A stretch of 64,000 nucleotides of DNA from Actinomadura barringtoniae (GTDB lineage Bacteria > Actinomycetota > Actinomycetes > Streptosporangiales > Streptosporangiaceae), in contig NZ_JAGEOJ010000007.1 of assembly GCF_017573505.1 (NCBI RefSeq), positions 1-64,000 of the forward strand, read 5' to 3'. Position 1 is the first letter of the stretch. Every line of letters begins with the position of its first letter. Under the pieces are notes generated by a model. The model was given only the letters and a program-made list of their open reading frames with translations, had not been told where the DNA came from and ran no database searches. This document shows positions 1 through 64,000 of the stretch, in pieces. The position numbers were made by a program, and so were the translations under genes.

Positions 1-1808
1 TCCGCCACCATCTGAGCGACCTCGTGTCGGGTGGTCAGGGTGGAGGGATGGTCGGCGCCCAGCACCCGTTCTTCGTCGGCCAGGACCTGGCGGTAGAGGA
101 TTTCGGCTTCGGCCGTATTTCCCTGGTCCGCCACCATCCGGGCGACCTCGTATCGGGTGTTCAGGACGGAGGGGTGGTCGGCGCCCAGCACCTGCTCCTC
201 TGTTCGGAGAATCGCACGGTACTGCTGCTCGGCTTTGGCGTGATTTCCGAGATAGTTGTGACCGCTTGCTACTCGGAACCGCAGCCTGAGCATGACAATA
301 TGATCTGAATCGAGGCGTTGCATGGAGCTTAGGGCGTCTTCTGCCAAGCTCAACGCGGCGCTGTAGGCGCCGGCCCAAATGAGCGCTCGTGAGGCCTCGA
401 CGGCAGTCTCCGCGAGGGCAGCGAGCATCGCCCTATCTAGCAGAGTTGTGGCGTGGCTGAGGAGTTCGTTTAGGTGAGGCAGCCAGGCAGCCCAGATCGG
501 CCAATCGGCAGGGCGTTCCGCATCCAACTCGCCAGTTGCCGCCTCCACCGTCTGCACGGCCAGAGATGCCGACTGCCCCGCTCCCTTGTTGCTGGTGCTC
601 AGCCGATGCCGAGTGGTCTCCGAGACGAGCGGATGGACGATCACCGCATTCATGTCGCCTGATTTCGCTGGTACACCGTTGTACGAGACGAGTCGGGCCT
701 CCAGCAATCCGACCGATAGCAGCCCTTCCAAACCCTCACCCACCGCACGGTCGTCGCAGACCTGTCCGAGCACCCGGTGATCGAGTCCGCTGATCGGGAT
801 CGGGACCGCGCCAGCGAACCACGCCAACACCTCCAGCAACGGCCGCGCTTGTGGTGTCCCCGCATCAGTCAACTGGGCGAGTGACAGTTCCCAGGTTCGG
901 GTTACTACCATCCGATCATCGACCGCATGGCGTGTTTCCACCATCGCGTGGAATCCGTCCTGCCACGCCTGCTGATACCCGGTGAAGGTGCGTTCTTGGG
1001 CGAACGGAGAACTCAGTTGCGAGCCTGCATGATGCAGCGCCAACGCCAACCCGCCCAACCGAGTCGAGAGCGCCTGTGCCTGACTTTGCGAACCGGCTTG
1101 CGGGGCCAGATCCAGCAGCACCTGGCCGCCTTCCTCATCGGTGAGCCACCCCACCGGGTGCAGTTCCACCGCACGGCCCCACTGCCGCATGTCACCGTTG
1201 CGGCTGGTCACCAGCACGAGACCTGCGCGCGAGCCGCGCACCCACGCGTTGCCATCATTCACTCGATGTCCGGACGCCTCTAGCACCCGCAGATCATCAG
1301 CGTTATCGATCACCAATACCCAGCCTTGATGCACCTCCAGCCGACCCCACAGCACATCACTTGGATCAGCCCGGCCTACCCGCGCCGCCTCCGCCCGTGC
1401 GGGGTCGGCGCCCAACTCCAGTGCCAACCCCAACAACTGGGACGCCACCACCTCCGGGTCGGTAGCTGCCACCCACCACACTGGCCGCCGCTGGGCCAGA
1501 GCCACCTCGGCGACCGACAGCGCCACCGTGGATTTACCTAGACCTCCCAACCCGGTGAGTGCGTGGGCCCGACCATCCGGCGCCTCTACCAGCCTGGTCA
1601 ACCGATCCATTAGCAGGTCACGGCCACGCACCCGCTCAGGTAGACGCCCCAGCGGAGGCCACAGCAAGCCTCGCCCACCTCGCCGACCCGTGTCAGCGTC
1701 CGTGGCGTTGACGTTAATGTTCAGATCCCTGCCCGCGGTGAACGCATCCCGGTCAGCACGGGCCGCCTGGCTCGCCTCCCAGTTTGCGGGCTCACGCGGT
1801 TTGCTCAT
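1..1808 (-). CDS. NB-ARC/TPR STAND NTPase (3' end outside window)
   Basis: The frame reads from an ATG at 1808 off the left edge, about 602 codons visible. Near the N-terminus is RADRDAFTAGRDLN (residues 17-30), then a P-loop GLGGLGKST (86-94), a Walker-B-like WVLVIDNADD and an R-nucleotide-sensor-like VTSRNGD. This is the NB-ARC ATPase plan of STAND signalling proteins. The visible C-terminal part is 42-residue TPR units with the signature VLGADHPSTLTTR. Such proteins are nucleotide-dependent switches that oligomerise when the TPR arm senses a ligand; actinomycetes carry many of them in regulatory and conflict loci. Start choice: ATG with GGAG just upstream, 8 bp after the companion gene stop. 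No catalytic effector domain is visible, so the output is unknown. Confidence 0.85.
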   Translation of the reverse strand, partial: MSKPREPANWEASQAARADRDAFTAGRDLNINVNATDADTGRRGGRGLLWPPLGRLPERVRGRDLLMDRLTRLVEAPDGRAHALTGLGGLGKSTVALSVAEVALAQRRPVWWVAATDPEVVASQLLGLALELGADPARAEAARVGRADPSDVLWGRLEVHQGWVLVIDNADDLRVLEASGHRVNDGNAWVRGSRAGLVLVTSRNGDMRQWGRAVELHPVGWLTDEEGGQVLLDLAPQAGSQSQAQALSTRLGGLALALHHAGSQLSSPFAQERTFTGYQQAWQDGFHAMVETRHAVDDRMVVTRTWELSLAQLTDAGTPQARPLLEVLAWFAGAVPIPISGLDHRVLGQVCDDRAVGEGLEGLLSVGLLEARLVSYNGVPAKSGDMNAVIVHPLVSETTRHRLSTSNKGAGQSASLAVQTVEAATGELDAERPADWPIWAAWLPHLNELLSHATTLLDRAMLAALAETAVEASRALIWAGAYSAALSLAEDALSSMQRLDSDHIVMLRLRFRVASGHNYLGNHAKAEQQYRAILRTEEQVLGADHPSVLNTRYEVARMVADQGNTAEAEILYRQVLADEERVLGADHPSTLTTRHEVAQMVA

Positions 1809-1816
1809 CGGATCGG

Positions 1817-2206
1817 CTACTCCACCATGTCGGGCCGCTGGTTGACCGTCATGTCCCTGCCCGCGGCGTAGGCGTCGCGGCCTGCCCGCACGTTCTGCAC
1901 GACAGACCCAGCAGGCATGTACTCGTCCGCCCACCCAGCCAAATCGCTGGCAAACTCCTCATCGCGCTGGGCATACCAGGCCAGCGCCGCCGTCAGTTCC
2001 CGCATGCGGCCCTCATCAGAGGGCTCCCGCACCGCCTGCTCCAACACATCGACCGACCGCGTATCTGAGCCGAACACTGCCCGGACCCGCTGCCGCATCC
2101 GCTCCACCACCCCCAGCGCCGCGCTCTCGCTCAGCCCCGACACCGCACCGGTAGCGGCCATCAACGCCACTGCCTCCGACATCGCCGTCACATCCACCGC
2201 GCCCAT
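1817..2206 (-). CDS. small companion protein of the NB-ARC NTPase
   Basis: A 129-residue soluble protein. Its C-terminus carries RAGRDAYAAGRDMTVN, closely matching RADRDAFTAGRDLNIN at the N-terminus of the NTPase encoded 8 bp downstream. The middle is helical and acidic (VERMRQRVRAVFGSD; LAWYAQRDEEF). I do not recognise a named family. The shared AGRD motif and tight spacing suggest the two proteins act together, perhaps as split halves of an N-terminal adaptor or effector-associated module. The ATG at 2206 overlaps the upstream ORF stop as TGATG, so coupling is likely; a GTG at 2218 is an alternative start. Confidence 0.65.
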   Translation of the reverse strand: MGAVDVTAMSEAVALMAATGAVSGLSESAALGVVERMRQRVRAVFGSDTRSVDVLEQAVREPSDEGRMRELTAALAWYAQRDEEFASDLAGWADEYMPAGSVVQNVRAGRDAYAAGRDMTVNQRPDMVE

Positions 2207-2337
2207 CACCCCGTCCACTCACTCGAATACCTACCGGAGTCGACCTCACAACGATTGTCACCGATCAACAAGACAAACCCGTGCGCATCCATGAGACGGC
2301 CACATCTGGTAATCAGCTCATCCGGCGCAGCCAACAT
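2206..2337 (-). CDS. possible small ORF or gene tail upstream of the companion gene
   Basis: A 43-codon ORF (ATG 2337 or GTG 2340) ends in a TGATG overlap with the next gene. The peptide contains DELITRCGRLMDAHGF and VLLIGDNRCEVDS. It has no recognisable domain and only a weak GAGG ribosome site. It could be a genuine short coupled leader gene or the surviving 3' end of a gene cut by rearrangement, since the DNA just upstream contains one copy of a degenerate direct repeat. Confidence 0.3.
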   Translation of the reverse strand: MLAAPDELITRCGRLMDAHGFVLLIGDNRCEVDSGRYSSEWTG

Positions 2338-2376
2338 CACCGACGCCTCGATGGTGGGGACTTGGAGCCCAAGGCT

Positions 2377-2485
2377 GCTAACGCGAGTGCTAACAACGGT
2401 CACGGATGATGCTGGACGCGGGTGGAACCGCAGAGCACTGACTGCGGTTTTCGAGCAGGTCGGCAGACGGGCCTGGACGGATGTG
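2377..2485. repeat. imperfect direct repeat, copy 1
   Basis: Begins GCTAACGCGAGTGCTAACAA and continues with blocks such as TGGACGCGGGTGGAAC and GAGCAGGTC. The same blocks recur in the same order and orientation about 356 bp downstream. The repeat lies in the non-coding gap between the two NTPase modules. Confidence 0.6.
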
Positions 2486-2732
2486 GATCTTGTTCTTTGG
2501 ACTTGCACGAAGAGGTTCGGGCATCGGCTTCTAGGCCGTCGACGCCGTGGGCTGGGTTCCAGTGCCCTGCTGGGCTGGAATGGTGATCACCGTTGAGGCT
2601 CACGCCGCTGCTGGGTCGACGGCTTGCCCTGGGTGCGACAAGCGCGGCGCGCCCGGCTGCTCGGGTTAGAACTATCGAAGGGATCCTCGCGGGTTCGGCT
2701 AAGGCGACAAAGCGACGGTCGCGTTCGGCGTT

Positions 2733-2840
2733 GCTAACGCAGGTGCTAACAACGGCCCTGGATGACCTTGGACAGACGTGGAACTGAGGAGCACAGGAGA
2801 GGACTTCTCAGCAGGTCAGCGGACTGATCTGGATGCGTGT
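2733..2840. repeat. imperfect direct repeat, copy 2
   Basis: Begins GCTAACGCAGGTGCTAACAA and follows with TGGACAGACGTGGAAC and CAGCAGGTC, collinear with copy 1. Identity is highest in the first 25 bases and decays afterwards, as in an old duplication. Confidence 0.6.
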
Positions 2841-3066
2841 GGACGCTGCCGATCTTCCTACGGATCAGATGGTTTCACCGATCGGCGCCATGACGCCCGT
2901 TGCAGACCATGGCGTCGGCTGTACACCGCAGGAGTACAGCAGCGGGCCCCCTTCATTCCTGCACACACAGCCTCACAGCGCCCCACGTCACTGCGTGGGC
3001 GGAGCGCTAAAGACCGAGGGTTGCCGATAGATCGGGGTGAAGTGGTGCTCGAGATCGTTAACGAAG

Positions 3067-5256
3067 CTAGGCCAAGCCCTGGCTGTCGAGTTGATTCCAC
3101 CGGTACACCAGGTTGCGGCAGGCGATCAGGGTGCTGGGGTGGTCCGGCCCCAAGACCCGCAGACAGTCGGTGACCAGGTCCAGGAGCGTGGCCACCGCGC
3201 CCGCAGTGTCCCCCGCGTCGCCCTGCCAGACTGCCAGGTTGAGGCGAGTGGTCAGTGTTAGGGGGTGATCGGGCCCCAAGACGCGCAGGTAGTCGGTGAC
3301 CAGGTCCTGAAGGGCGGCTACTGCACCCGCAGCATCCCCCGCCCGGCCCCGCGAGAGCCCCAACATGTTGCGGGCGCCCAAGGTTTTTGGGTGGTCGGGC
3401 CCCAAGACCCGCAGGTAGTCGGTGACCAGGCCCTGGATCATGGCCGCCGTGCCCGCAGCATCCCCCGCCATGTCCCGCCAGAACGCCTGGCTGCTGCGGG
3501 TGAGCAAGGTTTGGGGGTGGTCAGGCCCCAAACCCCGCAGGCAGTCGGTGAGCAGGTCTTGGAAGGCAGTTGCCGCGCCCGTATCGTCCCCCGTCGCGCC
3601 TCTCCACTGCGCCAGGTTGTAGCGGGTGGTCAGTGTGGCGAGGTGATCGGGGCCCAAGACCCGCAGGCAGTCGGTGAGCAGGTCTTGGAAGGCAGCCACC
3701 GCGCCCGCTTCGTCCCCCGCTTGGCCTCGCCAGTGGGCCAGACCGCTGCGGGCTCTCAGGGTGTTTTCGTGGTCGGGGCCCAGGTTGTGCAGGCAGAGGC
3801 TGTGCAGTTCGGTGACGGCGGCGGTGGCTGCGGCGACCTTTCCGATTTCTCCCAAGCTGTTCGCCGCTTTGAACAGCACCTTGTGGGCATCGCCCGTTGA
3901 GGGGCACAAAGCGTTGCCGGTGGCGTGGTGGAGGGCGGTGGTGTTGGCTCGCAAGATCTGCCCGAGTTGGTCGCGTTCGGGGTCTGGCCATACGTGCAGC
4001 AGGGCGTCGGCGGCGGCGTTAGCCATTACGGCCGTGCGGTCGGGGTCGGCTGGCTGGTCCGGGCCGTGATGTTCTCGGGTGGCGCGTTGAATGAGCTGGT
4101 GGACGCGCACTTCTCGATCGGCGGCGGCCGGGTTGTGGGTGATCAGGCTGAACCGGTCCAGCACTCGCAGGCCCTGGCGCACCCGGTCGCCCTCTGTGAT
4201 CCCGAGGAAGGCCAGAGCGGACGGGCTTGTGAGCACGGCCTGGGGGATGCCGTTGGGATCCAGCACCGACACCAGTTCCAGTAGCTGCCCGGCCAATCCT
4301 TCGGGGCGGGTGGCGTTCGCCCGTGCTACTGACAGCGCCCAGGTTGCGGCGACGATCTGGGGATGCTGATCGGGCAGGCTGTCGGGTGCGAGATCGGCCA
4401 GAGTGCGGTCCTGATCGGCCAGCAGTGCCCGGTACTGGGCACAGGTCATGCTGGCATCCAGCATGTAGGCGGCGGCCTGGGATAGCGCCAGCGGCAGATG
4501 CCCCAGCTCCGCAGCCAATCCTTCCAACTCGGTGGCCGGCTCGGACGGACCTACGAGGGCCAGCCGGTCGGTCAGATAGGAGTGTGCCTCGGCCGGGGTA
4601 TAGACGTCGATCGGGATGATCTGGCGGCCGTGCCCTGACAAGGCGGCATCACGACGCCGGGTGGTCGCCAACACTCTGCCCGCGGCGTCAGCGGGCGGCC
4701 ACCAGTCCTTCACATCCCCCGGATCCTGGATGTCATCCAGCACCACCAGCCACTCCCGGCTCGTCCTCGCGGTCCAGGCCAGGAACCGGCCGGCATCCCC
4801 CTCGGCATCACGGCCCTCGCACCCCTCCACGCCCAACCCCGCCGCAGCCTCCGCGTAAGCATCGATCACCGCCTGACCAGATGCCGCCGTCACCCACACC
4901 ACCACCCCGACGCACCGTGCCAGCGCCCGGCGAGCGTAGGCGGCCGCGAGCTGGGTCTTGCCCACCCCACCCATCCCCGACAACACGCCCGACCCCAGCA
5001 CCCCGCCCCCGGTCAGTACTGCGGTACCGCTACCAGCCAGGGACTGCTCCAGCCGAGCGGCGGCCTCCCGCTCTTGGAAACTCTCCGCCGCCAGCGGCAT
5101 CACACCCACCAACAACGACTCATCGCCATCGGCTGGGGCGCGCCGTCTGCACAAGTGGAAATGGACCTCGCCTATGTCACGGGCCTGGACCGTCTGGCCC
5201 GACAGCAGCGCTTCGCCGCTGATCACGTTCTGGGGGTGCTCGGCATCATCCGGCAT
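3067..5256 (-). CDS. NB-ARC/TPR STAND NTPase
   Basis: A 729-residue protein. The N-terminus has the small motif ISGEALLSGQTVQARDIGEV, common in front of actinobacterial NB-ARC proteins. The P-loop SGMGGVGKTQ is near residue 95, WLVVLDDIQD is the Walker B, and a GHLPLAL motif (the GLPLA helix) follows. The last third is five 42-residue TPR units with LGPDHPxTL signatures. No separate enzymatic effector domain is seen. The ATG at 5256 is preferred: it has a GGGGGT ribosome site and precedes the conserved motif, whereas the longer upstream reading is low-complexity and runs toward the tRNA scar. It is the last gene of the putative integrative element; a role in sensing invaders or in signalling is inferred from the family only. 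Confidence 0.85.
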   Translation of the reverse strand: MPDDAEHPQNVISGEALLSGQTVQARDIGEVHFHLCRRRAPADGDESLLVGVMPLAAESFQEREAAARLEQSLAGSGTAVLTGGGVLGSGVLSGMGGVGKTQLAAAYARRALARCVGVVVWVTAASGQAVIDAYAEAAAGLGVEGCEGRDAEGDAGRFLAWTARTSREWLVVLDDIQDPGDVKDWWPPADAAGRVLATTRRRDAALSGHGRQIIPIDVYTPAEAHSYLTDRLALVGPSEPATELEGLAAELGHLPLALSQAAAYMLDASMTCAQYRALLADQDRTLADLAPDSLPDQHPQIVAATWALSVARANATRPEGLAGQLLELVSVLDPNGIPQAVLTSPSALAFLGITEGDRVRQGLRVLDRFSLITHNPAAADREVRVHQLIQRATREHHGPDQPADPDRTAVMANAAADALLHVWPDPERDQLGQILRANTTALHHATGNALCPSTGDAHKVLFKAANSLGEIGKVAAATAAVTELHSLCLHNLGPDHENTLRARSGLAHWRGQAGDEAGAVAAFQDLLTDCLRVLGPDHLATLTTRYNLAQWRGATGDDTGAATAFQDLLTDCLRGLGPDHPQTLLTRSSQAFWRDMAGDAAGTAAMIQGLVTDYLRVLGPDHPKTLGARNMLGLSRGRAGDAAGAVAALQDLVTDYLRVLGPDHPLTLTTRLNLAVWQGDAGDTAGAVATLLDLVTDCLRVLGPDHPSTLIACRNLVYRWNQLDSQGLA
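3130..3760. repeat. five 126-bp tandem repeats encoding TPR units
   Basis: A 126-bp unit recurs five times in frame at the 3' end of the NTPase gene. Each encodes GDxAGAVAxxQDLxTDxLRV followed by LGPDHPxTL. Nucleotide similarity between units is high for coding TPRs, which suggests recent expansion or homogenisation. The partial NTPase gene at the left edge has the same 126-bp periodicity. Confidence 0.8.
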
Positions 5257-5487
5257 ACCCCCATCATCACCGGCCCAGCCCCACCATGACAGCCAAACCA
5301 CCACCCACCCGGAAGTGCCGTCAGACAACTCGCTACCAGCCGATCCGTAACCGAGCGGACAGCCCATGGGCAGCCAGGCGAGTGAGGGCAATCTTGACGG
5401 CAACGACGGCTACCAACCGGCACCATGGGCGTACGTCGGGCACCGTCTGACCTCGCTGGACGGCTTGGCCTCAGGGTGGTTGCTACT

Positions 5488-5532
5488 CCTGAAAAGCGGA
5501 AGGTCGGCGGTTCGACCCCGCCCCTGCCCACC
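5488..5532 (+). other. 3' half of a tRNA-Phe gene, putative attachment site (attR-like)
   Basis: The stretch reads as the anticodon loop CTGAAAA (anticodon GAA), 3' anticodon strand GCGGA, variable loop AGGTC, T arm GGCGG-TTCGACC-CCGCC, 3' acceptor strand CCTGCCC and discriminator A. The 5' half is absent: no GGGCAGG acceptor strand or D arm precedes it, and the expected anticodon 5' strand is broken. A tRNA truncated at the anticodon loop next to foreign-looking genes is the classic scar of tyrosine-integrase insertion into a tRNA 3' end. The intact tRNA should lie at the other, unseen end of the element. Confidence 0.75.
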
Positions 5533-5547
5533 TCTCTAAACAGCAAA

Positions 5548-5586
5548 AACGGCCCCTGACCAGCGCGTACGCGGTCAGGGGCCGTT
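5548..5586 (+). terminator. terminator of the original tRNA-Phe locus
   Basis: A 14-bp perfect stem (AACGGCCCCTGACC with its complement) encloses an 11-nt loop and is followed by TCTTGT. It sits 15 bp after the tRNA 3' end, as expected for the native tRNA transcript terminator, so chromosomal DNA resumes here. Confidence 0.75.
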
Positions 5587-5697
5587 CTTGTCCGTCCGGC
5601 TGTGTCCGGCTGTCACCGGTGGCTTGCGGCTGGCTGTGCCGAATACGTGCGGAACTCGGTCGCCTCGTACGACCAACTCAGCGCGCTGTTCATGTCC

Positions 5698-6120
5698 TCA
5701 ATCCATGGGTGCGAGATCTTGAAGTGGCACTGAGCGCGCTCGGTTGAACTCGCGCTGCTCGCGGCGCATCCGGTGACAGGCCGAGGGCCAGCGGCTCTGC
5801 TCGGCGGCATCGCCACCGCGGTCGCGGACCAGCCCGACCACGTACTCCAGCCACAGCGGCACCCGCGGGTCAGCGGCGATCAGCTTCGCCGTGGCATGAG
5901 AACGCCCCACCCGGCCGTGGCCCGTACTCGCCGGCCCACTCCCAAACTCCGCAGCGGCGCCAGCGCGGAGATGGTGGATGTCGACCAGGTCGCGGCAGAG
6001 CCGAAACAGGGTGAGGGTGTCCCCGGGGTGCGCGGTCGCGGCGACGCGGGGCGTTCCGGCGAAGATCAGCCGAGCGTGAACGTCCTGGCGCGGATATGGC
6101 GCCGGCTGGGAGTGTGGGCC
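5698..6120 (-). pseudogene. decayed or truncated ORF of unknown family
   Basis: An open frame of 140 codons with coding-like codon use but no good start (only an internal GTG near 5910) and a stop codon just upstream. It contains LFRLCRDLVDIHHLRAGAAA, VGRSHATAKLIAADPRVPLW and RMRREQREFNRA. The sequence looks like a real helical, HTH-like domain rather than a shadow, but I cannot name the family. Its position just outside the tRNA scar suggests a remnant left by earlier integration or deletion. Confidence 0.4.
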
Positions 6121-6122
6121 TC

Positions 6123-6482
6123 ATGGAGGACTTGAGAGACGCCGAGCGCCGACTCCAGGCCGCGCAGCTCGCTGGAGATGTCGAGGCGCTGGATCGGCTG
6201 CTGGATGATCGGCTGATCTTCACCTTCGGTGGGAACGTTCAGTCCAAGGCGGACGACCTGGAGGTGCACCGCACTCGGGCGCAGGTGGTGACGAAGCTGG
6301 CCGAGGAGGAGTTGACCGTGCTCGCCGATGGGCCAACCGGGGTGACGTGGTTTCTCGGCACCATCGAAGGGACCGTCTCCGGGGCGCCGTTCGCGGCCCG
6401 GATGCGCTACACCCGCACTTGGCTGCACAACGAGACGCACGGCTGGCGAATCATCGCCGTGCACGCCAGCACGGCCGATTGA
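6123..6482 (+). CDS. NTF2-like (SnoaL/DUF4440) protein
   Basis: A 119-residue single-domain protein with the cone-shaped alpha+beta NTF2 pattern: helical start MEDLRDAERRLQAAQLAGDV, then LDRLLDDRLIFTFGG, and the final strand GWRIIAVHAS. Family members are small polyketide-cyclase-like enzymes, isomerases or ligand carriers. The substrate cannot be read from sequence. Start at ATG 6123 is chosen because GGGAG lies at useful distance; an ATG at 6096 would add nine residues but has no ribosome site. The gene stands alone between remnants. Confidence 0.7.
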   Translation: MEDLRDAERRLQAAQLAGDVEALDRLLDDRLIFTFGGNVQSKADDLEVHRTRAQVVTKLAEEELTVLADGPTGVTWFLGTIEGTVSGAPFAARMRYTRTWLHNETHGWRIIAVHASTAD

Positions 6483-6581
6483 TACGTTGCGGGGCGAACC
6501 ACCGCCCAAGCAACTCAGACTCACCAAACCGATGCGGGAAGGGTGGGCTCGGTACGCCCTGAAACTGTTGATGGGTGTGGG

Positions 6582-7328
6582 CTAGCTTCGCTGGTCGTTT
6601 CCGGTTGACGGAAGATTCCAGACACGCAGGGTGCCGTCCCGGCCGCAGGTGATGGCGACGGGGCGGGCGTTGAACTCGGCGAACCGGACGGCGAACACTT
6701 CGCTGGGGGCGTCTGGATGCGGCCCCGCCCCGTGCGCGGTGTTCGGCTCTGCCAGCAGGCGGCGGTCCGCCATGTCCCAGATGCAGAACGTGCCGTCCCC
6801 ACCGCCGGTCGCCGCAACCGCGCGACCGTTCACGACGGTGGCATCAAGGCATGCGATGTCTCCGCCTGGCACGGTGATCGGCTCGGCCCACTCGGGCGCG
6901 TCGGGGTCGCTGAGGTCGCATGCCGCGAGGACTCGTTCCCCCGCCGCAATCAGGAACGCCTGGTCTTTCACGGTGGCCAGCGCAAAATGGCCAAGGGCCG
7001 CGTCGTCGATGCCATCGAATTCGAGCTCGTCGGTCTCGGTCCAGAAGGAGTCGTGTTCGTCTTCCTCGTCAAGACCGTCCTTGGCCGGGCTCTGCACTGC
7101 TATGGCCGGACCCGTATAGCCGGTCACAAAGAGGGTCCGTCCGCCGAGTGTCACCGCGCGAGCCGAACTCACGCCCCCACCGTCGGCGCCCTCCACCACC
7201 GTGCCGGTTTCCAGGTCCCACTGCGCGAAGTCCTGGTGGTCCCCGCCACCGCCGACCACGATTCGCCCGCCTACGGCCGCCGCACAGATTGCGGTGAGCT
7301 CGACGTGGGGGAACGGGCGTTGGTGGGG
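6582..7328 (-). pseudogene. 5'-truncated WD40-repeat protein
   Basis: The frame opens directly after the protease stop codon (7329-7331) and lacks a proper start, yet its first residues HVELTAICAAAVGGR already lie inside a WD repeat. Later repeats are clear: GGGDGTFCIWDMADRR and TCGRDGTLRVWNLP. Intact actinomycete proteins of this type usually have many more repeats, so this looks like the C-terminal third of a longer beta-propeller gene. Initiation at an internal GTG (7259) could still give a 225-residue product, but with an incomplete propeller. Confidence 0.6.
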
Positions 7329-10300
7329 TTAGGGGATTTTGTAGGTGGGGCCCAGGTTGCCTGCCTTGTCTACGGGCTGGATGGTGGCCGGGCCGGGTGG
7401 GAGGGGGAGGTCGGGGGTGGCGGGGACTGTGGTGGTTTGGCCGTTTGAGGTTATGCGGTACGAGGTGACCTTGCCGGTGTAGCCGTCGTCGCCGGGGGCG
7501 GTGAAGTGGAGGGTGTTGCCCTGCCGGGTGACGTTGCGCAGGGGCCCGGGGGGACGGGTGTCGACGCCGTAGCGGCCGGTGCGGTGTTCGTCGTGGTGGT
7601 AGGTCCACCATTCGGTGTTGGCGGAGGCCTTGCCTGCGGTCTTCCAGGCGAACAGGTAGCCCTCGCGGGTTGTGGTGACGAGGTCGGTCAGGCCGTCGTT
7701 GTCCAGGTCGCCGGCGGTTGGGGACCAGAGGGTCCAGCCGCTGGTGAAGTGGGGGAAGCCGGAGGTGGCGGGGAAGGCGTGCATGGTGGAGGTGTCGCCG
7801 CCGTCGATGACCTCGGCCCGGCCGTCGCCGGTGACGTCGGCGATGATCGGGGCGCTGAGGAAGCCCAGACCCGTGCGGGTTTGCGGGTAGCCGAGCACTG
7901 GGAGCGAGGTGGCGGCGTCGTAGCCGCGCTGGTAGTTGGCGATGGCGTGGCCGCTGCCTGGGAAGAGGAGCGAGGCGATCAGGGAGGCGGCGCCTGAGCC
8001 GGATTCGGTATAGCCGAGGCGGTTCAGTAGGCCGAAGCGGCCGAACGCTCCGGTGGTGGTGAACGAGAGGGGTGCGTCTGCTGGGAGTGCGCCTTGCAGG
8101 ACTGAGAGGGGTGAGAGGGCGGGGTTTTCCAGCGCTCCGTAGTTCTTGATGATCTTGCCGGTGCCGGAGATCAGGTAGGTGGGGGCGAACGATGGGCCGG
8201 TGGCCACCTCGTCCTTGCCGTCGCCGTCGACGTCCGCGACCGTGGGCTGGCTGACCCCCTCGGTGATGAACTCCTGGGCGCTGCCGTAGAAGGTCATCGT
8301 GGAGGGCATGCGTACGGGCCAGCCGCTGACGGGCTTGCCGTCGTGGTGGTAGGCGAACGCGTAGTTGGCCCCGTAGAACTGCTCGCCGGCGCCCTTGCTC
8401 TCCGAACGCTGGGACCGTACGACGATCTCCGGCTTGCCGTCACCGTCGAGGTCGGCCACGGCCGGAGTCGCGGGCAGCTTGTGGTCGTCGATCCGGATGT
8501 AGCCCTCGTCCGGGTCGCGGTCGAGGGTCACCTCGAGCGGCCAGCCCGGCAGGTCGGAGCCGTCGGGGCGCCAGGCGTGCAGCCTCCCGTCCCAGCCCGC
8601 CTGAACGATGTCCAGCCGGCCGTCGCCGTCGAGATCCACGAGGACTGGGGAGGCGGTCGCGCCGCGAACGGGGAGGCGTGTGTATTTGAGTGCGGGACGC
8701 GGGATGGGCGGCTTGGTCACCCCGGCGTCGAGGGTCTTGGGCCAGCCGGGGAGCAGGGTGCCCTTCGCGTCGAACACGTAGGTGCGGCCGGTGGTGGTGG
8801 TGACGATCACCTGCTGGGTTCCGTTGTGGGAGAGGTCGCCGATCGCGACCGGCGCGACGATCGGCTCGTGGCCTGGGTCGATGCCCTCATAGTCGTGCTG
8901 CGGGTTCGTCTTCTGGGTGGTGACCGGCCAGCCGGGCAGCTCGGAGCCGGTCACGCCGTCGCGGGCGTGCACGCGGCCGTCGCCGTCGCCGTAGATGATC
9001 GCCTGGTGGCCCGTTCCCTGGAGGTCGGCGAGTGCGGGCTGGCTCTCGTTGCCGATGCCGAGCTTCATCGGGAAGCCCTCGCGTGCGGCCGGGTCGTGGT
9101 GAACGGCGATGGCGCGGCGTTCCTCGCTCACCCGGCCGGCGTCGTCGGTCACGCGGAGCCGCAGGGTCACCGTGTACTGCTCGCTGGCCGAGAGGGCCTT
9201 GTCGTCGGATAGGCGGTAGGCCTTCTCCCAGACCGACTTCGGTATCTGTGAGAGGTCGAGCGTTCCGATCTCTCCGTCGTACGGATCGGAGCCCGAGCCC
9301 GAACCGGCCTTGTGGAAGTCACCGGAGGCGGGCTCGATGCCGGGTGCCCATTCCAGTTCGTAGCGGTAGGACTTGGCGCGTGGGGCCGCCACATGGCCGG
9401 TGACCTTGACCTGCTTGGTCGTGGTCGGGTCGTAGAGGGAATACCAATCGGGGCTCGTGATCGAACCGACCGGGGGCACATCGCCATCCTTGATCGCTTT
9501 CAATGCCTTGGCGACGTTCGGGCGCCCGTAGCCGTACTGCCGGTCCCAGCCCGGCTTGCCCGCCCAGGGCAGCGACGGGTCGGCGATGTCGGAGGCGGTG
9601 GCCCGCAGCACCTGCACGGCCTCCTCGTTGCTGAGCGGCTTCCCGATCTGCAGCCCGTACGAGAGGAGGAGGCCGAAGACGCCGCCGGTCGTCGGGGTGG
9701 ACTCGGAGGTGGAGCCGCCCTGCGTGGACACCGAGAACATCGCCTTGGCGCCGAACGAGGTCTGTCCCGAGCGCGCCCGGTAGGTCGAGGTCAGCGGGTT
9801 GGTCAGCGGGTCCGGTACGCCGACCGTGTTGGCGACCAGGCCGTTCCCGGGAATCACGTGCGGCCAGAACATGCCGCCCTGGTGGTCGGTGGAGTCGAAG
9901 TCGTTGCTCGACTCGACCATGACGACGCCCTGCCGCCACAGCTTCTCCACCGTCTGCCTCATGTAGGAGGAATAGCCGAGGTCAGCGGTGGTGCTCACGA
10001 TGACCTTCGCGCCCATGTGCGCCGCGTACAGCCAGGCCTGCGCGAGGTCGTCGGTACGGTCCAGCGCCTCCTGCCCGGCGCGGATCGGCAGGACCCGGCA
10101 GCGCGGGCAGATCCCGGCGCCCTCGACGCCGTTGTCGGTCTGCGCGGCCAGCGTCTTCATCTGCCCGTTGGCGTGGCCGTACGTCGAGTCGTAGGTGGCC
10201 GGGTCGTTCTGCGCCTCGTAGAAGTCCCAGCCGGAGATGTCGTCGACGAAGCCGTTGCCGTCGTCGTCGCGGCCGTCGGAGAACGCCGCGATCAGGTCCT

Positions 10301-10787
10301 CCGGATCGATCGCCTTGTTGCCGTTGGCGTCCTTGACCCGTGGATCGTCGGCGTAGTCGGCGGCGGTGACCACGCCGTCGCCGTCGCGGTCGTACGAGGG
10401 TGATCCCTGCGGCTTGGGCAGTTCGCCGGTGTTCAGGTAGACCTTGTCGGCCAGCTCGGCGGTATCGCCGTTGTGCCAGTTGATGCCGCCCTCGACGTAG
10501 GCGATCGTGACGTCGGGCGAGCCCGTGGTGTAGTCACGCCAGGCGGTGTCGACGGACATGCCTGAGGCGTTCTCGGGGTCCTTGGCGTTCGGCGTGCAAC
10601 GCGGCATGAACGAGTAGAGGCCGTGCTGCTCGCCGCCCACGACCTTGACGCACTGCCCGGGCTGCTCGGCGCGGGCGTAGCCGGGATCGTTCGGCGGCGT
10701 CTGGGGGAAACCCGCACCCGCCGAGGCCGCCGGGCCCCAGAACGCGAGGACCAGAACCAGCAACCCGCTCGTCCAACGAGACCGCAT
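7329..10787 (-). CDS. secreted subtilisin-like (S8) protease with FG-GAP/VCBS repeats
   Basis: An 1152-residue exported protein. Signal peptide: MRSRW, then a hydrophobic stretch ending ASAGAG. The S8-like domain covers about 80-440: His205 in YGHANGQMKT, oxyanion Asn near 295 (ESSND) and Ser361 in STSESTP. The usual catalytic Asp position reads AYVEGGINW (Glu99). Between Glu99 and His205 are DRDGDG, DANGN and DDDGNG loops that resemble Ca-binding sites. From about 600 on, repeated FG-GAP/VCBS units occur (DLDGDGRLDIV, DLDGDGKPEIV, DVDGDGKDEV, DLDNDGLTDLV), forming a probable beta-propeller. Start: the second ATG, spaced 6 nt from GAAGGAG. It probably degrades or binds extracellular protein, with activity uncertain because of the Asp-to-Glu change. 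Confidence 0.8.
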   Translation of the reverse strand: MRSRWTSGLLVLVLAFWGPAASAGAGFPQTPPNDPGYARAEQPGQCVKVVGGEQHGLYSFMPRCTPNAKDPENASGMSVDTAWRDYTTGSPDVTIAYVEGGINWHNGDTAELADKVYLNTGELPKPQGSPSYDRDGDGVVTAADYADDPRVKDANGNKAIDPEDLIAAFSDGRDDDGNGFVDDISGWDFYEAQNDPATYDSTYGHANGQMKTLAAQTDNGVEGAGICPRCRVLPIRAGQEALDRTDDLAQAWLYAAHMGAKVIVSTTADLGYSSYMRQTVEKLWRQGVVMVESSNDFDSTDHQGGMFWPHVIPGNGLVANTVGVPDPLTNPLTSTYRARSGQTSFGAKAMFSVSTQGGSTSESTPTTGGVFGLLLSYGLQIGKPLSNEEAVQVLRATASDIADPSLPWAGKPGWDRQYGYGRPNVAKALKAIKDGDVPPVGSITSPDWYSLYDPTTTKQVKVTGHVAAPRAKSYRYELEWAPGIEPASGDFHKAGSGSGSDPYDGEIGTLDLSQIPKSVWEKAYRLSDDKALSASEQYTVTLRLRVTDDAGRVSEERRAIAVHHDPAAREGFPMKLGIGNESQPALADLQGTGHQAIIYGDGDGRVHARDGVTGSELPGWPVTTQKTNPQHDYEGIDPGHEPIVAPVAIGDLSHNGTQQVIVTTTTGRTYVFDAKGTLLPGWPKTLDAGVTKPPIPRPALKYTRLPVRGATASPVLVDLDGDGRLDIVQAGWDGRLHAWRPDGSDLPGWPLEVTLDRDPDEGYIRIDDHKLPATPAVADLDGDGKPEIVVRSQRSESKGAGEQFYGANYAFAYHHDGKPVSGWPVRMPSTMTFYGSAQEFITEGVSQPTVADVDGDGKDEVATGPSFAPTYLISGTGKIIKNYGALENPALSPLSVLQGALPADAPLSFTTTGAFGRFGLLNRLGYTESGSGAASLIASLLFPGSGHAIANYQRGYDAATSLPVLGYPQTRTGLGFLSAPIIADVTGDGRAEVIDGGDTSTMHAFPATSGFPHFTSGWTLWSPTAGDLDNDGLTDLVTTTREGYLFAWKTAGKASANTEWWTYHHDEHRTGRYGVDTRPPGPLRNVTRQGNTLHFTAPGDDGYTGKVTSYRITSNGQTTTVPATPDLPLPPGPATIQPVDKAGNLGPTYKIP

Positions 10788-10908
10788 CCGCATCTCCTTC
10801 TCGCCGAAGCAGATACGAATATTTCTCACCTCTGGGTCGAGAGATACCCCCTGAGAGATAGAGAAATGGAACCCAAATGCGCACCCTGTTTAGGTTTGGG
10901 TGGATTGT

Positions 10909-12033
10909 TCAGGAGAGGCCGAGGTGGGTGGCGATGCGGTCCCAGTGATGGTCGCCGTCACCGAAGGTCAGCGCGGAGGCCGTGGCGTGCTGGGTGAACA
11001 GGTGCAGATCGTGCTCGCGGGTGAACCCGATCGCGCCGTGCACCTGGTGGCCGAGGGCGCACACGCGTTCGTACGCCTCGCTCACCCAAGCCTTGGCCAT
11101 CGACACCTCGGCCGTCGCGTCCAGGCCCGCCGACAACCGCCAGATCGCCTCGTACGCGATGAAGCGCGAGCTCAGCACGTCGATCGCCATGTCGGCGCAG
11201 TGATGCTGAACGGCTTGGAAGGAGCCGACCGCACGCCCGAACTGCTCGCGTTCCTTGGCGTACTCGACCGTCATGTCGAGCACACGCTGGGCGCCGCCGA
11301 CCATCTCCGCGCACGCCGCGGCCGCACCGAACGCGGCGACCGACTCGGCCGCCGCCCTGCCCAACGCGCGGTTGGGCGGAACGGGCGTCGACTCGAAGGT
11401 CACCCGGTAGGTCGGATCGGGTCCGACAACGTCGAGCTCCGCGATGTCGAGCCCCGCATTGCCAGGCGAAGCGTTGCGCTCTGTGGTGCCGGACGCGGCA
11501 TTGCTTACCAGGAACGCGGCTGGCTCGTCTCCTAGTTGAGCGACGACCAGCAGGTCCTGCGCTGCACGGGCGTACGGGACGAACGGCGCGACGCCGTCGA
11601 GGATGAAGACGCCGTCGCGTTCGGTCGCTCGCACAGCCTTACCGACGCGGCCCCAGCCGCCGTAGGCGTAGCTCAGCACATGGCCTTGGGCGATGGCGCC
11701 GAGCCATTCGGCGCGCTGCTCCTCGGTGGCATGCCGCGCGATCGGCATGCCGCAGCACGCGACCGACGCCGCGAACGGACTCGGGATCCGGAACCGGCCC
11801 AGCTCCTCGATCAGCAGGCACGCCTCCAAGAAGCCCGCGCCCACTCCCCCGTACGCCTCCGGTACTGCCAAGCCGGTCCAGCCGAGCTCGACCATCTCCT
11901 TCCACAGCGACGCCGAATATCCGGCCGGTTCGCCGGCCACGGCGCGGTCGCCCGCGGTCGCGGCACGCTCCTGGAGGAGTTCACGCGCGGTCGAACGGAT
12001 CAGCTCCTGGTCCTCGGTGAGCGTGAGGTCCAT
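10909..12033 (-). CDS. acyl-CoA dehydrogenase, short subunit type
   Basis: A 374-residue FAD-dependent acyl-CoA dehydrogenase-fold protein. It starts MDLTLTEDQELIRSTARELL, has the N-terminal helical domain (AVPEAYGGVGAGFLEA), a beta middle domain and a C-terminal domain with REQFGRAVGSFQAVQH and HQVHGAIGFTREHDLHLF. It is the last gene of the five-gene acyl-CoA operon; its ATG overlaps the VOC stop as TGATG. It resembles the beta-type partner in heterotetrameric steroid or branched-chain acyl-CoA dehydrogenases, which pair with a second enzyme encoded nearby. The pairing here with the 13840-15108 product is inferred from co-occurrence. Confidence 0.85.
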   Translation of the reverse strand: MDLTLTEDQELIRSTARELLQERAATAGDRAVAGEPAGYSASLWKEMVELGWTGLAVPEAYGGVGAGFLEACLLIEELGRFRIPSPFAASVACCGMPIARHATEEQRAEWLGAIAQGHVLSYAYGGWGRVGKAVRATERDGVFILDGVAPFVPYARAAQDLLVVAQLGDEPAAFLVSNAASGTTERNASPGNAGLDIAELDVVGPDPTYRVTFESTPVPPNRALGRAAAESVAAFGAAAACAEMVGGAQRVLDMTVEYAKEREQFGRAVGSFQAVQHHCADMAIDVLSSRFIAYEAIWRLSAGLDATAEVSMAKAWVSEAYERVCALGHQVHGAIGFTREHDLHLFTQHATASALTFGDGDHHWDRIATHLGLS

Positions 12034-12974
12034 CAGGCGTCCGGCGGGATCTTGTCCGACCGCACCCACACGCCGGGACGTTCCTCCCAGAAGAGCTGAA
12101 CGAGCACGCCACCCGTGTGCTTGGGATGGATGAACGTGTCCCGCCAGGCCGCGCCGTCGGTGCTGCCCTCGTTCTCACCGAACGTGGGGGTGTCGTGGTG
12201 CGCGCACGCCTCCATCGCGGCGTCCCAGTCGGCGACCTCGAACGTCACGTGGTGCGCGGCGGCGCCGTTGCGGTCCCAGAACCGTTCGATGAACGAGTCC
12301 TCGCCGCGCGGCATGATGACCTCCCAGCACACCGACGAGCCCGGGATGTTGAGCACGAGGTCGGCCATGTCCGGATGCTCGTCCTCCGGGGTGCGCCAGA
12401 CCTGCACGAACCCGGCCAGGTCCGCGTACCAGCGGGCCAGCTCGTCCCGGTCGGGGAACGCCTGGCACACGTGGTCGAGGGCGACGATCCCGAGCGAGGG
12501 TCCGAGCGCGGACCGCGCGACCGCTGCGTCGCTCGCGTCGTCTCCGCACATGCCGAGGTTGCCGGGACCGCGCAGCCGGAACAGCACGCCGGGCCCGCGC
12601 TCCGGCGGCGACAGTGACGCCTCGATCCAGCGCCCGGGAACGCCACCGGTCGGCTTGATCCCCCGGCTCTCCAGTGCGGAACGGGCGGCCTCCAGGTCCG
12701 GCACCTCAGCGGCGACATGGTGCAGGCCAGGCCGTCCACCGTGATCGTCCAGGTAGGCCTGGATCGGGGAGTCGTCACCGGACGGCGCGAGCACCTCCCA
12801 CGCGTGCCCCCAGCTCCCGGGGACCGCGAGCCGTACGCCACGGCAGCCCCCGGCCGGGTCGTCCCAGCTCCGGATCGGCCGGAACCCGAACAGCCGCTCC
12901 AGCAGCTCCACCTGCGATTCGAGGTCGGACGTCACCTGGCCGATGTGATCGATGCGGTAGATCCGCACGGGCAT
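12033..12974 (-). CDS. two-domain VOC (glyoxalase/dioxygenase superfamily) protein
   Basis: A 313-residue protein with two vicinal-oxygen-chelate modules. Module 1 begins RIYRIDHIGQVTSDLE and contains GLHHVAAEVPDLEAA. Module 2 begins IVALDHVCQAFPDRDELARW and has AAHHVTFEVADWDAAM and GGVLVQLFWE. The His and Glu positions are compatible with one or two metal centres. Family members include methylmalonyl-CoA epimerases, glyoxalases and ring-cleaving dioxygenases. Inside an acyl-CoA catabolic operon, a CoA-thioester epimerase or lyase role is the simplest guess, not shown by sequence. A good ribosome site (AGGAGGAATGCCC context) precedes the ATG. Confidence 0.75.
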   Translation of the reverse strand: MPVRIYRIDHIGQVTSDLESQVELLERLFGFRPIRSWDDPAGGCRGVRLAVPGSWGHAWEVLAPSGDDSPIQAYLDDHGGRPGLHHVAAEVPDLEAARSALESRGIKPTGGVPGRWIEASLSPPERGPGVLFRLRGPGNLGMCGDDASDAAVARSALGPSLGIVALDHVCQAFPDRDELARWYADLAGFVQVWRTPEDEHPDMADLVLNIPGSSVCWEVIMPRGEDSFIERFWDRNGAAAHHVTFEVADWDAAMEACAHHDTPTFGENEGSTDGAAWRDTFIHPKHTGGVLVQLFWEERPGVWVRSDKIPPDA

Positions 12975-12984
12975 TCCTCCTAGG

Positions 12985-13085
12985 TGGGGAGCGGTTCGCT
13001 GGCGGGGATGTAGCTCGCTGGCGGGTTGCGGCTCGCTGGCGGGAATGCGGTTCGCTTGGCGGCCGGGGGGGCGGTTCGCTGGCTA
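12985..13085. repeat. degenerate ~19-bp tandem repeats
   Basis: About five head-to-tail copies of a unit like GCGGTTCGCTGGCGGG fill the gap between the enoyl-CoA hydratase and VOC genes. The copies vary in length and sequence. The array ends at the hydratase stop codon (13083-13085). No function is evident beyond spacing. Confidence 0.6.
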
Positions 13086-13826
13086 GCTGGGGTGCGGCTC
13101 GATCCAGTCGTACTCGTTGTCCACCAGTTCCTTGACCAGGCGGAGGTTGTAGCGGTTCATGGCCGCGATCCGTTCGGCCAGCTCGCCGACCCGCTTGTCG
13201 AACTCGTCGTCGGGGTACACGTCGTTCACCAGGCCGAGCGCCAGCGCGCGGTGCGCGTCGATCCGGGCGCCGGTGAACAGCAGTTCCTTGGCCCGGGCCT
13301 TGCCGATCCGCCGCGGCAGCCGTTTCACGCCGCCCCAGCCGGGCGCGGATCCGCCGAATTCCGGCTGGTCCGGGTCGCCGTCCTCGGTCATCTTCGGCCG
13401 GTACGGGGGACGCGCGGAGAGAGTGATCTCGACCAGGCCCATCTTGGCGTTCTCCGAGGCCACGATGAAGTCGGCGGCGAGCGCCAGCTCCAGCCCGCCG
13501 CCCACCGCGTAGCCGTGCACGGCCGCGATCACCGGGACCGACAGCCGCTCCAGCATGGAGAACGTCTTCTCGCCCAGCCGCCCCTGCTCGACCCGTTCCC
13601 GCTTGGTGAGCTGCTCGGACCAGGCGAGGTCCATCCCCGCGCAGAAGGCCCGTTCACCCGCACCGCGCAGCACGACGGCGCAGATGTCCTCGTCGTCGTC
13701 GGCCTCCGTACAGAAGCGCCGCAGCTCGTGCATCGTCTCGGGGGTGAGCGCGTTCAGCTTGTCCGGCCGATTGAGGGTCAGCCACGCCACCCGCTCCTCG
13801 ATCTTCACGTCGAGGGTTTCGTTCAT
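13083..13826 (-). CDS. enoyl-CoA hydratase/isomerase family protein
   Basis: A 247-residue crotonase-fold enzyme. Visible signatures are LNRPDKLNALTPETM, the oxyanion-hole stretch RAFCAGMDL and VHGYAVGGGLELALAADF, with Glu in the second hydratase region (AKMGLVEITL). It would hydrate or isomerise an enoyl-CoA made by the operon dehydrogenases. One oddity is a charged, proline-rich insertion after LSARPPYRP (KMTEDGDPDQPEFGGSAPGW) where crotonases usually have a short loop, which may shape an unusual acyl pocket. It lies between the VOC and dehydrogenase genes on the same strand. Confidence 0.85.
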   Translation of the reverse strand: MNETLDVKIEERVAWLTLNRPDKLNALTPETMHELRRFCTEADDDEDICAVVLRGAGERAFCAGMDLAWSEQLTKRERVEQGRLGEKTFSMLERLSVPVIAAVHGYAVGGGLELALAADFIVASENAKMGLVEITLSARPPYRPKMTEDGDPDQPEFGGSAPGWGGVKRLPRRIGKARAKELLFTGARIDAHRALALGLVNDVYPDDEFDKRVGELAERIAAMNRYNLRLVKELVDNEYDWIEPHPS

Positions 13827-13839
13827 GAACGCGTTCTCC

Positions 13840-15108
13840 TTATTCTCTCGGCAGTCCCAGGCCTCGGGTCGCGATGACGTTCCGCTGGATCTCGGTGGTG
13901 CCCCCGAGGAAGGTGGCGGCGACCGAATCCATTCGCATGTGCGTGAAGTCGGCGTTCATCGGCGAGCCGTCGCGCTGCCACAGCCGCGCCGCCTCGCCGA
14001 AGGTCTTGGCGCCCGTACGTGCCAGACGCTGGTGGAGTTCGGCGCCGAAGAGCTGGTTGACCGACGCCTCGTAGCCGGGCTCCTCGCGGGAAGCGGTGTA
14101 GCGCGCGAGGTTGTAGAGCACGCGGATCTCGGTGTACCGGCGAGCGATCTCCCGCCGCAACGACACGTCTTCACGCCCCAAGGACACGTCCCCGCGCGGC
14201 AGGGGCGAGCCCTCGCGCCCCAGAGACGATGAGGCCTGCTGCGGGTCGTCCGACAGGCAGCCGATCAGCTCGGCGAGCGCCTGCTCGTACTTGATGGTCG
14301 CGCCGATGCCGGCCCGTTCGAAGCCCAGCGCGGCCATCGCGACGTACCAGCCTTGGTTCTCCTCGCCGACGCGGTTGGCGACCGGCACGCGCACCCCGTC
14401 GAAGAAGATCTCGCAGAACGGCGCCGCGCCGCGGATGTCCTCGATCGGCCGGATGGTGACCCCGCTACTGGCCGCGTCGATGAGCAGGAACGTGATGCCG
14501 CGATGCTTGCGCGCGTCCGGATCGGTGCGGACCAGGACGAACAGCCAGTCGGCGTACTGCCCGAGCGACGTCCACACCTTCTGCCCGTCCACGACGTACT
14601 CGTCGCCGTCGCGGACGGCCCGGGTGCGGAGCGAGGCCAGGTCCGAGCCCGCGCCCGGCTCCGAGAAACCCTGTGCCCACGTCACCTCGCCGCGCGCGAT
14701 CCGGGGCAGATGCTCGGCGCGCTGCTCGTCGCTGCCGTGCGCGAGGATGGTCGGGCCGATGAGGAACGCCCCGATGCCGTTCACCGTCGGCACGCGGGCC
14801 CGCATCATCTCTTCCTGGAGGATGAACTCCTGCATGGCGGTCAGGCCGGCGCCGCCGTACTCGACCGGCCAGTGCGGCGCGATCCAGCCGCGTTCCGCCA
14901 GAACGGAGGCCCAGCGGCGCGCGCCTTCGCGGCGTTGGGGATCATCGGACACGCGGTCCACCGGCCAGTTGTAGCCGCGCACATCCTCGGGTTCCAGACT
15001 CTGCTCGGCGTCCGGGTCGGGCCTGTATCCGGACGGGAAGCGGTCGCGCACGAACGTGCGCACCTCCTCGCGGAACGCGGCCTCCTCGGGGGTGTCCTCC
15101 CAGTTCAA
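13840..15108 (-). CDS. acyl-CoA dehydrogenase, long subunit type
   Basis: A 422-residue acyl-CoA dehydrogenase. Features are APHWPVEYGGAGLTAMQEF, the FAD/substrate stretch WAQGFSEPGAGSDLASLRT, KVWTSLGQYADW and the C-terminal FLGGTTEIQRNVIATRGLGL typical of actinobacterial FadE proteins. It starts with TTG at 15108, overlapping the ligase stop (TTGA), so translation is coupled. An in-frame low-complexity insertion, SSLGREGSPLPRGDVSLGRE then DVSLRRE, interrupts the region before the C-terminal helical domain. It likely forms a complex with the shorter dehydrogenase of the same operon (inference). Confidence 0.88.
   Translation of the reverse strand: MNWEDTPEEAAFREEVRTFVRDRFPSGYRPDPDAEQSLEPEDVRGYNWPVDRVSDDPQRREGARRWASVLAERGWIAPHWPVEYGGAGLTAMQEFILQEEMMRARVPTVNGIGAFLIGPTILAHGSDEQRAEHLPRIARGEVTWAQGFSEPGAGSDLASLRTRAVRDGDEYVVDGQKVWTSLGQYADWLFVLVRTDPDARKHRGITFLLIDAASSGVTIRPIEDIRGAAPFCEIFFDGVRVPVANRVGEENQGWYVAMAALGFERAGIGATIKYEQALAELIGCLSDDPQQASSSLGREGSPLPRGDVSLGREDVSLRREIARRYTEIRVLYNLARYTASREEPGYEASVNQLFGAELHQRLARTGAKTFGEAARLWQRDGSPMNADFTHMRMDSVAATFLGGTTEIQRNVIATRGLGLPRE
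14155..14240. repeat. 21-bp in-frame repeats inside the acyl-CoA dehydrogenase gene
   Basis: Three to four degenerate copies of a 21-bp unit (core GACACGTC...CGCGGC or GACGAC type) encode the repeated peptide SLGRE/PRGD. The multiple-of-three length keeps the frame. It is probably a recent slippage expansion in a surface loop. Confidence 0.6.
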
Positions 15109-16778
15109 GCCGGATCCGCCTCCCGTTCCACCAGACCCGCATCCCGACCGGCCTGGCCGGTCCCCCGGCCCGCCTGACCCGCCTGGTCCGCCTGACCCGC
15201 CTCCCGATCCCAGGTCGCCTGGGTGATGCCCGCCTCGCCCTCGGCGCGCAACCGGTACTTGGCGACCTTGTCGGTGGGCGTACGGGGGAGGCCGTCGACG
15301 AACTCCACGTACCGCGGGACCATCGACCGCGGCAGGCGCTCCTGGCAGAAGGCCACCAGTTCCTCGGGCGCCAGACCCGCGCCGGGCTGAAGCACGACCG
15401 ACAGCTTGATGTCCTCGTCCTCGAGCTCGGAGGGAACGCCGATGGCCGCGCTCTCCAGCACCGATGGGTGCAAGTTGACCTCACATTCGAGATCGAACGC
15501 GGAGATGTTCTCGCCGCGCCGCCGGATGGCGTCCTTCATGCGGTCCAGGAAGTAGAAATATCCGTCGTCATCGCGCCATACCCGGTCACCGGTGTGGAAC
15601 CACATGTTCCGGAAGCATTCGACCGTCGCCTCGGGAGTGCCGTAGTAGCCGGTCGTGATCACGAACGGCTGCTTGGGCCGCAGCACGAGCTCGCCGGGCT
15701 CGCCGTCGCCGACCTCGCGATCCCATTCGTCCACCACGGCCACCTCGAAGCGCTCCTCGTGCGCGGTGCCGCAGGAGCCGAGCCGCCATTCGCCGTACGG
15801 GCTGGCGGTGGCGATGCCCGCCTCGGTGCTGGTGTAGGTCTCCGCCGAACGCACCCCGAACCGTTCCCGCAACGGCTCGTCGAGGACCGACTTGCCCATG
15901 TAGAACGTCTCCAGCGGATGATCCTTGTCGTGCGGTGTGGGCGGCTGGTTCAGCAGGATCGGGATCATCGAGAACACGCTCATGCACACCTGCGCGTCGA
16001 AGCGGCGCACATCGTCCCAGAACCGCGACGCGCTGAACCGTTCGACGACGGCGATCGCCCCGCCGCCCAGCAGCGCCGACATCATGCCGTCCCACAGCCC
16101 GGCCGCGTGGAACAGCGGCAGCGGGCAGTAGATCGTCTTGCCCCAGCGGTCGAGGAAGTCGAGCGAGTCCAGCGCGCAGGTCAGCGCCAGCCCGTGCGGG
16201 ACCATCGCACCCTTGGAAGGCCCGGTCGTCCCCGACGTGTACATGATCGCCTGCAGGTCCGCGAACCCGACCTCGACCGTCAGCGCCTCGTCCCCGTGGT
16301 CGAGCAGCGCGGACATCGCCATCGCCGACCGGCCCAGCAGATGCAGCGGAACGCCGTCGGGCCCGCCGGTCCGTACGATCACCCGGCCGAGCCCGGGCAG
16401 GCGCTGCATCACCTCGGGCAGCCGTTCGGCGTACGGCCCGTCGACGATCAGCGTCGTGCTGTCAGAGCTGTCCAGCACGTGCCGGAGCAGCTCGCCGCGA
16501 TAGTCCACGTTGATCGGCACGGCGACCGCGCCGAGCCGCGCCAGCGCGAAGATCAGGTAGACGATGTCGGGGCAGTTGGGGAGCATCACCGCGACGTGGT
16601 CACCGGGAGCGACGCCGGTCTCGGCCAGGCCGCGGGCCATCCGGTCGGCCATCGCGTCCACCTCGCCGTAGGTGATGTCGCCGTCCCGGAACTTCAGAAA
16701 GGTCATCGCCCGATGGGTTTCGGCCCGCGCCCGGAGAACGTCGCCCAGGACGAAGCTCTCCAGCGTCTCCTTGCGCAT
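15105..16778 (-). CDS. acyl-CoA synthetase (AMP-forming ligase)
   Basis: A 557-residue ANL-superfamily ligase. The P-loop-like A3 motif is YTSGTTGPSKGAMVPH; A5 is AETYTSTEAG; A7/A8 include WFHTGDRVWRDDDGYFYFLD and RRRGENISAFDLE; the A10 lysine region is PRTPTDKVAKYRLR. It would activate a free acid to acyl-CoA and feed the downstream dehydrogenases and hydratase. The start at 16778 uses a GGAGG site; the longer reading is unlikely. A tail of about 30 Gln/Ala/Gly/Arg-rich residues (QADQAGQAGRGTGQAGRDAG) follows the normal C-terminus. It is first gene of the operon, with a LysR gene upstream. Confidence 0.88.
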   Translation of the reverse strand: MRKETLESFVLGDVLRARAETHRAMTFLKFRDGDITYGEVDAMADRMARGLAETGVAPGDHVAVMLPNCPDIVYLIFALARLGAVAVPINVDYRGELLRHVLDSSDSTTLIVDGPYAERLPEVMQRLPGLGRVIVRTGGPDGVPLHLLGRSAMAMSALLDHGDEALTVEVGFADLQAIMYTSGTTGPSKGAMVPHGLALTCALDSLDFLDRWGKTIYCPLPLFHAAGLWDGMMSALLGGGAIAVVERFSASRFWDDVRRFDAQVCMSVFSMIPILLNQPPTPHDKDHPLETFYMGKSVLDEPLRERFGVRSAETYTSTEAGIATASPYGEWRLGSCGTAHEERFEVAVVDEWDREVGDGEPGELVLRPKQPFVITTGYYGTPEATVECFRNMWFHTGDRVWRDDDGYFYFLDRMKDAIRRRGENISAFDLECEVNLHPSVLESAAIGVPSELEDEDIKLSVVLQPGAGLAPEELVAFCQERLPRSMVPRYVEFVDGLPRTPTDKVAKYRLRAEGEAGITQATWDREAGQADQAGQAGRGTGQAGRDAGLVEREADPA

Positions 16779-17052
16779 CCATACCTCCGCGGTGGCTCCG
16801 GCGTGGCGTCCGATTACAGGCAAGACAGAACGCCCATATCGGAACACACCAGAAGAGACTGATCAATACCGGACACGGCCCCGCCACCGCCCCCAGCGAC
16901 GCCCCTCGCCACATCGCCCCAGGTCACAGGCCCCAGAAAACCGCAGCCCTCAATCCCGCCACCGTTCTGTACGGCAACAGCCACGGAGAAGTCCACGTTT
17001 TGGACACCGATTCGATCGGCGTGCGGGTGGAGTTCAGCTGTCGGAGATGAGC

Positions 17053-17931
17053 TCAGGTTTGAGGGTGTTGGGGGGTGGTGGCTTGGGTTAGGGCTCTGAG
17101 GACTGCGGTTACGGCTGGGGGGTCGGGTGGGTCGCCGTAGGTGGCGGCTCGGATCTGGCGGCGGTGGGCGGCCAGTTCGGTGGTGTGGATGTCGGGGTGG
17201 CGGTGGGCTTGCAGGGCGTAGCCGGGGAGGGTGGCCACGCCTACGCCGGCGGCTACCAGGGATTGGACGACGACCATGTCGTCGCTGTAGGAGGCGATGC
17301 GGGGGGTGAAGCCCTCGTGGCGGCAGATGGCGTTCAGCTCCTCTAGGCAGCGGGCGCAACCGCCGATCCAGGCGGAGTCGTGATGGTTCGCGAGGCTGTC
17401 GTCAGGTTGCAGGCTGAGGAGATAGATCGAGTCGGTGCCCAGGTGGAGGAAGCGTCCTTCTTCTTCGATCGGGGCGTCGGCGTAGCGGAAGACCAGGGCC
17501 ACGTCGATTTCGCCGTGGCGCAGCATTTGCAGGGCCTCGACCGGGTGGCGCTCGTAGAGGGCCAGTTGGAGACCGGGGTGCGACTGGGCCAGGGCCGCTG
17601 CGGCTTTGGGGACGATCGTGCTCAGGGTGGAGGCGTTGGCTGCGAGGCGGACCAGGCCGGATTGCAGGCCCACTTGGGTGGCCAGCTCATTGGTCGCCGC
17701 GTCGACTCTTCCGAGGATCTCGGCGGCGCGGTTGGCTAGCAGCTGACCTTCGGGGGTCAGGCGGATTCCGCGGCCGATGCGCTGGATGAGTTTGACACTG
17801 GTGGCGGCCTCCAGACGTGAGAGGTGGTGGCTCACCGAAGACTGGGAGTAGTGGAGGTCTTTTGCCGCCTCGGTCACCGAACCGTGCCGGGCCACGGCGG
17901 CCAAGACCTTGAGGTGGACCAGATTGAGCAT
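17053..17931 (-). CDS. LysR-family transcriptional regulator
   Basis: A 292-residue one-component regulator. The N-terminal winged HTH reads HLKVLAAVARHGSVTEAAKD and SQSSVSHHLSRLEAAT; the periplasmic-binding-like effector domain follows, with EIDVALVFRY and VAAGVGVATLPGYAL. It lies 274 bp upstream of the acyl-CoA operon on the same strand and divergent to the RibD-like gene at 18029, so it could control either. A short dyad at 17933-17949 next to its start codon is a candidate autoregulatory site. There is no strong ribosome site, so leaderless translation is possible. Confidence 0.88.
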   Translation of the reverse strand: MLNLVHLKVLAAVARHGSVTEAAKDLHYSQSSVSHHLSRLEAATSVKLIQRIGRGIRLTPEGQLLANRAAEILGRVDAATNELATQVGLQSGLVRLAANASTLSTIVPKAAAALAQSHPGLQLALYERHPVEALQMLRHGEIDVALVFRYADAPIEEEGRFLHLGTDSIYLLSLQPDDSLANHHDSAWIGGCARCLEELNAICRHEGFTPRIASYSDDMVVVQSLVAAGVGVATLPGYALQAHRHPDIHTTELAAHRRQIRAATYGDPPDPPAVTAVLRALTQATTPQHPQT

Positions 17932-17932
17932 T

Positions 17933-17949
17933 CATCGAGGATATCGATG
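17933..17949. promoter_or_regulatory. candidate LysR operator
   Basis: Inverted repeat CATCGA-GGATA-TCGATG directly before the LysR start codon, in the divergent region shared with the reductase gene. The arms are perfect but only 6 bp long, so this is tentative. Confidence 0.35.
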
Positions 17950-18028
17950 GGTGTATTGGAAATCTGCCATTAGACGTCATGTCCATGGTCGTTCATGCTG
18001 GTGCGAAGCCCACCGCGAGGAGGACGAC

Positions 18029-18631
18029 ATGAAGGTGACCTGCGATCTCTCGATATCGGCCGACGGGTACTCGGCCGGGCTCAACCAGACCGAGGAACGG
18101 CCGTTCGGCGACGACGGCGGCGACGGGTGGGGCGACAAGCTCCACGCCTGGATGGAAGATCCGGAAGAGGCTCGGCTTCAGCTCGAATGGCTGGCGGAGT
18201 CCAAGGCGTTCATCATGGGGCGCAACATGTTCGGCCCGGTGCGCGGCGAGTGGGACCGGCAGTGGAAAGGCTGGTGGGGGGACAATCCGCCGTACCACGG
18301 GCCGGTCTTCGTGCTCACGCATTACCCGCGCGAGCCGCAGCCCATGGAGGGCGGGACGACGTTCCATTTCGTGACCGATGGAATCAAGGCCGCTTTCGAG
18401 CGGGCGCGAGAGGCCGCCGGGGACGGCAATATCTCCATTCACGGTGGAGCCACGACCATCAATCAATACCTCGCGGCGGGGCTGATCGATGAAGTGCGGC
18501 TGCGCGTCATGCCGTTCACGCTCGGCGCCGGTACGCGGCTGTTCGACGGCGTTCCAGGCCTGAACCTCGAGCAGGTGGAGTCGCGCGCGGCCGGTCCGAT
18601 CACGCACCTGACCTATCGCGTACTGCACTGA
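18029..18631 (+). CDS. RibD C-terminal-like (dihydrofolate reductase fold) protein
   Basis: A 200-residue dihydrofolate-reductase-superfamily protein. Features: CDLSISADGYSAG, ESKAFIMGRNMFGP, PVFVLTHYPREPQ and ISIHGGATTINQYLAAGLID with the final RVMPFTLGAGTRLFDG. The family is widespread in actinobacteria and mostly uncharacterised; it probably binds NADPH or a flavin-like cofactor, and the substrate is unknown. ATG 18029 follows GAGGAGGACGAC. It is probably cotranscribed with the cupin gene 14 bp downstream. Two paralogues occur in this window (51335-51865 and 61920-62513). Confidence 0.8.
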   Translation: MKVTCDLSISADGYSAGLNQTEERPFGDDGGDGWGDKLHAWMEDPEEARLQLEWLAESKAFIMGRNMFGPVRGEWDRQWKGWWGDNPPYHGPVFVLTHYPREPQPMEGGTTFHFVTDGIKAAFERAREAAGDGNISIHGGATTINQYLAAGLIDEVRLRVMPFTLGAGTRLFDGVPGLNLEQVESRAAGPITHLTYRVLH

Positions 18632-18645
18632 GAGGGGTGGTCACC

Positions 18646-19215
18646 GTGGATGGCGCGCTGCAGGCCTTCATCGACGACGTGGAGTCGGTCGTCGGCAGTA
18701 CAGAGGACGAGCACGAGATCACCAAGCGGGTCGCGGAGTTGTTGTCCGCCCTTTTGGGGAGCGATTATCGGCTCCCAGACGAGTTGACGCGGCCATCGGA
18801 CGAGCACCATGTCAATTACCCGCTCTACATCGCTCCCGGCAGCGGCTGGTCATTGGCCGCCGTTGTGTGGAACGTGGGGCAGCGGACGCCGGTGCACGGG
18901 CACGAGACGTGGGGCGTGGCCGGCATTTATTCGGGGGCCGAACGGGAGTTCCGCTACGCCAAACCGATGGCCGGGGAATCGGGGAGGCCGCTCACACGGG
19001 TTGGTGAGAATGTGTGGGAGCCCGGGCAGGTCACCGTGTGCTGCACGACCGATGACGACGTTCACAGCGTCGCGGCCGTCGGCGATGTGCCGACCGTCGG
19101 GATTCACGTTTATGGAGCCGACATCGGTGCCATTGATCGGCGATCGTACGACCCGGAGACCGGCGCGGTGCGCTGGTTCGTCTCCGGGTGGAACACCCCG
19201 GCAGCAGCCGGCTAG
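18646..19215 (+). CDS. cupin protein, cysteine-dioxygenase-like
   Basis: A 189-residue double-stranded beta-helix protein. The metal motif is TPVHGHETWGVAGIYSGAER (His-x-His plus Glu/Tyr), and a distal His is in DDVHSVAAVGD. The arrangement matches predicted metal-dependent cupins related to cysteine dioxygenase, non-haem iron enzymes acting on small thiols or carboxylates. The GTG at 18646 has GAGAGG at good distance; GTG 18637 is an alternative. It follows the RibD-like gene closely, suggesting one transcript, ended by the hairpin at 19274-19313. Confidence 0.75.
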   Translation: MDGALQAFIDDVESVVGSTEDEHEITKRVAELLSALLGSDYRLPDELTRPSDEHHVNYPLYIAPGSGWSLAAVVWNVGQRTPVHGHETWGVAGIYSGAEREFRYAKPMAGESGRPLTRVGENVWEPGQVTVCCTTDDDVHSVAAVGDVPTVGIHVYGADIGAIDRRSYDPETGAVRWFVSGWNTPAAAG

Positions 19216-19273
19216 GACGTCTGCGGCTGCTAGGCGGGCGGTATACGGGCGATATACGAGCGGCATACGCAGA

Positions 19274-19313
19274 ACGGCGATGGCCCCGGGCGAGTACCCG
19301 GAACCATCGCCGT
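19274..19313. terminator. bidirectional terminator
   Basis: Stem ACGGCGATGG with CCATCGCCGT, plus an inner CCGGG/CCCGG stem, lies between the converging cupin and peptidase genes. Confidence 0.7.
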
Positions 19314-19354
19314 CCTGACCGACTCGCTCCTGAGGAAGCGAGAGCCAGGGCCGG

Positions 19355-20224
19355 TCAGCGGCGCAGGTATTCCTCCCAGGTGCGGATGGTCACCTTGGGG
19401 CCGTCGTCCTTGCCGCGGTTGGCGAGACCGTTCTTGCCCAGGTAGTAGTCACCCACCTGGTGCTGAGCCTGGCCGGACAGGTCGGTGTCGTTGATGGCGG
19501 TGGCGTGGATGTGCCACGGCCAGTCACCCTGCTTGGGGTTGCGCACCCAGGCCGCGAAACCGACGGTACGGAGCGCCCGGGCCACCTTGGTACGGGTGGC
19601 GGCGTTCATCCCCTTCACCGAGATGTCGACGACGCCCCCGCCGTCGTGGGTGCCTGCGGAGGTGGGGTCACCGCCGGGGTTGTACGAACCCTGCTGCAGA
19701 ACGAGCTTGCGGCCGCCGAGCACCTTCCTCGCCGCGGCCAGCATCTTCTGGGTACGGGTGTTGATGACGAACTTGCCCGTGTGAACGCGAGCGCCGGGGC
19801 CGATGCTGTGGGTCACCTTGAAGCGGCCGGTGCCGAGCTTGGTCAGCGAGGCCTTGCCCGGCAGGCCACTGGCAGCCAGGCCCTTGTAACCGAGCGACTT
19901 CTGGTACTTGGCGAACGCGGTGATCGTCGTACTGCCGAAGTAGCCGTCCACCCACTTGGCCGCGAGCAGGTGCTTGTCGCGCAGCGCCTGCTCGACCAGG
20001 AGCACGCTGGCCTTGGCACCCGGCGTCAGCTTGGTGTCGGCCCGACGCGGGTCGATCTGGGCCGCCTTGACGGTCGCTTCCATGTTCACGCTCGGAAGAG
20101 GCTTGGCCGCCTCGGCCGCCGCCGTCGGCGCGGCCGAATGCTCGGACGCCGCGGCCAGTCCGGTCAGGGAAGCGATCAGGCCAGCGCCCACGAGGGCGGT
20201 GGCATATATGGGGAGCTGCTTCAT
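19355..20224 (-). CDS. secreted peptidoglycan-binding / M15-like peptidase
   Basis: A 289-residue exported protein. Signal peptide MKQLPIYATALVGAGLIASL ends near AAASEHSAA. A peptidoglycan-binding-like domain covers about 75-140 (VDGYFGSTTITAFAKYQKSL). The C-terminal zinc domain has SAGTHDGGGVVDIS and GDWPWHIHA, giving the His-Asp-His set expected of M15 (VanX/D-Ala-D-Ala carboxypeptidase) folds. It likely trims cell-wall peptides outside the membrane. GGAGAAACG precedes the chosen ATG. The gene is monocistronic and ends at the bidirectional hairpin. Confidence 0.8.
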   Translation of the reverse strand: MKQLPIYATALVGAGLIASLTGLAAASEHSAAPTAAAEAAKPLPSVNMEATVKAAQIDPRRADTKLTPGAKASVLLVEQALRDKHLLAAKWVDGYFGSTTITAFAKYQKSLGYKGLAASGLPGKASLTKLGTGRFKVTHSIGPGARVHTGKFVINTRTQKMLAAARKVLGGRKLVLQQGSYNPGGDPTSAGTHDGGGVVDISVKGMNAATRTKVARALRTVGFAAWVRNPKQGDWPWHIHATAINDTDLSGQAQHQVGDYYLGKNGLANRGKDDGPKVTIRTWEEYLRR

Positions 20225-20602
20225 CGTTTCTCCGGGTCGAAGGAACTTGAGGGCGATGCCCACAGCGAGTTCATCTGATCGATGATCGCTACGCAAGAAG
20301 ATCGACCATTGTCCAGGCAGGTCCGGACGAATCGGGGAGACGTCCGGCCGGTTTCGGATAATTCCGCAGGCTGACGGCCTGCGAAGACGCCCACGGACGT
20401 GTCGTGGGTCTCATCATGTGGGCGCGCCGCCAGAGCGCGCCGCTATGGCGTGGTCGGGCGCGCTATGGCGTGGTCGGGCGCGCTACGGCATGGTCGGGCG
20501 CGCTGTGGCATGGTCGGGCGCGCTGTGGCATGGTCGGGCGCGCTGTGGCATGGTCGGGCGCGCTGTGGCATGGTCGGGCGCGCTGTGGCATGGTCCGCCG
20601 CG
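20225..20602. other. intergenic region, mostly minisatellite
   Basis: About 378 bases with no supported gene. The left part is the peptidase promoter region, with a small hairpin CGCAGGC-TGACG-GCCTGCG at 20365-20383. The right part is the 20-bp tandem array. ORFs through the array read similarly in several frames and are not genes. Confidence 0.7.
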
Positions 20603-20620
20603 CTACGGCGTGGCTCGGCG
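20441..20620. repeat. 20-bp minisatellite, nine units
   Basis: Nine head-to-tail 20-bp units of CGCTGTGGCATGGTCGGGCG or close variants start at 20441 and recur exactly every 20 bases. The inner five units are identical or nearly so; the outer ones diverge. The last unit contains the stop codon of the AlkD-like gene (20603-20605). There are no spacers, so this is not a CRISPR array. Confidence 0.95.
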
Positions 20621-21274
20621 GCTCACGATCTCGGTGATCCAGGTGGGCGCGAACGGGGAGGTGCAGCCCGGCGAGGTCGGATAGTCCTTGAGCACCTGCA
20701 GCCGTTCGCCGATGTCGATCGCGCGGGCGCGGTGCTCGGGATGGTCGATCCCGATCTGGGCCAGGCAGGCGTTCATCGCCCATTGGAGGCGGTCGGGCGC
20801 GTCCTTCATCTTGGCCTCGATGACGTCGAGGAGCCCGGCGAGGTCGAGACCGTCGGGCTTCTTCGCGACGCGTTCGGTCGTCAGCGCCCACCCGGCACTC
20901 GCGACCACCGGGTCCGGGTCGGCGGTCCAGGCGAGGCGCAGGTCTTCGGCGCTCGGGTTCTTCTTCACCACGTAGTTCACGAGCCAGTCGTGCACCTTGG
21001 GCGCGCGGGCCTGGCGCAGCATGGCGTCCAGCTCGTCGCGGTCGAACGCCTTGGGACGGCAGATCAGGAGCGCCAGCAGTCTGGCGGCCGTGTCGCCGGT
21101 GTCCCAGAGTTGGCGCGCGAGTTCTTGCTGGGTCTTCAGCCGCTTCGCGATCGCGCGCAGCTTGCTGAGGTTCACGCCGTGGTCGTCGCCGTGCCGCTCG
21201 TTCACCGCGCGCGCCTTGGGGTCCTCGAGCGCGGCCAGCTCAGCCATCACCTCGGCCGGCGTCGTCTCGGACAC
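20603..21274 (-). CDS. DNA alkylation repair protein (AlkD-like)
   Basis: A 223-residue all-helical HEAT-like protein with AlkD-family features: NLSKLRAIAKRLKTQQELAR, LWDTGDTAARLLALLI, VHDWLVNYVVKKNPS and WTADPDPVVASAGWALTTER. AlkD enzymes excise N3/N7-alkylated purines by base capture. The GTG at 21274 has GGGAGG 5 nt upstream and fits the family N-terminus better than the longer reading. The last residues (SRRATP) are encoded by the edge of the 20-bp minisatellite, so the C-terminus may vary between strains. It lies 46 bp after the DUF1707 gene on the same strand. Confidence 0.8.
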   Translation of the reverse strand: MSETTPAEVMAELAALEDPKARAVNERHGDDHGVNLSKLRAIAKRLKTQQELARQLWDTGDTAARLLALLICRPKAFDRDELDAMLRQARAPKVHDWLVNYVVKKNPSAEDLRLAWTADPDPVVASAGWALTTERVAKKPDGLDLAGLLDVIEAKMKDAPDRLQWAMNACLAQIGIDHPEHRARAIDIGERLQVLKDYPTSPGCTSPFAPTWITEIVSRRATP

Positions 21275-21320
21275 CTCAACCTCCCGACCGTCCTCCCGAC
21301 CGTCACCTGGGACGTCCAAC

Positions 21321-21941
21321 CTACCGGCGTGGGCGCTGCCAGTTTGCGGTGATCTTGCCGTGGCGCATCTTGCCTGCCAGGCGGACGTGGAGGGTCTCGG
21401 GGGTGGCGTCTTCCGCGTTCCGGTTGATCTCCAGCCGGCTGTGGCGCGTGGAGAGGTCGTTGGCGTCCAGCGTCATGCCTGGCGCCAGGAGCAGCTGTAC
21501 GTTGCCGCCGCCGACTCGCAGGTCGATGAGCAGTTCGGGCGCGGCCTGGATCGCGGTGGTCAGGTCCAGCAGGACGTCGCACCAGGCGGTACGGACGGCC
21601 AGGCGGTGCGGGAGCACCCATCGGCCCTCGCGGCGTACGACGCCGTGCTTCTCCTTGATGGTGAGGCGCTCGGCCGGTGGCGTGGCAGGGAACGAAGTGA
21701 GGGCGTGCGCCCCCGGGATGACGGCCCGTGCCCCCGAGGCGAGGGCGTGCGTTCCGATCAGGTCGGTGGTCAGCGGGGTCAGGGCGTCGAGGGTACGGGC
21801 GGTCAGCGCGGCGTCCAGCCGTTCGTCGAACTCGGCCTGGTCGAGGCGGCCGTCGGCGATGGCGGCGTGCAGCAGTTCGATGGCGCGGTCGCGGTCCGCG
21901 TCGGAGGCGCGCAGCGCGGGTGAGCCCGGTGACGTGGTCAT
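21321..21941 (-). CDS. DUF1707 SHOCT-like domain protein
   Basis: A 206-residue protein. The N-terminal DUF1707 motif is LRASDADRDRAIELLHAAIA then GRLDQAEFDERLDAALTART. The rest is a beta-rich region (LLIDLRVGGGNVQLLLAPGM). There are no transmembrane segments. DUF1707 proteins are common in actinobacteria, probably oligomerisation or membrane-associated adaptors. The ATG overlaps the preceding gene stop by 4 bp, so it is translationally coupled in the DUF2089 operon. Confidence 0.85.
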   Translation of the reverse strand: MTTSPGSPALRASDADRDRAIELLHAAIADGRLDQAEFDERLDAALTARTLDALTPLTTDLIGTHALASGARAVIPGAHALTSFPATPPAERLTIKEKHGVVRREGRWVLPHRLAVRTAWCDVLLDLTTAIQAAPELLIDLRVGGGNVQLLLAPGMTLDANDLSTRHSRLEINRNAEDATPETLHVRLAGKMRHGKITANWQRPRR

Positions 21942-22369
21942 TCGCAGAACACCCGCACCTTGCTGCCGGGGTCGTCGACGTCGACGATGACGTCGCCGAG
22001 CTGGTCGATGATCTCCTCGAGGTCCTGCGGCTTGAGCTCGGCGAGGTCGAGCGGCACACCCGACTTCTCGAGCTCTGTGTTGATCTTGGTGAGCGCGAGA
22101 GGGGGGATGAGGCTGGTGAGCCGGACGCCGGCGCGGAGCAGCTGGAGCGGGACGCGGATGTTGATCCGGCCCGGCCCTTCGCCGGTGGCCTCCTCGTCCC
22201 AGCTCACCAGTACGCGCAGGTACTTGGGCCGGGCGTTCTTGCGGGTGTCCACCGCCGGCGGCGGCTCGGGCTCGGCTCGTTCGAGAGCGCTGATCAGCCG
22301 CTCGGCCTCATCCGCGGTGATCTTGCCGTCGGACAGCATCTGCAGGATCTGGCGGCGCTGCTCGTTCAT
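21938..22369 (-). CDS. SHOCT-like domain protein (DUF2089 operon)
   Basis: A 143-residue protein beginning MNEQRRQILQMLSDGKITAD then EAERLISAL, a short helical SHOCT-like module seen in bacitracin-response (YvlB/LiaX-like) proteins. The C-terminal part is LRVLVSWDEEATGEGPGRIN and IIDQLGDVIVDVDD. It probably works with its operon neighbours in envelope-stress sensing; this is inferred from the set of genes. Confidence 0.75.
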   Translation of the reverse strand: MNEQRRQILQMLSDGKITADEAERLISALERAEPEPPPAVDTRKNARPKYLRVLVSWDEEATGEGPGRINIRVPLQLLRAGVRLTSLIPPLALTKINTELEKSGVPLDLAELKPQDLEEIIDQLGDVIVDVDDPGSKVRVFCE

Positions 22370-22388
22370 CGCTGCTCTTTCCTTTGAC

Positions 22389-22649
22389 TCATCTGACGCT
22401 TACCAGCAGGGCCGTCCGGCCCTCCTCGTACTCGAAGCGGGTGCCGGGAAGCGCCCACAGCAGCCGCCCGGCGCCGCGCAGCGCGCCCAGCGGGCTGACC
22501 TTGAAGATCAGGCACGCGACCAGTCCGCCCGCCACGGCGACCAGGAGGAGCGGTGACAGGATCAGCGCGACCGGCACGACGGGGATGTACAGCCGAAGCC
22601 GGCGGCCACTGCTACCGCGGTGGCGTACGGTCACCAGCTGCGGAATCAT
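22389..22649 (-). CDS. small single-pass membrane protein
   Basis: An 86-residue protein with one long hydrophobic segment (VPVALILSPLLLVAVAGGLV) after a basic N-terminus, and a short cytoplasmic tail. No named family. It lies between the DUF2089 and SHOCT genes and overlaps the DUF2089 stop by 1 bp, suggesting a membrane anchor or partner for them. Confidence 0.7.
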   Translation of the reverse strand: MIPQLVTVRHRGSSGRRLRLYIPVVPVALILSPLLLVAVAGGLVACLIFKVSPLGALRGAGRLLWALPGTRFEYEEGRTALLVSVR

Positions 22650-23044
22650 CAGGATCTCTCCAGCTCGGCCAGCGCGTCCTCGACGCTGATCTCTCCGCGT
22701 TGCAGGCGTTCGACGACCTCGGCGCCGGTGGTCGCGGGCGGTTCGGGGTCGACGTCGACGAAGTCGAGGGACGCGGAGATCCGGTTCAGCCGGGACTTGA
22801 TCGTCGGGTAGCTGACCCCGAAGATCCGCTCCATCTCCTTGATCGAGCCGTGCGCCCGTACGAACGCGGCGACGAACACCTGGTCGTTGACGCTGAGCTG
22901 AGCCAGCTGCGGCGGCTCGAACTGCCCCTCGACCACGACGCCGCTGCCACTGCCGCCGCCGGTCAGGCGGACCCGCTCGACCACGAACGGACGGCCCTGC
23001 GTCAGGTCGGTCAGTTCCTGCCAGTCCACCCTCGGTCCCCTCAC
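22649..23044 (-). CDS. DUF2089 family protein, putative HTH regulator
   Basis: A 131-residue protein. The middle matches a sigma-region-4-like HTH: LSVNDQVFVAAFVRAHGSIK then MERIFGVSYPTIKSRLNRIS. The C-terminus VVERLQRGEISVEDALAELE is the SHOCT-like helix pair also seen in the next-but-one gene. DUF2089 proteins are thought to be regulators of the operon they head. A promoter at 23071-23099 with two 18-bp direct repeats lies immediately upstream, so autoregulation is likely (inference). Confidence 0.85.
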   Translation of the reverse strand: MRGPRVDWQELTDLTQGRPFVVERVRLTGGGSGSGVVVEGQFEPPQLAQLSVNDQVFVAAFVRAHGSIKEMERIFGVSYPTIKSRLNRISASLDFVDVDPEPPATTGAEVVERLQRGEISVEDALAELERS

Positions 23045-23070
23045 GCTCTCGACAACGTGCGCATAGTTCA

Positions 23071-23099
23071 GTTGTATCTTGACTTTCTTAAGGTATCAA
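23071..23099 (-). promoter_or_regulatory. promoter of the DUF2089 operon
   Basis: On the minus strand, TTGATA (-35, 23099-23094) and TACAAC (-10, 23076-23071) are 17 bp apart, placing the start about 20 nt before the DUF2089 ATG. One direct repeat lies between the two boxes and the other just upstream of -35. Confidence 0.55.
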
Positions 23100-23123
23100 C
23101 TCAGATATCTTGATTTTCTTAAG
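23075..23123. repeat. paired 18-bp direct repeats (operator-like)
   Basis: TATCTTGACTTTCTTAAG (23075-23092) and TATCTTGATTTTCTTAAG (23106-23123) differ at one base. They are 31 bp apart start to start, close to three helical turns, so both would face the same side of the DNA. Confidence 0.75.
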
Positions 23124-23381
23124 TCGATCTTCAATGCTCGACGGACAGGGGCGCGGGCGTGCGACCCGGCGCGGCATGCCCGGCCAAGAGCGTTAACCGT
23201 CAGTCTATTGCAATGATCAGAGCTTCTTGTTGCGTTACTTCTCAAGGTAGTTGCAATACTTTTCTAGCTCTGACCTGCATAGATAGGGTTCTCGTGCAAC
23301 GGAGATGTTGCAGGAACTCGAAATGCAACGTAGCTTTTCCATTGTTCGAAACAACGAGCAACACGGACACAGGAGCTCACG

Positions 23382-24044
23382 ATGCAGACCTTCGCCACCA
23401 CCGCCCCGATCACCGCCGTTCTGGACGTCCCCGCCGGCCGCGTCCAGGTCATCGCCTCCGACCAGGCCGAGGCCTCGGTCGAGGTCCAGCCCGCGGACGC
23501 CTCCAAGGGCCGCGACGTGAAGGCGGCCGAGCAGACCACGGTCGACTTCGCCGACGGCGTCCTGCGGGTCCAGACCGAGGTCAAGAACAAGCACCTCGGC
23601 TCGAACGGATCCGTCGAGGTCACGGTCACGCTGCCCGCCGGCTCCAAGGTCGAGGGCACGTCGGCCGCCACCGAACTCCGCGTGGTCGGCCGCCTCGGCG
23701 ACCTGGCGTACGACGGCGCGTACCGGAACATCAAGATCGACGAAGCCGCGAGCCTCCGCCTCACCGCGACCGACGGCGACGTCGAGGTCGGCCGCCTCAA
23801 CGGTTCCGCCGACATCAGCACGCAGCGCGGCGACATCCGGATCACCGAGGCCACCGGCGGCAAGGTCGTCCTGAAGACCCAGTCCGGCGACATCACGGTC
23901 GGCGCGGCCGCCGGCGTCTCAGCCTCACTGAACGCCGGCACCACCCACGGCCGGGTCAGCAACGCGCTCAAGAACGACGGCGCCGCCGACCTCGACATCC
24001 ACGCCACCACCTCCAACGGCGACATCACCGCCAGCAGCCTCTGA
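23382..24044 (+). CDS. DUF4097 beta-strand repeat protein
   Basis: A 220-residue protein made of repeated strand-turn units (ATDGDVEVGRLNGSADISTQ, RGDIRITEATGGKV, TQSGDITVGAAAGV) typical of DUF4097 beta-helices. No signal peptide or membrane segment. In actinobacteria it often precedes a DrrAB-type exporter, as here, but its role is unknown. ATG 23382 follows AGGAGCTCACG. Confidence 0.85.
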   Translation: MQTFATTAPITAVLDVPAGRVQVIASDQAEASVEVQPADASKGRDVKAAEQTTVDFADGVLRVQTEVKNKHLGSNGSVEVTVTLPAGSKVEGTSAATELRVVGRLGDLAYDGAYRNIKIDEAASLRLTATDGDVEVGRLNGSADISTQRGDIRITEATGGKVVLKTQSGDITVGAAAGVSASLNAGTTHGRVSNALKNDGAADLDIHATTSNGDITASSL

Positions 24045-24115
24045 TCCCGCTGACCAACCCCAAGAGACCCCGCGACACAACCCAATGCCCCCGACACAAC
24101 CTCAAGGCTCCCGAT

Positions 24116-24142
24116 CCGGCGGCGTTCCCCCCGCGCCGCCGG
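24116..24142 (+). terminator. GC hairpin between DUF4097 and drrA-like genes
   Basis: CCGGCGGCG and CGCCGCCGG arms around an 9-nt C-rich loop, without a U-run. It could act as a partial terminator or mRNA stabiliser between the two genes. Two CGACACAACC copies precede it. Confidence 0.4.
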
Positions 24143-24167
24143 CCCGTACCTCCCAAGGAGAAACGCC

Positions 24168-25175
24168 ATGACCAGCCTGGCCATCGCAGCGAACGGGCTG
24201 CGCAAGTCCTACCCCGGAAAGGACGGCGACAAGGTCGTGCTCGACGGCATCGACCTGGCCGTTCCCGAAGGAACGATCTTCTCCCTCCTCGGCCCGAACG
24301 GGGCCGGCAAGACCACCACCGTCCAGATTCTGTCCACCCTGATCCGCGCCGACGGCGGCACCGTTCAGGTCGCGGGATACGACCTGAACGACCAGGCCGA
24401 CGACGTGCGCGGCGCGATCGGCGTCACCGGGCAGTACTCGGCGGTCGACAAGCTGCTCACCGGCGAGGAGAACCTGCTGCTCATGGCGGACCTCCGGCAC
24501 CTGTCCCGCAAGGAGGGCAAGCGCAAGGCCGCCGAGCTGCTGGAACGCTTCGACCTGGTGGACGCGGCCCGCAAGACCGCCGGCACGTACTCCGGCGGCA
24601 TGCAGCGGCGGCTCGACCTGGCGATGACCCTGGTCGGCGACCCGCGGCTGATCTTCCTGGACGAGCCGACCACCGGCCTCGACCCGCGCAGCCGCCGCGC
24701 GATGTACGGCATCGTCCGCGACCTGGTCGCCGACGGCGTCACCATCTTCCTCACCACGCAGTACCTGGAGGAGGCGGACGAGCTCGCCGACCGGATCGCG
24801 CTGCTCGACCACGGGCGGCTGATCGCCGAGGGCACCGCCGACGAGCTCAAGCGGCTCATCCCCGGCGGCCACGTGTCCCTCACGTTCACCGACGACGACG
24901 CGCTCAAGAACGCGCTGAGCGCCCTCGACCGCGGCTTCGTGGACCCGGCCGACGACGACCGCCTCACCCTGCAGGTCCCCTCCGACGGCGACGTCGCCTC
25001 GCTGCGCGAGCTGCTCGCCCGGCTGGACACGGCCGGCGTCGAGCCGACCGGCCTCAGCATCCACACCCCCGACCTCGACGACGTCTTCCTCACCCTCACT
25101 GGCCAGAGCACCGACGAGAACGCCGCCCAGAACACCACCCAGAACAGCGACCAGAACTCGGAGGCCCTCCGATGA
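24168..25175 (+). CDS. DrrA-type ABC exporter ATP-binding subunit
   Basis: A 335-residue ABC ATPase. Walker A GPNGAGKTTT, signature YSGGMQRRLDL, Walker B LIFLDEPTTGLD and switch His region LTTQYLEEADELADRI are all intact. The C-terminal extension with TPDLDDVFLTLTG is characteristic of the daunorubicin-resistance DrrA family. The far C-terminus ends in an Asn/Gln-rich tail (AAQNTTQNSDQNSE). It powers export through the permease encoded by the overlapping next gene; a lipophilic drug or lipid is the usual family substrate. Strong AAGGAGAAACGCC ribosome site. Confidence 0.92.
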   Translation: MTSLAIAANGLRKSYPGKDGDKVVLDGIDLAVPEGTIFSLLGPNGAGKTTTVQILSTLIRADGGTVQVAGYDLNDQADDVRGAIGVTGQYSAVDKLLTGEENLLLMADLRHLSRKEGKRKAAELLERFDLVDAARKTAGTYSGGMQRRLDLAMTLVGDPRLIFLDEPTTGLDPRSRRAMYGIVRDLVADGVTIFLTTQYLEEADELADRIALLDHGRLIAEGTADELKRLIPGGHVSLTFTDDDALKNALSALDRGFVDPADDDRLTLQVPSDGDVASLRELLARLDTAGVEPTGLSIHTPDLDDVFLTLTGQSTDENAAQNTTQNSDQNSEALR

Positions 25176-25945
25176 GCACCCTCACCCTCGCCGCCCGCGA
25201 CTCCTCGACCATGGTCCGGCGCCAGCTGAAGCGCCTGATCCGCTACCCGTCGATGACCGTGCAGCTGATCGTCACGCCCGTGATCCTCCTGCTGCTGTTC
25301 GTGTACGTCTTCGGCGGCACGCTCGGCGCCGGCATCGGCGGCGACCGCGACGCCTACGTCAACTACGTCGTCCCCGGCATCCTGCTCATGGCGGCCACCA
25401 TGGCCGCCACCGGGACCGCCGTCATGGTCGCCACCGACATGACCGAGGGGATCATCGCCCGCTTCCGTACGATGCGGATCTCCCGGGCCTCGGTCCTCAC
25501 CGGCCACGTCGTCGCCAGCGTCATCCAGCAGCTGCTCGGCATGGCGGTCGTCGTCGGCGCCGCCCTGGCGATCGGCTTCCGGCCCAACGCCAGCCCCGTC
25601 GAGTGGCTCGCCGCCGCCGGCCTGCTCACCCTCTTCGTCGTGGCGATCACCTGGCTGTCGGTCGCGCTCGGCCTGAAGTCCCCGACCCCCGAGGCCGCCA
25701 GCAACGCCCCGATGCCGCTGGTCTTCCTGCCCTTCCTCGGCAGCGGCTTCGTCCCCACCGACTCCATGCCGACCGTCCTGCGCTGGTTCGCCGAGTACCA
25801 GCCGTTCACCCCGATCATGCAGACCGTCCGGGGCCTCCTCCTCGGCACCCCGATCGGCAACAACGCCGCCATCGCCATCGCCTGGTCCGCAGGGATCGGC
25901 GTCGTCTCCTACCTCTGGGCCAAGCGCACCTACAACAAGGCCTGA
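25172..25945 (+). CDS. DrrB-type ABC-2 permease
   Basis: A 257-residue ABC-2 membrane subunit with six predicted helices, e.g. LIVTPVILLLLFVYVFGGTL, ILLMAATMAATGTAVMVATD and QQLLGMAVVVGAALAI, plus the re-entrant LPFLGSGFVPTDSMP. ATG 25172 overlaps the drrA-like stop (ATGA), so subunits are made together. A much longer ORF in this frame that begins near 23159 is artefactual. Confidence 0.92.
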   Translation: MSTLTLAARDSSTMVRRQLKRLIRYPSMTVQLIVTPVILLLLFVYVFGGTLGAGIGGDRDAYVNYVVPGILLMAATMAATGTAVMVATDMTEGIIARFRTMRISRASVLTGHVVASVIQQLLGMAVVVGAALAIGFRPNASPVEWLAAAGLLTLFVVAITWLSVALGLKSPTPEAASNAPMPLVFLPFLGSGFVPTDSMPTVLRWFAEYQPFTPIMQTVRGLLLGTPIGNNAAIAIAWSAGIGVVSYLWAKRTYNKA

Positions 25946-25962
25946 CCGTGAAGAGGCCGAAC

Positions 25963-25995
25963 AGGGCCGTCAGACCACAAGGGTCTGACGGCCCT
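25963..25995. terminator. bidirectional terminator
   Basis: A 14-bp perfect stem AGGGCCGTCAGACC with its complement, 5-nt loop, then CCTTTT. It separates the exporter operon from the converging acetyltransferase gene. Confidence 0.85.
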
Positions 25996-26003
25996 GAGCC
26001 TTT

Positions 26004-26459
26004 TCAAGAACAGCTACTCGCTCCAGGCGCCCGCACCATGAAGACGTCCACCGGATCCTCCCTTTCCAGAACGAATCCGTACCGCTCGTACAGCCGCCTG
26101 GCCGCACTGCCCTGCAGAACGTTCAGCCGCACCGGGACACCATCGCGATCGCACCACTCAAGGAGCTTTCGCAGCACCCCGGACCCGACCCCACAGCCCT
26201 GCGCATGCGGGGCAAGGTAGAAATGCTCCAGCCAACGGGCGTCCTCGGCAGGCCGCAACGCCACGCACCCGGCAAGCTCGCCGCTCACCTCGATCACCCA
26301 CGTGTGCGCCGGTTCGAACCCGTCCCGCAGCCGCTGCCGCACCCGCTGCCCGTCGTACCGCCCGAGCCGCTCCAGGTCCTCCCGCATCGCCACGGCCCGC
26401 AGCTCGGTCAGCTCCTCAAGGTCGCCCATCGAAGCCGCCCGAAACTCCCACTCCAACAC
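26004..26459 (-). CDS. GNAT-family N-acetyltransferase
   Basis: A 151-residue single GNAT domain. Motif A/acetyl-CoA site: EHFYLAPHAQGCGVGSGVLR; motif B: RLNVLQGSAARRLYERYGFV. The acceptor substrate cannot be told. It converges on the DrrAB operon and shares the terminator. Confidence 0.85.
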   Translation of the reverse strand: MLEWEFRAASMGDLEELTELRAVAMREDLERLGRYDGQRVRQRLRDGFEPAHTWVIEVSGELAGCVALRPAEDARWLEHFYLAPHAQGCGVGSGVLRKLLEWCDRDGVPVRLNVLQGSAARRLYERYGFVLEREDPVDVFMVRAPGASSCS

Positions 26460-26516
26460 GCCCGCAAGGCTACCCAGCCCACCCCGGCATGGTGATCAAG
26501 GCTCCGGGCGGGCGGG

Positions 26517-27047
26517 TCAGTTGCGGGATTTGTGGATGGCGTCTCGGGCTCGGTCGACGACTGCGGCTATGGGGCCGGCGGTCAGGTTCTTGGCGACTGA
26601 TTCGGTGCCGGGGTGGGGGTGGGTCGGGGCTACGGCCTCGGCGGCGCGGAAGGCGGTGACCATTCCGCGGAGCTGTTCGGGGGTGGCCTCCTTGGCGATG
26701 CGGGGGAACTCGTCGCGTTCCTCCTTCATGGCGTGGGTGTCGAGGTCCTTGTGGAACTCGTTGAAGAGGGCGCTGAAGCCGGGGCCGTCGGGGCCGATCT
26801 TCTCCAGTTCCTGGAGCATGAGCTTGGCCTGGTTCTCTTCGTCCAGGCGGCCGTCGATGACCTTGTTGCCGAGGGCACGGCGGGCGAACGGGTGGACGAT
26901 CTCTTCCTCGGCGGTCTCATGGACGGCCAGCAGGTGTCGGAGACGGTCGAAGGCGTCCTTGCGGACCTGGCCGGTGTTCTCCTCGACGATCGAGGCCAGG
27001 CGGCGGATCTCCTCGTGCTGTTCCAGAAGCAGGTCGATGACGTTCAT
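26517..27047 (-). CDS. hemerythrin (HHE) domain protein
   Basis: A 176-residue four-helix protein with the HHE iron-binding pattern: LLLEQHEEIRRLASI, LLAVHETAEEEIVHPFARRA and FHKDLDTHAMKEERDEFP. Such proteins bind a di-iron centre for oxygen, NO or redox sensing in the cytoplasm. ATG 27047 follows AGGAGGTATTC. Divergent from the HAD gene across a nested inverted repeat. Confidence 0.88.
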   Translation of the reverse strand: MNVIDLLLEQHEEIRRLASIVEENTGQVRKDAFDRLRHLLAVHETAEEEIVHPFARRALGNKVIDGRLDEENQAKLMLQELEKIGPDGPGFSALFNEFHKDLDTHAMKEERDEFPRIAKEATPEQLRGMVTAFRAAEAVAPTHPHPGTESVAKNLTAGPIAAVVDRARDAIHKSRN

Positions 27048-27083
27048 GAATACCTCCTGTCGGATGGGGCGTCGGAGGCTCGT

Positions 27084-27124
27084 CTACCCGATTGAGGGCG
27101 TTCAATCAGGAGGGCACCGGGTAG
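27084..27124. promoter_or_regulatory. nested inverted repeat between divergent genes
   Basis: Outer arms CTACCCG (27084-27090) and CGGGTAG (27118-27124) enclose ATTGA-GGGCGT-TCAAT (27091-27106). This is a possible operator for the hemerythrin or HAD gene. Confidence 0.35.
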
Positions 27125-27133
27125 GCGAACGGC

Positions 27134-27796
27134 ATGTCCGTAACTAAGTCGGCCGCCCTTTTCGATGTGGACGGGACGCTGGTCGACAGCAATTACCTGC
27201 ACGCCGTCACGTGGTGGGAGGCGTTCCGGCAGGCCGGGCACCAGGTGCCCATGGCGCGGGTGCACCGGGCCATCGGGATGGGGTCGGACCTGCTGCTCGA
27301 CCACCTGTTGCCGGAGGAACGTGATCAAGAGGCTGATGACGGGATCCGCACCGCGCATGCGGCTTTGTATGCGACCTACTGGTCGCGGCTGGCGCCGCTG
27401 CCGGGGGCTGCGGAGCTGCTGAAGGCCGTTGCCGAACGGGGGTTGCGGGTGGTGCTGGCCAGTTCGGCGGCTGAACGGGAGCTGGGGGTGATGCGCGAGG
27501 TGCTGGACGCCGAGTCGGCCATCCTGGCTGCGACGTCGTCGTCTTCGGTTGAACGGAGCAAACCCGCGCCTGACCTGGTGCAGGCCGCGTTGGAGAAGGC
27601 GGAGGTCGAGCCTGACCAGGCCGTCTTCGTCGGGGATACGAGGTGGGACGTGCAGGCCGCGCAGCGGGCGAAGGTGCCGTGCGTGGGGCTGCTGAGCGGA
27701 GGCATCGGCGAGAACGAGCTGGCCGGGGCCGTGGCGATCTACCGGGACGCCGCTCATCTGCTGGAAGAGCTCGACGACTCGCCGCTTCTGAGCTGA
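27134..27796 (+). CDS. HAD-superfamily phosphatase
   Basis: A 220-residue HAD subfamily I hydrolase. Motif I is FDVDGTLVDS, motif II VVLASSAAE, the Lys motif ERSKPAPDLV and motif III AVFVGDTRWDVQAA. A helical cap sits between motifs I and II. Likely a beta-phosphoglucomutase or phosphoglycolate-phosphatase type enzyme; the exact sugar or acid phosphate is not evident. Confidence 0.88.
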   Translation: MSVTKSAALFDVDGTLVDSNYLHAVTWWEAFRQAGHQVPMARVHRAIGMGSDLLLDHLLPEERDQEADDGIRTAHAALYATYWSRLAPLPGAAELLKAVAERGLRVVLASSAAERELGVMREVLDAESAILAATSSSSVERSKPAPDLVQAALEKAEVEPDQAVFVGDTRWDVQAAQRAKVPCVGLLSGGIGENELAGAVAIYRDAAHLLEELDDSPLLS

Positions 27797-27900
27797 GGGC
27801 GCTCATAGCGATTGGCTATGACGGCAGGTATTGGACGGCCGAATACTGCGTGGTTCACGATCTGCGGTGTGGAACTTAAGAAGCACTCGGAGGGCTCGCT

Positions 27901-28554
27901 GTGAACATCGCCGTATTGGGAACCGGAGAAGTCGGCCAGAGTCTGGCGACCGGTCTGGTGAAGGCCGGGCACACGGTCACGCTGGGCTCTCGTACCGCCG
28001 ACAACGCCGCGGCGGCGGCGTGGGCCGCGGACACCGGGGGGCGGCACGGGACGTTCGCCGACGCGGCCTCGTCGGCCGAGCTGATCGTGAACGCGACCTC
28101 GGGGCTGGTCTCGGTGGAGGCGCTCACTGCGGCGGGGGCCGAGAATCTGGCGGACAAGGTCGTGGTGGACGTCGCCAACCCGCTCGACTTCTCGGACGGC
28201 TACCCGCCGAAGGTCGCGACGTTCGAGGAAGGGATCAGCCTGGCCGAGCACATCCAGCGGACCTTCCCCGACGCGCACGTGGTCAAGACGCTCTGCACGG
28301 TGAACAACGCCGTCATGGTCGACCCCGGCCGGGTTCCGGGCGACCACAACATCTTCGTCAGCGGGGACGACCGCGACGCCAAGAAGGTCGCGAGCGGGCT
28401 GCTCGGCGACCTCGGCTGGACGTCCGACCAGATCATCGACCTCGGCGGCCTGCCGACCGCCCGGCCGATCGAGCAGAACATCTTGCTATGGCTCGTGCTG
28501 TCGCAGGCGCTGGGCACCTACGACTTCAACATCAGCGTGCAGCGAGCCGGCTGA
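27901..28554 (+). CDS. NADPH-dependent F420 reductase-like / Rossmann oxidoreductase
   Basis: A 217-residue Rossmann protein. The dinucleotide fold starts NIAVLGTGEVGQSLATGLVK and is followed by VTLGSRT, where the Arg suggests NADPH preference. Other features: VVVDVANPLDF and VKTLCTVNNAVMVDPGR. It resembles the Fno family, which moves hydride between NADPH and coenzyme F420, but many relatives are F420-independent. Starts GTG after a moderate GGAGGGCTC site. Confidence 0.8.
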   Translation: MNIAVLGTGEVGQSLATGLVKAGHTVTLGSRTADNAAAAAWAADTGGRHGTFADAASSAELIVNATSGLVSVEALTAAGAENLADKVVVDVANPLDFSDGYPPKVATFEEGISLAEHIQRTFPDAHVVKTLCTVNNAVMVDPGRVPGDHNIFVSGDDRDAKKVASGLLGDLGWTSDQIIDLGGLPTARPIEQNILLWLVLSQALGTYDFNISVQRAG

Positions 28555-28563
28555 AACCCGGGT

Positions 28564-28803
28564 TCAGTCCTCGGCGCCCAGCTCGGGGAGGTTCTCCGCG
28601 AGGGGCACGAACTCGGTCACCGACAGGTAGCCGTTCTTGTCGGTGTCGTACTCGGCGAACAGCGCCTTGACGATCCCCGACAGGTCGCCGACCTCGGCCG
28701 CGGGGAACATCCCCGCGATCGCCGCGGTCACCTCCTCCACGGTGAGCTGCCCGTCCCCGTCGGTGTCGTACTGGGCGAACACCGCTTCATACTGATCCGA
28801 CAT
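28564..28803 (-). CDS. small EF-hand calcium-binding protein
   Basis: A 79-residue calmodulin-like protein with two canonical EF loops, DTDGDGQLTVEE and DTDKNGYLSVTE, separated by a helical linker. No signal peptide, so cytoplasmic. ATG 28803 follows GGAAGGGAACC. Bacterial EF-hand proteins of this size (calerythrin/CabD-like) act as calcium buffers or sensors. Confidence 0.88.
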   Translation of the reverse strand: MSDQYEAVFAQYDTDGDGQLTVEEVTAAIAGMFPAAEVGDLSGIVKALFAEYDTDKNGYLSVTEFVPLAENLPELGAED

Positions 28804-28880
28804 GGTTCCCTTCCTCACAAGCAACAATGGCCCCCGATCGTAACGTGGTCGCGCGGACGAGGAGGGTGACCGCCAGGGAG

Positions 28881-28912
28881 AGGCCTCCTCGTCGTGTGCG
28901 AGGAGGCCCCTC
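28881..28912 (-). terminator. terminator of the secreted propeller-like gene
   Basis: Arms GAGGCCTCCTCG and CGAGGAGGCC with a 7-nt loop, about 45 bp past the stop of the 28955-30100 gene. Confidence 0.65.
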
Positions 28913-28954
28913 CTGTCAGGCCTGCCGAAGAAGCTCCGAGGTTGGGAAACCCTG

Positions 28955-30100
28955 CTACGCGTACAGGCGCCATAGGGCGCCGGTGGACCAGGAGTTGTTC
29001 GTGGGCCTGACCTCGCCAACGGCCCAGAGGGACTTCGTTCCAGGGATGTGGCTGAACTGCCTGATGCTCGCCGTTCGGCCGGCGACGCGCAGAGGGGCTG
29101 CCGTCCACTTGCCGCTGCGCGAGCGATGCTGGATGAGGCTGCCGCCACGGCCCTCGCGACCGGCCCAGCCGTCGATCCACAGGCCGCCCGCGCCATCGGA
29201 GTCGATCTTCCGCCAGCCGATCAGCCAGTTCGCCGGGACGCCGACCCGCCGCCAGGCCTTGCCGTTCCAGTTGAGGAGGAACGACGTGGTCTTGTAGTGG
29301 TCCTTGCCGTCGTCGTCGGAGATCCTGCCCGTGACCCACACCTGGCTCGCGGAAAAGGCACGGACCGCACTGAAATCGATCGTCCGTGACGGCTTGCCCT
29401 CGTGGTGGGGGATGGCCGGGGGCAGGAGCTTGCCGAGCGACACTCGGGACCACTTGGACCCGTTGTAGCGGGCCAGCAGGCCCTCGCGTCCGGTGGCCCA
29501 CATGAGCCGGGCAGAGGCGGCGCTGGCAGACGCGAGCTCGTTGTTGCCGAACGGCCGCACCCTGGTCCACGTCTTGCCGTTGAAATGCCAGGTGCCGGCA
29601 CCTGTGTCGGCACCGCCCACGCCGAAGACCCAGACGTTGGTGGGACTGATGACGGTGACCGAGCTGACGCCGTCCTTCCATTTCTTGGCCACGGCCCACT
29701 TCTTGCCGTTCCAGCGCATCGCGTAGCTTCCGGGGCCGTTGTTGCCCTTCAGGTCGCTGCCGCCGACCGCCCACACATTGGTGGGAGAAGACCGTTGGAC
29801 CGAGAAGACGCCTCCCCAGAGCCCCTTGGGCAGCGCGACACCGCGCCAGGTCTTGCCGTTCCAATGCTCGGCCCTCGGCTTGGGAAGCCGCTTGCCCTCG
29901 TACAGGTCGGCCGAGAACGCCCACGCATCCTTGCCGCCGAAGGCCTCCACCGCGGTGGCCGAGGCATAGCCGTTCTTCACCGACGACTTGTAGGTCTTGG
30001 CGAGCTTCCAATGCGGAACGGAGGCCTCGGCGTTGACCGCCGGGGTGATGCCGATCGCGAGAACCGCGACAACCGTTCCTGCCTGCACAACGCGCTTCAT
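28955..30100 (-). CDS. secreted beta-propeller-like protein of unknown function
   Basis: A 381-residue exported protein: signal peptide MKRVVQAGTVVAVLAIGITP cut near VNAEASV. The mature part repeats a strand motif of the type HWNGKTWRGV, RWNGKKWAVA, HFNGKTWTRV, RYNGSKWSRV and NWNGKAWRRV, each followed by SPTNVWAVG-like segments. This gives about six blades reminiscent of galactose-oxidase or kelch-like propellers. No catalytic residues are recognisable; a binding role outside the cell is likely. Confidence 0.75.
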   Translation of the reverse strand: MKRVVQAGTVVAVLAIGITPAVNAEASVPHWKLAKTYKSSVKNGYASATAVEAFGGKDAWAFSADLYEGKRLPKPRAEHWNGKTWRGVALPKGLWGGVFSVQRSSPTNVWAVGGSDLKGNNGPGSYAMRWNGKKWAVAKKWKDGVSSVTVISPTNVWVFGVGGADTGAGTWHFNGKTWTRVRPFGNNELASASAASARLMWATGREGLLARYNGSKWSRVSLGKLLPPAIPHHEGKPSRTIDFSAVRAFSASQVWVTGRISDDDGKDHYKTTSFLLNWNGKAWRRVGVPANWLIGWRKIDSDGAGGLWIDGWAGREGRGGSLIQHRSRSGKWTAAPLRVAGRTASIRQFSHIPGTKSLWAVGEVRPTNNSWSTGALWRLYA

Positions 30101-30169
30101 CGAACTCCTTGCGGGGGTGGTGTGGCGGAATCAAACCAGATCGCCCCAGGTAGATCGATGGGCAGGTGT

Positions 30170-30198
30170 GCCGCCTGCCCAGAGATCGGGCAGGCGGC
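30170..30198 (-). terminator. terminator of the helD-like gene
   Basis: Arms GCCGCCTGCCC and GGGCAGGCGGC around AGAGATC, 12 bp beyond the stop of the helicase-like gene. Confidence 0.75.
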
Positions 30199-30209
30199 GC
30201 CGGTTGGTT

Positions 30210-32369
30210 CTAAGAGGTGAGGATGGCCAGCTGCTGGGTGGCTCTTGTCATTGCTACGTAGCGGTCCACGGCGCCTTCGATGGACGTGCCGAAGGAGTGA
30301 GGGTTGACGAGGAGGACCAGGTCGAACTCCAGGCCCTTGGCTAGTTGGGGGGTTAGGGAGCGGACTCGGGGGCGTTCGTTGAAGGTGGGGTCGCCGATGA
30401 CGCAGGCGATGCCTTCGGGGTGGTCGGCCAGCCAGGAGTCGAGGATGGCGTTCAGGCGGGAGAACGGCTCGTGGAGGACGGGGATGCCGCTCTGGCGGAT
30501 GGACGTGGGGACGTTGGCGTCGGGGAGGGCGGCGCGGATGACGGGCTCGGCCTCGGTCATGACCTCTTCGGGCGTGCGGTAGTTGATGCGGAGAGAGGCG
30601 AGGGTGATCTCGTCGAAGCCGACGCGTTCGAGGCGTTCCTGCCAGGACTCGGTGAAGCCGTGACGGGCCTGGGCACGGTCGCCCACGACGGTGAAGCTGC
30701 GGGACGGGCAGCGCTGGAGGAGCATCTGCCATTCGGCGTCGGTGAGCTCCTGGGCCTCGTCGACGACGATGTGGGCGAACGGGCCGGCCAGGGCGTCCGG
30801 GGGCGGGGTCTCCAGTTCGGACTCGTCCACGAGGGTGTTCTTGGCGTCGACCACCTTCAGCATCTTGACCAGGCCCAGCTCGCTGTCGTCGGCCTCGATG
30901 AGGTTGTCGACGACCTGATCCATGCGCTCGCGTTGGGCGGCGAGGGTCGCCTCCTGGCGGCGGCGCCGGCGGGAGGTCTCCGGGTCGCCGAGGCGCTGGC
31001 GGGCGGCGTCCAGGAGTGGCAGGTCGGAGGTCGTCCAGGCGTGGGCGTTCTCGCGTTGGAGGCTGGAGATCTCGGCCTGGGTCAGCCACGGGGCGCACAT
31101 GCGCAGGTAGGCGGGTACGGACCAGAGGTCGCCGACCAGGTCGGTGGGCCCCAGGAGCGGCCAGGCGCGGTTGAGGGCCATGAGCAGTTCGCGGTCGCGC
31201 GTCACTGATCGGCGGAGGAGGTCGGCCGAGATGTCGTCCTTGGACTTGTCGATCAGGATCGCGCAGATCTCGTCGAGGATCTGGTCGCGGGCCTCGTTGT
31301 GCGGGGTGCCGGGGTCGGGTGCGCGGAACGCCTCGGCCCATTCGTCGGCGCTCAGTCAGATGTCGTTCCAGGGGGTCGTGACGGTCATGCCCTTGCTGGG
31401 CGGGCGCTCGTAGAAGGCGACCGCCTTCTCGATCGCCTTGACCATGTCGGCTGTGGATTTGAGGCGGGCTACGGCGGGGTCCTCCTCGTCCGGGGCCGTT
31501 GCGCCTTCGGGGAGGAGGTCGCGGAGGGTGCAGGTCTGCACGCCGTCCTCGCCGAGGCTGGGCAGAACGTCGGAGACGTAGGCCAGGTAAGGCTGGTGCG
31601 GGCCGACGAACAGCACTCCGCCCTTGTTGTGGCCCAGGCGCGGGTCGGAATACTGCAGGTAGGCGGAACGGTGCAGGGCGACGACCGTCTTGCCGGTGCC
31701 GGGGCCTCCGTCGACGATCAGGGCGCCGCGGGATCCGGCGCGGATGATCGCGTCCTGGTCGGCCTGGATGGTGCCGAGCACGTCGCGCATGCGGGCCGAA
31801 CGGTGACCGCCGAGGCTGGCGATGAACGCGGACTGGTCGTCCAGGGCGGCGTTTCCTTCGAGGCCGTCGGCCGTGAACACCTCGTCCCAGTAGTCGCTGA
31901 CCCGGCCCTTGGACCAGCGGTAGCGGCGACGGCTCGCCAGGCCCATCGGGTTGGCGTGGGTCGCGCCGAAGAACGGCTCGGCGGCGGGCGAACGCCAGTC
32001 CAGGAGCAGGCGGTCGCCCGCGCCGTCGGTGAGGCCGATGCGTCCGATGTAGACGGGCCCGGAGTCCTCGCCGACGATGCGGCCCAGGCAGAGGTCCAGG
32101 CCGTACCGGCGCAGGAGGCGCAGGCGCCCGGCCAGCCGCTGGATCTCGAAGTCCCGTTCCAGCGCCGCCTGGCCGCTGCCGCCGGGCGCCTTGCGCGCGG
32201 TGTCGAGGCGTTCGGACAGGTCCGCGATCGCCTGATCGAGGCTTTCGGTGATGGCCGCGAAATGCTTCTCGTCGGCACCGATCAGGTCCGGGCTCGCCTT
32301 GGCGGCGATGTTGTCCGGCAGGTTGAACGCACCGGTGGTCAAAGGCGCGCTCGATTCATTCGCAGGCAT
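30210..32369 (-). pseudogene. helD: HelD-like UvrD/Rep-family helicase interrupted by an in-frame UGA
   Basis: The 720-codon frame encodes a HelD-type RNA-polymerase-associated helicase. The N-terminal part has the coiled-coil SLDQAIADLSERLDTARK, GRIGL and LLLDWRSPAAEPFFG, with P-loop GGPGTGKTVVALHRSAYL. The C-terminal part has VDEAQELTDAEWQ (motif II), VGDRAQARHGF and INYRTPEEV. At 31356-31358 a single TGA follows TTPWNDI; the same frame continues at once with LSADEWAEAFRAPDPGTPHN, as in intact homologues. So one nonsense codon splits the gene, unless read through or a sequencing error. HelD proteins recycle stalled polymerase and can confer rifamycin tolerance. ATG 32369 has a GGGGGATC site. 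Confidence 0.85.
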
Positions 32370-32535
32370 GGCTGATCCCCCCGTTTGCGCAGGCCGTTGG
32401 GCCTCGGCCGCTGATTGTGCGGCATGACCGGGGGCTTGTGGCAAGCCCCCCTGTGCGCTATAGGTTGAAAATGGAAGGGAGTGTCGTCGCCTTCCTGCAC
32501 CCGTCCTATCTGGACATTCCCCGGGCTAATTCGCG

Positions 32536-33435
32536 CTAACGCTGAGCGTTCAGCCAGGCCGGGAGAGGCTCGCGGAGCTCCAGCCACTCGGGTGGAATGC
32601 CGTCGGTCCCGGTACGGGCGGCGATGATGCCGCCGACGATCGCGGCGGTGGTGTCCATGTCGCCGCCGACCGCGACGCAGACGCGGATCCCGGGCTCGTA
32701 GTCGTTCAGGTACCGCAGGGCCACCCAGATCGTGAACGGCACGGTGTCCTGCGCGGTGATCCGGGAGCCGTTGCCCAGCACCTCCGCGGCCCGGAAGGGT
32801 GTCGCCCGGGCCAGCCCGCCTAGACGCCGCAGCCCCTTCCCCACGTAGGTTCCGGCGGTGTGATCAAGGACCGCCTCGTAGACGAGCTCCGGGGTCTCGG
32901 CGATCAGTGAGGCGGCCACCGCCACGGCGACAGCGCCCGCCAAGCCTTCCTCGTGAGCGTGGGTGATCTCGGCCTGGCGGGCGGCCTCGGCGGCGGCACG
33001 GGCCGGATCGCCCGCGTAGTAGGCGCCCAGGGGCGCGACGCGCATGGCGGCGCCGTTGCCATAGGAACCGTTGCCGCCGAACGACTCGACCGAAGCCTCG
33101 CGCCACGGGTCGCCGCGGCGGACGCGTTCGAGGAGCTCCAGAGCGCCGACGCCGTAGCGGCGGCCGGTGTTCATGCGGGTGGCGAACGCGTCGGCCAGGG
33201 CGTCCTGGTCGATGGCGCCGTGCGTGTGCAGGCAGTCGACGACCGAGCAGGCCATCTCGGTGTCGTCGCTCCACTCCCACGGCGCCGGGGGAACGTCCGC
33301 CGAGGTCAGATGGCGGTTGGCGTGCATGAAGAACTGATCGCCGAACGCGTCGCCGACCGAGAGCCCCACGAGGGAAGCGTGCATGCGCGCCAGACGCGCG
33401 GGGTCTCGATGATCGTCGGTGACGTGATCGTCCAT
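32536..33435 (-). CDS. ADP-ribosylglycohydrolase (DraG-like)
   Basis: A 299-residue all-helical, di-magnesium hydrolase of the ADP-ribosyl-glycohydrolase family. Metal and substrate motifs are GLSVGDAFGDQFF, EWSDDTEMACSV, SYGNGAAMRVAPLGAYYAGD and AVGGDMDTTAAIVGGIIAAR. It would remove ADP-ribose from modified proteins or free derivatives. Codon use is normal for the window. Confidence 0.9.
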   Translation of the reverse strand: MDDHVTDDHRDPARLARMHASLVGLSVGDAFGDQFFMHANRHLTSADVPPAPWEWSDDTEMACSVVDCLHTHGAIDQDALADAFATRMNTGRRYGVGALELLERVRRGDPWREASVESFGGNGSYGNGAAMRVAPLGAYYAGDPARAAAEAARQAEITHAHEEGLAGAVAVAVAASLIAETPELVYEAVLDHTAGTYVGKGLRRLGGLARATPFRAAEVLGNGSRITAQDTVPFTIWVALRYLNDYEPGIRVCVAVGGDMDTTAAIVGGIIAARTGTDGIPPEWLELREPLPAWLNAQR

Positions 33436-33474
33436 GGCGGGATCATCCCGTATCCGGCGGCCTGCGGCAGCGCA

Positions 33475-33903
33475 TCAGACCGCGCCGATGAACTGGTGGT
33501 CGGTACGGATCTTGCCGTCGTCGTCGATCGCCAGAACGTCCATGCCACCGCCGACGACTCCCCCGTCGGCCGTCACCATCGACCAGCCCACCGCGACCAC
33601 GTTGGCCAGCAGGATCGACACCTCACCGGCGGGCACGAAGGAGTGACCCGGCTCGATGAACATCTCGTACGCGCGGGTGACGCGGGCCTCCATCGCGTCG
33701 TGGCCGCGGACCTCCAGCGGCGGCACGGGGAAGGACAGATTCGCGGCGGCCTCGCGGATCTCCTCGGGCGGGTCGACCAGGACCTGGATGCCGTCGACCG
33801 CCCACAGGTCGCGGATCAGCTTGCTGCGCGTGGCGGCGTCGGGCTCGTTCCACTGGGCCATGTAGCGGTCCGTCAGCTCTTTTACGTCGAATTCGTTGCT
33901 CAT
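33475..33903 (-). CDS. NTF2-like (SnoaL) protein
   Basis: A 142-residue NTF2-fold protein beginning FDVKELTDRYMAQWNEPDAA and ending MDVLAIDDDGKIRTDHQFIG. It stands divergent to an XRE-MmyB regulator gene with a perfect dyad between them, a pairing frequent in actinobacteria; the regulator probably controls this gene. Ligand unknown. It is distantly similar to the 37813-38181 product. Confidence 0.82.
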   Translation of the reverse strand: MSNEFDVKELTDRYMAQWNEPDAATRSKLIRDLWAVDGIQVLVDPPEEIREAAANLSFPVPPLEVRGHDAMEARVTRAYEMFIEPGHSFVPAGEVSILLANVVAVGWSMVTADGGVVGGGMDVLAIDDDGKIRTDHQFIGAV

Positions 33904-33935
33904 GCCGTGAAGTCTGCGGTCGCGGGTGGCCGCTC

Positions 33936-33959
33936 CGCGATTCCCTGCAAGGAATCGCG
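33936..33959. promoter_or_regulatory. palindromic operator of the XRE-MmyB regulator
   Basis: CGCGATTCC (33936-33944), spacer CTGCAA, GGAATCGCG (33951-33959): perfect 9-bp arms midway between the divergent SnoaL-like and regulator genes. Confidence 0.65.
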
Positions 33960-33989
33960 CGACGGCGCCCGTCGAGTAGTAATGGGGCC

Positions 33990-34781
33990 ATGACGGTTGC
34001 GGTAGAAGCCGACCATTTCGCCCGCGAGCTGCGGCGCTGGCGAACGTTGCGCAGGTTGAGCCAGCTCGACCTGGCGATCAGGGCCGACACGACGCAGCGG
34101 CATCTGAGCTTCCTGGAGCAGGGCCGCTCGCGGCCCGGCCGCACCATGGTCGTACGGCTGTCTGAGACCCTGGGGCTCTCCTTGCGCGAACGGAACGACC
34201 TCCTGCTTTCCGCGGGCTTTGCCCCGGTCTATTCGGAGTCCAGGCTCGACGCCCCCGAGCTCGGCCCGGTCCGCGAGGCGCTCGGCCGCATCCTGGAAGG
34301 CCACCAGCCCTACCCGGCGGTCGTCGTCAGGCCGCACGGCGAGCTGGTCGCGGCGAACGCGGCGTTCAGCCTGCTCACCGAGGGCGTGGCGCCCGGCCTG
34401 CTGGAGCCGCCGCTGAACGTGCTGCGCATCGCCCTCCATCCGGACGGGATGGCCCGCCGGGTCGTGAACCTGGCCGAGTGGGGGCGCCACATCACCGGCA
34501 GCCTGCGCAATCAGGCCTGGCAGAGCCCAGACGCCGGGCTGGACGAGTTCATCGCCGAGCTCGAGGGCTATCTGCCCGCAGTAGAGGCCCCGGCCGAGCA
34601 CCTCGGATTCGCCGTACCGCTGCGGCTCCGGGTGCCGGAAGGGGAGCTCCGGCTGATCACCACGCTCACCTCGTTCGCCACGGCCGTGGACGTCACGCTC
34701 GCCGAGCTGCGCCTGGAGGCGTTCCTGCCCGCGGACGAGGAGACCGCCACGATCCTCAGAAGACGCGGCCAGGCCGGCTAG
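33990..34781 (+). CDS. XRE-family regulator with MmyB-like ligand domain
   Basis: A 263-residue regulator. N-terminal HTH: LRRWRTLRRLSQLDLAIRAD then TQRHLSFLEQGRSRPGR. C-terminal MmyB-like PAS-type domain: YPAVVVRPHGELVAANAAFS and LRIALHPDGMARRVVNLAEW. The MmyB domain binds fatty acids or acyl-CoA in studied relatives. Divergent from the SnoaL-like gene across a perfect dyad. Confidence 0.9.
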   Translation: MTVAVEADHFARELRRWRTLRRLSQLDLAIRADTTQRHLSFLEQGRSRPGRTMVVRLSETLGLSLRERNDLLLSAGFAPVYSESRLDAPELGPVREALGRILEGHQPYPAVVVRPHGELVAANAAFSLLTEGVAPGLLEPPLNVLRIALHPDGMARRVVNLAEWGRHITGSLRNQAWQSPDAGLDEFIAELEGYLPAVEAPAEHLGFAVPLRLRVPEGELRLITTLTSFATAVDVTLAELRLEAFLPADEETATILRRRGQAG

Positions 34782-34925
34782 ATCAGCGTGAACTCGCACT
34801 TGCCACCTCCCAGAGCCACATATCCGTGCCCTTGCTAGGCAATGACCGTCATGAGGCTTGCTTATGCGTAATGCCTACCTAGGGTGGAACAGGAAGGATC
34901 GTGGCTGGCTGCAAAGGAGCGCCGG

Positions 34926-35402
34926 GTGGTGGATCAGGTCGGGCCGGCCGGAATCGACGCGAGCGGCATGGTGCGCCTCGGCGGCGAGGTGCTCGCTCCG
35001 TGCCGGCTGGGGATGAACGAGCTCCGCGCCCTGCCGCAGCACGAACGGGAGATCACGTTCACCTGCCGTAAGAGCGGCGCGCGCCGGCACCGGTTCAGCG
35101 GTCCGCTGCTCCTCGAGGTCCTGTCGCTCGCCGGTCCGCTGTTCATCCCGGGGGAACGCAAGGACCGCCTGCGCTTCCTGATCTCGCTCCAGGCCGCCGA
35201 CGGCCACCGGGTGATCCTGTCCTGGGCGGAGATCGACCCCGAGTTCGCCAACCGGCCGGTCCTGCTCGGCGTCAGCCGCGACGGCACCGGCCTGGACGGC
35301 GAGGGACCGCAGCTCGTCATGCCCGACGACGTGTGCGGCGCACGCAACCTGAGCGGGGTCACCGACCTCCGCGTCTTCTCGGCACTCGATAAAAGATCTT
35401 GA
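34926..35402 (+). CDS. molybdopterin-binding oxidoreductase-like protein
   Basis: A 158-residue protein resembling the Moco-binding domain of the sulfite-oxidase family. It has the Cys stretch REITFTCRKSGARRHRFSGP, then LLEVLSLAGPLFIPG, and closes with MPDDVCGARNLSGVTDLRVF. It is short: only the core domain, with no Mo-Co dimerisation domain or signal peptide. GTG 34926 follows AAAGGAGC; GTG 34884 is less likely. Confidence 0.6.
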   Translation: MVDQVGPAGIDASGMVRLGGEVLAPCRLGMNELRALPQHEREITFTCRKSGARRHRFSGPLLLEVLSLAGPLFIPGERKDRLRFLISLQAADGHRVILSWAEIDPEFANRPVLLGVSRDGTGLDGEGPQLVMPDDVCGARNLSGVTDLRVFSALDKRS

Positions 35403-35486
35403 AGTTTTGTTTCTCCGATCGGTCACACACCCCGGGCGGGGTCCGTCAGTGCTGTGGCAACGAAGACCGAAACGGAGGAACCGACC

Positions 35487-36002
35487 ATGAACGCTTCCCA
35501 GACCCCCATCGCGACCCCGACCCCGCGGCTCTCCGACCCGACCGTTCTGATCCCGGAGATGCCCGAGCTGACCAAGGCGCTGTACCAGGTCACCGGCAAC
35601 GGCTCGATCCCGCGCAACACCATCGGGCTGATCCAGCTGCGCGCGGGCCAGATCGTCGGCAACACCTACCTGACCGTTCTGCACACCGGCATCCTGCGCA
35701 ACACCGGTGAGACCGAGGAGCGGATCACCGCCGTGGCGACCTGGCGGGACGCGCCCTATTTCACGCCGGCCGAACGCGCCGCGTTCGCGCTGACCGACGC
35801 CGTCCTCGAGGCGGCGGCGCACAGCGAGCGGGTCCCCGACGAGCTGTACGCCCAGGTGGCCGAGCACTACGACGAGAAGGCGATCGCCACCCTGGCGATG
35901 GCGATCGGGCAGGTCAACTTCTTCGTCCCGCTCGCGACCATCGGCAAGCCCCGCCCCGGCACCTCGCCCTCCAAGCAGTGGAAAGCCGCCGACCCCGCGT
36001 GA
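35487..36002 (+). CDS. carboxymuconolactone decarboxylase/AhpD-like protein lacking the CxxC
   Basis: A 171-residue AhpD-like alpha protein. The family segment LIQLRAGQIVGNTYLTVLHT aligns with the usual GCxYCxxxHT site, but both cysteines are replaced (Asn-Thr-Tyr-Leu); the His is kept. The rest is conserved (WRDAPYFTPAERAAFALTDA). It is therefore unlikely to be a thiol peroxidase reductase and may be a binding protein or different enzyme. ATG 35487 follows ACGGAGGAACC. Right after it is a broken hydrolase gene. Confidence 0.8.
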   Translation: MNASQTPIATPTPRLSDPTVLIPEMPELTKALYQVTGNGSIPRNTIGLIQLRAGQIVGNTYLTVLHTGILRNTGETEERITAVATWRDAPYFTPAERAAFALTDAVLEAAAHSERVPDELYAQVAEHYDEKAIATLAMAIGQVNFFVPLATIGKPRPGTSPSKQWKAADPA

Positions 36003-36015
36003 AACCGTGGCGGCG

Positions 36016-36250
36016 ATGGAGTGGCTTGGACGGCAGAACGTTCGGAACGGGGTCGTCGAGAGGTCCTTCCGGCTCGATCGAGCCTCGGGCCCTGGCCCCG
36101 TTCCGGGCGTGCTGTGGTCTCCGCCGACCTTCGACGCTCCGCCGCCGGTGGTCCTGCTGGGACATGGCCGGATTCAGCGGCGGGCATGGGGAGACCAAAC
36201 CCGAGGCCATCGCGCTGTGGCGTGAGTACGTCGCACGCCATCTGGGCTGA
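36016..36250 (+). pseudogene. alpha/beta-hydrolase remnant (internal deletion and frame shift)
   Basis: The first ~45 codons read as a dienelactone-hydrolase-like N-terminus (MEWLGRQNVRNGVVERSFRL; VPGVLWSPP; PPVVLLGHG). The next frame then continues with GGHGETKPEAIALWREYVAR, a typical C-terminal end of such enzymes. The whole centre, including the nucleophile, is missing, so this is a deletion pseudogene. Confidence 0.6.
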
Positions 36251-36341
36251 TCATTCTGGAAATGGGCCTTGCCAGATGTGGGTTCGCGCGTTTACATACA
36301 GTCGCGACGGTATGTGCCACCCCACCCCGAGGAGCATGCCC

Positions 36342-37751
36342 ATGAGGACCAACTGGACGAGGCGGCTGCTCGGCGCCATGAGCACGGTCGTGCTCGGCGT
36401 CGGCGCGTTGTCGCCGGTCGCGAGGGCGGCCACGACGACCGAGGCCACCGCGGCGAAGGCGCCCGCGACGCAGGCGGCCACGACGCAGGCGCCTGCGACG
36501 GCCGAGGACGATCCGTTCTATGCGGCGCCCGCCGGGATGGCGGACGCGAAGCCGGGCACGGTCCTGCGGTCCCGGCCGGTGCAGCTGGCGGCGTTCTCCG
36601 CGCTGCCGCAGAAGGTCTCCGCCTGGCAGCTGCTCTACCGGACGACCGGGTGGGACGGGTCGGCGCAGGCGATGGTCACCACGGTGCTCCTTCCGGCGGG
36701 GAGGCCGGCGGGCGACAAGCGGGCGCTGCTCTCCTATCAAGTCGCGCAGGACTCCTCCACGGCGCGCTGCGCTCCCTCGAAGGTGCTGCGGCAGGGCGCC
36801 GGGCTGGAGGGGCTGATCAACCAGGCCGAGATCCTGCTCGTCGACGCGGCGGCGGCCAAGGGCTGGGCGGTGTCGATCCCCGACTACGAGGGGCCGAACG
36901 GAGAGTTCGGCGCGGCCCGGCAGCCCGGGTACGCGGCGCTCGACGGAGTGCGGGCGGCGCAGAACTTCAAGCCGCTCGGCCTGGACGGCGCCCGGACGCC
37001 GGTCGGGATGTGGGGCTACTCGGGCGGCTCGCTCGCGACCGGTTGGGCCGCCGAGATGCAGCCCTCGTACGCCCCCGAACTCAACGTCAAGGGGGTCGCG
37101 GCCGGGGGCTTCGCGACCGACCTGCGGGCGGCGCTCGAGAAGATCAACGGCGGGTTCGCGGCCGGGCTGATCCCGAGCGCGCTGCCCGGGATCATGCACG
37201 CGTTCCCCAAGACCGGCGCGGTGGTGAACGCCGCGCTGAACGCCAAGGGAAAGCAGATCCTGGCGAAGGCGGCCGGCAAGTGCGTGACCGAGAACGTGCT
37301 GAGCAACCCGTTCCTCAACGTCAACGACATGACCACCAGGCCGCTGCCGCAGATCCTCGACGACCCGCAGGTCGCCGCCGATCTGAAGGAGGCCGGGCTC
37401 GGGCAGCGCACCCCGGCCGCGCCGCTGTACATCTACCACGCGATCAACGACGAGCTGATCCCGGTCGCCGGGGCGGACAAGACGGTGGCGGGCTACTGCG
37501 CGCGCGGAACGTCGGTCACGTACGAGCGGGACATGCTGAGCGAGCACGGATCGCTGGCGGTCACCGGCGCCCCGGCCGCGCTGCACTGGCTGCAGAACCA
37601 GATCGAGGGGACGCCCGCACCCAAGGGCTGTAGGCGTGCCGATGTGGTGTCGACACTGGCGACGCCTGAGGCACTCCAGCAGTTCGGGGCCCTGCTGCTG
37701 GCCGATCTCCAGGCGCTGGCCGGGCTGCCCATCGGCACCTCGCGCTGGTAA
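36342..37751 (+). CDS. secreted lipase (LIP family)
   Basis: A 469-residue exported alpha/beta hydrolase. Signal peptide MRTNWTRRLLGAMSTVVLGV cut after VARA, followed by an Ala/Thr-rich linker. The nucleophile elbow is GMWGYSGGSLATGW (Ser), with Asp in YHAINDELIPVAG and His in LSEHGSLAVTG. The order and size fit secreted triacylglycerol lipases of actinomycetes and fungi. Four Cys could form two disulfides. ATG 36342 is 7 nt from GAGGAG. Ends at a strong hairpin. Confidence 0.88.
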   Translation: MRTNWTRRLLGAMSTVVLGVGALSPVARAATTTEATAAKAPATQAATTQAPATAEDDPFYAAPAGMADAKPGTVLRSRPVQLAAFSALPQKVSAWQLLYRTTGWDGSAQAMVTTVLLPAGRPAGDKRALLSYQVAQDSSTARCAPSKVLRQGAGLEGLINQAEILLVDAAAAKGWAVSIPDYEGPNGEFGAARQPGYAALDGVRAAQNFKPLGLDGARTPVGMWGYSGGSLATGWAAEMQPSYAPELNVKGVAAGGFATDLRAALEKINGGFAAGLIPSALPGIMHAFPKTGAVVNAALNAKGKQILAKAAGKCVTENVLSNPFLNVNDMTTRPLPQILDDPQVAADLKEAGLGQRTPAAPLYIYHAINDELIPVAGADKTVAGYCARGTSVTYERDMLSEHGSLAVTGAPAALHWLQNQIEGTPAPKGCRRADVVSTLATPEALQQFGALLLADLQALAGLPIGTSRW

Positions 37752-37761
37752 CCCACCTCGC

Positions 37762-37804
37762 GAGAACGGGACGGGCCCCCGCGGGGTGGGCCCGTCCCGT
37801 TCTC
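37762..37804. terminator. bidirectional terminator
   Basis: A 16-bp stem GAGAACGGGACGGGCC with its complement and a GC-rich loop, between the lipase gene and the converging SnoaL-like gene. Confidence 0.85.
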
Positions 37805-37812
37805 ATGCCCCG

Positions 37813-38181
37813 TCAAGCAGCGGGGACCTTGTCGAGGAAGCCGAGCACCTGGGCGATCGTGCCGTCGTCGCCGAGGGCCGCGACGTCGAAGCCGATCACC
37901 ACCGGCTCGGCCGCTCCAGGCCGGCCGAGGTGCCAGGTGAACCGGGCGATGTGGTGGTGGGCGTCGACCGCGCCGCCGAGACTGAACGTGAGGCCCGCGA
38001 ACTGGCCCTGCGCGGCGGCGATCACGGCGTCCAGCGCGTCGCGGCCGCGGACCGACACCAGCGGGTCGGTGTACTCGGCGTCCTCGGCGAAGACGGTGTC
38101 GATCAGCGCCCGGCGGGCGGCCGGGTCGGTCTCGTTCCAGGCGGCGATGTAGGTCTCGACCAGCTCGTTCATGTCGCTCAT
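37813..38181 (-). CDS. NTF2-like (SnoaL) protein under the LAL-linked element
   Basis: A 122-residue NTF2-fold protein (MNELVETYIAAWNETDPAAR; DALDAVIAAAQGQFAGLTFS; VIGFDVAALGDDGTI). Divergent from the LAL regulator. Its upstream region carries the ~60-bp conserved element also found before the MFS gene at 41492-42952, so it is probably a regulon member. Substrate unknown. Confidence 0.82.
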   Translation of the reverse strand: MSDMNELVETYIAAWNETDPAARRALIDTVFAEDAEYTDPLVSVRGRDALDAVIAAAQGQFAGLTFSLGGAVDAHHHIARFTWHLGRPGAAEPVVIGFDVAALGDDGTIAQVLGFLDKVPAA

Positions 38182-38210
38182 GGCCTTGTCTCCTTAACGT
38201 GTCGCTTGCT

Positions 38211-38270
38211 GTGATCACCAAGTTAGGGAGGGCTCGGAGACGAGGAATCCGTAGCACTTAGGTAATTTCG
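38211..38270. promoter_or_regulatory. conserved upstream element, copy A
   Basis: Blocks in order: GTGATC, AGTTAGGGAG, CGAGGAATCCGT, CACTTAGGTA, TTTCG. Apart from one base of indel near the end, the same order and spacing occur in copy B (42981-43039). It lies between the SnoaL-like gene (minus) and the LAL regulator (plus), starting 30 bp from the former start codon. Confidence 0.8.
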
Positions 38271-38275
38271 GACAG

Positions 38276-41083
38276 GTGACTGAACTTCGGGGGCGCGACG
38301 CGGAGACCCGCACGATCTCCGGCCTGCTGGACGGTGCCCGCTCGGGCACCAGCGGCGCGCTGGTCCTGCGGGGCGAAGCGGGGATCGGCAAGAGCGCCCT
38401 CCTCGACCATGCCGCCCGCGCGGCCGGTGCGGGCAGTGCGGCCGGTGCGGGCAGTGCGGCCGGTGACGCCCGTGCGGCCCGCGCGGCCGGTGACGTACGG
38501 CTGCTGCGCGGAACGGGGATCGAGGGCGAGGCCGAGCTGCCGTTCGCCGGCCTTCAGCTGCTGCTCCGGCCCGCGCTGGGATGCCTGGAAGCGCTGCCGG
38601 CGCCGCAGCGTACGGCCCTGGAAGCCGCGCTCGGGCTGGGTGAGGGGAGCGGTAGCGGTCGCGATCCGATGCTGGTCGGGCTGGCCGTGCTGTCGCTGCT
38701 CACCGAGTACGCCGACGGCGGGCTGGTCTGCCTGGTCGACGACGCGCAATGGCTGGACCGGGCCTCGCGGGACGCGCTGCTGTTCGCCGCCCGCCGCCTC
38801 CAGGCCGAGGGCGTGGTCATCATCTTCGCCGTACGCGACGGCGAAGGTTCGTTCCCGGACACGACCGCGGGCCTGACCGAAATGAGGCTCGGCGGCCTGT
38901 CCCCCGAGGCGTCGGCGGCGCTGCTGGACGAGCAGAGCCTCGCACCGGCCGTGCGCTACCGGCTGCTCGCGGAGGCGCAGGGCAATCCGCTGGCCCTCCT
39001 CGAACTGGCCGCCGCCGTCGGGTCCGAACGGCACGGCGACTTCGCACCCGGCGCGATCCCGCTGACCGGGCGGCTGCAGCTGGCGTTCCACGGCCAGGTC
39101 AGCCGCATGCCCGAGACCACCCAGGCCCTGCTGCTGGTCGTCGCGGCGGACGAGACCGGCGAGCTGCCGGTCGTTCTGCGCGCCGCCGAAGCCGTTAACG
39201 CGGGCGTCGACGATCTGGTGGCCGCCGAGGAGGCCGACCTCATCCGTCGAGGCGGCGGGGAGTCGACGATCGGCTTCCGACACCCGTTGATCCGCGCCGC
39301 CGTCTACCAGCGGGCCCCGCTCGGACAACGGCTGGCCGTACATCGCGCGCTGGCCGCCGCCCTCGACACCCCCGAGCACGCCGACCGCCGCGCCTGGCAT
39401 CTGGCCGCCGCCGCGACCGGCCCGGACGAGGAGGCAGCCGAGGCCCTGGAGCGTACGGCGGCACGGGCACGCGAACGCAGCGGTCACGAGGCGGCAGCGG
39501 CGGCCTACGAACGCGCGGCCCGCCTCAGCGTCACGCCCGAGGCGAGGGCGCACCGCGAGGCGCTGGCGGCCGAGGCCGCCTTGGAGTCGGGCGATCTGGA
39601 TCGTGCCAGGGACCTGGCCTCCCGCGCCTCTCGCCGCGTCGAGGGCGCGCCCGCCGTACGGGCCAGGCTCGCGCACGTCCAGGCCCTCGCCGACTTCTGG
39701 CAGGGGTCGTTCCCGGCCGCGCACCGCCTGCTGCTCGAAGGCGCGGAGCTCATCACGGGCGACGACCCCGACCAGGCCGCCGCGATGCTGATCCAGGCGC
39801 TCCACACCGGCTGGTACCTGGGCGAACGCCAGCTGCGCGAGGTCCTGGACCGGCTGGCGAACGTACCGCTGGCGGGCGAGGACCCGCTCATCCCCGCCGC
39901 CGCGTTCCTCTCCCGGCTGCTGGATCGCGGCCGTGCCGCCGAGGCGCCGCCCGTGCTGGCCGACGCGTTCGAGGAGACGCGGCGGCGCGGCCGGGCCCCC
40001 GACCAGGTGCTGATGATGATGTGCGGCGCGGCGCTGGCACGCGGCCAGGACGCCGACGCCCACGAGCTGGCGAACGCGATCGCCGCCGACCACCGCCAGG
40101 CGGGCGCCGCCGGTGTGCTGCCGACCGCGCTGTTCTTCGTGGCCGAGGGCGAGGTCTTCACCGGACGCCACCGCGACGCGCTCACCACCGCGACCGAGGC
40201 GCTCGGCCTCGCCCGCGACACCGGGCAGCAGCAGTGGTTCGGGCAGTTCAGCAGCGTTCTGGCCTACCTGCACGCCGCCGAGGGCGACGAGGAGGCGTGC
40301 AGGCGCCAGGCGGACGCGGGCATGGCCGGTGCGACGGCCGGGTCGATCGCGCCCGGGGCGCCGTGGGCGCACTGGTCGCTCGGCCTGCTGGAGCTCGGCC
40401 TGGGCCGCGCCGAGGCCGCCCTGTCGCGCTTCGAACGCCTCACCCGCGAGCCCATGCGCCACCACATCTGCGCGACCCGTTCCACACCCGACCTGGTCGA
40501 GGCGGCCGTACGGGTCGGAGCCGCCGAACGCACCGGCGACGCGATGAAGCACTTCGAGGAGTGGGCGGCGTCCGTCCGGCGGCCCTGGGCGGACGCGCTC
40601 GTACTCCGCTGCAGGGCCCTGCTGGGCGGCGACGACGAGGCCGAACGGCTCTACGCGGACGCGCTGAAGGCACACGACCGTGACGGCCGCCCGCTGGAGT
40701 ACGCGAGGACCGCACTTCTCTACGGCGAGTGGCTGCGGCGCGCCCAGCGCAAAGCCGAGGCGCGCGTTCAGCTGAACGACGCGCTGGAGACGTTCGACCG
40801 GCTCGGCATGCGGCCGTGGGCGGAACGGGCGCGCGGCGAGCTCACCGCCACAGGCGCACCCGACGCACGGGCTAAGGCCACGCAGGGGGCCGCAGCAGGC
40901 CTCACGCCGCAGGAACTCCAGATCGTGCGCCTCGCCTCGCAGGGCCTGTCCAACCGCGACATCGCCGCGCAGCTGTTCCTCAGCCATCGCACGGTCGCCT
41001 ACCACCTCTACAAGGCGTATCCCAAGCTCGGCATCACCTCGCGCCGGGAGCTCAAGGAACTCGCCACCCGGATGGAAATCTGA
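38276..41083 (+). CDS. LAL-type LuxR-family regulator with ATPase domain
   Basis: A 935-residue regulator. The N-terminal AAA/NB-ARC-like ATPase has RGEAGIGKSALLDHAARAAG (Walker A) and LVCLVDDAQWLDRASRDALL (Walker B). A long helical TPR-like middle follows. The C-terminal LuxR HTH reads LTPQELQIVRLASQGLSNRD and LSHRTVAYHLYKAYPKLGIT. LAL proteins (MalT-like) activate transcription when ATP and an inducer bind. It starts with GTG at 38276, almost touching the conserved element. An in-frame 18-bp repeat (AGAGSA type) expands the loop after Walker A. Confidence 0.92.
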   Translation: MTELRGRDAETRTISGLLDGARSGTSGALVLRGEAGIGKSALLDHAARAAGAGSAAGAGSAAGDARAARAAGDVRLLRGTGIEGEAELPFAGLQLLLRPALGCLEALPAPQRTALEAALGLGEGSGSGRDPMLVGLAVLSLLTEYADGGLVCLVDDAQWLDRASRDALLFAARRLQAEGVVIIFAVRDGEGSFPDTTAGLTEMRLGGLSPEASAALLDEQSLAPAVRYRLLAEAQGNPLALLELAAAVGSERHGDFAPGAIPLTGRLQLAFHGQVSRMPETTQALLLVVAADETGELPVVLRAAEAVNAGVDDLVAAEEADLIRRGGGESTIGFRHPLIRAAVYQRAPLGQRLAVHRALAAALDTPEHADRRAWHLAAAATGPDEEAAEALERTAARARERSGHEAAAAAYERAARLSVTPEARAHREALAAEAALESGDLDRARDLASRASRRVEGAPAVRARLAHVQALADFWQGSFPAAHRLLLEGAELITGDDPDQAAAMLIQALHTGWYLGERQLREVLDRLANVPLAGEDPLIPAAAFLSRLLDRGRAAEAPPVLADAFEETRRRGRAPDQVLMMMCGAALARGQDADAHELANAIAADHRQAGAAGVLPTALFFVAEGEVFTGRHRDALTTATEALGLARDTGQQQWFGQFSSVLAYLHAAEGDEEACRRQADAGMAGATAGSIAPGAPWAHWSLGLLELGLGRAEAALSRFERLTREPMRHHICATRSTPDLVEAAVRVGAAERTGDAMKHFEEWAASVRRPWADALVLRCRALLGGDDEAERLYADALKAHDRDGRPLEYARTALLYGEWLRRAQRKAEARVQLNDALETFDRLGMRPWAERARGELTATGAPDARAKATQGAAAGLTPQELQIVRLASQGLSNRDIAAQLFLSHRTVAYHLYKAYPKLGITSRRELKELATRMEI
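38421..38480. repeat. 18-bp in-frame repeats in the LAL gene
   Basis: Units of GCGGCCGGTGCGGGCAGT occur twice exactly and then degenerate, encoding AAGAGSAAGAGSAAGD just after the Walker A helix. Confidence 0.75.
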
Positions 41084-41103
41084 AACCCAGGAAGGCCGAT
41101 CCC

Positions 41104-41439
41104 ATGACGACTCCTCGGCAAGTGCTGCCCGGACAGACCCTCCCCGTCGACATCGACGACATCCCCGCCGAGGACCTGGCTCCGGGCATCCACGTGCGCA
41201 TGCTCCCCGGCATGGAGGGCATCCGTACGTGGGTCATCGACCTTGACCCGGGCGCCGAGTGGCCGGACGTCGACGTGCACGAGACCTACGGCGAGGCGTA
41301 CTTCGTCGTGAGCGGCGAGATCATCGAGGGCGACCGCACGTACGGCCCCGGCACCTACGTCGCGATGGGAGCCGAGACCAGCCACCGCCCGCGCACCGAG
41401 ACCGGCGTCCGCGCCTTCGGCTTCAACTACGACGTCTAG
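41104..41439 (+). CDS. cupin-domain protein
   Basis: A 111-residue single-cupin protein with motif VHETYGEAYFVVSGE, then GPGTYVAMGAETSHRP: two His, one Glu and a distal His consistent with a metal site. It lies 20 bp after the LAL regulator and is probably cotranscribed. Role unknown; may supply or sense the regulator ligand (inference). Confidence 0.82.
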   Translation: MTTPRQVLPGQTLPVDIDDIPAEDLAPGIHVRMLPGMEGIRTWVIDLDPGAEWPDVDVHETYGEAYFVVSGEIIEGDRTYGPGTYVAMGAETSHRPRTETGVRAFGFNYDV

Positions 41440-41443
41440 AAAC

Positions 41444-41484
41444 GCCATGGCCTCGGTGACCGTGACGGTCACCGAGGCCATGGC
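41444..41484. terminator. bidirectional terminator
   Basis: A 17-bp perfect stem GCCATGGCCTCGGTGAC with its complement and 7-nt loop, between the cupin and the converging MFS gene. Confidence 0.85.
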
Positions 41485-41491
41485 CGAACGT

Positions 41492-42952
41492 TCAGCCGTT
41501 CACCCGCGCCTTCGGCAGCAGCTGCACCAGCGCCGCGGCGACGACGCAGAGCGCGGCCAGCGGCAGCAGGCTCCACACGAACGCCGTCCCGAAGGTGTCC
41601 GCCGCCGGGTGCCCGCCGAGCCGGTCGTAGAAGACGATCCCGACCGCGGCGATCCCCAGCGCCCCGCCGACCTGGTTGGCGGTGGCCAGCACCCCGCCCG
41701 CCGAGGCCGCGTGCTTCGGCCCGACCCCGGCCAGCACGGTCCCGGGCATCGGCACCAGGGCGAGGCCCATTCCGGCGCCCGCGACGACCATGCCGGGGAT
41801 CATCCACAGCACGCTCCCGCCGGTGCCGATCAGCTCGACGGTCCCGGCGATCATCGCGTACCCCGCGGCCTGGACCAGCGTGCCCACCGTGATGACCTGG
41901 CGGCCGATCCTGGCCGCGACCTTCTCCGAAAGCTTCGAGGCCACCAGGTATCCGCCGCCGAGCGCGATGAACAGCAGACCCGAGCCGAGCGCGGTCATGC
42001 CGTGCCCCTGCTGCAGGTAGAGCGCCAGGAAGAGGAAGAACGAGCCCATCACCATGTTGTAGACCAGCGCCAGCGACACCCCGGCCGCGAAAGCCCGACC
42101 GCGGAACAACACCGGGTCCATCAGCGGCGCAGCCCCACGCCGAGCCAACCACCGCTGGTAGGCCGCGAACAGTCCGAGCAGCATCGGTGCGGCGGCCAGC
42201 GACAGCCAGGTCCACAGCGGCCAGCCCTGCTCACGGCCCTGGATCAGCGGCAGCACGACCGCGACGAGCCCGGCCACGATCAGGTCCATACCGATGAAGT
42301 CGAGCTTGGTGCCGCCGGCGCCGCGCGACTCGGGGACCAGCCGGCGCAGCAGGACCAGCGCGGCGATGCCCACCGGGACGTTGATCCAGAAGATGCTGCG
42401 CCAGCCCAGCCCGAACAGGTCGGCCTTGATGAGCACACCACCGATCAGCTGCCCGAACACCGCCGCCAGCCCCATGGCCAGCCCGTACGCGGCGAACGCC
42501 TTAGCCTGCTTCGCCCCGGTGAACACCACGCTGATGATGCCCAGGACCTGCGGCATCAGCAGCGCCATGCCCATCCCCTGAACGACCCGCGCCACGATCA
42601 ACGTGCCCGCGCCCTCCGCGACCGCGCAGCCCACCGACGCCAACGTGAACAGCGCCAGCCCCAGCCCGTACATGCGGCGCCGCCCGTACAGATCCCCGAG
42701 CCGCCCACCGGTGATCAGCCCCGCCGCGACCGCCAGCCCGTACCCCGCGACGACCCACTGGATCGCCGCGGTGCTCGCCCCCAGATCCCGCTGCGTGTCG
42801 GGGATGGCGACGTTGACGATGAAGAAGTCGAGCGTCGCCATGAAGATCCCGGCCAGCAGGACCAGCAGAGTCCCCCAGGACCCCTGCGCCCGCTCGGCCT
42901 TCCGCGCCGCCCGCCCACCCGGTACGGCTTCGACCAACGTGTTCGATGACAT
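41492..42952 (-). CDS. MFS drug exporter (DHA2, 14-TM type)
   Basis: A 486-residue proton-driven multidrug efflux protein. It has 14 hydrophobic segments, the TM1 motif LDFFIVNVAIPDTQRDL, motif A GGRLGDLYGRRRMY and a TM5 region LMPQVLGIISVVFTG. The N-terminal cytoplasmic tail is basic (GGRAARKAERAQG). ATG 42952 is used; a TTG at 42970 is possible. Upstream is copy B of the conserved element shared with the SnoaL-like gene at 37813, so it likely belongs to the LAL regulon. Confidence 0.9.
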   Translation of the reverse strand: MSSNTLVEAVPGGRAARKAERAQGSWGTLLVLLAGIFMATLDFFIVNVAIPDTQRDLGASTAAIQWVVAGYGLAVAAGLITGGRLGDLYGRRRMYGLGLALFTLASVGCAVAEGAGTLIVARVVQGMGMALLMPQVLGIISVVFTGAKQAKAFAAYGLAMGLAAVFGQLIGGVLIKADLFGLGWRSIFWINVPVGIAALVLLRRLVPESRGAGGTKLDFIGMDLIVAGLVAVVLPLIQGREQGWPLWTWLSLAAAPMLLGLFAAYQRWLARRGAAPLMDPVLFRGRAFAAGVSLALVYNMVMGSFFLFLALYLQQGHGMTALGSGLLFIALGGGYLVASKLSEKVAARIGRQVITVGTLVQAAGYAMIAGTVELIGTGGSVLWMIPGMVVAGAGMGLALVPMPGTVLAGVGPKHAASAGGVLATANQVGGALGIAAVGIVFYDRLGGHPAADTFGTAFVWSLLPLAALCVVAAALVQLLPKARVNG

Positions 42953-42980
42953 GACCTGCGATCCCTTCAACCGAGTTCCA

Positions 42981-43039
42981 GTGATCTCGAAATTAGGGAG
43001 ATCGCTCAGCCGAGGAATCCGTCGTACTTAAGTACTTCG
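42981..43039. promoter_or_regulatory. conserved upstream element, copy B
   Basis: Blocks GTGATC, AATTAGGGAG, CGAGGAATCCGT, TACTTAAGTA and CTTCG match copy A at 38211-38270. TACTTAAGTA is a perfect palindrome. The end of the block is duplicated: CTTAAGTACTTCGCT occurs twice in tandem at 43027-43041 and 43042-43056. Confidence 0.8.
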
Positions 43040-43077
43040 CTCTTAAGTACTTCGCTCAGCACATGCGGCAGGCACGC

Positions 43078-43111
43078 GGAGGCCCCGGACCGCCGTTGGT
43101 CCGGGGCCTCC
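43078..43111 (-). terminator. hairpin terminator after the gene remnant
   Basis: A 14-bp perfect stem GGAGGCCCCGGACC with its complement, loop GCCGTT, placed 10 bp after the stop of the remnant at 43121. Confidence 0.75.
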
Positions 43112-43120
43112 GGGCAAGGG

Positions 43121-43342
43121 TCAGGCGGCGCCGGTGACCGCGGGGGTGTAGTGGGAGGCGTCGTCGCCTTCGACGATGTAGCTTTCGTGGCCGTCTACGC
43201 CTACCGGGACGTCCCCGGTGTGCACCGCCCAGAGCCGGTCGGCGAGTTCGCGCAGCTCGGTGGGCGGGTCCTGGTGCTGGTCGAGCGCCGGTTCACCCGC
43301 TGGCGGCCGCCGACGTCCCGGTAAGAGAGTTTCGCAAGACTG
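43121..43342 (-). pseudogene. 3' remnant of an unidentified gene
   Basis: A 73-codon open frame with good codon use but no usable start. It ends PPTELRELADRLWAVHTGDV and HESYIVEGDDASHYTPAV, and is followed by its own terminator. I cannot name the family. It looks like the C-terminal end of a gene whose 5' part was deleted. Confidence 0.4.
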
Positions 43343-43358
43343 TCACTATCTTGCGCAA
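43330..43358. promoter_or_regulatory. inverted repeat, LacI-type operator candidate
   Basis: TTTCGCAAGA (43330-43339) and TCTTGCGCAA (43349-43358), nine of ten positions paired, around a 9-nt spacer. The CGCAAGA core resembles operators of sugar-responsive LacI-type repressors. It is 300 bp before the glucanase gene. Confidence 0.4.
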
Positions 43359-43660
43359 TCCCGCCGCAACGGCCGAGAGCCGGGGCGGCGGGATTGCCTT
43401 CCCTGCGTGCTCCCTGCGCATGCCCAGCGTGAACCCGTTCCAGGCCACGGCATCGCGCCCCGGACACGCGCCGTAACAAGGTCACGTTTCTCCAGATCAC
43501 GCGCGCAACACCTTCAATCCGCGCGCGATGTCTGCTTTTTGCGCATGTTCATTCATGTATTGCAATGTGATGTTCGTCTCTATATGTTCCTCGCAATCAT
43601 GCCGCTCCTCCCAGGCAGGTGTCCCACCCCGCATCACCCGACAAGGGAGCAGAACCAGCG
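43343..43660. other. leader region of the GH87 gene
   Basis: About 318 bases without a gene. It has a hairpin with arms AATCCCGCCGC and GCGGCGGGATT (43357-43395), then an AT-richer stretch (43500-43610) with repeated ATGTTC and TTCATTCATGTATTGCAATG that likely contains the glucanase promoter. Confidence 0.5.
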
Positions 43661-46600
43661 ATGAGACAGACTCCCCTCCGCATCCTGCTGGTAGCGGCGC
43701 TGGCCGCGATCGGGCTGACGGGCCTGGTCGCGTCCCCCGCCGGCGCCCACGCCCAACCCCGCGTACGCGCGGCGGCCGCGACGAACCTGGCAGCGGGCAA
43801 GCCCGTCTCCGCCAGCACCTCGAACGGCCAGTACACGGCGGCGAACGTCAACGACGGCAACCAGGCCACCTACTGGGAGAGCGCCAACAACGCGTTCCCG
43901 CAATGGATCCAGGTCGACCTCGGCGCCTCGGTCGACACCAACAAGGTCGTGCTGAAGCTGCCGGTCGCCAACTGGGCCGCCCGCACGCAGACCCTGTCCG
44001 TTCAGGGCAGCACGAACGGCACCGGCTACAGCGACCTGGTCGGCTCGGCAGGACGCGTCTTCGACCCGGCGAGCAACAACACCGTGACGCTGACGTACGA
44101 CAGCAAGCCGACCCGCTACCTGCGCGTGCTCATCACGGCCAACACCGGCTGGCCCGCCGGGCAGCTTTCTGAGCTCGAGGTCTACGGGCCGACGACCGGC
44201 GACCAGACCCCGCCGACCGCACCCTCCAACCTCGCCTACACCGAACCTGCGAGCGGGCAGATCAAGCTGACCTGGAACGCCTCGTCCGACGCGGTGGGCG
44301 TGACCGGCTACGACGTCTACGCCAACAACGCGCTGCGCGGCAGCGTCGCGGGCAACGTCCTCACCTACACCGACAACCAGCCCGACTCCGCGACCGTGTC
44401 CTACTTCGTGCGGGCCAAGGACGCGGCGGGGAACGTCTCGCCCGACAGCAACGTGGTAACCCGCCAGGGCCGGGGCGGCGGCGGCACCAACCTCGCCGCG
44501 GGCAAGCCGATCACCGCGTCGTCGCACGTGTTCGACTTCGTCGAGACCAACGCCAACGACAACAACCTCGCGACCTACTGGGAGTCGGGGTCCGGCGCCT
44601 ACCCGGCGACGCTCACCGTGAGCCTGGGCGCGAAGGCCGACATCAGCTCCGTCGTGGTGAAGCTCAACCCCGACGCCGCCTGGTCCACCCGTACGCAGAA
44701 CATCGAGGTGCAGGGCCGCAGCAGTACGAGCGGCTCGTTCACCACGCTCAAGGCCGCCGCGGACTACACGTTCAACCCGTCCACCGGTAACAGCGCGACG
44801 ATCCCGGTGAGCGGCAACGCGGCCGAGGTACGGCTCAAGTTCGCGAGCAACACCGGCGCGCCCGGCGCGCAGGCGGCAGAGTTCCAGGTCATCGGCACCC
44901 CGGCGCCGACGCCCGACCTGACCGTCACCGACGTGTCCTGGACGCCGTCCTCCCCCATCGAGACCGACGACATCACGCTCAAGGCGACGGTCAAGAACGC
45001 CGGAACGGGCGCCGCCGACGCGAGCGGCCTCGACTTCCTGGTCGGCGGGCAGAAGACCAAGTCGGCCTCGGTCGGCGCGCTCGCCGCAGGTGCCTCGCAG
45101 ACCGTGTCGGCCTCGATCGGCACGCGCGACGCCGGCTCGTACACCGTCGGCGCCACCGCCGACGCCAATGACGACAACATCGAGCTGAACGAGACCAACA
45201 ACACCACGACGGCGGCGAACAAGCTGACCGTCGGGCCGGTGCCGAGCTCCGACCTGGTGGCGCAGGCCGTCACGTGGAGCCCGGGCAACCCGCAGAACGG
45301 CGACACCGTCACGTTCTCCGTCCAGCTCCGCAACGACGGGACGCTCGCCACCGCGAGCGGCGCGCACGCCATCACGCTGTCGGTGCTGAACAGCAGCGAC
45401 ACCGTGGTGAAGACGCTGACCGGCAGCTACAACGGATCGCTCGCGCCGGGCGCGTCCGCCGCGCCGATCAACCTCGGCACGTGGACGGCGGCCAACGGGC
45501 GCTACACGGTCCAGACCGTCATCGCCGACGACGCCAACGAGGTGCCCGTCAAGCGCGCCAACAACACCAGCAAGCTGTCGCTGTTCGTCGGCCGCGGCGC
45601 GAACATGCCGTACGACACCTACGAGGCCGAGGACGGCGCGCTCGGCGGCGGCGCGGCGGTCGTCGGGCCCAACCGGAAGATCGGCGACCTGGCGGGCGAG
45701 GCCTCCGGGCGGCGCGCGGTCACACTCAACTCGACCGGCGCCAGCGTGGAGTTCACCACCCGGGCGGCCACCAACACCCTGGTGACCCGCTACTCCATCC
45801 CGGACTCCTCCGGTGGCGGCGGCCAGAACTCGACGCTGAACGTGTACGTGGACGGGACGTTCCTCAAGGCCATCGACCTCACCTCCCGCTACACCTGGGT
45901 GTACGGGGCCGAGGCGAGCCCGAGCAACTCGCCGGGATCGGGCGACCCGCGCCACATCTACGACGAGGCCAACCTGATGCTCGGCACGACCGTTCCGGCC
46001 GGGCACAAGATCAAGCTGCAGAAGGACGCGGCGAACGGCACCACCTACGCCATCGACTTCATCAACACCGAGCAGGCGGCGGCGCAGGCCAACCCCGACC
46101 CCGCGCACTACGCGGTCCCGGCCGGGTTCACGCACCAGGACGTGCAGAACGCGCTCGACAAGGTGCGCCAGGACACGAGCCTCACCGGCGTCTACCTGCC
46201 CGCCGGCGACTACGACACCGCGCAGAAGTTCCAGGTCTACGGCAAGGGCGTGAAGGTCGTCGGTGCGGGCCCGTGGTTCACCAGGTTCCGTACGCCGCAG
46301 GGCCAGGAGAACACCGACGCCGGGTTCCGTACGGAGGCCTCCTCCAACGGATCGACGTTCTCGGGGTTCTCGTTCTTCGGCAACTACACCTCGCGCATCG
46401 ACGGTCCCGGCAAGGTCTTCGACTTCAACAACGTCAAGAACATGACGATCGACAACGTCTGGATCGAGCACACCGTCTGCATGTTCTGGGGCAGCAACGT
46501 CGACGGCTCCACCATCAAGAACGCGCGGATCCGCGACACCTGGGCCGACGGGATCAACCTCACCAACGGCAGCAGCGACAACTCGGTCAGCAACACCGAG

Positions 46601-47272
46601 ACCCGCACCACCGGCGACGACTCGTTCGCGCTCTTCCCGGCGACCGACAACACCAACGAACAGGAGACCGGCAACACCTTCGAGAACCTGACCTCGCTGC
46701 TCACCTGGCGGGCCGCGGGCATGGCGGTGTACGGAGGCGGCGGCAACACCTTCCGCAACATCCACATCGCCGACACGCTCACCTACCCCGGCCTCACCAT
46801 CGCGACGCTGCAGTTCGGAGGCATCCCGGCGCGCGGCTTCGAGTCCGACCCGAAGACCACGTTCCAGAACATCTCGCTGGTGCGGGACGGCGGCCACTTC
46901 TGGGGCCAGCAGGCCTTCCCCGCACTGTGGATCTTCTCCGGGGAGTTCCCGTTCCAGGGCATCCGGATCAGTGACGTCGACATCGTCGACCCGACCTACT
47001 CCGGGATCATGTTCCAGACCAAGTACACCGGCGGGCAGGCCCTCAAGCCCATCGCCGACACCGTGCTGACCAACGTGACGATCTCGGGCGCGCACAAGAG
47101 CGGTGACGCGTTCGACGCCAAGTCCGGCTTCGGGATCTGGGTGAACGAACTGCCCGAGCCCGGTCAGGGCCCGGCGGTCGGGTCGGCCACGTTCAACGGC
47201 CTGCACTTCCGCGACAACTTCCAGGACATCAAGAACACCACGTCCACCTTCACGATCGTCCAGAACCCCTAG
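43661..47272 (+). CDS. secreted modular GH87 alpha-1,3-glucanase/mycodextranase
   Basis: A 1203-residue exported enzyme. Signal peptide MRQTPLRILLVAALAAIGLT ends near AGAHA. Modules in order: F5/8-type C carbohydrate-binding domain (about 40-190), fibronectin III (190-272), second F5/8 domain (278-410), two CARDB domains (415-655), CBM35-like domain (663-805; YEAEDGALGGGAAVVG) and a right-handed beta-helix GH87 catalytic domain (820-1200). GH87 acids are seen in TWADGINL and TTGDDSFALF, where three Asp are catalytic in characterised enzymes. It probably cuts alpha-1,3-glucan of fungal walls or mutan. ATG follows AAGGGAG. Confidence 0.88.
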   Translation: MRQTPLRILLVAALAAIGLTGLVASPAGAHAQPRVRAAAATNLAAGKPVSASTSNGQYTAANVNDGNQATYWESANNAFPQWIQVDLGASVDTNKVVLKLPVANWAARTQTLSVQGSTNGTGYSDLVGSAGRVFDPASNNTVTLTYDSKPTRYLRVLITANTGWPAGQLSELEVYGPTTGDQTPPTAPSNLAYTEPASGQIKLTWNASSDAVGVTGYDVYANNALRGSVAGNVLTYTDNQPDSATVSYFVRAKDAAGNVSPDSNVVTRQGRGGGGTNLAAGKPITASSHVFDFVETNANDNNLATYWESGSGAYPATLTVSLGAKADISSVVVKLNPDAAWSTRTQNIEVQGRSSTSGSFTTLKAAADYTFNPSTGNSATIPVSGNAAEVRLKFASNTGAPGAQAAEFQVIGTPAPTPDLTVTDVSWTPSSPIETDDITLKATVKNAGTGAADASGLDFLVGGQKTKSASVGALAAGASQTVSASIGTRDAGSYTVGATADANDDNIELNETNNTTTAANKLTVGPVPSSDLVAQAVTWSPGNPQNGDTVTFSVQLRNDGTLATASGAHAITLSVLNSSDTVVKTLTGSYNGSLAPGASAAPINLGTWTAANGRYTVQTVIADDANEVPVKRANNTSKLSLFVGRGANMPYDTYEAEDGALGGGAAVVGPNRKIGDLAGEASGRRAVTLNSTGASVEFTTRAATNTLVTRYSIPDSSGGGGQNSTLNVYVDGTFLKAIDLTSRYTWVYGAEASPSNSPGSGDPRHIYDEANLMLGTTVPAGHKIKLQKDAANGTTYAIDFINTEQAAAQANPDPAHYAVPAGFTHQDVQNALDKVRQDTSLTGVYLPAGDYDTAQKFQVYGKGVKVVGAGPWFTRFRTPQGQENTDAGFRTEASSNGSTFSGFSFFGNYTSRIDGPGKVFDFNNVKNMTIDNVWIEHTVCMFWGSNVDGSTIKNARIRDTWADGINLTNGSSDNSVSNTETRTTGDDSFALFPATDNTNEQETGNTFENLTSLLTWRAAGMAVYGGGGNTFRNIHIADTLTYPGLTIATLQFGGIPARGFESDPKTTFQNISLVRDGGHFWGQQAFPALWIFSGEFPFQGIRISDVDIVDPTYSGIMFQTKYTGGQALKPIADTVLTNVTISGAHKSGDAFDAKSGFGIWVNELPEPGQGPAVGSATFNGLHFRDNFQDIKNTTSTFTIVQNP

Positions 47273-47309
47273 CGGCAGAGCCTCTAGCGGCAGAGCCCCT
47301 GACAGGGAA

Positions 47310-47349
47310 GCCGGAGCCACGGGTGTTGGGAGGCGCCCGTGGCTCCGGC
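47310..47349. terminator. bidirectional terminator
   Basis: Arms GCCGGAGCCACGGG and CCCGTGGCTCCGGC with a 12-nt loop, between the glucanase gene and a converging membrane-protein gene. Confidence 0.85.
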
Positions 47350-47362
47350 CTTTGCCTTTCGC

Positions 47363-48124
47363 TCAGGACGGCTGGTCGGGACGGCCTGCCACGAGGTCCT
47401 GAACGCGGACCTTGAAGCGTTCGAGCGGCGCGCGCAACCGCCGGTCCCTGCGCTGGGCACGCGCCAGCTTCCGGGAACCCTCGCGGTAGCGCCATCGCGC
47501 CCACGGCGCGCCGGGGCGGGCGAGCCGGATCGCGCCGACGAAGCCCAGCAGCGGGATGAACATGCCGAAGAGGCCGGTCCATATCTTGCCCTTGAGCAGG
47601 GTGATCAGCGCGAGGGCAAGGTTCGTGGCCGCGAGGATCACGACCGCCCAGACCGGTGACTGCTCGCCGTCGGGTCCGGGTGTGAGGGCCGCGCCGATGT
47701 CGAGCGGGCCGAAGCCGAGCAGCGCGAGGCCGCTGAGCGCGATCGCGACGAAGATCGCGTCGACCGACAGCCGGCCCTGTTCCTTCCAGTAGACGTCGTC
47801 CAGCCGCAGCACCAGCGCGAACTCGTCCAAGACCAGGCCGGTGCCGATGCCGAACACGGCCGCTCCGAGCGCCGCCCACCCCGAGCGCGACTCCTCGACG
47901 GCCAGCCCGCCGATGCCGCCCACGCACATGAAGACCAGGCCGAAGACGACGTGGTGAATGTGCACTCCGCCGGGCGTGACATTTCCCGGCCACCATTTCA
48001 CCTGCGCCCGGATCATCCGGGTACTGAAGCGAATGAACGCGAATGCGCCGATCATGAAGACGAAGAAGACGAACAGGCGCAACCGCCCGCCGTCCACGAT
48101 CTGGTGGTCGAACCAGGCGCTCAT
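47363..48124 (-). CDS. integral membrane protein of unknown function
   Basis: A 253-residue protein with about six hydrophobic segments, e.g. LRLFVFFVFMIGAFAFIRF, VFGLVFMCVGGIGGLAV, GLALLGFGPLDIGAAL and MFIPLLGFVGAIRLA, and a basic C-terminal tail (RRDRRLRAPLERFK). A conserved-looking VTPGGVHIHHVVFGL holds two His next to the second helix and LVLDEFALVLRLDDVYW follows. Not assigned to a known family. Confidence 0.75.
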   Translation of the reverse strand: MSAWFDHQIVDGGRLRLFVFFVFMIGAFAFIRFSTRMIRAQVKWWPGNVTPGGVHIHHVVFGLVFMCVGGIGGLAVEESRSGWAALGAAVFGIGTGLVLDEFALVLRLDDVYWKEQGRLSVDAIFVAIALSGLALLGFGPLDIGAALTPGPDGEQSPVWAVVILAATNLALALITLLKGKIWTGLFGMFIPLLGFVGAIRLARPGAPWARWRYREGSRKLARAQRRDRRLRAPLERFKVRVQDLVAGRPDQPS

Positions 48125-48235
48125 GGAATGACTGCTTGGGTGGCGCCCGGGACGTCTTCACCGGACGCCACCCGTGTCGTTCGGGGGATTATCGGGACTG
48201 TGGGGATTGCCTTCACCTGCCGTGCCAGGGGCGAC

Positions 48236-48781
48236 CTAGATGTCGCCGATGAGGGCCTCGTCGATGCTCGCGCGGTACTCCTTCAGGCCGCCGACGGCGC
48301 AGCCCGCGCCGAGCTCGATGAGGTTGCTGATCGTACGGCCGTTGCCGCGCGCGGTGCCGCCCGTGAACGGACCGCTGGAGACGCGGCCGCCCTCGAAGCT
48401 CCAGGACGTGCCGTCACCGCGGAAGGTCGACTGGTTGACGATGGCCCGCGAGCCGTCGTTGAACGAGACCGACACCTTGGCGTAGCCGGGACCCACCGGA
48501 CCAGGGCACTTGCCCTGCAGCGACGCCTCGGCGCGGATGGTGCCGCCGGTGATCTTCGGGTGCTCGTCGGACTGGCAGACGCCGAGGTCGCCGGACGCGG
48601 TGAGGCGGACGGTGCCCGTGGCGAACGTGACGCCCGGGTCGAACTGGACGTTGAACTGCCCGCCGCGGCACACGATCGAGCCGACGTCGGCGTGCGTCGC
48701 GGCCGAGGCCGGGGCGAACGGGGCGAAGGCGAGCGCGGCACCGAGCACGCCCGCGCCTGCGAGAACCGACTTCATTCCCAT
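48236..48781 (-). CDS. secreted four-cysteine-domain protein
   Basis: A 181-residue exported protein. Signal peptide MGMKSVLAGAGVLGAALAFA ends after PASA. The mature part is a single domain: IVCRGGQFNVQFDPGVTF, TGTVRLTASGDLGVCQSDEH, LQGKCPGPVGPGYAKVSVSF and ISNLIELGAGCAVGGLKEYR, with four Cys likely forming two disulfides. I do not recognise the domain. The same domain forms the C-terminus of the next gene (49013-51217). AAGGGAA precedes ATG 48781. Confidence 0.85.
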   Translation of the reverse strand: MGMKSVLAGAGVLGAALAFAPFAPASAATHADVGSIVCRGGQFNVQFDPGVTFATGTVRLTASGDLGVCQSDEHPKITGGTIRAEASLQGKCPGPVGPGYAKVSVSFNDGSRAIVNQSTFRGDGTSWSFEGGRVSSGPFTGGTARGNGRTISNLIELGAGCAVGGLKEYRASIDEALIGDI

Positions 48782-48923
48782 ATTGATTCCCTTTCCGAGT
48801 GCTGAGGTCAAAGCGATCCCCCGAGGGATCACGACACCCTGACCATAGATCTCCGGGGAATGTGCCCTGCCGTTGATTTCACCAATGGGAAGCACATGAA
48901 TTGGTAGCGGAATCCCAGCGTTC

Positions 48924-48973
48924 GGCCCGGTCGTTCACGCGCGGGGAAATTCGCGCGCGTGAACGACCGGGCC
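48924..48973 (-). terminator. terminator of the lectin-like gene
   Basis: A 17-bp perfect stem GGCCCGGTCGTTCACGC with its complement, 16-nt loop, 40 bp past the stop at 49013. Confidence 0.8.
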
Positions 48974-49012
48974 GTTCAGCCGCCCAAAGGGCCGGCTGCC
49001 ACCGGATCGCCG

Positions 49013-51217
49013 CTACTGGATCGCCAGCTCGTCGATGCTGGCGCGGTACTCCTTCAGGCCGCCGATGCCGCAGCCCGCACCGAGCTCGATGAGGTTGCTG
49101 ATCGTGCGGCCGTTGGCGTGCGCGGTGGTGCCCTTGAAGGCGCCCTCCGCGACCCGGCCGCCCTCGAACAGCCACGACACAGCGTCGGCGCGGAAGCTCG
49201 ACTGGGTGATGGTCGACCGCGTGCCGTCGTTCCACGAGATCGTCACCCGCGCGTAGCCGGGCCCGACCGGTCCGGGGCATTTGCCCTGGAGCACGGCCTC
49301 GGCGCGCACCGTGCCACCGGTGATCTTCGGGTGCGCCTCGGACTGGCACAGCCCGAGGTCGCCCGACGCGGTGAGCCGCACGGTCCCGTTGAAGAAGGTG
49401 AGCCCCGGGTCGATCTGCACGTGGAACTGGCCGCCCCGGCAGATGATGTCGTCGGCGCCCTCGGCCTGCGTGCCGCCCTCGACCTGGACGGTCGCCGTCG
49501 GCGAGGTGTCGTTGCCCGGGTCGGAGTCGCCCGGTGTCTTCACCGTGCTGCCGCTCATCTCCAGCTGACCGGCGGTCCCGGTCGGCACGGAGTAGGTGGT
49601 CGTGATCGGCGGGAACGACCGGCCGGGCTCCAGCTTGTCCGGCCGGGTGCAGGTGGCCAGCTTCGCGTCGCCCGCGATGGTGCAGGTCCAGCCGTCGCCC
49701 TTGCTCGCTGTGATGGTCGTTCCGGGCGGCGCCGGAATCTTCACCGTGGTGGCGCCGGTCGCCGGGCCCGCGCCCGGCGCGTTGGTCACGACCGTGGTGC
49801 TGGTCCCGGTCCCGCCGGCCTTGAACGGCCCGTCGGGCGTGGTCCGCACCGACAGGTCGGGGCTCGGCGCGGTCGCGGTGCCCTCGATCGGCACGGTCAC
49901 CGGCGGCGAGGTGTTGTCCTCGGGCTTGTGCTCCAGCGGCGTACCGACGACCGCCTGCGCGCTGACCTGCTGCGGCGCGCCCGTCGGCACGTCCACCAGC
50001 ACCTTGACCGGCGGGTAGGCGGCGCCCGGCCGCAGCACGTCGGCGCCGGCGCCCGGCCGCGTGCAGGTGACCTTCTGCCCGCTCGCCTGGCAGGTCCAGC
50101 CGTCGCCGCTCGCCGACCTGTAGGTCAGCCCCTCGGGCACGGTGAACGTGGTGGACACCGGGCCGGTGGTCGGGCCCGCGACCGGGCCGTTGGCGACGGT
50201 CACGTCGAACTCGCCCGTACCGCCGCGCTTGAACGGACCGGCGGGCGCGACCTTGACGTTCAGGTCGGGGTCGAGCGTGGTGACCTTGAAGTTCTGCAGC
50301 TCGTGGTAGTTGGTGGACTTCCCGGTCGAGGCCGCGAAGCCCAGCATCACGGTGTCGGGCAGTTTGGCCTGACCCGGGATCGCGTCCAGGTTGAGCTTGT
50401 CGATCAGCTTCTGGCGGCCCTTGCCGTCGTGGAAGTCGACGTTGACGCTCATCACGTTCTGCGTGGAGACGTCGACCGACACCGACCGGCGGGCCTTGTC
50501 GCGCGTCGTCACGTGGTCGACGGCCAGCGGTGCGGGCGCCGGAACGCCGCGCACGTACTGGTAGCCCGACGACTGCGAGCCGCGGATCACGACGCTGTTC
50601 GGCTTGAGTCCCGGCCCCTTGTCCTTGGCGCCCCAGAGCTCGGGGTTGGAGAAGTTGCCGTACTGGTCGAAGCCGACGCCGACGAACGCGCCCTTCAGGT
50701 TGTGATAGCCGAGTGAGCCGCCGCTGTCGCCGATGTTGGGCGCGGCGGTCTTGCCGTCCACCAGGAAGAACGAGAGGCCGTCGGCGCCCTTGGCGGTGGA
50801 GGTGTTGTACTGGAACTGGTCGAACTGGATGTGCAGCCCCGACCCCGCCTTGATCGGCCGGTTGAGTATCACGCCGCCCGCGTCCTGGTTCGAGTTGTCG
50901 GTGAGCTGGAAGGCCCCCTCGCCCTCGGGGTCGGCCTTGCCCTTCCCGTCCCGTACGGCGTTGCACCAGGCCAGCGAGCCGTCCGGGGGCCGCGTGGCGG
51001 CCGCCGTCAGGCACGGCGTGTGATCGCCCTTCGGGCTGGGCGCGATCCACGTGCCCGGCGAGGTCGACCCGTTCTTGAAGCTCTCCGACAGCAGTTCCAG
51101 CGCCTGCGCCGACTGCTCGGACACCGCCGACAGGCCGGACAGTGCGAGTACCGCCGCGGCGCCGGTCAGCGCCGCCCGGTTGAGGCGCCTGCGCGCGCCG
51201 ATTGAGATTGGGCTCAC
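49013..51217 (-). CDS. secreted L-type-lectin-like protein with DUF11 repeats and the four-cysteine domain
   Basis: A 734-residue exported protein. The signal region is RRRLNRAALTGAAAVLALSG. Residues about 40-290 resemble an L-type lectin: LHIQFDQFQYNTSTAKGADG, LSFFLVDG and GGSLGYHNLKGAFVGVGFD. Two DUF11/CARDB-like modules follow (about 295-440 and 445-575), each with a TTP/APAGPFKxGGTG start and GDGWTC site. The C-terminus (about 585-734) is the four-Cys domain IICRGGQFHVQIDPGLTF to ISNLIELGAGCGIGGLKEYR. Sugar binding is inferred from fold only. Its product and the 48236 protein may interact or compete. Confidence 0.85.
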   Translation of the reverse strand: MSPISIGARRRLNRAALTGAAAVLALSGLSAVSEQSAQALELLSESFKNGSTSPGTWIAPSPKGDHTPCLTAAATRPPDGSLAWCNAVRDGKGKADPEGEGAFQLTDNSNQDAGGVILNRPIKAGSGLHIQFDQFQYNTSTAKGADGLSFFLVDGKTAAPNIGDSGGSLGYHNLKGAFVGVGFDQYGNFSNPELWGAKDKGPGLKPNSVVIRGSQSSGYQYVRGVPAPAPLAVDHVTTRDKARRSVSVDVSTQNVMSVNVDFHDGKGRQKLIDKLNLDAIPGQAKLPDTVMLGFAASTGKSTNYHELQNFKVTTLDPDLNVKVAPAGPFKRGGTGEFDVTVANGPVAGPTTGPVSTTFTVPEGLTYRSASGDGWTCQASGQKVTCTRPGAGADVLRPGAAYPPVKVLVDVPTGAPQQVSAQAVVGTPLEHKPEDNTSPPVTVPIEGTATAPSPDLSVRTTPDGPFKAGGTGTSTTVVTNAPGAGPATGATTVKIPAPPGTTITASKGDGWTCTIAGDAKLATCTRPDKLEPGRSFPPITTTYSVPTGTAGQLEMSGSTVKTPGDSDPGNDTSPTATVQVEGGTQAEGADDIICRGGQFHVQIDPGLTFFNGTVRLTASGDLGLCQSEAHPKITGGTVRAEAVLQGKCPGPVGPGYARVTISWNDGTRSTITQSSFRADAVSWLFEGGRVAEGAFKGTTAHANGRTISNLIELGAGCGIGGLKEYRASIDELAIQ

Positions 51218-51334
51218 CGATCCCCCTGAGATCCGAGTTGATGATCAAGGGGGTCGGTGAGTTTGTAGCCCGGCGGCCACTGTCCGAAACATCGCCCGTT
51301 ATCCGGACCAACTACCCCAGTTTCGGCACCCGCG

Positions 51335-51865
51335 TCAGCGCGCGACCGCGTAGGTGACCGAGAGGCTGCCGCTCGGAAAGGCCTCGGTGGCCACGCGCTC
51401 GAAGCCCAACGGCCGGTCCTCGAAGAGCCGCGCCCCGGTCCCGGTGACGACCGGATCGATCAACAGCCGGAGCTCGTCGAGCAGGCCGTTCCGCAGCAGC
51501 GCCCGCACGAGCGTCGGGCTGCCGGTGATCAGGATCGGCCCGTCGCCCGGCGCCTCCTTCAGGTTCGCCACCTCGTCGAACGTGGTAATGAGGCTGGTGT
51601 TCTTCCATTTCGGCGCGGTGAGCGTCGTGGACAGGACCACCTTGGGCAGGCCGTTCATCAGGTCGGCCATGGAGCCGGTCGCCGCAGGCCAGTAGCCCGC
51701 GTGCTCCTCGTAGGTCCGGCGGCCCAGCAGCATGGTGTCCGCGGCGGCCATGCCCGCCTCGATCGCGCGGTCCATCTCCGGGTCGTGGAAGGGCGAGTGC
51801 CACTTCCCGGGCTCGGCGACGACGCCGTCGAGCGTCATGAACAGCTCAGAGACGATCTTCTTCAC
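51335..51865 (-). CDS. RibD C-terminal-like reductase (efflux operon)
   Basis: A 176-residue dihydrofolate-reductase-fold protein: SELFMTLDGVVAEPGKW, TMLLGRRTYEEHAGYWP, ILITGSPTLVRALLRNGLLD and LLIDPVVTGTGARLFED. GTG 51865 overlaps the MFS stop (GTGA), so it is coupled to the exporter gene. It could modify or reduce the exported compound (inference). Confidence 0.85.
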   Translation of the reverse strand: MKKIVSELFMTLDGVVAEPGKWHSPFHDPEMDRAIEAGMAAADTMLLGRRTYEEHAGYWPAATGSMADLMNGLPKVVLSTTLTAPKWKNTSLITTFDEVANLKEAPGDGPILITGSPTLVRALLRNGLLDELRLLIDPVVTGTGARLFEDRPLGFERVATEAFPSGSLSVTYAVAR

Positions 51866-53433
51866 GCGACTTCTCCTTGGGCGACGAACGTTGCGGCCTC
51901 GGCCTCGGCCTCGGGAACGGGGGTGGGGGCGGGGGCTTCCGTCTGGCGTCCGACGGCGGGCAGATCGCGCAGCGCGGCGGCGATGAGGACGGCCAGGCCG
52001 AGCATCACGGCGGCGCAGACGGCCGAGACGACCTGCAACTCGGTGGTGAAGGCGTGGCGCGCGGCGTCCATCACCGCGGCGCCCGCGTGCTGGGGCAGCC
52101 GGGCGGCCACGTCGGCGGCGCCGGCCAGGCTGTCGTGCGCCGGACCGGGACCCGCGGCGGGGCCGCCCGCGGTGTGCCGGTAGACGGCCGTCCCCAGGCT
52201 GCCGAGGACGGCGATGCCGAGCGCGTAGCCCAGCTCGTTGCCGGTCTGCGCGATCGCCGCCGCCGATCCGGCCTGCGCGGGCGGCGCGGCGCCGACGACC
52301 ACGTTCGTGCCGATGCTGACCAGCGGACCGGCGCCCAGGCAGGAGACCGCGAAACCGGCGACGAGGCCGCCCGTGCCGTCCGCCTGCGCGATGATCAGCA
52401 TGCCGGTCACCGTGAGGGCGAGGCCGAGGGGAATGAGCGGGACCGGCGGGATCCGGCGGCCCAGCAGCGGCGCCACCTGGAAGCTGACCATCGCGGCGAT
52501 CATCCCCGGCACCATGGCGAGGCCCGCGTTCAGCGGGGACAGCCGGTCGACCAGCTGAAGGTGCTGGGCGACCAGGTTCATGGTGCCGCCCGACAGCATC
52601 GCGTTCGCCAGCAGGCCGACCAGCACGATCGAGAAGGCGCGGCGGCGGAACAGCGACAGATCCAGGAGCGGATCGGCCAGCCGCCGCTGACGCGCCACGA
52701 AGACCGCGCCGAGCGCCAGCCCGGCCGCCAGCGCGGCGACGGGCAACGGGTGCCAGCCGTTCCGCGCGGTCTCCTTGAGCCCGTAGATGAACGAGAGGAT
52801 CGCGCCGAGGGAGAGCACGACGCTGGGCAGGTCGAGGCGGCCCGCCGACGTGTCGCGGTGCTCGGGCAGCAGCAGCGGGCCGAGGACCAGCAACGCCGCC
52901 ATGGCGGGAACGCCGAGCAGGAACACCGAGCCCCACCAGAAGTGCTCGAGCATCACGCCGCCGACGAGCGGCCCGACGATGGCGCCGAGGGTGAAACAGC
53001 CCGCCCAGATCCCGACCGCGCTGGCCCGCTGCCGCGGATCGTGGAACAGCGTCATGATCATCGCGAGGGTGGACGGGGTGAGCGCGGCGCCCGCGACACC
53101 GAGCAGGGCACGGGCAGCGATCAGCATCTCCGGGGTCGTGCTGAACGCCGCCAGCACCGAGGCGGTGCCGAACGCCGCGGCGCCGAGCAGCAGCAGCCTG
53201 CGCCGGCCGATCCGGTCGCCGAGCGTGCCCATCGTGATCAGGAGGCCCGCGACCATGAAGCCGTAGACGTCCATGATCCAGAGCTGCTGGGTGCTGCCCG
53301 CGCCCAGCTCGGCGCTGAGCCGCGGCAGCGCCATCACCATCACGAACAGGTCGAGCGATACCAGCAGGGCCGGCAGCGCGAGCACGGCGAGCGCGATCCA
53401 TTCGCGTCGCCCCGCCCGGGGAGGGACGGTCAT
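51862..53433 (-). CDS. MFS drug exporter (QacA/SmvA-like, 14-TM)
   Basis: A 523-residue efflux pump with 14 hydrophobic segments. TM1 ends LDLFVMVMALPRLSAEL, motif A is MGTLGDRIGRRRLL and the antiporter region is GAIVGPLVGGVML. A large soluble loop near the C-terminus (GGPAAGPGPAHDSLAGAA) precedes the last helix, as in QacA-type pumps. The start overlaps the upstream hydrolase-like stop (ATGA). Divergent LysR-esterase regulator at 53934 is the likely controller. Confidence 0.9.
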   Translation of the reverse strand: MTVPPRAGRREWIALAVLALPALLVSLDLFVMVMALPRLSAELGAGSTQQLWIMDVYGFMVAGLLITMGTLGDRIGRRRLLLLGAAAFGTASVLAAFSTTPEMLIAARALLGVAGAALTPSTLAMIMTLFHDPRQRASAVGIWAGCFTLGAIVGPLVGGVMLEHFWWGSVFLLGVPAMAALLVLGPLLLPEHRDTSAGRLDLPSVVLSLGAILSFIYGLKETARNGWHPLPVAALAAGLALGAVFVARQRRLADPLLDLSLFRRRAFSIVLVGLLANAMLSGGTMNLVAQHLQLVDRLSPLNAGLAMVPGMIAAMVSFQVAPLLGRRIPPVPLIPLGLALTVTGMLIIAQADGTGGLVAGFAVSCLGAGPLVSIGTNVVVGAAPPAQAGSAAAIAQTGNELGYALGIAVLGSLGTAVYRHTAGGPAAGPGPAHDSLAGAADVAARLPQHAGAAVMDAARHAFTTELQVVSAVCAAVMLGLAVLIAAALRDLPAVGRQTEAPAPTPVPEAEAEAATFVAQGEVA

Positions 53434-53825
53434 GTCGAAGTCCTTTCGTCGGTCATGCATGGGGTTTCGCCTGTGACGAGCTCGACCTCAGGCCAGCCCT
53501 CGTCCCGCGCCTGGAGCGCGACGGCGACCGCGATCACGGCGCCCTCGCCCGCACCGGCGACGAGCAGGCGGGCCGGGTCGGCACCGAGCTCGGAACCGTG
53601 ATCGGCGGCCCAGCCCAGCACCGCCGCCGCGTCCCGGAGCGCCGTCTCGTACGGCGGATCCAGGCACACGTCCAGCACCACGGCGTCGGGCCGGGCCGTA
53701 TCGCGGTTCGAAGGACCGAGGTGGAAATAGACGAGCAGCGCCGGATTGCGAACCTCCGGCCATTGCACGCGGCCACGCACCGGGCCCGCGAAGCCCCGGA
53801 GGTGAACGACGGCTGAGGTGGTCAT
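53430..53825 (-). CDS. truncated alpha/beta-hydrolase-like protein without nucleophile
   Basis: A 131-residue protein resembling the central part of an esterase fold: NPALLVYFHLGPSNRD replaces the HGGGF region, AAAVLGWAADHGSELGADPA matches the helix before the elbow, and LLVAGAGEGAVIAVAVALQA occupies the nucleophile elbow with GAGEG instead of GxSxG. No Asp or His of a triad follows because the protein stops there. It is translationally coupled to the MFS gene, which argues it is retained as a binding or regulatory partner rather than being pure debris. Its start lies next to the LysR-type dyad. Confidence 0.6.
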   Translation of the reverse strand: MTTSAVVHLRGFAGPVRGRVQWPEVRNPALLVYFHLGPSNRDTARPDAVVLDVCLDPPYETALRDAAAVLGWAADHGSELGADPARLLVAGAGEGAVIAVAVALQARDEGWPEVELVTGETPCMTDERTST

Positions 53826-53865
53826 GCGGAAACCGTCGCAGCGGCGAAGCCCTCAAGGGAAAGGC

Positions 53866-53894
53866 CGTTCGTGCATCACGGTCGTGCATGAACG
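53866..53894. promoter_or_regulatory. LysR-type dyad between the esterase-fusion gene and the efflux operon
   Basis: CGTTCGTGCA (53866-53875) and TGCATGAACG (53885-53894) form an imperfect inverted repeat (nine of ten pairs) with 9-nt spacer. Length and placement in the divergent gap fit a LysR binding site. Confidence 0.6.
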
Positions 53895-53933
53895 GCATGA
53901 CCACACTCAGCCCGCGCGGGCGATAATCCCGGT

Positions 53934-55139
53934 ATGGCCGAGCAAGGCGAACAGGCACGCGTCCTGCCGCTCCCCCAGGCGCCCGACGCGATCGAGCTGC
54001 GCCATCTGCGCGCGTTCGTCGCGGTGGCGGAGGAGCTCAACTTCGGGCGGGCGGCGTCCCGGCTCTACCTGTCGCAGCCCGCGCTGAGCCGCCAGATCCG
54101 CGGGCTGGAACGGCTGATCGGCTGCGACCTGCTGAGCCGCTCGACGCACCGGGTGGAGCTCACGCTCGCCGGGGAATCCCTCGTGGGGAGGGCGCGCGAG
54201 ATCCTCGCCGGGCTCGACGACGCGGTCTCCACCACGCGTTCGGTCGGCGGCGAGCTCACCAGCCGCGCCGCGCAGCTGTGGAAGCCGGTGTGGGAGCGGA
54301 ACGACTCCGACGACGAGGGGCACGAGCTGGCCGCCGCCTTCGAGGCGCTGCTGGCCAAGTTCGACCCGCCGCCCGAGGTCCAGATCCGGCCCGTCAGAGC
54401 GGGAGGGGTTCCCGCCCTCCGCCTGGCTCCGGAGAAGCCGGGCCCCGGCGCCGTGCTCTATCTGCACGGCGGCGGCTTCGTCATGGGGTCGGCGTACGGT
54501 TATCGCCCGCTCGTAGGGGCTCTGTCCGCCGCCTCCGACACGACCTTCCTGGTGCCCGACTACGCGCTCGCCCCCGAGTCCCCCTATCCGGCCGCCCTTG
54601 AGGACTCCGTACGGGCCTACCTGTGGCTCCTCGACCAGGGCGTCGAACCTGACCATGTCGTCATCGCCGGGGACTCCTCAGGAGCGAGCCTCGTTCTGTC
54701 GGTCCTGGTCCACATCGCCGAGCACGATCTGCCCCGGCCCGGTGGCGGCCTGCTGCTCTGCCCTTGGGTCGATCTCGCGTACCTGCTGCCGCAGATCACC
54801 CCGACCGACCCCCAGTTCCTGGTGCACGCGCGGATGATGCGGCGCTCCGTCGACGTCTACCTGGCCGGGCAGTCCCTGGACGACCCGATCGTCAACCCGC
54901 TCGGGCATCCCGAGGTACTCGCGGGACTCCCCAGGATGCTCATCCAGGCCGGTACCGGCGACCACCTCCTCAACCAGGCCCAGGCACTCGCCGAACGGGC
55001 CGGGGACCAGGGAGCAGAGGTGAAGCTCTCGCTCTATCCGGTCGCCACTCACGACTTCCATCTCTTCTGGCCGTTCCTCCCCGAGGCCATGAAGGCGCTC
55101 CAGGAGGCGGGCCGGTTCATCCGGAAGACCACCACTTAG
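53934..55139 (+). CDS. fusion of LysR-type HTH domain and HSL-family esterase
   Basis: A 401-residue two-part protein. Residues 20-105 are a LysR winged HTH: ELRHLRAFVAVAEELNFGRA and LYLSQPALSRQIRGLERLIG, with the linker helix. In place of the LysR effector domain, residues 130-401 are an alpha/beta-hydrolase-3 (hormone-sensitive-lipase) domain: oxyanion motif YLHGGGFVMGS (176-186), nucleophile AGDSSGAS (Ser248), Asp343 in AGTGDHLLNQ and His373 in VATHDFHLFW. The triad appears complete. It may bind or hydrolyse an ester inducer and set transcription of the divergent efflux operon. Head-to-tail fusion is in one frame without slip sites. Start ATG 53934 has CCCGGT rather than a strong site. Confidence 0.88.
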   Translation: MAEQGEQARVLPLPQAPDAIELRHLRAFVAVAEELNFGRAASRLYLSQPALSRQIRGLERLIGCDLLSRSTHRVELTLAGESLVGRAREILAGLDDAVSTTRSVGGELTSRAAQLWKPVWERNDSDDEGHELAAAFEALLAKFDPPPEVQIRPVRAGGVPALRLAPEKPGPGAVLYLHGGGFVMGSAYGYRPLVGALSAASDTTFLVPDYALAPESPYPAALEDSVRAYLWLLDQGVEPDHVVIAGDSSGASLVLSVLVHIAEHDLPRPGGGLLLCPWVDLAYLLPQITPTDPQFLVHARMMRRSVDVYLAGQSLDDPIVNPLGHPEVLAGLPRMLIQAGTGDHLLNQAQALAERAGDQGAEVKLSLYPVATHDFHLFWPFLPEAMKALQEAGRFIRKTTT

Positions 55140-55155
55140 GCACCGGCGGCACCCC

Positions 55156-55183
55156 TTGACAGCTGAGCGACCGGCCGTACGAT
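55156..55183 (+). promoter_or_regulatory. promoter of the fatty-acid-hydroxylase-like gene
   Basis: TTGACA (-35, 55156-55161) and TACGAT (-10, 55178-55183), 16 bp apart. Transcription would start near 55190, just before the 27-bp palindrome. Confidence 0.65.
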
Positions 55184-55194
55184 TCCAGAGTGGC

Positions 55195-55221
55195 TGAGTG
55201 GATCAGCCACTGATCCACTCA
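55195..55221. promoter_or_regulatory. perfect 27-bp palindromic operator
   Basis: TGAGTGGATCAG, spacer CCA, CTGATCCACTCA: 12-bp perfect arms placed between the promoter and the ribosome site of the next gene. Shape and length fit a TetR-family or similar dimer site; no TetR gene is in this window. Confidence 0.8.
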
Positions 55222-55233
55222 GGAGGAACTGTG

Positions 55234-55896
55234 GTGCGGAGCAAGGGCGAGGAGTTCCGGCGGAGCGGGCTGACCTTGGGCGATGCGGCCCGGCTGTTCA
55301 TGAGCTATCCGAACGCCAAGGTGCTGCTGCCCGTCACGGGCGCGGCCGTCGCGGCGCGGCTGGCGATGGGGCGGTTCGGCAAGAAGGACGCGGCGGTGAT
55401 CGCGGCGACGGTCGCGATCGAGCCGTTCGTCGAATGGCTGATCCACGTGAACGTCCTGCACCTCGGCCCGAAGCGGCTGCGCGGCCGTACGGTCGAGCTG
55501 CCGTCCTCACGCAAGCACCGCGAGCACCACAGGGACCCGCGCAACCCCGACATCCTCTTCGTGCCCGCGCTCGTTCCGACGATGGCCGGGATCGCCGGGA
55601 TCAACGTCGCGCTGCTGCGCAAGCCGCGCCCGGCGCTCACGGGCGTCGCGGCCTCGTTCGCGTTCCTGACCGCCTACGAGTGGACGCACTTCCTGATCCA
55701 CTCGTCGTACAAGCCCAAGACGGCGCTCTACAAGACGCTGCGCCGCACGCACCAGCTGCACCACTTCCGCAACGAGAAGTACTGGTTCGGCATCATCACG
55801 CCGGTCTCGGACAAGGTCCTCGGCACCTACCCGGCCAAGGAGGACGTCCCGCCCTCGCCGACCGTCAAGACCCTGGGCGTGACCGAGGCCGCCTAG
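55234..55896 (+). CDS. fatty acid hydroxylase/sterol desaturase family protein
   Basis: A 220-residue membrane di-iron protein. His clusters are SSRKHREHHRDPRN, EWTHFLIHSSY and RRTHQLHHFRNE, which ligate iron in this superfamily. Hydrophobic segments include LLPVTGAAVAARLAM and MAGIAGINVALL. It likely hydroxylates or desaturates a lipid such as a hopanoid or carotenoid. GTG 55234 follows AGGAGGAACT (GTG 55231 equally possible). A 27-bp perfect palindrome between the promoter and ribosome site indicates tight repression. Confidence 0.85.
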   Translation: MRSKGEEFRRSGLTLGDAARLFMSYPNAKVLLPVTGAAVAARLAMGRFGKKDAAVIAATVAIEPFVEWLIHVNVLHLGPKRLRGRTVELPSSRKHREHHRDPRNPDILFVPALVPTMAGIAGINVALLRKPRPALTGVAASFAFLTAYEWTHFLIHSSYKPKTALYKTLRRTHQLHHFRNEKYWFGIITPVSDKVLGTYPAKEDVPPSPTVKTLGVTEAA

Positions 55897-55921
55897 CCTC
55901 CCGGAGGAGACAGGCGGCCTC
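55885..55921. terminator. bidirectional terminator overlapping a stop codon
   Basis: Arms GAGGCCGCCT and AGGCGGCCTC with a loop of about 17 nt (inner CTCC/GGAG pairs), between the hydroxylase-like gene and the converging Tap-like gene. Confidence 0.65.
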
Positions 55922-55934
55922 GGGCCCCTTGGAG

Positions 55935-57545
55935 TTAGAAGCGGATGCGCGGTGGCGTGCGCGGGATGGACGTGGTCTGGCCGGACTTCAGGGTCTTGGC
56001 CTTGGCGGCCGCGGCCGTCGGGTCCGGGTCGGGCAGCGGGGCGCAGATCTTGTCGGCGCCGTAGCCGGCCTTGCCGGTCCGCTTCGGCAGCGTCCCGTTC
56101 AGCAGGTAGTCCGCGATCGTGTTGTCGACGCACTCGTCACCGAAGAGCGAGTCGGCGTGGGTCGCGCCGCCCGGCTCGGCCAGCAGGACCGAGTTCGGGT
56201 ACAGCTTGCGGACCTGCAGGCTGCCCTCGTACGGGGTCGCCGCGTCGTTGGTCTCGTCGATCAGCAGCGCGGGCGCCACCTTGCGGCCGTCGATCTTCAC
56301 CGGGTGCCCGGCCTTGGCCGGCCAGGTGAGGCACGGCGCGTTGAACCAGGCGTTGCCCCAGGTGAGGAACGGGTACTTGCGGTAGAGCGACCAGTTGTCG
56401 CGCTGCCACTTGCGCCAGCTGAGCGGCCACTGCACGTCGGTGCACTGGACGGCGCTGTAGCCGACGAAGCCGTTGTCGGTCGCGGCCCGGTCCTCCGGGG
56501 TGGCGTTGCCGTACAGGTCGGCGATGCCGGCCGCGTCACCCTTGTTGACCAAGGCCGACAGGGCGTTGCCGATGTCGATCCAGCCGAACCGGTAGTACGC
56601 GGCGCCCTGCACGACGTCGGTGAGCTCGTCCGGGCCGACCGTGCCGTTCGGCGCCTTGGTCAGCTTGTCCAGCTGGCCGTAGTAGGCCTTCTGCACGGCG
56701 CGCTCGGTGGTGCCGAGGTGGAACACCGAGTCGTACTTGGCCAGCCAGGCGAAGTAGATCTTGGAGTTCTTGTCGAACGCCACGTCCTGGGCGAGGTTGG
56801 CGTCGTACCAGACGCCGCGCGGGTCGACGTTGCTGTCCAGCACCATCCGCCGCACGTTCTTCGGGTGCAGCGAGGAGTAGACCTGGCCGAGGTAGGTGCC
56901 GTACGAGAAGCCGTAGAAGTTGATCTGCTTCTGGCCGAGCGCGGTGCGGATGCTCTCCATGTCGGCGACCGAGTCGGTCGTCTTGTCATGGTTCAGCAGC
57001 CCGATCTTGTCGTTCTTGGCGCACGCGGCCGAGTAGCCCGCGGACTTGCCGAGCCAGGTCCGCTCGATCTGCCTGGTCTTCGGCACGTACGGGGTGCGCG
57101 GGCCCTTGAAGTAGTCCGGGTCGCACTGCAGCGCCGGCACGCTGGAGCCGATGCCGCGCGGGTCGAAGCCGATCCAGTCGTAGCCGCCCGCCGCGTCGTT
57201 CGGCACGTAGTAGCGCAGGACCGACAGGGTGAGGCCGCTCGCACCCGGACCGCCCGGGTTGGTGAGCATGATGCCCTGGTAGGCCTTCTTCGGGTCGTGC
57301 TTGATCATCGAGACCGCGAGCTTGATCTGCGTACCGCCCGGGTGCCGGTAGTCCAGCGGCACGGACAGGAAGCCGCAGACCGCGTGGTACGTCGAGCCGA
57401 ACGTACCCGGGCACTGCTTCCAGTCGATGCTCTGGACGGCGCCCGTGGACGGCGCCGCGGGAGCCGCTCCGGCGGAGGGTGCTACGGCAGCGAGTCCGGT
57501 CAGGCTGAGACCGGCGGCCGCGGCTGTGGCGATGAGCCTCTTCAC
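55935..57545 (-). CDS. secreted tripeptidyl-aminopeptidase-like alpha/beta hydrolase (Tap family)
   Basis: A 536-residue exported S33-type peptidase. Signal peptide VKRLIATAAAAGLSLTGLAA ends near GAAPAA. The oxyanion region is NPGGPGASG, the nucleophile elbow YGFSYGTYLGQVYS, then Asp in DETNDAATPYEGS and His in GATHADSLFG with the C-terminal Tap domain (CVDNTIADYLLNGTLP). Six or more Cys suggest disulfides. It releases tripeptides or related fragments from extracellular proteins. GTG start with AAGGAGCACC. Confidence 0.9.
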   Translation of the reverse strand: MKRLIATAAAAGLSLTGLAAVAPSAGAAPAAPSTGAVQSIDWKQCPGTFGSTYHAVCGFLSVPLDYRHPGGTQIKLAVSMIKHDPKKAYQGIMLTNPGGPGASGLTLSVLRYYVPNDAAGGYDWIGFDPRGIGSSVPALQCDPDYFKGPRTPYVPKTRQIERTWLGKSAGYSAACAKNDKIGLLNHDKTTDSVADMESIRTALGQKQINFYGFSYGTYLGQVYSSLHPKNVRRMVLDSNVDPRGVWYDANLAQDVAFDKNSKIYFAWLAKYDSVFHLGTTERAVQKAYYGQLDKLTKAPNGTVGPDELTDVVQGAAYYRFGWIDIGNALSALVNKGDAAGIADLYGNATPEDRAATDNGFVGYSAVQCTDVQWPLSWRKWQRDNWSLYRKYPFLTWGNAWFNAPCLTWPAKAGHPVKIDGRKVAPALLIDETNDAATPYEGSLQVRKLYPNSVLLAEPGGATHADSLFGDECVDNTIADYLLNGTLPKRTGKAGYGADKICAPLPDPDPTAAAAKAKTLKSGQTTSIPRTPPRIRF

Positions 57546-57675
57546 GGTGCTCCTTCGCTGGCCCAGGCAAGACGCGTGGGCCGCTGTCGAGGGGATAACA
57601 GCCGTCAAGAACTCTGCGCACGTTGTCCGTGTTTGTGGAGATGCTGGGGGTTTGGATGCCGAATTGTTACCCGAG

Positions 57676-58254
57676 CTAACTAAGCCCGCGACGTCCCGGT
57701 CTCCTGGTCCAGATCATCAACCGCCCGCACTCGCCCGGCGCCTCCGGCGTCCGTTCGTCCACCCGGTCGAGGCTGTAGCCGAGCCGCCGGGGCACGCCCG
57801 CACTCGCGACGTTGGCCTCGTCGCAGCGGATCTCCACACGTTCGGTGCCGGGCACGGCGAGCGCGATGTCGGTGAGCGCCCCTGCGGCGGCCGTGGCGAT
57901 GCCTCGGCGGGTGTAGGAGGTGCGGACCCAGTAGCCGATGTCCCAGGCGTTCGGGCCGACGCGGCGGTGGAGGCCGATCGTTCCGGCGAGCGTGCCGTCG
58001 GCGCCGAAGATGCCGTACTCGTACGCCTCGCCGGTGTCCCAGCGGTAGCGCGAGACGGCCATGTGCTCGCGTTCGGCGGCGAGCGTCGGCGCCTGCGTCA
58101 TCCACGGCATCCAGAGCCTCAGCTCCGGTGCCGACTCGGTCACCGCCGCGAACAGCGCACGATCATCCTCGTCCGCCCAACGCCGGAGGAACCACCCCGA
58201 CGCCACCATCTCCTCCGGAAGCCCACTCACACCTCTCATTCTGAACGGAACCAT
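57676..58254 (-). CDS. RimJ/RimL-type GNAT acetyltransferase
   Basis: A 192-residue GNAT protein. The fold starts SGWFLRRWADEDDRALFAAV; motif A is SYTRRGIATAAAGALTDIAL and motif B CDEANVASAGVPRRLGYSLD. The arrangement fits N-terminal-amino or ribosomal-protein acetyltransferases of the RimJ/L group, though actual substrates vary. The first residues before MRGVSG may be dispensable. Confidence 0.85.
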   Translation of the reverse strand: MVPFRMRGVSGLPEEMVASGWFLRRWADEDDRALFAAVTESAPELRLWMPWMTQAPTLAAEREHMAVSRYRWDTGEAYEYGIFGADGTLAGTIGLHRRVGPNAWDIGYWVRTSYTRRGIATAAAGALTDIALAVPGTERVEIRCDEANVASAGVPRRLGYSLDRVDERTPEAPGECGRLMIWTRRPGRRGLS

Positions 58255-58283
58255 GATCTTAAGCAGCTCGATATTCGCCGGGT

Positions 58284-59132
58284 CTAGCCCTGCAAGACTC
58301 CCAGGTCGAGGGCGGCGAGGCGGGCGGGATCGGTCACAACGTCGACCTCGGTGACGTGGTCGCCGTCGACGGTGAGCCTGATGGCGACGGCCAGGCGGCC
58401 GTTCGGGGCGACGAGGATGCCCGCGACGCCGTCGACGAGGGCCAGGCGGGCGAAGCGGGCCCGGGCCACGTTGGTACGGGTCTCCTCGGCGACGTTCCGG
58501 GCGCCGCGCAGGTCCGGGCGGGCGTCGGAACGGCGGACGACGTCGGGGGCGAGCACCGACACCAGGCCGTCGAGATCGCCGGCACGGGACGCGGCGAGGA
58601 AGGCCTCCACCACCGCGCGCTGCCGGTCCAGGTCGGGGGGTGGCAGCGCGGGCGTTCCGTCGATGCGGGCGCGGGCGCGGCTGGCGAGCTTCTTGGTGGC
58701 GACCTCGGTCTTGCCCACGATGCCGGCGATCTCGGCGAACGGCACCGAGAACATGTCGTGCAGAACGAAGGCGACGCGTTCGTCGGGGCCGAGGGCGTCC
58801 AGGACCACCAGCAGGGCGAGACCTACTGAGTCGGCCAGCACCGCCTCGCCCTCGGGGTCGTCGTTTGCTGCCAGGTCCAGTTCGGCCATGTCGGCGAGGG
58901 TCTCGCTTCGGCGGCGGCGAGCGCGCAGCATGTCCAGGCAGATCCGGCTGATGATCGTGGTCAGCCAGCCGGGGAGGTTGACCACGCCCGAGGCGCCGTC
59001 ACGGGAGGCGCGCAGCCAGGTCTCCTGGACCGCGTCGTCGGCCTCGTCGGCCGAGCCGAGCATCCGGAACGCGACCCCGCGCAGATGGCGGCGGGCCTCG
59101 TCGAAGCGCACGGCCAGCTCGGCCTGGTCCAT
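58284..59132 (-). CDS. ECF sigma factor with SnoaL-like C-terminus (ECF41-like)
   Basis: A 282-residue sigma-70-family factor. Region 2: ARRHLRGVAFRMLGSADEAD and WLTTIISRICLDMLRARRRR; region 4: MFSVPFAEIAGIVGKTEVAT. The C-terminal NTF2/SnoaL domain (AVVEAFLAASRAGDLDGLVS; VDGVAGILVAPNGRLAVAIR) is typical of ECF41-type factors, where it modulates core binding in place of an anti-sigma. It starts 3 bp after the LAL gene stop, so it is cotranscribed with it. Confidence 0.88.
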   Translation of the reverse strand: MDQAELAVRFDEARRHLRGVAFRMLGSADEADDAVQETWLRASRDGASGVVNLPGWLTTIISRICLDMLRARRRRSETLADMAELDLAANDDPEGEAVLADSVGLALLVVLDALGPDERVAFVLHDMFSVPFAEIAGIVGKTEVATKKLASRARARIDGTPALPPPDLDRQRAVVEAFLAASRAGDLDGLVSVLAPDVVRRSDARPDLRGARNVAEETRTNVARARFARLALVDGVAGILVAPNGRLAVAIRLTVDGDHVTEVDVVTDPARLAALDLGVLQG

Positions 59133-59135
59133 CGA

Positions 59136-61781
59136 TCAGCCTTCCAGGTGCGGTCCGGCCATCGCGGCCAGCTCGGTGCGGTTGGTGACTCCGAGCTTGG
59201 CGTACACGTGCGACAGATGCGTCTTGACGGTGCTGCGGCTCATGAAGAGCCGGGATCCGATCTCGGGGTTGCTGAGGCCCTCTACCGTCAGCCGCACGAC
59301 GCTCTGCTCGGTAGGGGTGAGGCTTGCCCAGCCGGAGGACGGCCTGCCGCGCTTGCCTCGGGCCCTGCGCGCGTAGTCGACGGCATCGCGCAGGCTGAGA
59401 ACGGTGCCTTCGTAGGGCTGTTGGGCGGCTGCCGGGGTTAGGCGGGGTGCGCCCATTTCTTGTCTTGCGTGGTTGCAGGCTGCTTGGAGACGTGCGGCTT
59501 CGGTTGTTCCGGGGGCTAGGTCGGCCAGGGCTTCCAGACTGTCGACGCATGGCAGCCACAGGCCGTGCTCGACGCGCAGGGCGAGTGCCTCGTGGTGGAG
59601 CTCTTCGGCGCGTTCGGGCTCTGGGGTGAGGAAGGCGGACTGTTCGAGGGCATCGGCCTCCACACTGGGCATTCCGATCTTGCGGGCCAGGGTGAGAGCG
59701 CGTTCGCAGGCTTGGGCGGCGGCCTCGGTGTCGCCGGTGGCCCGGTGCGCGGCGGCGAGGCCGGTCAGCGTCTGCGGGGCCAGGTAGAGGTCCACGCCCT
59801 CGGGCAGCCAGGCGGTCTCGCGGCCGAACCAGGCGACCGCCTCGGCGGGCCGTCCCGACCACAGGTGCAGGTTGGCGACGGCGCGCGCGAAGCCGGGGAT
59901 GAACGGCGATGGATCGGTGGCCTCGACCAGCCTGATCACCGGATTGAGGGCGGCCCACGCCGCGTCCACGTCGCCTGCGGTCGCCTCCACGATGGCCACG
60001 GCCGCGGCGGCCGATCCGACCCGGTGGTGATCGGCGAGGGGGCGGGCGACGGCCGCGCCCTCGGCGGCCAGTTCGCGGGCGCGGGCGACATCGCCGGTGA
60101 TCAGCGCGCTCCCGGCCAGGTAGCCGAGCGCGGTGGACGCGACGCCGCGGTCCCCGCGCCTGACCAGGCCGTCGACCGCCTCCTGGAGGTGCTTCACCGC
60201 CTCCGCGTGCTCGTCGCGCAGGTGCAGAACGATCCCCATCAGCGCGGTGGCGCCGTCGATCACGAAGCCCTCGCCGATCTCGCGGGCCCGCGCACGTGCC
60301 TGCTTCGCCTCCGACCAGCCGGTGTCCAAGTCCAGGGCGAACACCGCGACCGCGCCGAGGAGCCGGGCCATGGAGGCGGTCGCCGCGTCGCCGGTCTCGG
60401 TCGCGATCTCCATCGCGGCCTGCGCGGCGTCGTACTCCAGCCCGTCGGGACGCGTGGTGTCGGCGACCAGGGACAGCCCGGTGAGGAGGCGGGCCTGCAG
60501 CCCGGTCCGTTCACCCGCTCCAAGGTCGACGGCGCGTTGGAGCAGGTCGAGGCCCTCGCGACCCCGGTCGTTCAGGTGCCAGAGCCAGGGCAGGCCCGCC
60601 GCGAGCCGCCGGCCGCGCTCGGGGTCGTCCCGCGACAGGCCCCAGTCGATGGCCGCCCGCAGGTTCTCCTGCTCGGCGCCGATCGTGGCGCGCCAGGCGT
60701 CCTTGTCGCGGCCGAGCAGCGGCGCGGCCTCCTCGGTGAGGGCGAGGAACGCGTCCAGATGGCGGTCGCGGATGCCGTCCCGTTCACCGGAGGCCTCGAG
60801 CCTGGCCACCGCGTACTGGCGGATCGTCTCCAGCATGCGGTAGCGGGCGACCTCACCCCGGGTGTCGGCGATGACCAGCGACTTGTCGACAAGGCGACGC
60901 AGCCCGGCGACGACCTCGCCGTCACAGACCGCGCGGGCCGCCGCGAGCGTGAACCCGCCCTGGAAGACGCCCAGCCGCCGGAACAGCACGCGATCGGCCT
61001 CGTCCAGCAGGTCGTGGCTCCACGCCATCGACGCCGCCAGCGTCTGATGCCGCGCCGCCACCCCGCGCGGGCCCCGCACCAGCAGCGCGAACCGGTCGTC
61101 CAGGCCCTGGAGGATCTCGCGCTCCGACAGCGTGTCCGACCAGGCCGCGGCCAGCTCGATCGCCAGCGGGATGCCGTCCAGCCGGATGCACGCGGTCCGT
61201 ACCGCCTCCGACCGGGCCGTACGCCCCGCCCGTTCCTCGAACAGCGCGAGCGCGTCGGCGCCGCTGAGCGGCGGCACCCGCCAGACGACCTCGCCCGCGA
61301 CGCCCAGCGGCTCGCGGCTGGTGGCGAGAACGGTCACGCCCGGGCACGCGGTGATCAACTCGACCACCAGGTCCGCCGCCGCGCCGATGACGTGCTCGCA
61401 GTTGTCCAGGCACAGCAGCAGCGGCCGGTCGCCGATCTGCTCCGCGAGGGCGCCGGCCGAGGACGGCAGGACCCCGGCGGCGGCCGCCACGAGTTCGGGG
61501 ACCAGGCGCGGCTCCGCGGTGGTCGTCAGGTCGACCCAGCGGGCGTCGGTACGGGCCGCCGCGGCCTGGAGCGCCAGGCGGGTCTTGCCGCAGCCGCCCG
61601 GCCCGACGAGGGTCACCAGCCGCGCCTCGTCCAGCGCGGCGGCGACCGCGTCGAGCTCGGCCGTACGGCCCACGAACGTGGTCAGCGGCCTCGGCACGGC
61701 TGCCGCGGGCGTCTCAGTACTTCCCGAGGGGGGTCGACCCCCCACACCCCCCGGGCCGACTTCGTCGGAGTCAGTGGTCAT
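59136..61781 (-). CDS. LuxR-family regulator with NB-ARC-type ATPase (LAL-like)
   Basis: An 881-residue regulator. P-loop VTLVGPGGCGKTRLALQAAA, Walker B PLLLCLDNCEHVIG, sensor VTVLATSREPLGV and GIPLAIELAAAWSD are the signatures of the AfsR/LAL ATPase group. A TPR-like helical middle precedes the HTH LTPTEQSVVRLTVEGLSNPE and MSRSTVKTHLSHVYAKLGVT. It heads a two-gene operon with the ECF sigma factor and faces a RibD-like gene across two GGCCGAT palindromes. The inducer is unknown. Confidence 0.9.
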   Translation of the reverse strand: MTTDSDEVGPGGVGGRPPSGSTETPAAAVPRPLTTFVGRTAELDAVAAALDEARLVTLVGPGGCGKTRLALQAAAARTDARWVDLTTTAEPRLVPELVAAAAGVLPSSAGALAEQIGDRPLLLCLDNCEHVIGAAADLVVELITACPGVTVLATSREPLGVAGEVVWRVPPLSGADALALFEERAGRTARSEAVRTACIRLDGIPLAIELAAAWSDTLSEREILQGLDDRFALLVRGPRGVAARHQTLAASMAWSHDLLDEADRVLFRRLGVFQGGFTLAAARAVCDGEVVAGLRRLVDKSLVIADTRGEVARYRMLETIRQYAVARLEASGERDGIRDRHLDAFLALTEEAAPLLGRDKDAWRATIGAEQENLRAAIDWGLSRDDPERGRRLAAGLPWLWHLNDRGREGLDLLQRAVDLGAGERTGLQARLLTGLSLVADTTRPDGLEYDAAQAAMEIATETGDAATASMARLLGAVAVFALDLDTGWSEAKQARARAREIGEGFVIDGATALMGIVLHLRDEHAEAVKHLQEAVDGLVRRGDRGVASTALGYLAGSALITGDVARARELAAEGAAVARPLADHHRVGSAAAAVAIVEATAGDVDAAWAALNPVIRLVEATDPSPFIPGFARAVANLHLWSGRPAEAVAWFGRETAWLPEGVDLYLAPQTLTGLAAAHRATGDTEAAAQACERALTLARKIGMPSVEADALEQSAFLTPEPERAEELHHEALALRVEHGLWLPCVDSLEALADLAPGTTEAARLQAACNHARQEMGAPRLTPAAAQQPYEGTVLSLRDAVDYARRARGKRGRPSSGWASLTPTEQSVVRLTVEGLSNPEIGSRLFMSRSTVKTHLSHVYAKLGVTNRTELAAMAGPHLEG

Positions 61782-61814
61782 CGCCGTCCAGTCTCCCAGG
61801 GCGGATCTCAACCA

Positions 61815-61860
61815 GGCCGATGCCCGGGCATCGGCCAGGTGGCCGATGTTCCGATCGGCC
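61815..61860. promoter_or_regulatory. two adjacent GGCCGAT palindromes
   Basis: GGCCGATGCCC/GGGCATCGGCC (61815-61836, perfect 22 bp, no spacer) and GGCCGAT-GTTCCG-ATCGGCC (61841-61860) share the same half-site. They lie in the divergent gap between the LAL-like and RibD-like genes, a likely operator pair. Confidence 0.65.
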
Positions 61861-61919
61861 TGAAACGGCAGCGTAGAGCGTGTTCGAAGACATCACCGCC
61901 ACACCGCAGGGAGAACACG

Positions 61920-62513
61920 ATGAGCAAGGTCATCGCCAACATGTCCATGTCCCTCGACGGCTTCATCGCCGACCCGGCCGACGGCATCGACCGGCTCTTC
62001 GGCTGGATGGGCAGCGGCGACGTCGAGGTGCCGACCGCCGTGGAGTGGGCGACGTTCCGGATGTCGCCCGCCAGCGCCGAGTACATGCGCACGTCCATGG
62101 AGAGCGTCGGCGCGCTGATCACCGGCCGCCACCTGTTCGACATCACCCAGGGCTGGGGCGGCACCCACCCGCTGGGCGTGCCGATCGTGGTCGTCACCCA
62201 CCGCGAGGCCCCCGCCGACTGGCCGCACACCGAGACGTTCACCTTCACCGGCGGCGTCGAGGAGGCGGTCGAGGCCGCCACGAAGGCCGCCGGGGACAAG
62301 GACGTCGTGGTCGCCAGCGCCAAGATCGCCCAGCAGTGCCTGGACGCGGGCCTGCTGGACGCCGTCCACATCGACCTGGTGCCGGTGCTGCTCGGGTCGG
62401 GCGTCCGCTGGTTCGAGAACCTCGGCAAGTCCCCGGTGCAGTTCGGCGACCCGACCGTCATCGAGGGCAACGGCGTGACCCACCTCGCCTACGAGGTCAC
62501 CAAGCGAGCGTGA
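61920..62513 (+). CDS. RibD C-terminal-like reductase
   Basis: A 197-residue dihydrofolate-reductase-fold protein: SKVIANMSMSLDGFIADPAD, SVGALITGRHLFDI, PIVVVTHREAPADWP, VVVASAKIAQQCLDAGLLDA and LVPVLLGSGVRWF. Divergent from the LAL-like regulator across the GGCCGAT palindromes, so probably its target. Third member of this family in the window; the conserved GRHLF/GRRTY site is kept. Confidence 0.85.
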   Translation: MSKVIANMSMSLDGFIADPADGIDRLFGWMGSGDVEVPTAVEWATFRMSPASAEYMRTSMESVGALITGRHLFDITQGWGGTHPLGVPIVVVTHREAPADWPHTETFTFTGGVEEAVEAATKAAGDKDVVVASAKIAQQCLDAGLLDAVHIDLVPVLLGSGVRWFENLGKSPVQFGDPTVIEGNGVTHLAYEVTKRA

Positions 62514-62534
62514 CCCGCCACCGATCCGGTCTGG

Positions 62535-63239
62535 TCAGCCGCCCGACTCGACCAGCCCGCTCTGGTACGCCGAAGCCACGGCCTGCGCGCGATCGCGCAG
62601 GCCGAGCTTCATGAGGACCCGGGTGAAGTGCGTCTTCACCGTCGCCTCGCTGATCACCAGGCGGGCGGCGATCTCCGCGTTCGACAGGCCCCGCGCGACC
62701 TCCTTGAGGATCTGGAGCTCGCGCGGGGTCAGTCCGCGCAGCCGTTCCGGCGGCACCGACGCGGGCTGTGAACGCGTCGTGAGCTCGCGCACCAGCCGCC
62801 CCGTCACCACCGGATCGAGCCACCCGTGCCCCGCCGCCACCGCGCGCACGGCGAGCACCAGCTCGGCCGGGCCGGTGAACTTCAGCAGGAACCCGGCGGC
62901 GCCCGAACGCAGCGCGTCGATCACCAGGTCGTCGGCGTCGTACGTCGTGAGGATGAGGACGCGGACCGGCGGATCGGGCCCGTCCGCGACGCCGGCGCGG
63001 GACGCGACGCCCGCGCGGGCAGCGTCCGCGACGATGGCGCGGGTCGCCTCCACGCCGTCCATGCCGGGCATCCGCACGTCCATGACCACGACCTGCGGGC
63101 CCAGCAGGCGGGCCGCCTCGACGGCCGCCGCGCCGTCGCCGACCTGGCCCACCACCTCGATGTCCGGCTCGGCGTCCAGCAGCATGGCGAGCCCCGCCCG
63201 CATCACCGGCTGGTCGTCGGCCAGCAGCACTCGGATCAT
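62535..63239 (-). CDS. NarL/FixJ-family response regulator, orphan
   Basis: A 234-residue response regulator. Receiver: acidic pocket LLADDQPVMRAGLA, phospho-Asp54 in VVVMDVRMPGMDG, Thr in LILTTYDADD and Lys in FLLKFTGPAELV. LuxR HTH: LTPRELQILKEVARGLSNAE and ISEATVKTHFTRVLMKLGLR. A short repeated insertion ARAGVASRAGVADGP lengthens the loop before the fourth strand (VRVLILTTYD). No histidine kinase gene adjoins within the window. Confidence 0.9.
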   Translation of the reverse strand: MIRVLLADDQPVMRAGLAMLLDAEPDIEVVGQVGDGAAAVEAARLLGPQVVVMDVRMPGMDGVEATRAIVADAARAGVASRAGVADGPDPPVRVLILTTYDADDLVIDALRSGAAGFLLKFTGPAELVLAVRAVAAGHGWLDPVVTGRLVRELTTRSQPASVPPERLRGLTPRELQILKEVARGLSNAEIAARLVISEATVKTHFTRVLMKLGLRDRAQAVASAYQSGLVESGG

Positions 63240-63431
63240 CGAAACCCCCGTGGGGCCACCGCGTCTGAGAGCCGGCGCGGCGCCCCTACGTCCATGAAAC
63301 ACCGCGGCCTCCCGCCGGGAAACCGGATACTTCAACGGTCTTAGGCCCGCGCCGGACTACGCGCCTGGGTGCAGGGCAAGTCCACCGCACCGGTGGACGA
63401 TTCCGGCCACGGACCGCGTCACCATGGCGCG

Positions 63432-64000
63432 ATGGCCAGACTGCGCCCGGACGACCCCCAGCGCCTCGGGACCTACTACGTGATCAAGCGCCTCGGCGAG
63501 GGCGGCCAGGGCGTCGTCTTCCTCGCCCGCGACCTCGCCGGAACGAGCGTGGCGATCAAGCTGCTGCACGCCGACCTGACCGCGACCGCGCGGCGCCACT
63601 TCACGCACGAGGTCGGGGCGGCGCGGAAGGTCGCCAAGTTCTGCACGGCGCAGGTGCTGGCGGCCGATGTGGAGGGCGGCCGTCCCTACATCGTCAGCGA
63701 GTACGTGCCGGGACCGTCGCTCGCGCACGAGGTCGACGACATCGGGCCCCTGCGCGGCGGCGTCCTGGACCGGCTCGCGATCGGCACCGCCACCGCGCTG
63801 GTCGCCATCCACCAGGCCGGCATCGTGCACCGCGACCTCAAACCGGCGAACGTGATCCTCGGCCCGGACGGCCCGCGCGTGATCGACTTCGGGCTGGCAC
63901 GCGCGCTGGACGCGACCGTCACCGACGGCCGTGCGACGGCCGGGACCCCCGCGTACATGTCACCGGAGCAGTTCACCGGCAAGGGCATCAGCCGGGCCAC
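63432..64000 (+). CDS. Ser/Thr protein kinase (N-terminal part; runs off the right edge)
   Basis: 189 codons visible of a Hanks-type kinase. Gly loop VIKRLGEGGQGVVFLARD, Lys in SVAIKLLHADL, catalytic IVHRDLKPANVILG, DFGLARALD and activation segment AGTPAYMSPEQF are intact, so the domain should be active. The C-terminal part (possible transmembrane and sensor domains) is outside. ATG 63432 is preferred over 63424, which is in another frame. Confidence 0.92.
   Translation, partial: MARLRPDDPQRLGTYYVIKRLGEGGQGVVFLARDLAGTSVAIKLLHADLTATARRHFTHEVGAARKVAKFCTAQVLAADVEGGRPYIVSEYVPGPSLAHEVDDIGPLRGGVLDRLAIGTATALVAIHQAGIVHRDLKPANVILGPDGPRVIDFGLARALDATVTDGRATAGTPAYMSPEQFTGKGISRA

Follow-up and report, generated by a model that had tools for sequence, protein, structure and literature searches.

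A conserved element that occurs twice in the DNA analysed here (the window, 64,000 nucleotides of an Actinomadura barringtoniae contig) serves, with good probability judging from comparative sequence evidence, as promoter and operator for a small regulon under the control of the neighbouring LAL gene, whose product is a MalT-like ATPase. The element has the anatomy of a promoter, is strongly conserved, stands before target genes and is inherited together with the LAL. Since in many soil bacteria it is found together with the LAL and the LAL's probable targets, it is likely to be the switch of that LAL. LAL proteins are numerous in antibiotic-producing bacteria, and few of their operators are known to us. 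A promoter–operator that can be searched for as a pattern gives direct access to LAL targets, to reporters with which inducers can be screened for, and to the signals that the ATPase sensors detect.

The LAL locus and its two copies of the element

The original prediction had placed a long conserved element before an NTF2-like gene and an MFS pump gene, both on the minus strand, with a LAL and a cupin gene between them. This layout was confirmed, and the features of the locus are as follows:

37813..38181, minus strand: SnoaL-like (NTF2 fold) protein, 122 aa, target gene 1 (SnoaL_2, E=2.4e-10)
38206..38267, minus strand: element copy 1, putative promoter–operator of the SnoaL/NTF2 gene, between SnoaL and the divergent LAL
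38220..38225, minus strand: −10 hexamer TAACTT (TANNNT) of the predicted SnoaL promoter (element alignment, bases checked)
38245..38249, minus strand: GATTC core of copy 1 (GAATC on the plus strand), over the −35 region; proposed proximal LAL site
38255..38264, minus strand: distal half-site of copy 1, CACTTAGGTA (near-palindrome GTRCTTARGTAC), the CTTARGTA at about −44 to −51
38263..38268, plus strand: TAATTT, possible −10 of a leaderless LAL transcript (suggested by the sequence)
38276..41083, plus strand: LAL regulator, 935 aa (AAA_16 ATPase and GerE helix-turn-helix)
41104..41439, plus strand: ChrR-type cupin, 111 aa
41492..42952, minus strand: MFS efflux pump, target gene 2 (MFS_1; open frame begins at 42970)
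42976..43037, minus strand: element copy 2, putative promoter–operator of the MFS gene
42990..42995, minus strand: −10 hexamer TAATTT of the predicted MFS promoter (element alignment, bases checked)
43015..43019, minus strand: GATTC core of copy 2 (element alignment, bases checked)
43025..43034, minus strand: distal half-site of copy 2, TACTTAAGTA, a perfect palindrome (from the sequence)
43027..43056, minus strand: exact tandem pair of CTTAAGTACTTCGCT, candidate extra distal site upstream of the MFS promoter

The pairing itself is real: a repeat search of the window recovered an ungapped repeat of 62 nt, 76% identical (38206-38267 and 42976-43037), and a composite element pattern had exactly 2 matches in the window, versus 0 in 100 dinucleotide shuffles. 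The single indel that had been claimed for the pair is not required anywhere in these 62 nt, in which TTAGGGAG, CGAGGAATCCGT and ACTTARGTA are identically spaced. Two tandem units of the 15-mer CTTAAGTACTTCGCT, at 43027 and 43042, are found at the upstream end of copy 2; beside this exact 15-bp repeat of the MFS copy, a 12-bp tandem repeat of the distal half was found in another genome (G222).

The 935-aa protein is a LAL of the MalT type, being large and combining an ATP-binding N-terminus (AAA_16 at residues 3-183, E=1.2e-15) with a helix-turn-helix at the C-terminus (GerE at residues 876-926, E=1.2e-14). A ChrR-type cupin gene comes after the LAL in many relatives too, and the best NCBIfam match of the MFS protein is the EmrB/DHA2 type, at 209 bits and thus under the cut-off of 230 for that family. 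Other features of this part of the window include, at 41444-41484 where the cupin and MFS genes converge, a perfect inverted repeat of 20 bp around a 1-nt centre, possibly a bidirectional transcription end, and tandem repeats of 9, 18 and 27 bp (GCGGCCGGTGCGGGCAGT), all multiples of three, in the 5′ part of the LAL gene (38410-38495). Elsewhere in the window, a 142-aa protein without a Pfam match has a start that resembles SnoaL proteins (33475-33903), and its gene is divergent from that of an MmyB/MltR-like regulator (33990-34781). A reading of the element as a structured RNA was rejected, as 0 Rfam families matched at gathering score in 36000-44500.

Copy number, spread and downstream genes

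The strict 24-nt pattern occurs in 3 copies in the 11.7-Mb assembly, namely the two in the window and a third (C5:37190) ahead of a second SnoaL gene that has DUF1330 and alpha/beta-hydrolase genes behind it (both families confirmed). Across the family, strict copies were detected in 29 of 341 genomes, at 36 places, and the reversed pattern in 0; the element of one genome of the same genus (L144) is identical to that of an Actinomadura rifamycini locus (L066). An extended core, searched in a class-wide sample, was found in 6 of 296 genomes at 9 places, four of them in the A. barringtoniae genome itself, against 3 matches of the reversed control. Outside that genome, a LAL (39-53% identity) lies no more than about 3 kb away at four of the five places, and the fifth adjoins an alpha/beta-hydrolase homologue.

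All fetched loci together hold 109 distinct cores, 61 strict and 48 diverged, a total that includes chance matches inside genes. Nearly all strict copies (58 of 61) stand directly upstream of one of four kinds of gene, encoding SnoaL (52), DUF1330 (3), MFS (2) or alpha/beta-hydrolase (1) proteins. The remaining three, all from family genomes (L128, L133, L136), precede the gene of a small, apparently secreted protein, for which the first 60 residues of the L128 representative gave no Pfam match. Among the 48 diverged cores, 20 precede SnoaL genes, 4 M24-type peptidase genes and 1 an MFS gene, and 23 stand before other genes or nothing recognised. The window is not alone in linking the element to MFS, since one locus (L059) has the order MFS-element-LAL; an MFS gene also follows SnoaL behind one element at L058, L065, L097, L105, L122, L126 and L171.

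Two similar copies 4.8 kb apart could in principle reflect a recent duplication or a functionless mobile repeat family of the REP/MITE type. This explanation is refuted, and we give it practically no weight: there are 3 strict copies in the genome, the element is conserved in several families of Actinomycetota, and the 58 copies just described sit at the starts of four kinds of gene.

Promoter anatomy

The element was aligned across 55 distinct copies (63 before duplicates were removed) found with a 24-column pattern; a minus-strand match in L089 was left out by hand from this alignment and from the copy listing. Conservation spans about −28 to +29 in pattern coordinates, decreasing to background on the distal side and grading into the leader on the gene side. 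The pentamer GAATC is invariant in the 55 distinct copies, and so are the three fixed bases of TANNNT (at −21, −17 and −16; 55/55), even though these lie outside the search pattern. Numbered on the transcribed strand, GATTC falls at about −32 to −36 and the CTTARGTA of the near-palindrome at about −44 to −51, and in 83 classified copies the extrapolated start codons lie 8-90 nt from the −10, most of them at 40-57 nt.

TANNNT is an ordinary sigma-A −10. Its fixed distance from the proposed activator site is the arrangement of an activator-dependent sigma-A promoter, and the element is a promoter with a probable activator site. Promoters with a consensus −35 numbered 0 in 38100-43200, a weak result in that shuffles give only 0.3. 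Four Nocardia copies (L040, L048, L049, L091) carry a palindrome, GACCGGTC, directly upstream of the distal half, which is possibly another operator.

Association of the element with the LAL

We examined the link to the LAL both from the element and from the protein. Outside the window, a LAL lies in the fetched stretch (3-19 kb) of 23 of 34 family copies. At genome level, a LAL at E<=1e-150 was found in 29 of 29 element genomes versus 35 of 61 genomes without the strict pattern, the latter chosen by hand from 312 such family genomes. A LAL at least 70% identical was found in 20 of 29 (21 with the fragment L141) versus 2 of 61, where scores are those of the best 30 (element) and best 14 (non-element) candidates per genome. 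Both of these 2 genomes carry the element with 3-4 mismatches, just outside the cut-off, so that all genomes with a LAL of at least 70% identity among the 90 examined have the element. At the other end of the range, the best LAL is 55% identical or less in the element genomes G264, G246 and G284, and 49% identical in G313, a genome with a strict element and 8% contamination.

From the protein side, we took the best 80 of 321 LAL relatives recovered by a protein search. Within these loci, the element matched with at most 5 mismatches in 33 of 80, and the core at 19-nt spacing in 55 of 80, with 57 matches, of which one each in L089 and L092 looks like chance. Control spacings of 17, 18, 20 and 21 gave 1, 1, 4 and 0 matches, and the reversed core 0; spacing 20 is an unclean control, as L075, L076 and L107 have a 20-nt core 82-103 bp before the LAL. 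The 19-nt core was not found in 25 of the 80 loci, whose LALs are all at most 56% identical and four of which have the 20-nt version. In a quick tree of 99 LALs, the LAL of the window falls in a clade of 27 rows (SH-aLRT 100), and in all 27 the element lies no more than 6 kb from where the LAL starts. Clade members come from Streptosporangiaceae, Thermomonosporaceae, Nocardia, Micromonospora and Streptomyces, and their layouts include divergent SnoaL-LAL pairs, LAL-cupin with a convergent SnoaL, and copies that stand 2-6 kb away from the LAL start. Labels on the tree were assigned by hand, "diverged" denoting any core in the locus. Left out of the tree were duplicates (L161, L162, L169), two LALs without a C-terminal match (L070, L115), and L100, which carries the element and has a LAL match of fewer than 500 residues. 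With the element present beside LAL homologues elsewhere and the dispersed repeat ruled out, the originally predicted "shared operator plus promoter of one regulon" is supported.

We also considered a reading in which the element is recognised by another regulator or by an alternative sigma factor, and the LAL is a passenger of the same gene island. The conserved bases at both −35 and −10 resemble those of a sigma-factor promoter, 11 of the 34 family copies have no LAL in the fetched stretch, and in one locus (L164) a PadR-type regulator gene lies between a diverged core and the LAL. Of the 11 loci that have no LAL close by, we compared ten (L123, with a LAL about 10 kb away, was left out), and found SnoaL in 6/10 and DUF1330 in 4/10. 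No regulator family recurs at these ten loci, with ABC-type and incidental families in at most 3/10, and another regulator beside these copies was rejected on this basis. The filter for open reading frames used here recovered the LAL in 8/10 control loci and ignored frames of less than 100 codons, so that a small regulator could be missed. Further against a passenger role, LALs at least 70% identical accompany the element in 20/29 versus 2/61 genomes, the core is shared by LAL paralogues whose neighbouring targets differ, and LAL and element persist while gene order changes. Overall, a passenger LAL appears quite improbable, and control by the LAL is the reading we retain.

A wider core shared with LAL paralogues

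A loose first look at the A. barringtoniae genome gave 192 candidate LAL stretches, not all of which are LALs. Near LAL paralogues, diverged cores precede M24-type peptidase genes (L175, L176, L180, L164) and, in the A. barringtoniae genome itself (L163), another SnoaL-like gene; the core is absent at 3 of the five paralogue loci fetched from this genome (L165-L167). Three SnoaL-LAL pairs without a core match (L193, L194, L198) carry GCATC rather than GAATC, with the spacing unchanged, hence GAATC is not strictly needed. The recognition helix is nearly constant among the LALs compared. Residues of the helix-turn-helix that might track the distal half (SHRTV in the clade versus mostly SPRTV) were rejected as a candidate, as L121 and L122 have SPRTV but also CTTARGTA.

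Tentatively, and with slightly less than even confidence, we propose that GATTC at a fixed phase to TANNNT may be a recognition code that holds generally within a large subfamily of Actinomycetota LALs, and that the distal half (of CTTARGTA, CCCGGTA and ATGACCGGT types) may be clade-specific and set specificity. Under such a code, the core would be common to paralogues because the recognition helix (SxRTVGYHLYKAYPKLG type) varies little, and the targets of many orphan LALs would be readable from sequence. Two diverged cores in the A. barringtoniae genome have other surroundings. One, a second core beside a LAL paralogue (L163:3444, contig C12), faces into the 3′ end of that paralogue with no clear gene ahead, and perhaps marks an antisense transcript or small gene; the other (L183:6501, contig C14), with GACCGGTC palindromes, precedes an FMN-reductase gene and has no LAL in 13 kb.

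Proposed mechanism

The LAL probably controls the SnoaL/MFS regulon by binding to the element, and probably acts as its activator. In the scheme we favour, the LAL would oligomerise upon binding ATP and a small molecule, and its GerE domains would then contact the GATTC that covers −32 to −36, in the −35 region, and, at about −44 to −51, the distal CTTARGTA half, as well as the extra tandem half-site in the MFS copy. The LAL would thereby recruit sigma-A polymerase, which may itself read only the TANNNT −10. The targets, SnoaL-like and MFS proteins here and DUF1330 and alpha/beta-hydrolase proteins elsewhere, would then act on the inducer by binding, modifying or exporting it. The fixed phase to the −10, the conservation of the −35 region, the repeated distal halves and the LAL linkage agree best with class II activation, carried out by an oligomeric protein of the MalT-like kind.

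The element is a feature of the target genes, and does not in general serve as the promoter of the LAL itself. General autoregulation of the LAL was rejected, since in the 24 clade members that have the element elsewhere, the 150 nt preceding the LAL contain no TTARGTA/TARGTAC half on the LAL strand. Within the window, TAATTT (38263..38268) stands 7 nt before the LAL GTG at 38276 and overlaps the distal half-site of copy 1, so that LAL binding could also affect LAL expression there; such an overlap was not found in the other clade members examined.

Alternatively, the LAL may bind the element and mainly repress, with the inducer releasing it as for many repressors of efflux pumps. The efflux-type gene among the targets, the overlap of a distal half with a possible LAL −10 in the window, and the report of another LAL, SCO6993, as a repressor (PMC9628970) are all consistent with this. 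The most conserved bases, however, lie over the −35 region in fixed phase to the −10, which is the layout of an activator-dependent promoter, and the lack of a −35 consensus in the interval scanned points, if weakly, the same way. We thus consider repression unlikely, while according it some weight, and activation the preferred reading.

Comparison with known systems

Judged by title and abstract, none of the open-access papers listed describes the element or its regulon, and 11-base element strings searched there gave unrelated titles among the matches listed. At MalT promoters, the activator site overlaps the −35 region. The proposed site in the element does likewise, and the regulator resembles Escherichia coli MalT, the LAL archetype, in being a large ATPase with a C-terminal LuxR-type helix-turn-helix and repeated short sites. 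Unlike MalT systems, the element has GATTC and CTTARGTA and its targets are SnoaL, MFS and DUF1330 genes; the MalT box, GGA[TG]GA as quoted in PMC9628970, is absent from both strands of both 62-nt copies.

Three other regulators offer further points of comparison. SCO6993 of Streptomyces coelicolor is also a LAL, and the pentamer GAATC/GATTC is present in two of its four footprints (actII-ORF4 and redD) and lacking in the two at its own promoter; unlike the 935-aa LAL of the window, it has 606 aa and is a reported repressor for which the authors found no consensus (PMC9628970). RevU of Streptomyces sp. SN-593 is likewise a LuxR-family regulator with an N-terminal ATP-binding region, and a small molecule enhances its DNA binding; it differs in regulating a biosynthetic cluster, and its binding sequence was left to future study by its authors (PMC7311520). 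MilO, from the mildiomycin cluster, is a LuxR-family activator that binds direct repeats, although these sites, TGTC(N)3CGGT 142 bp upstream of the start, differ from the element in sequence and position (PMC11784345). Taken together, we rate the regulon described here as new, its regulator as being of a known kind, and its operator as unusually well conserved.
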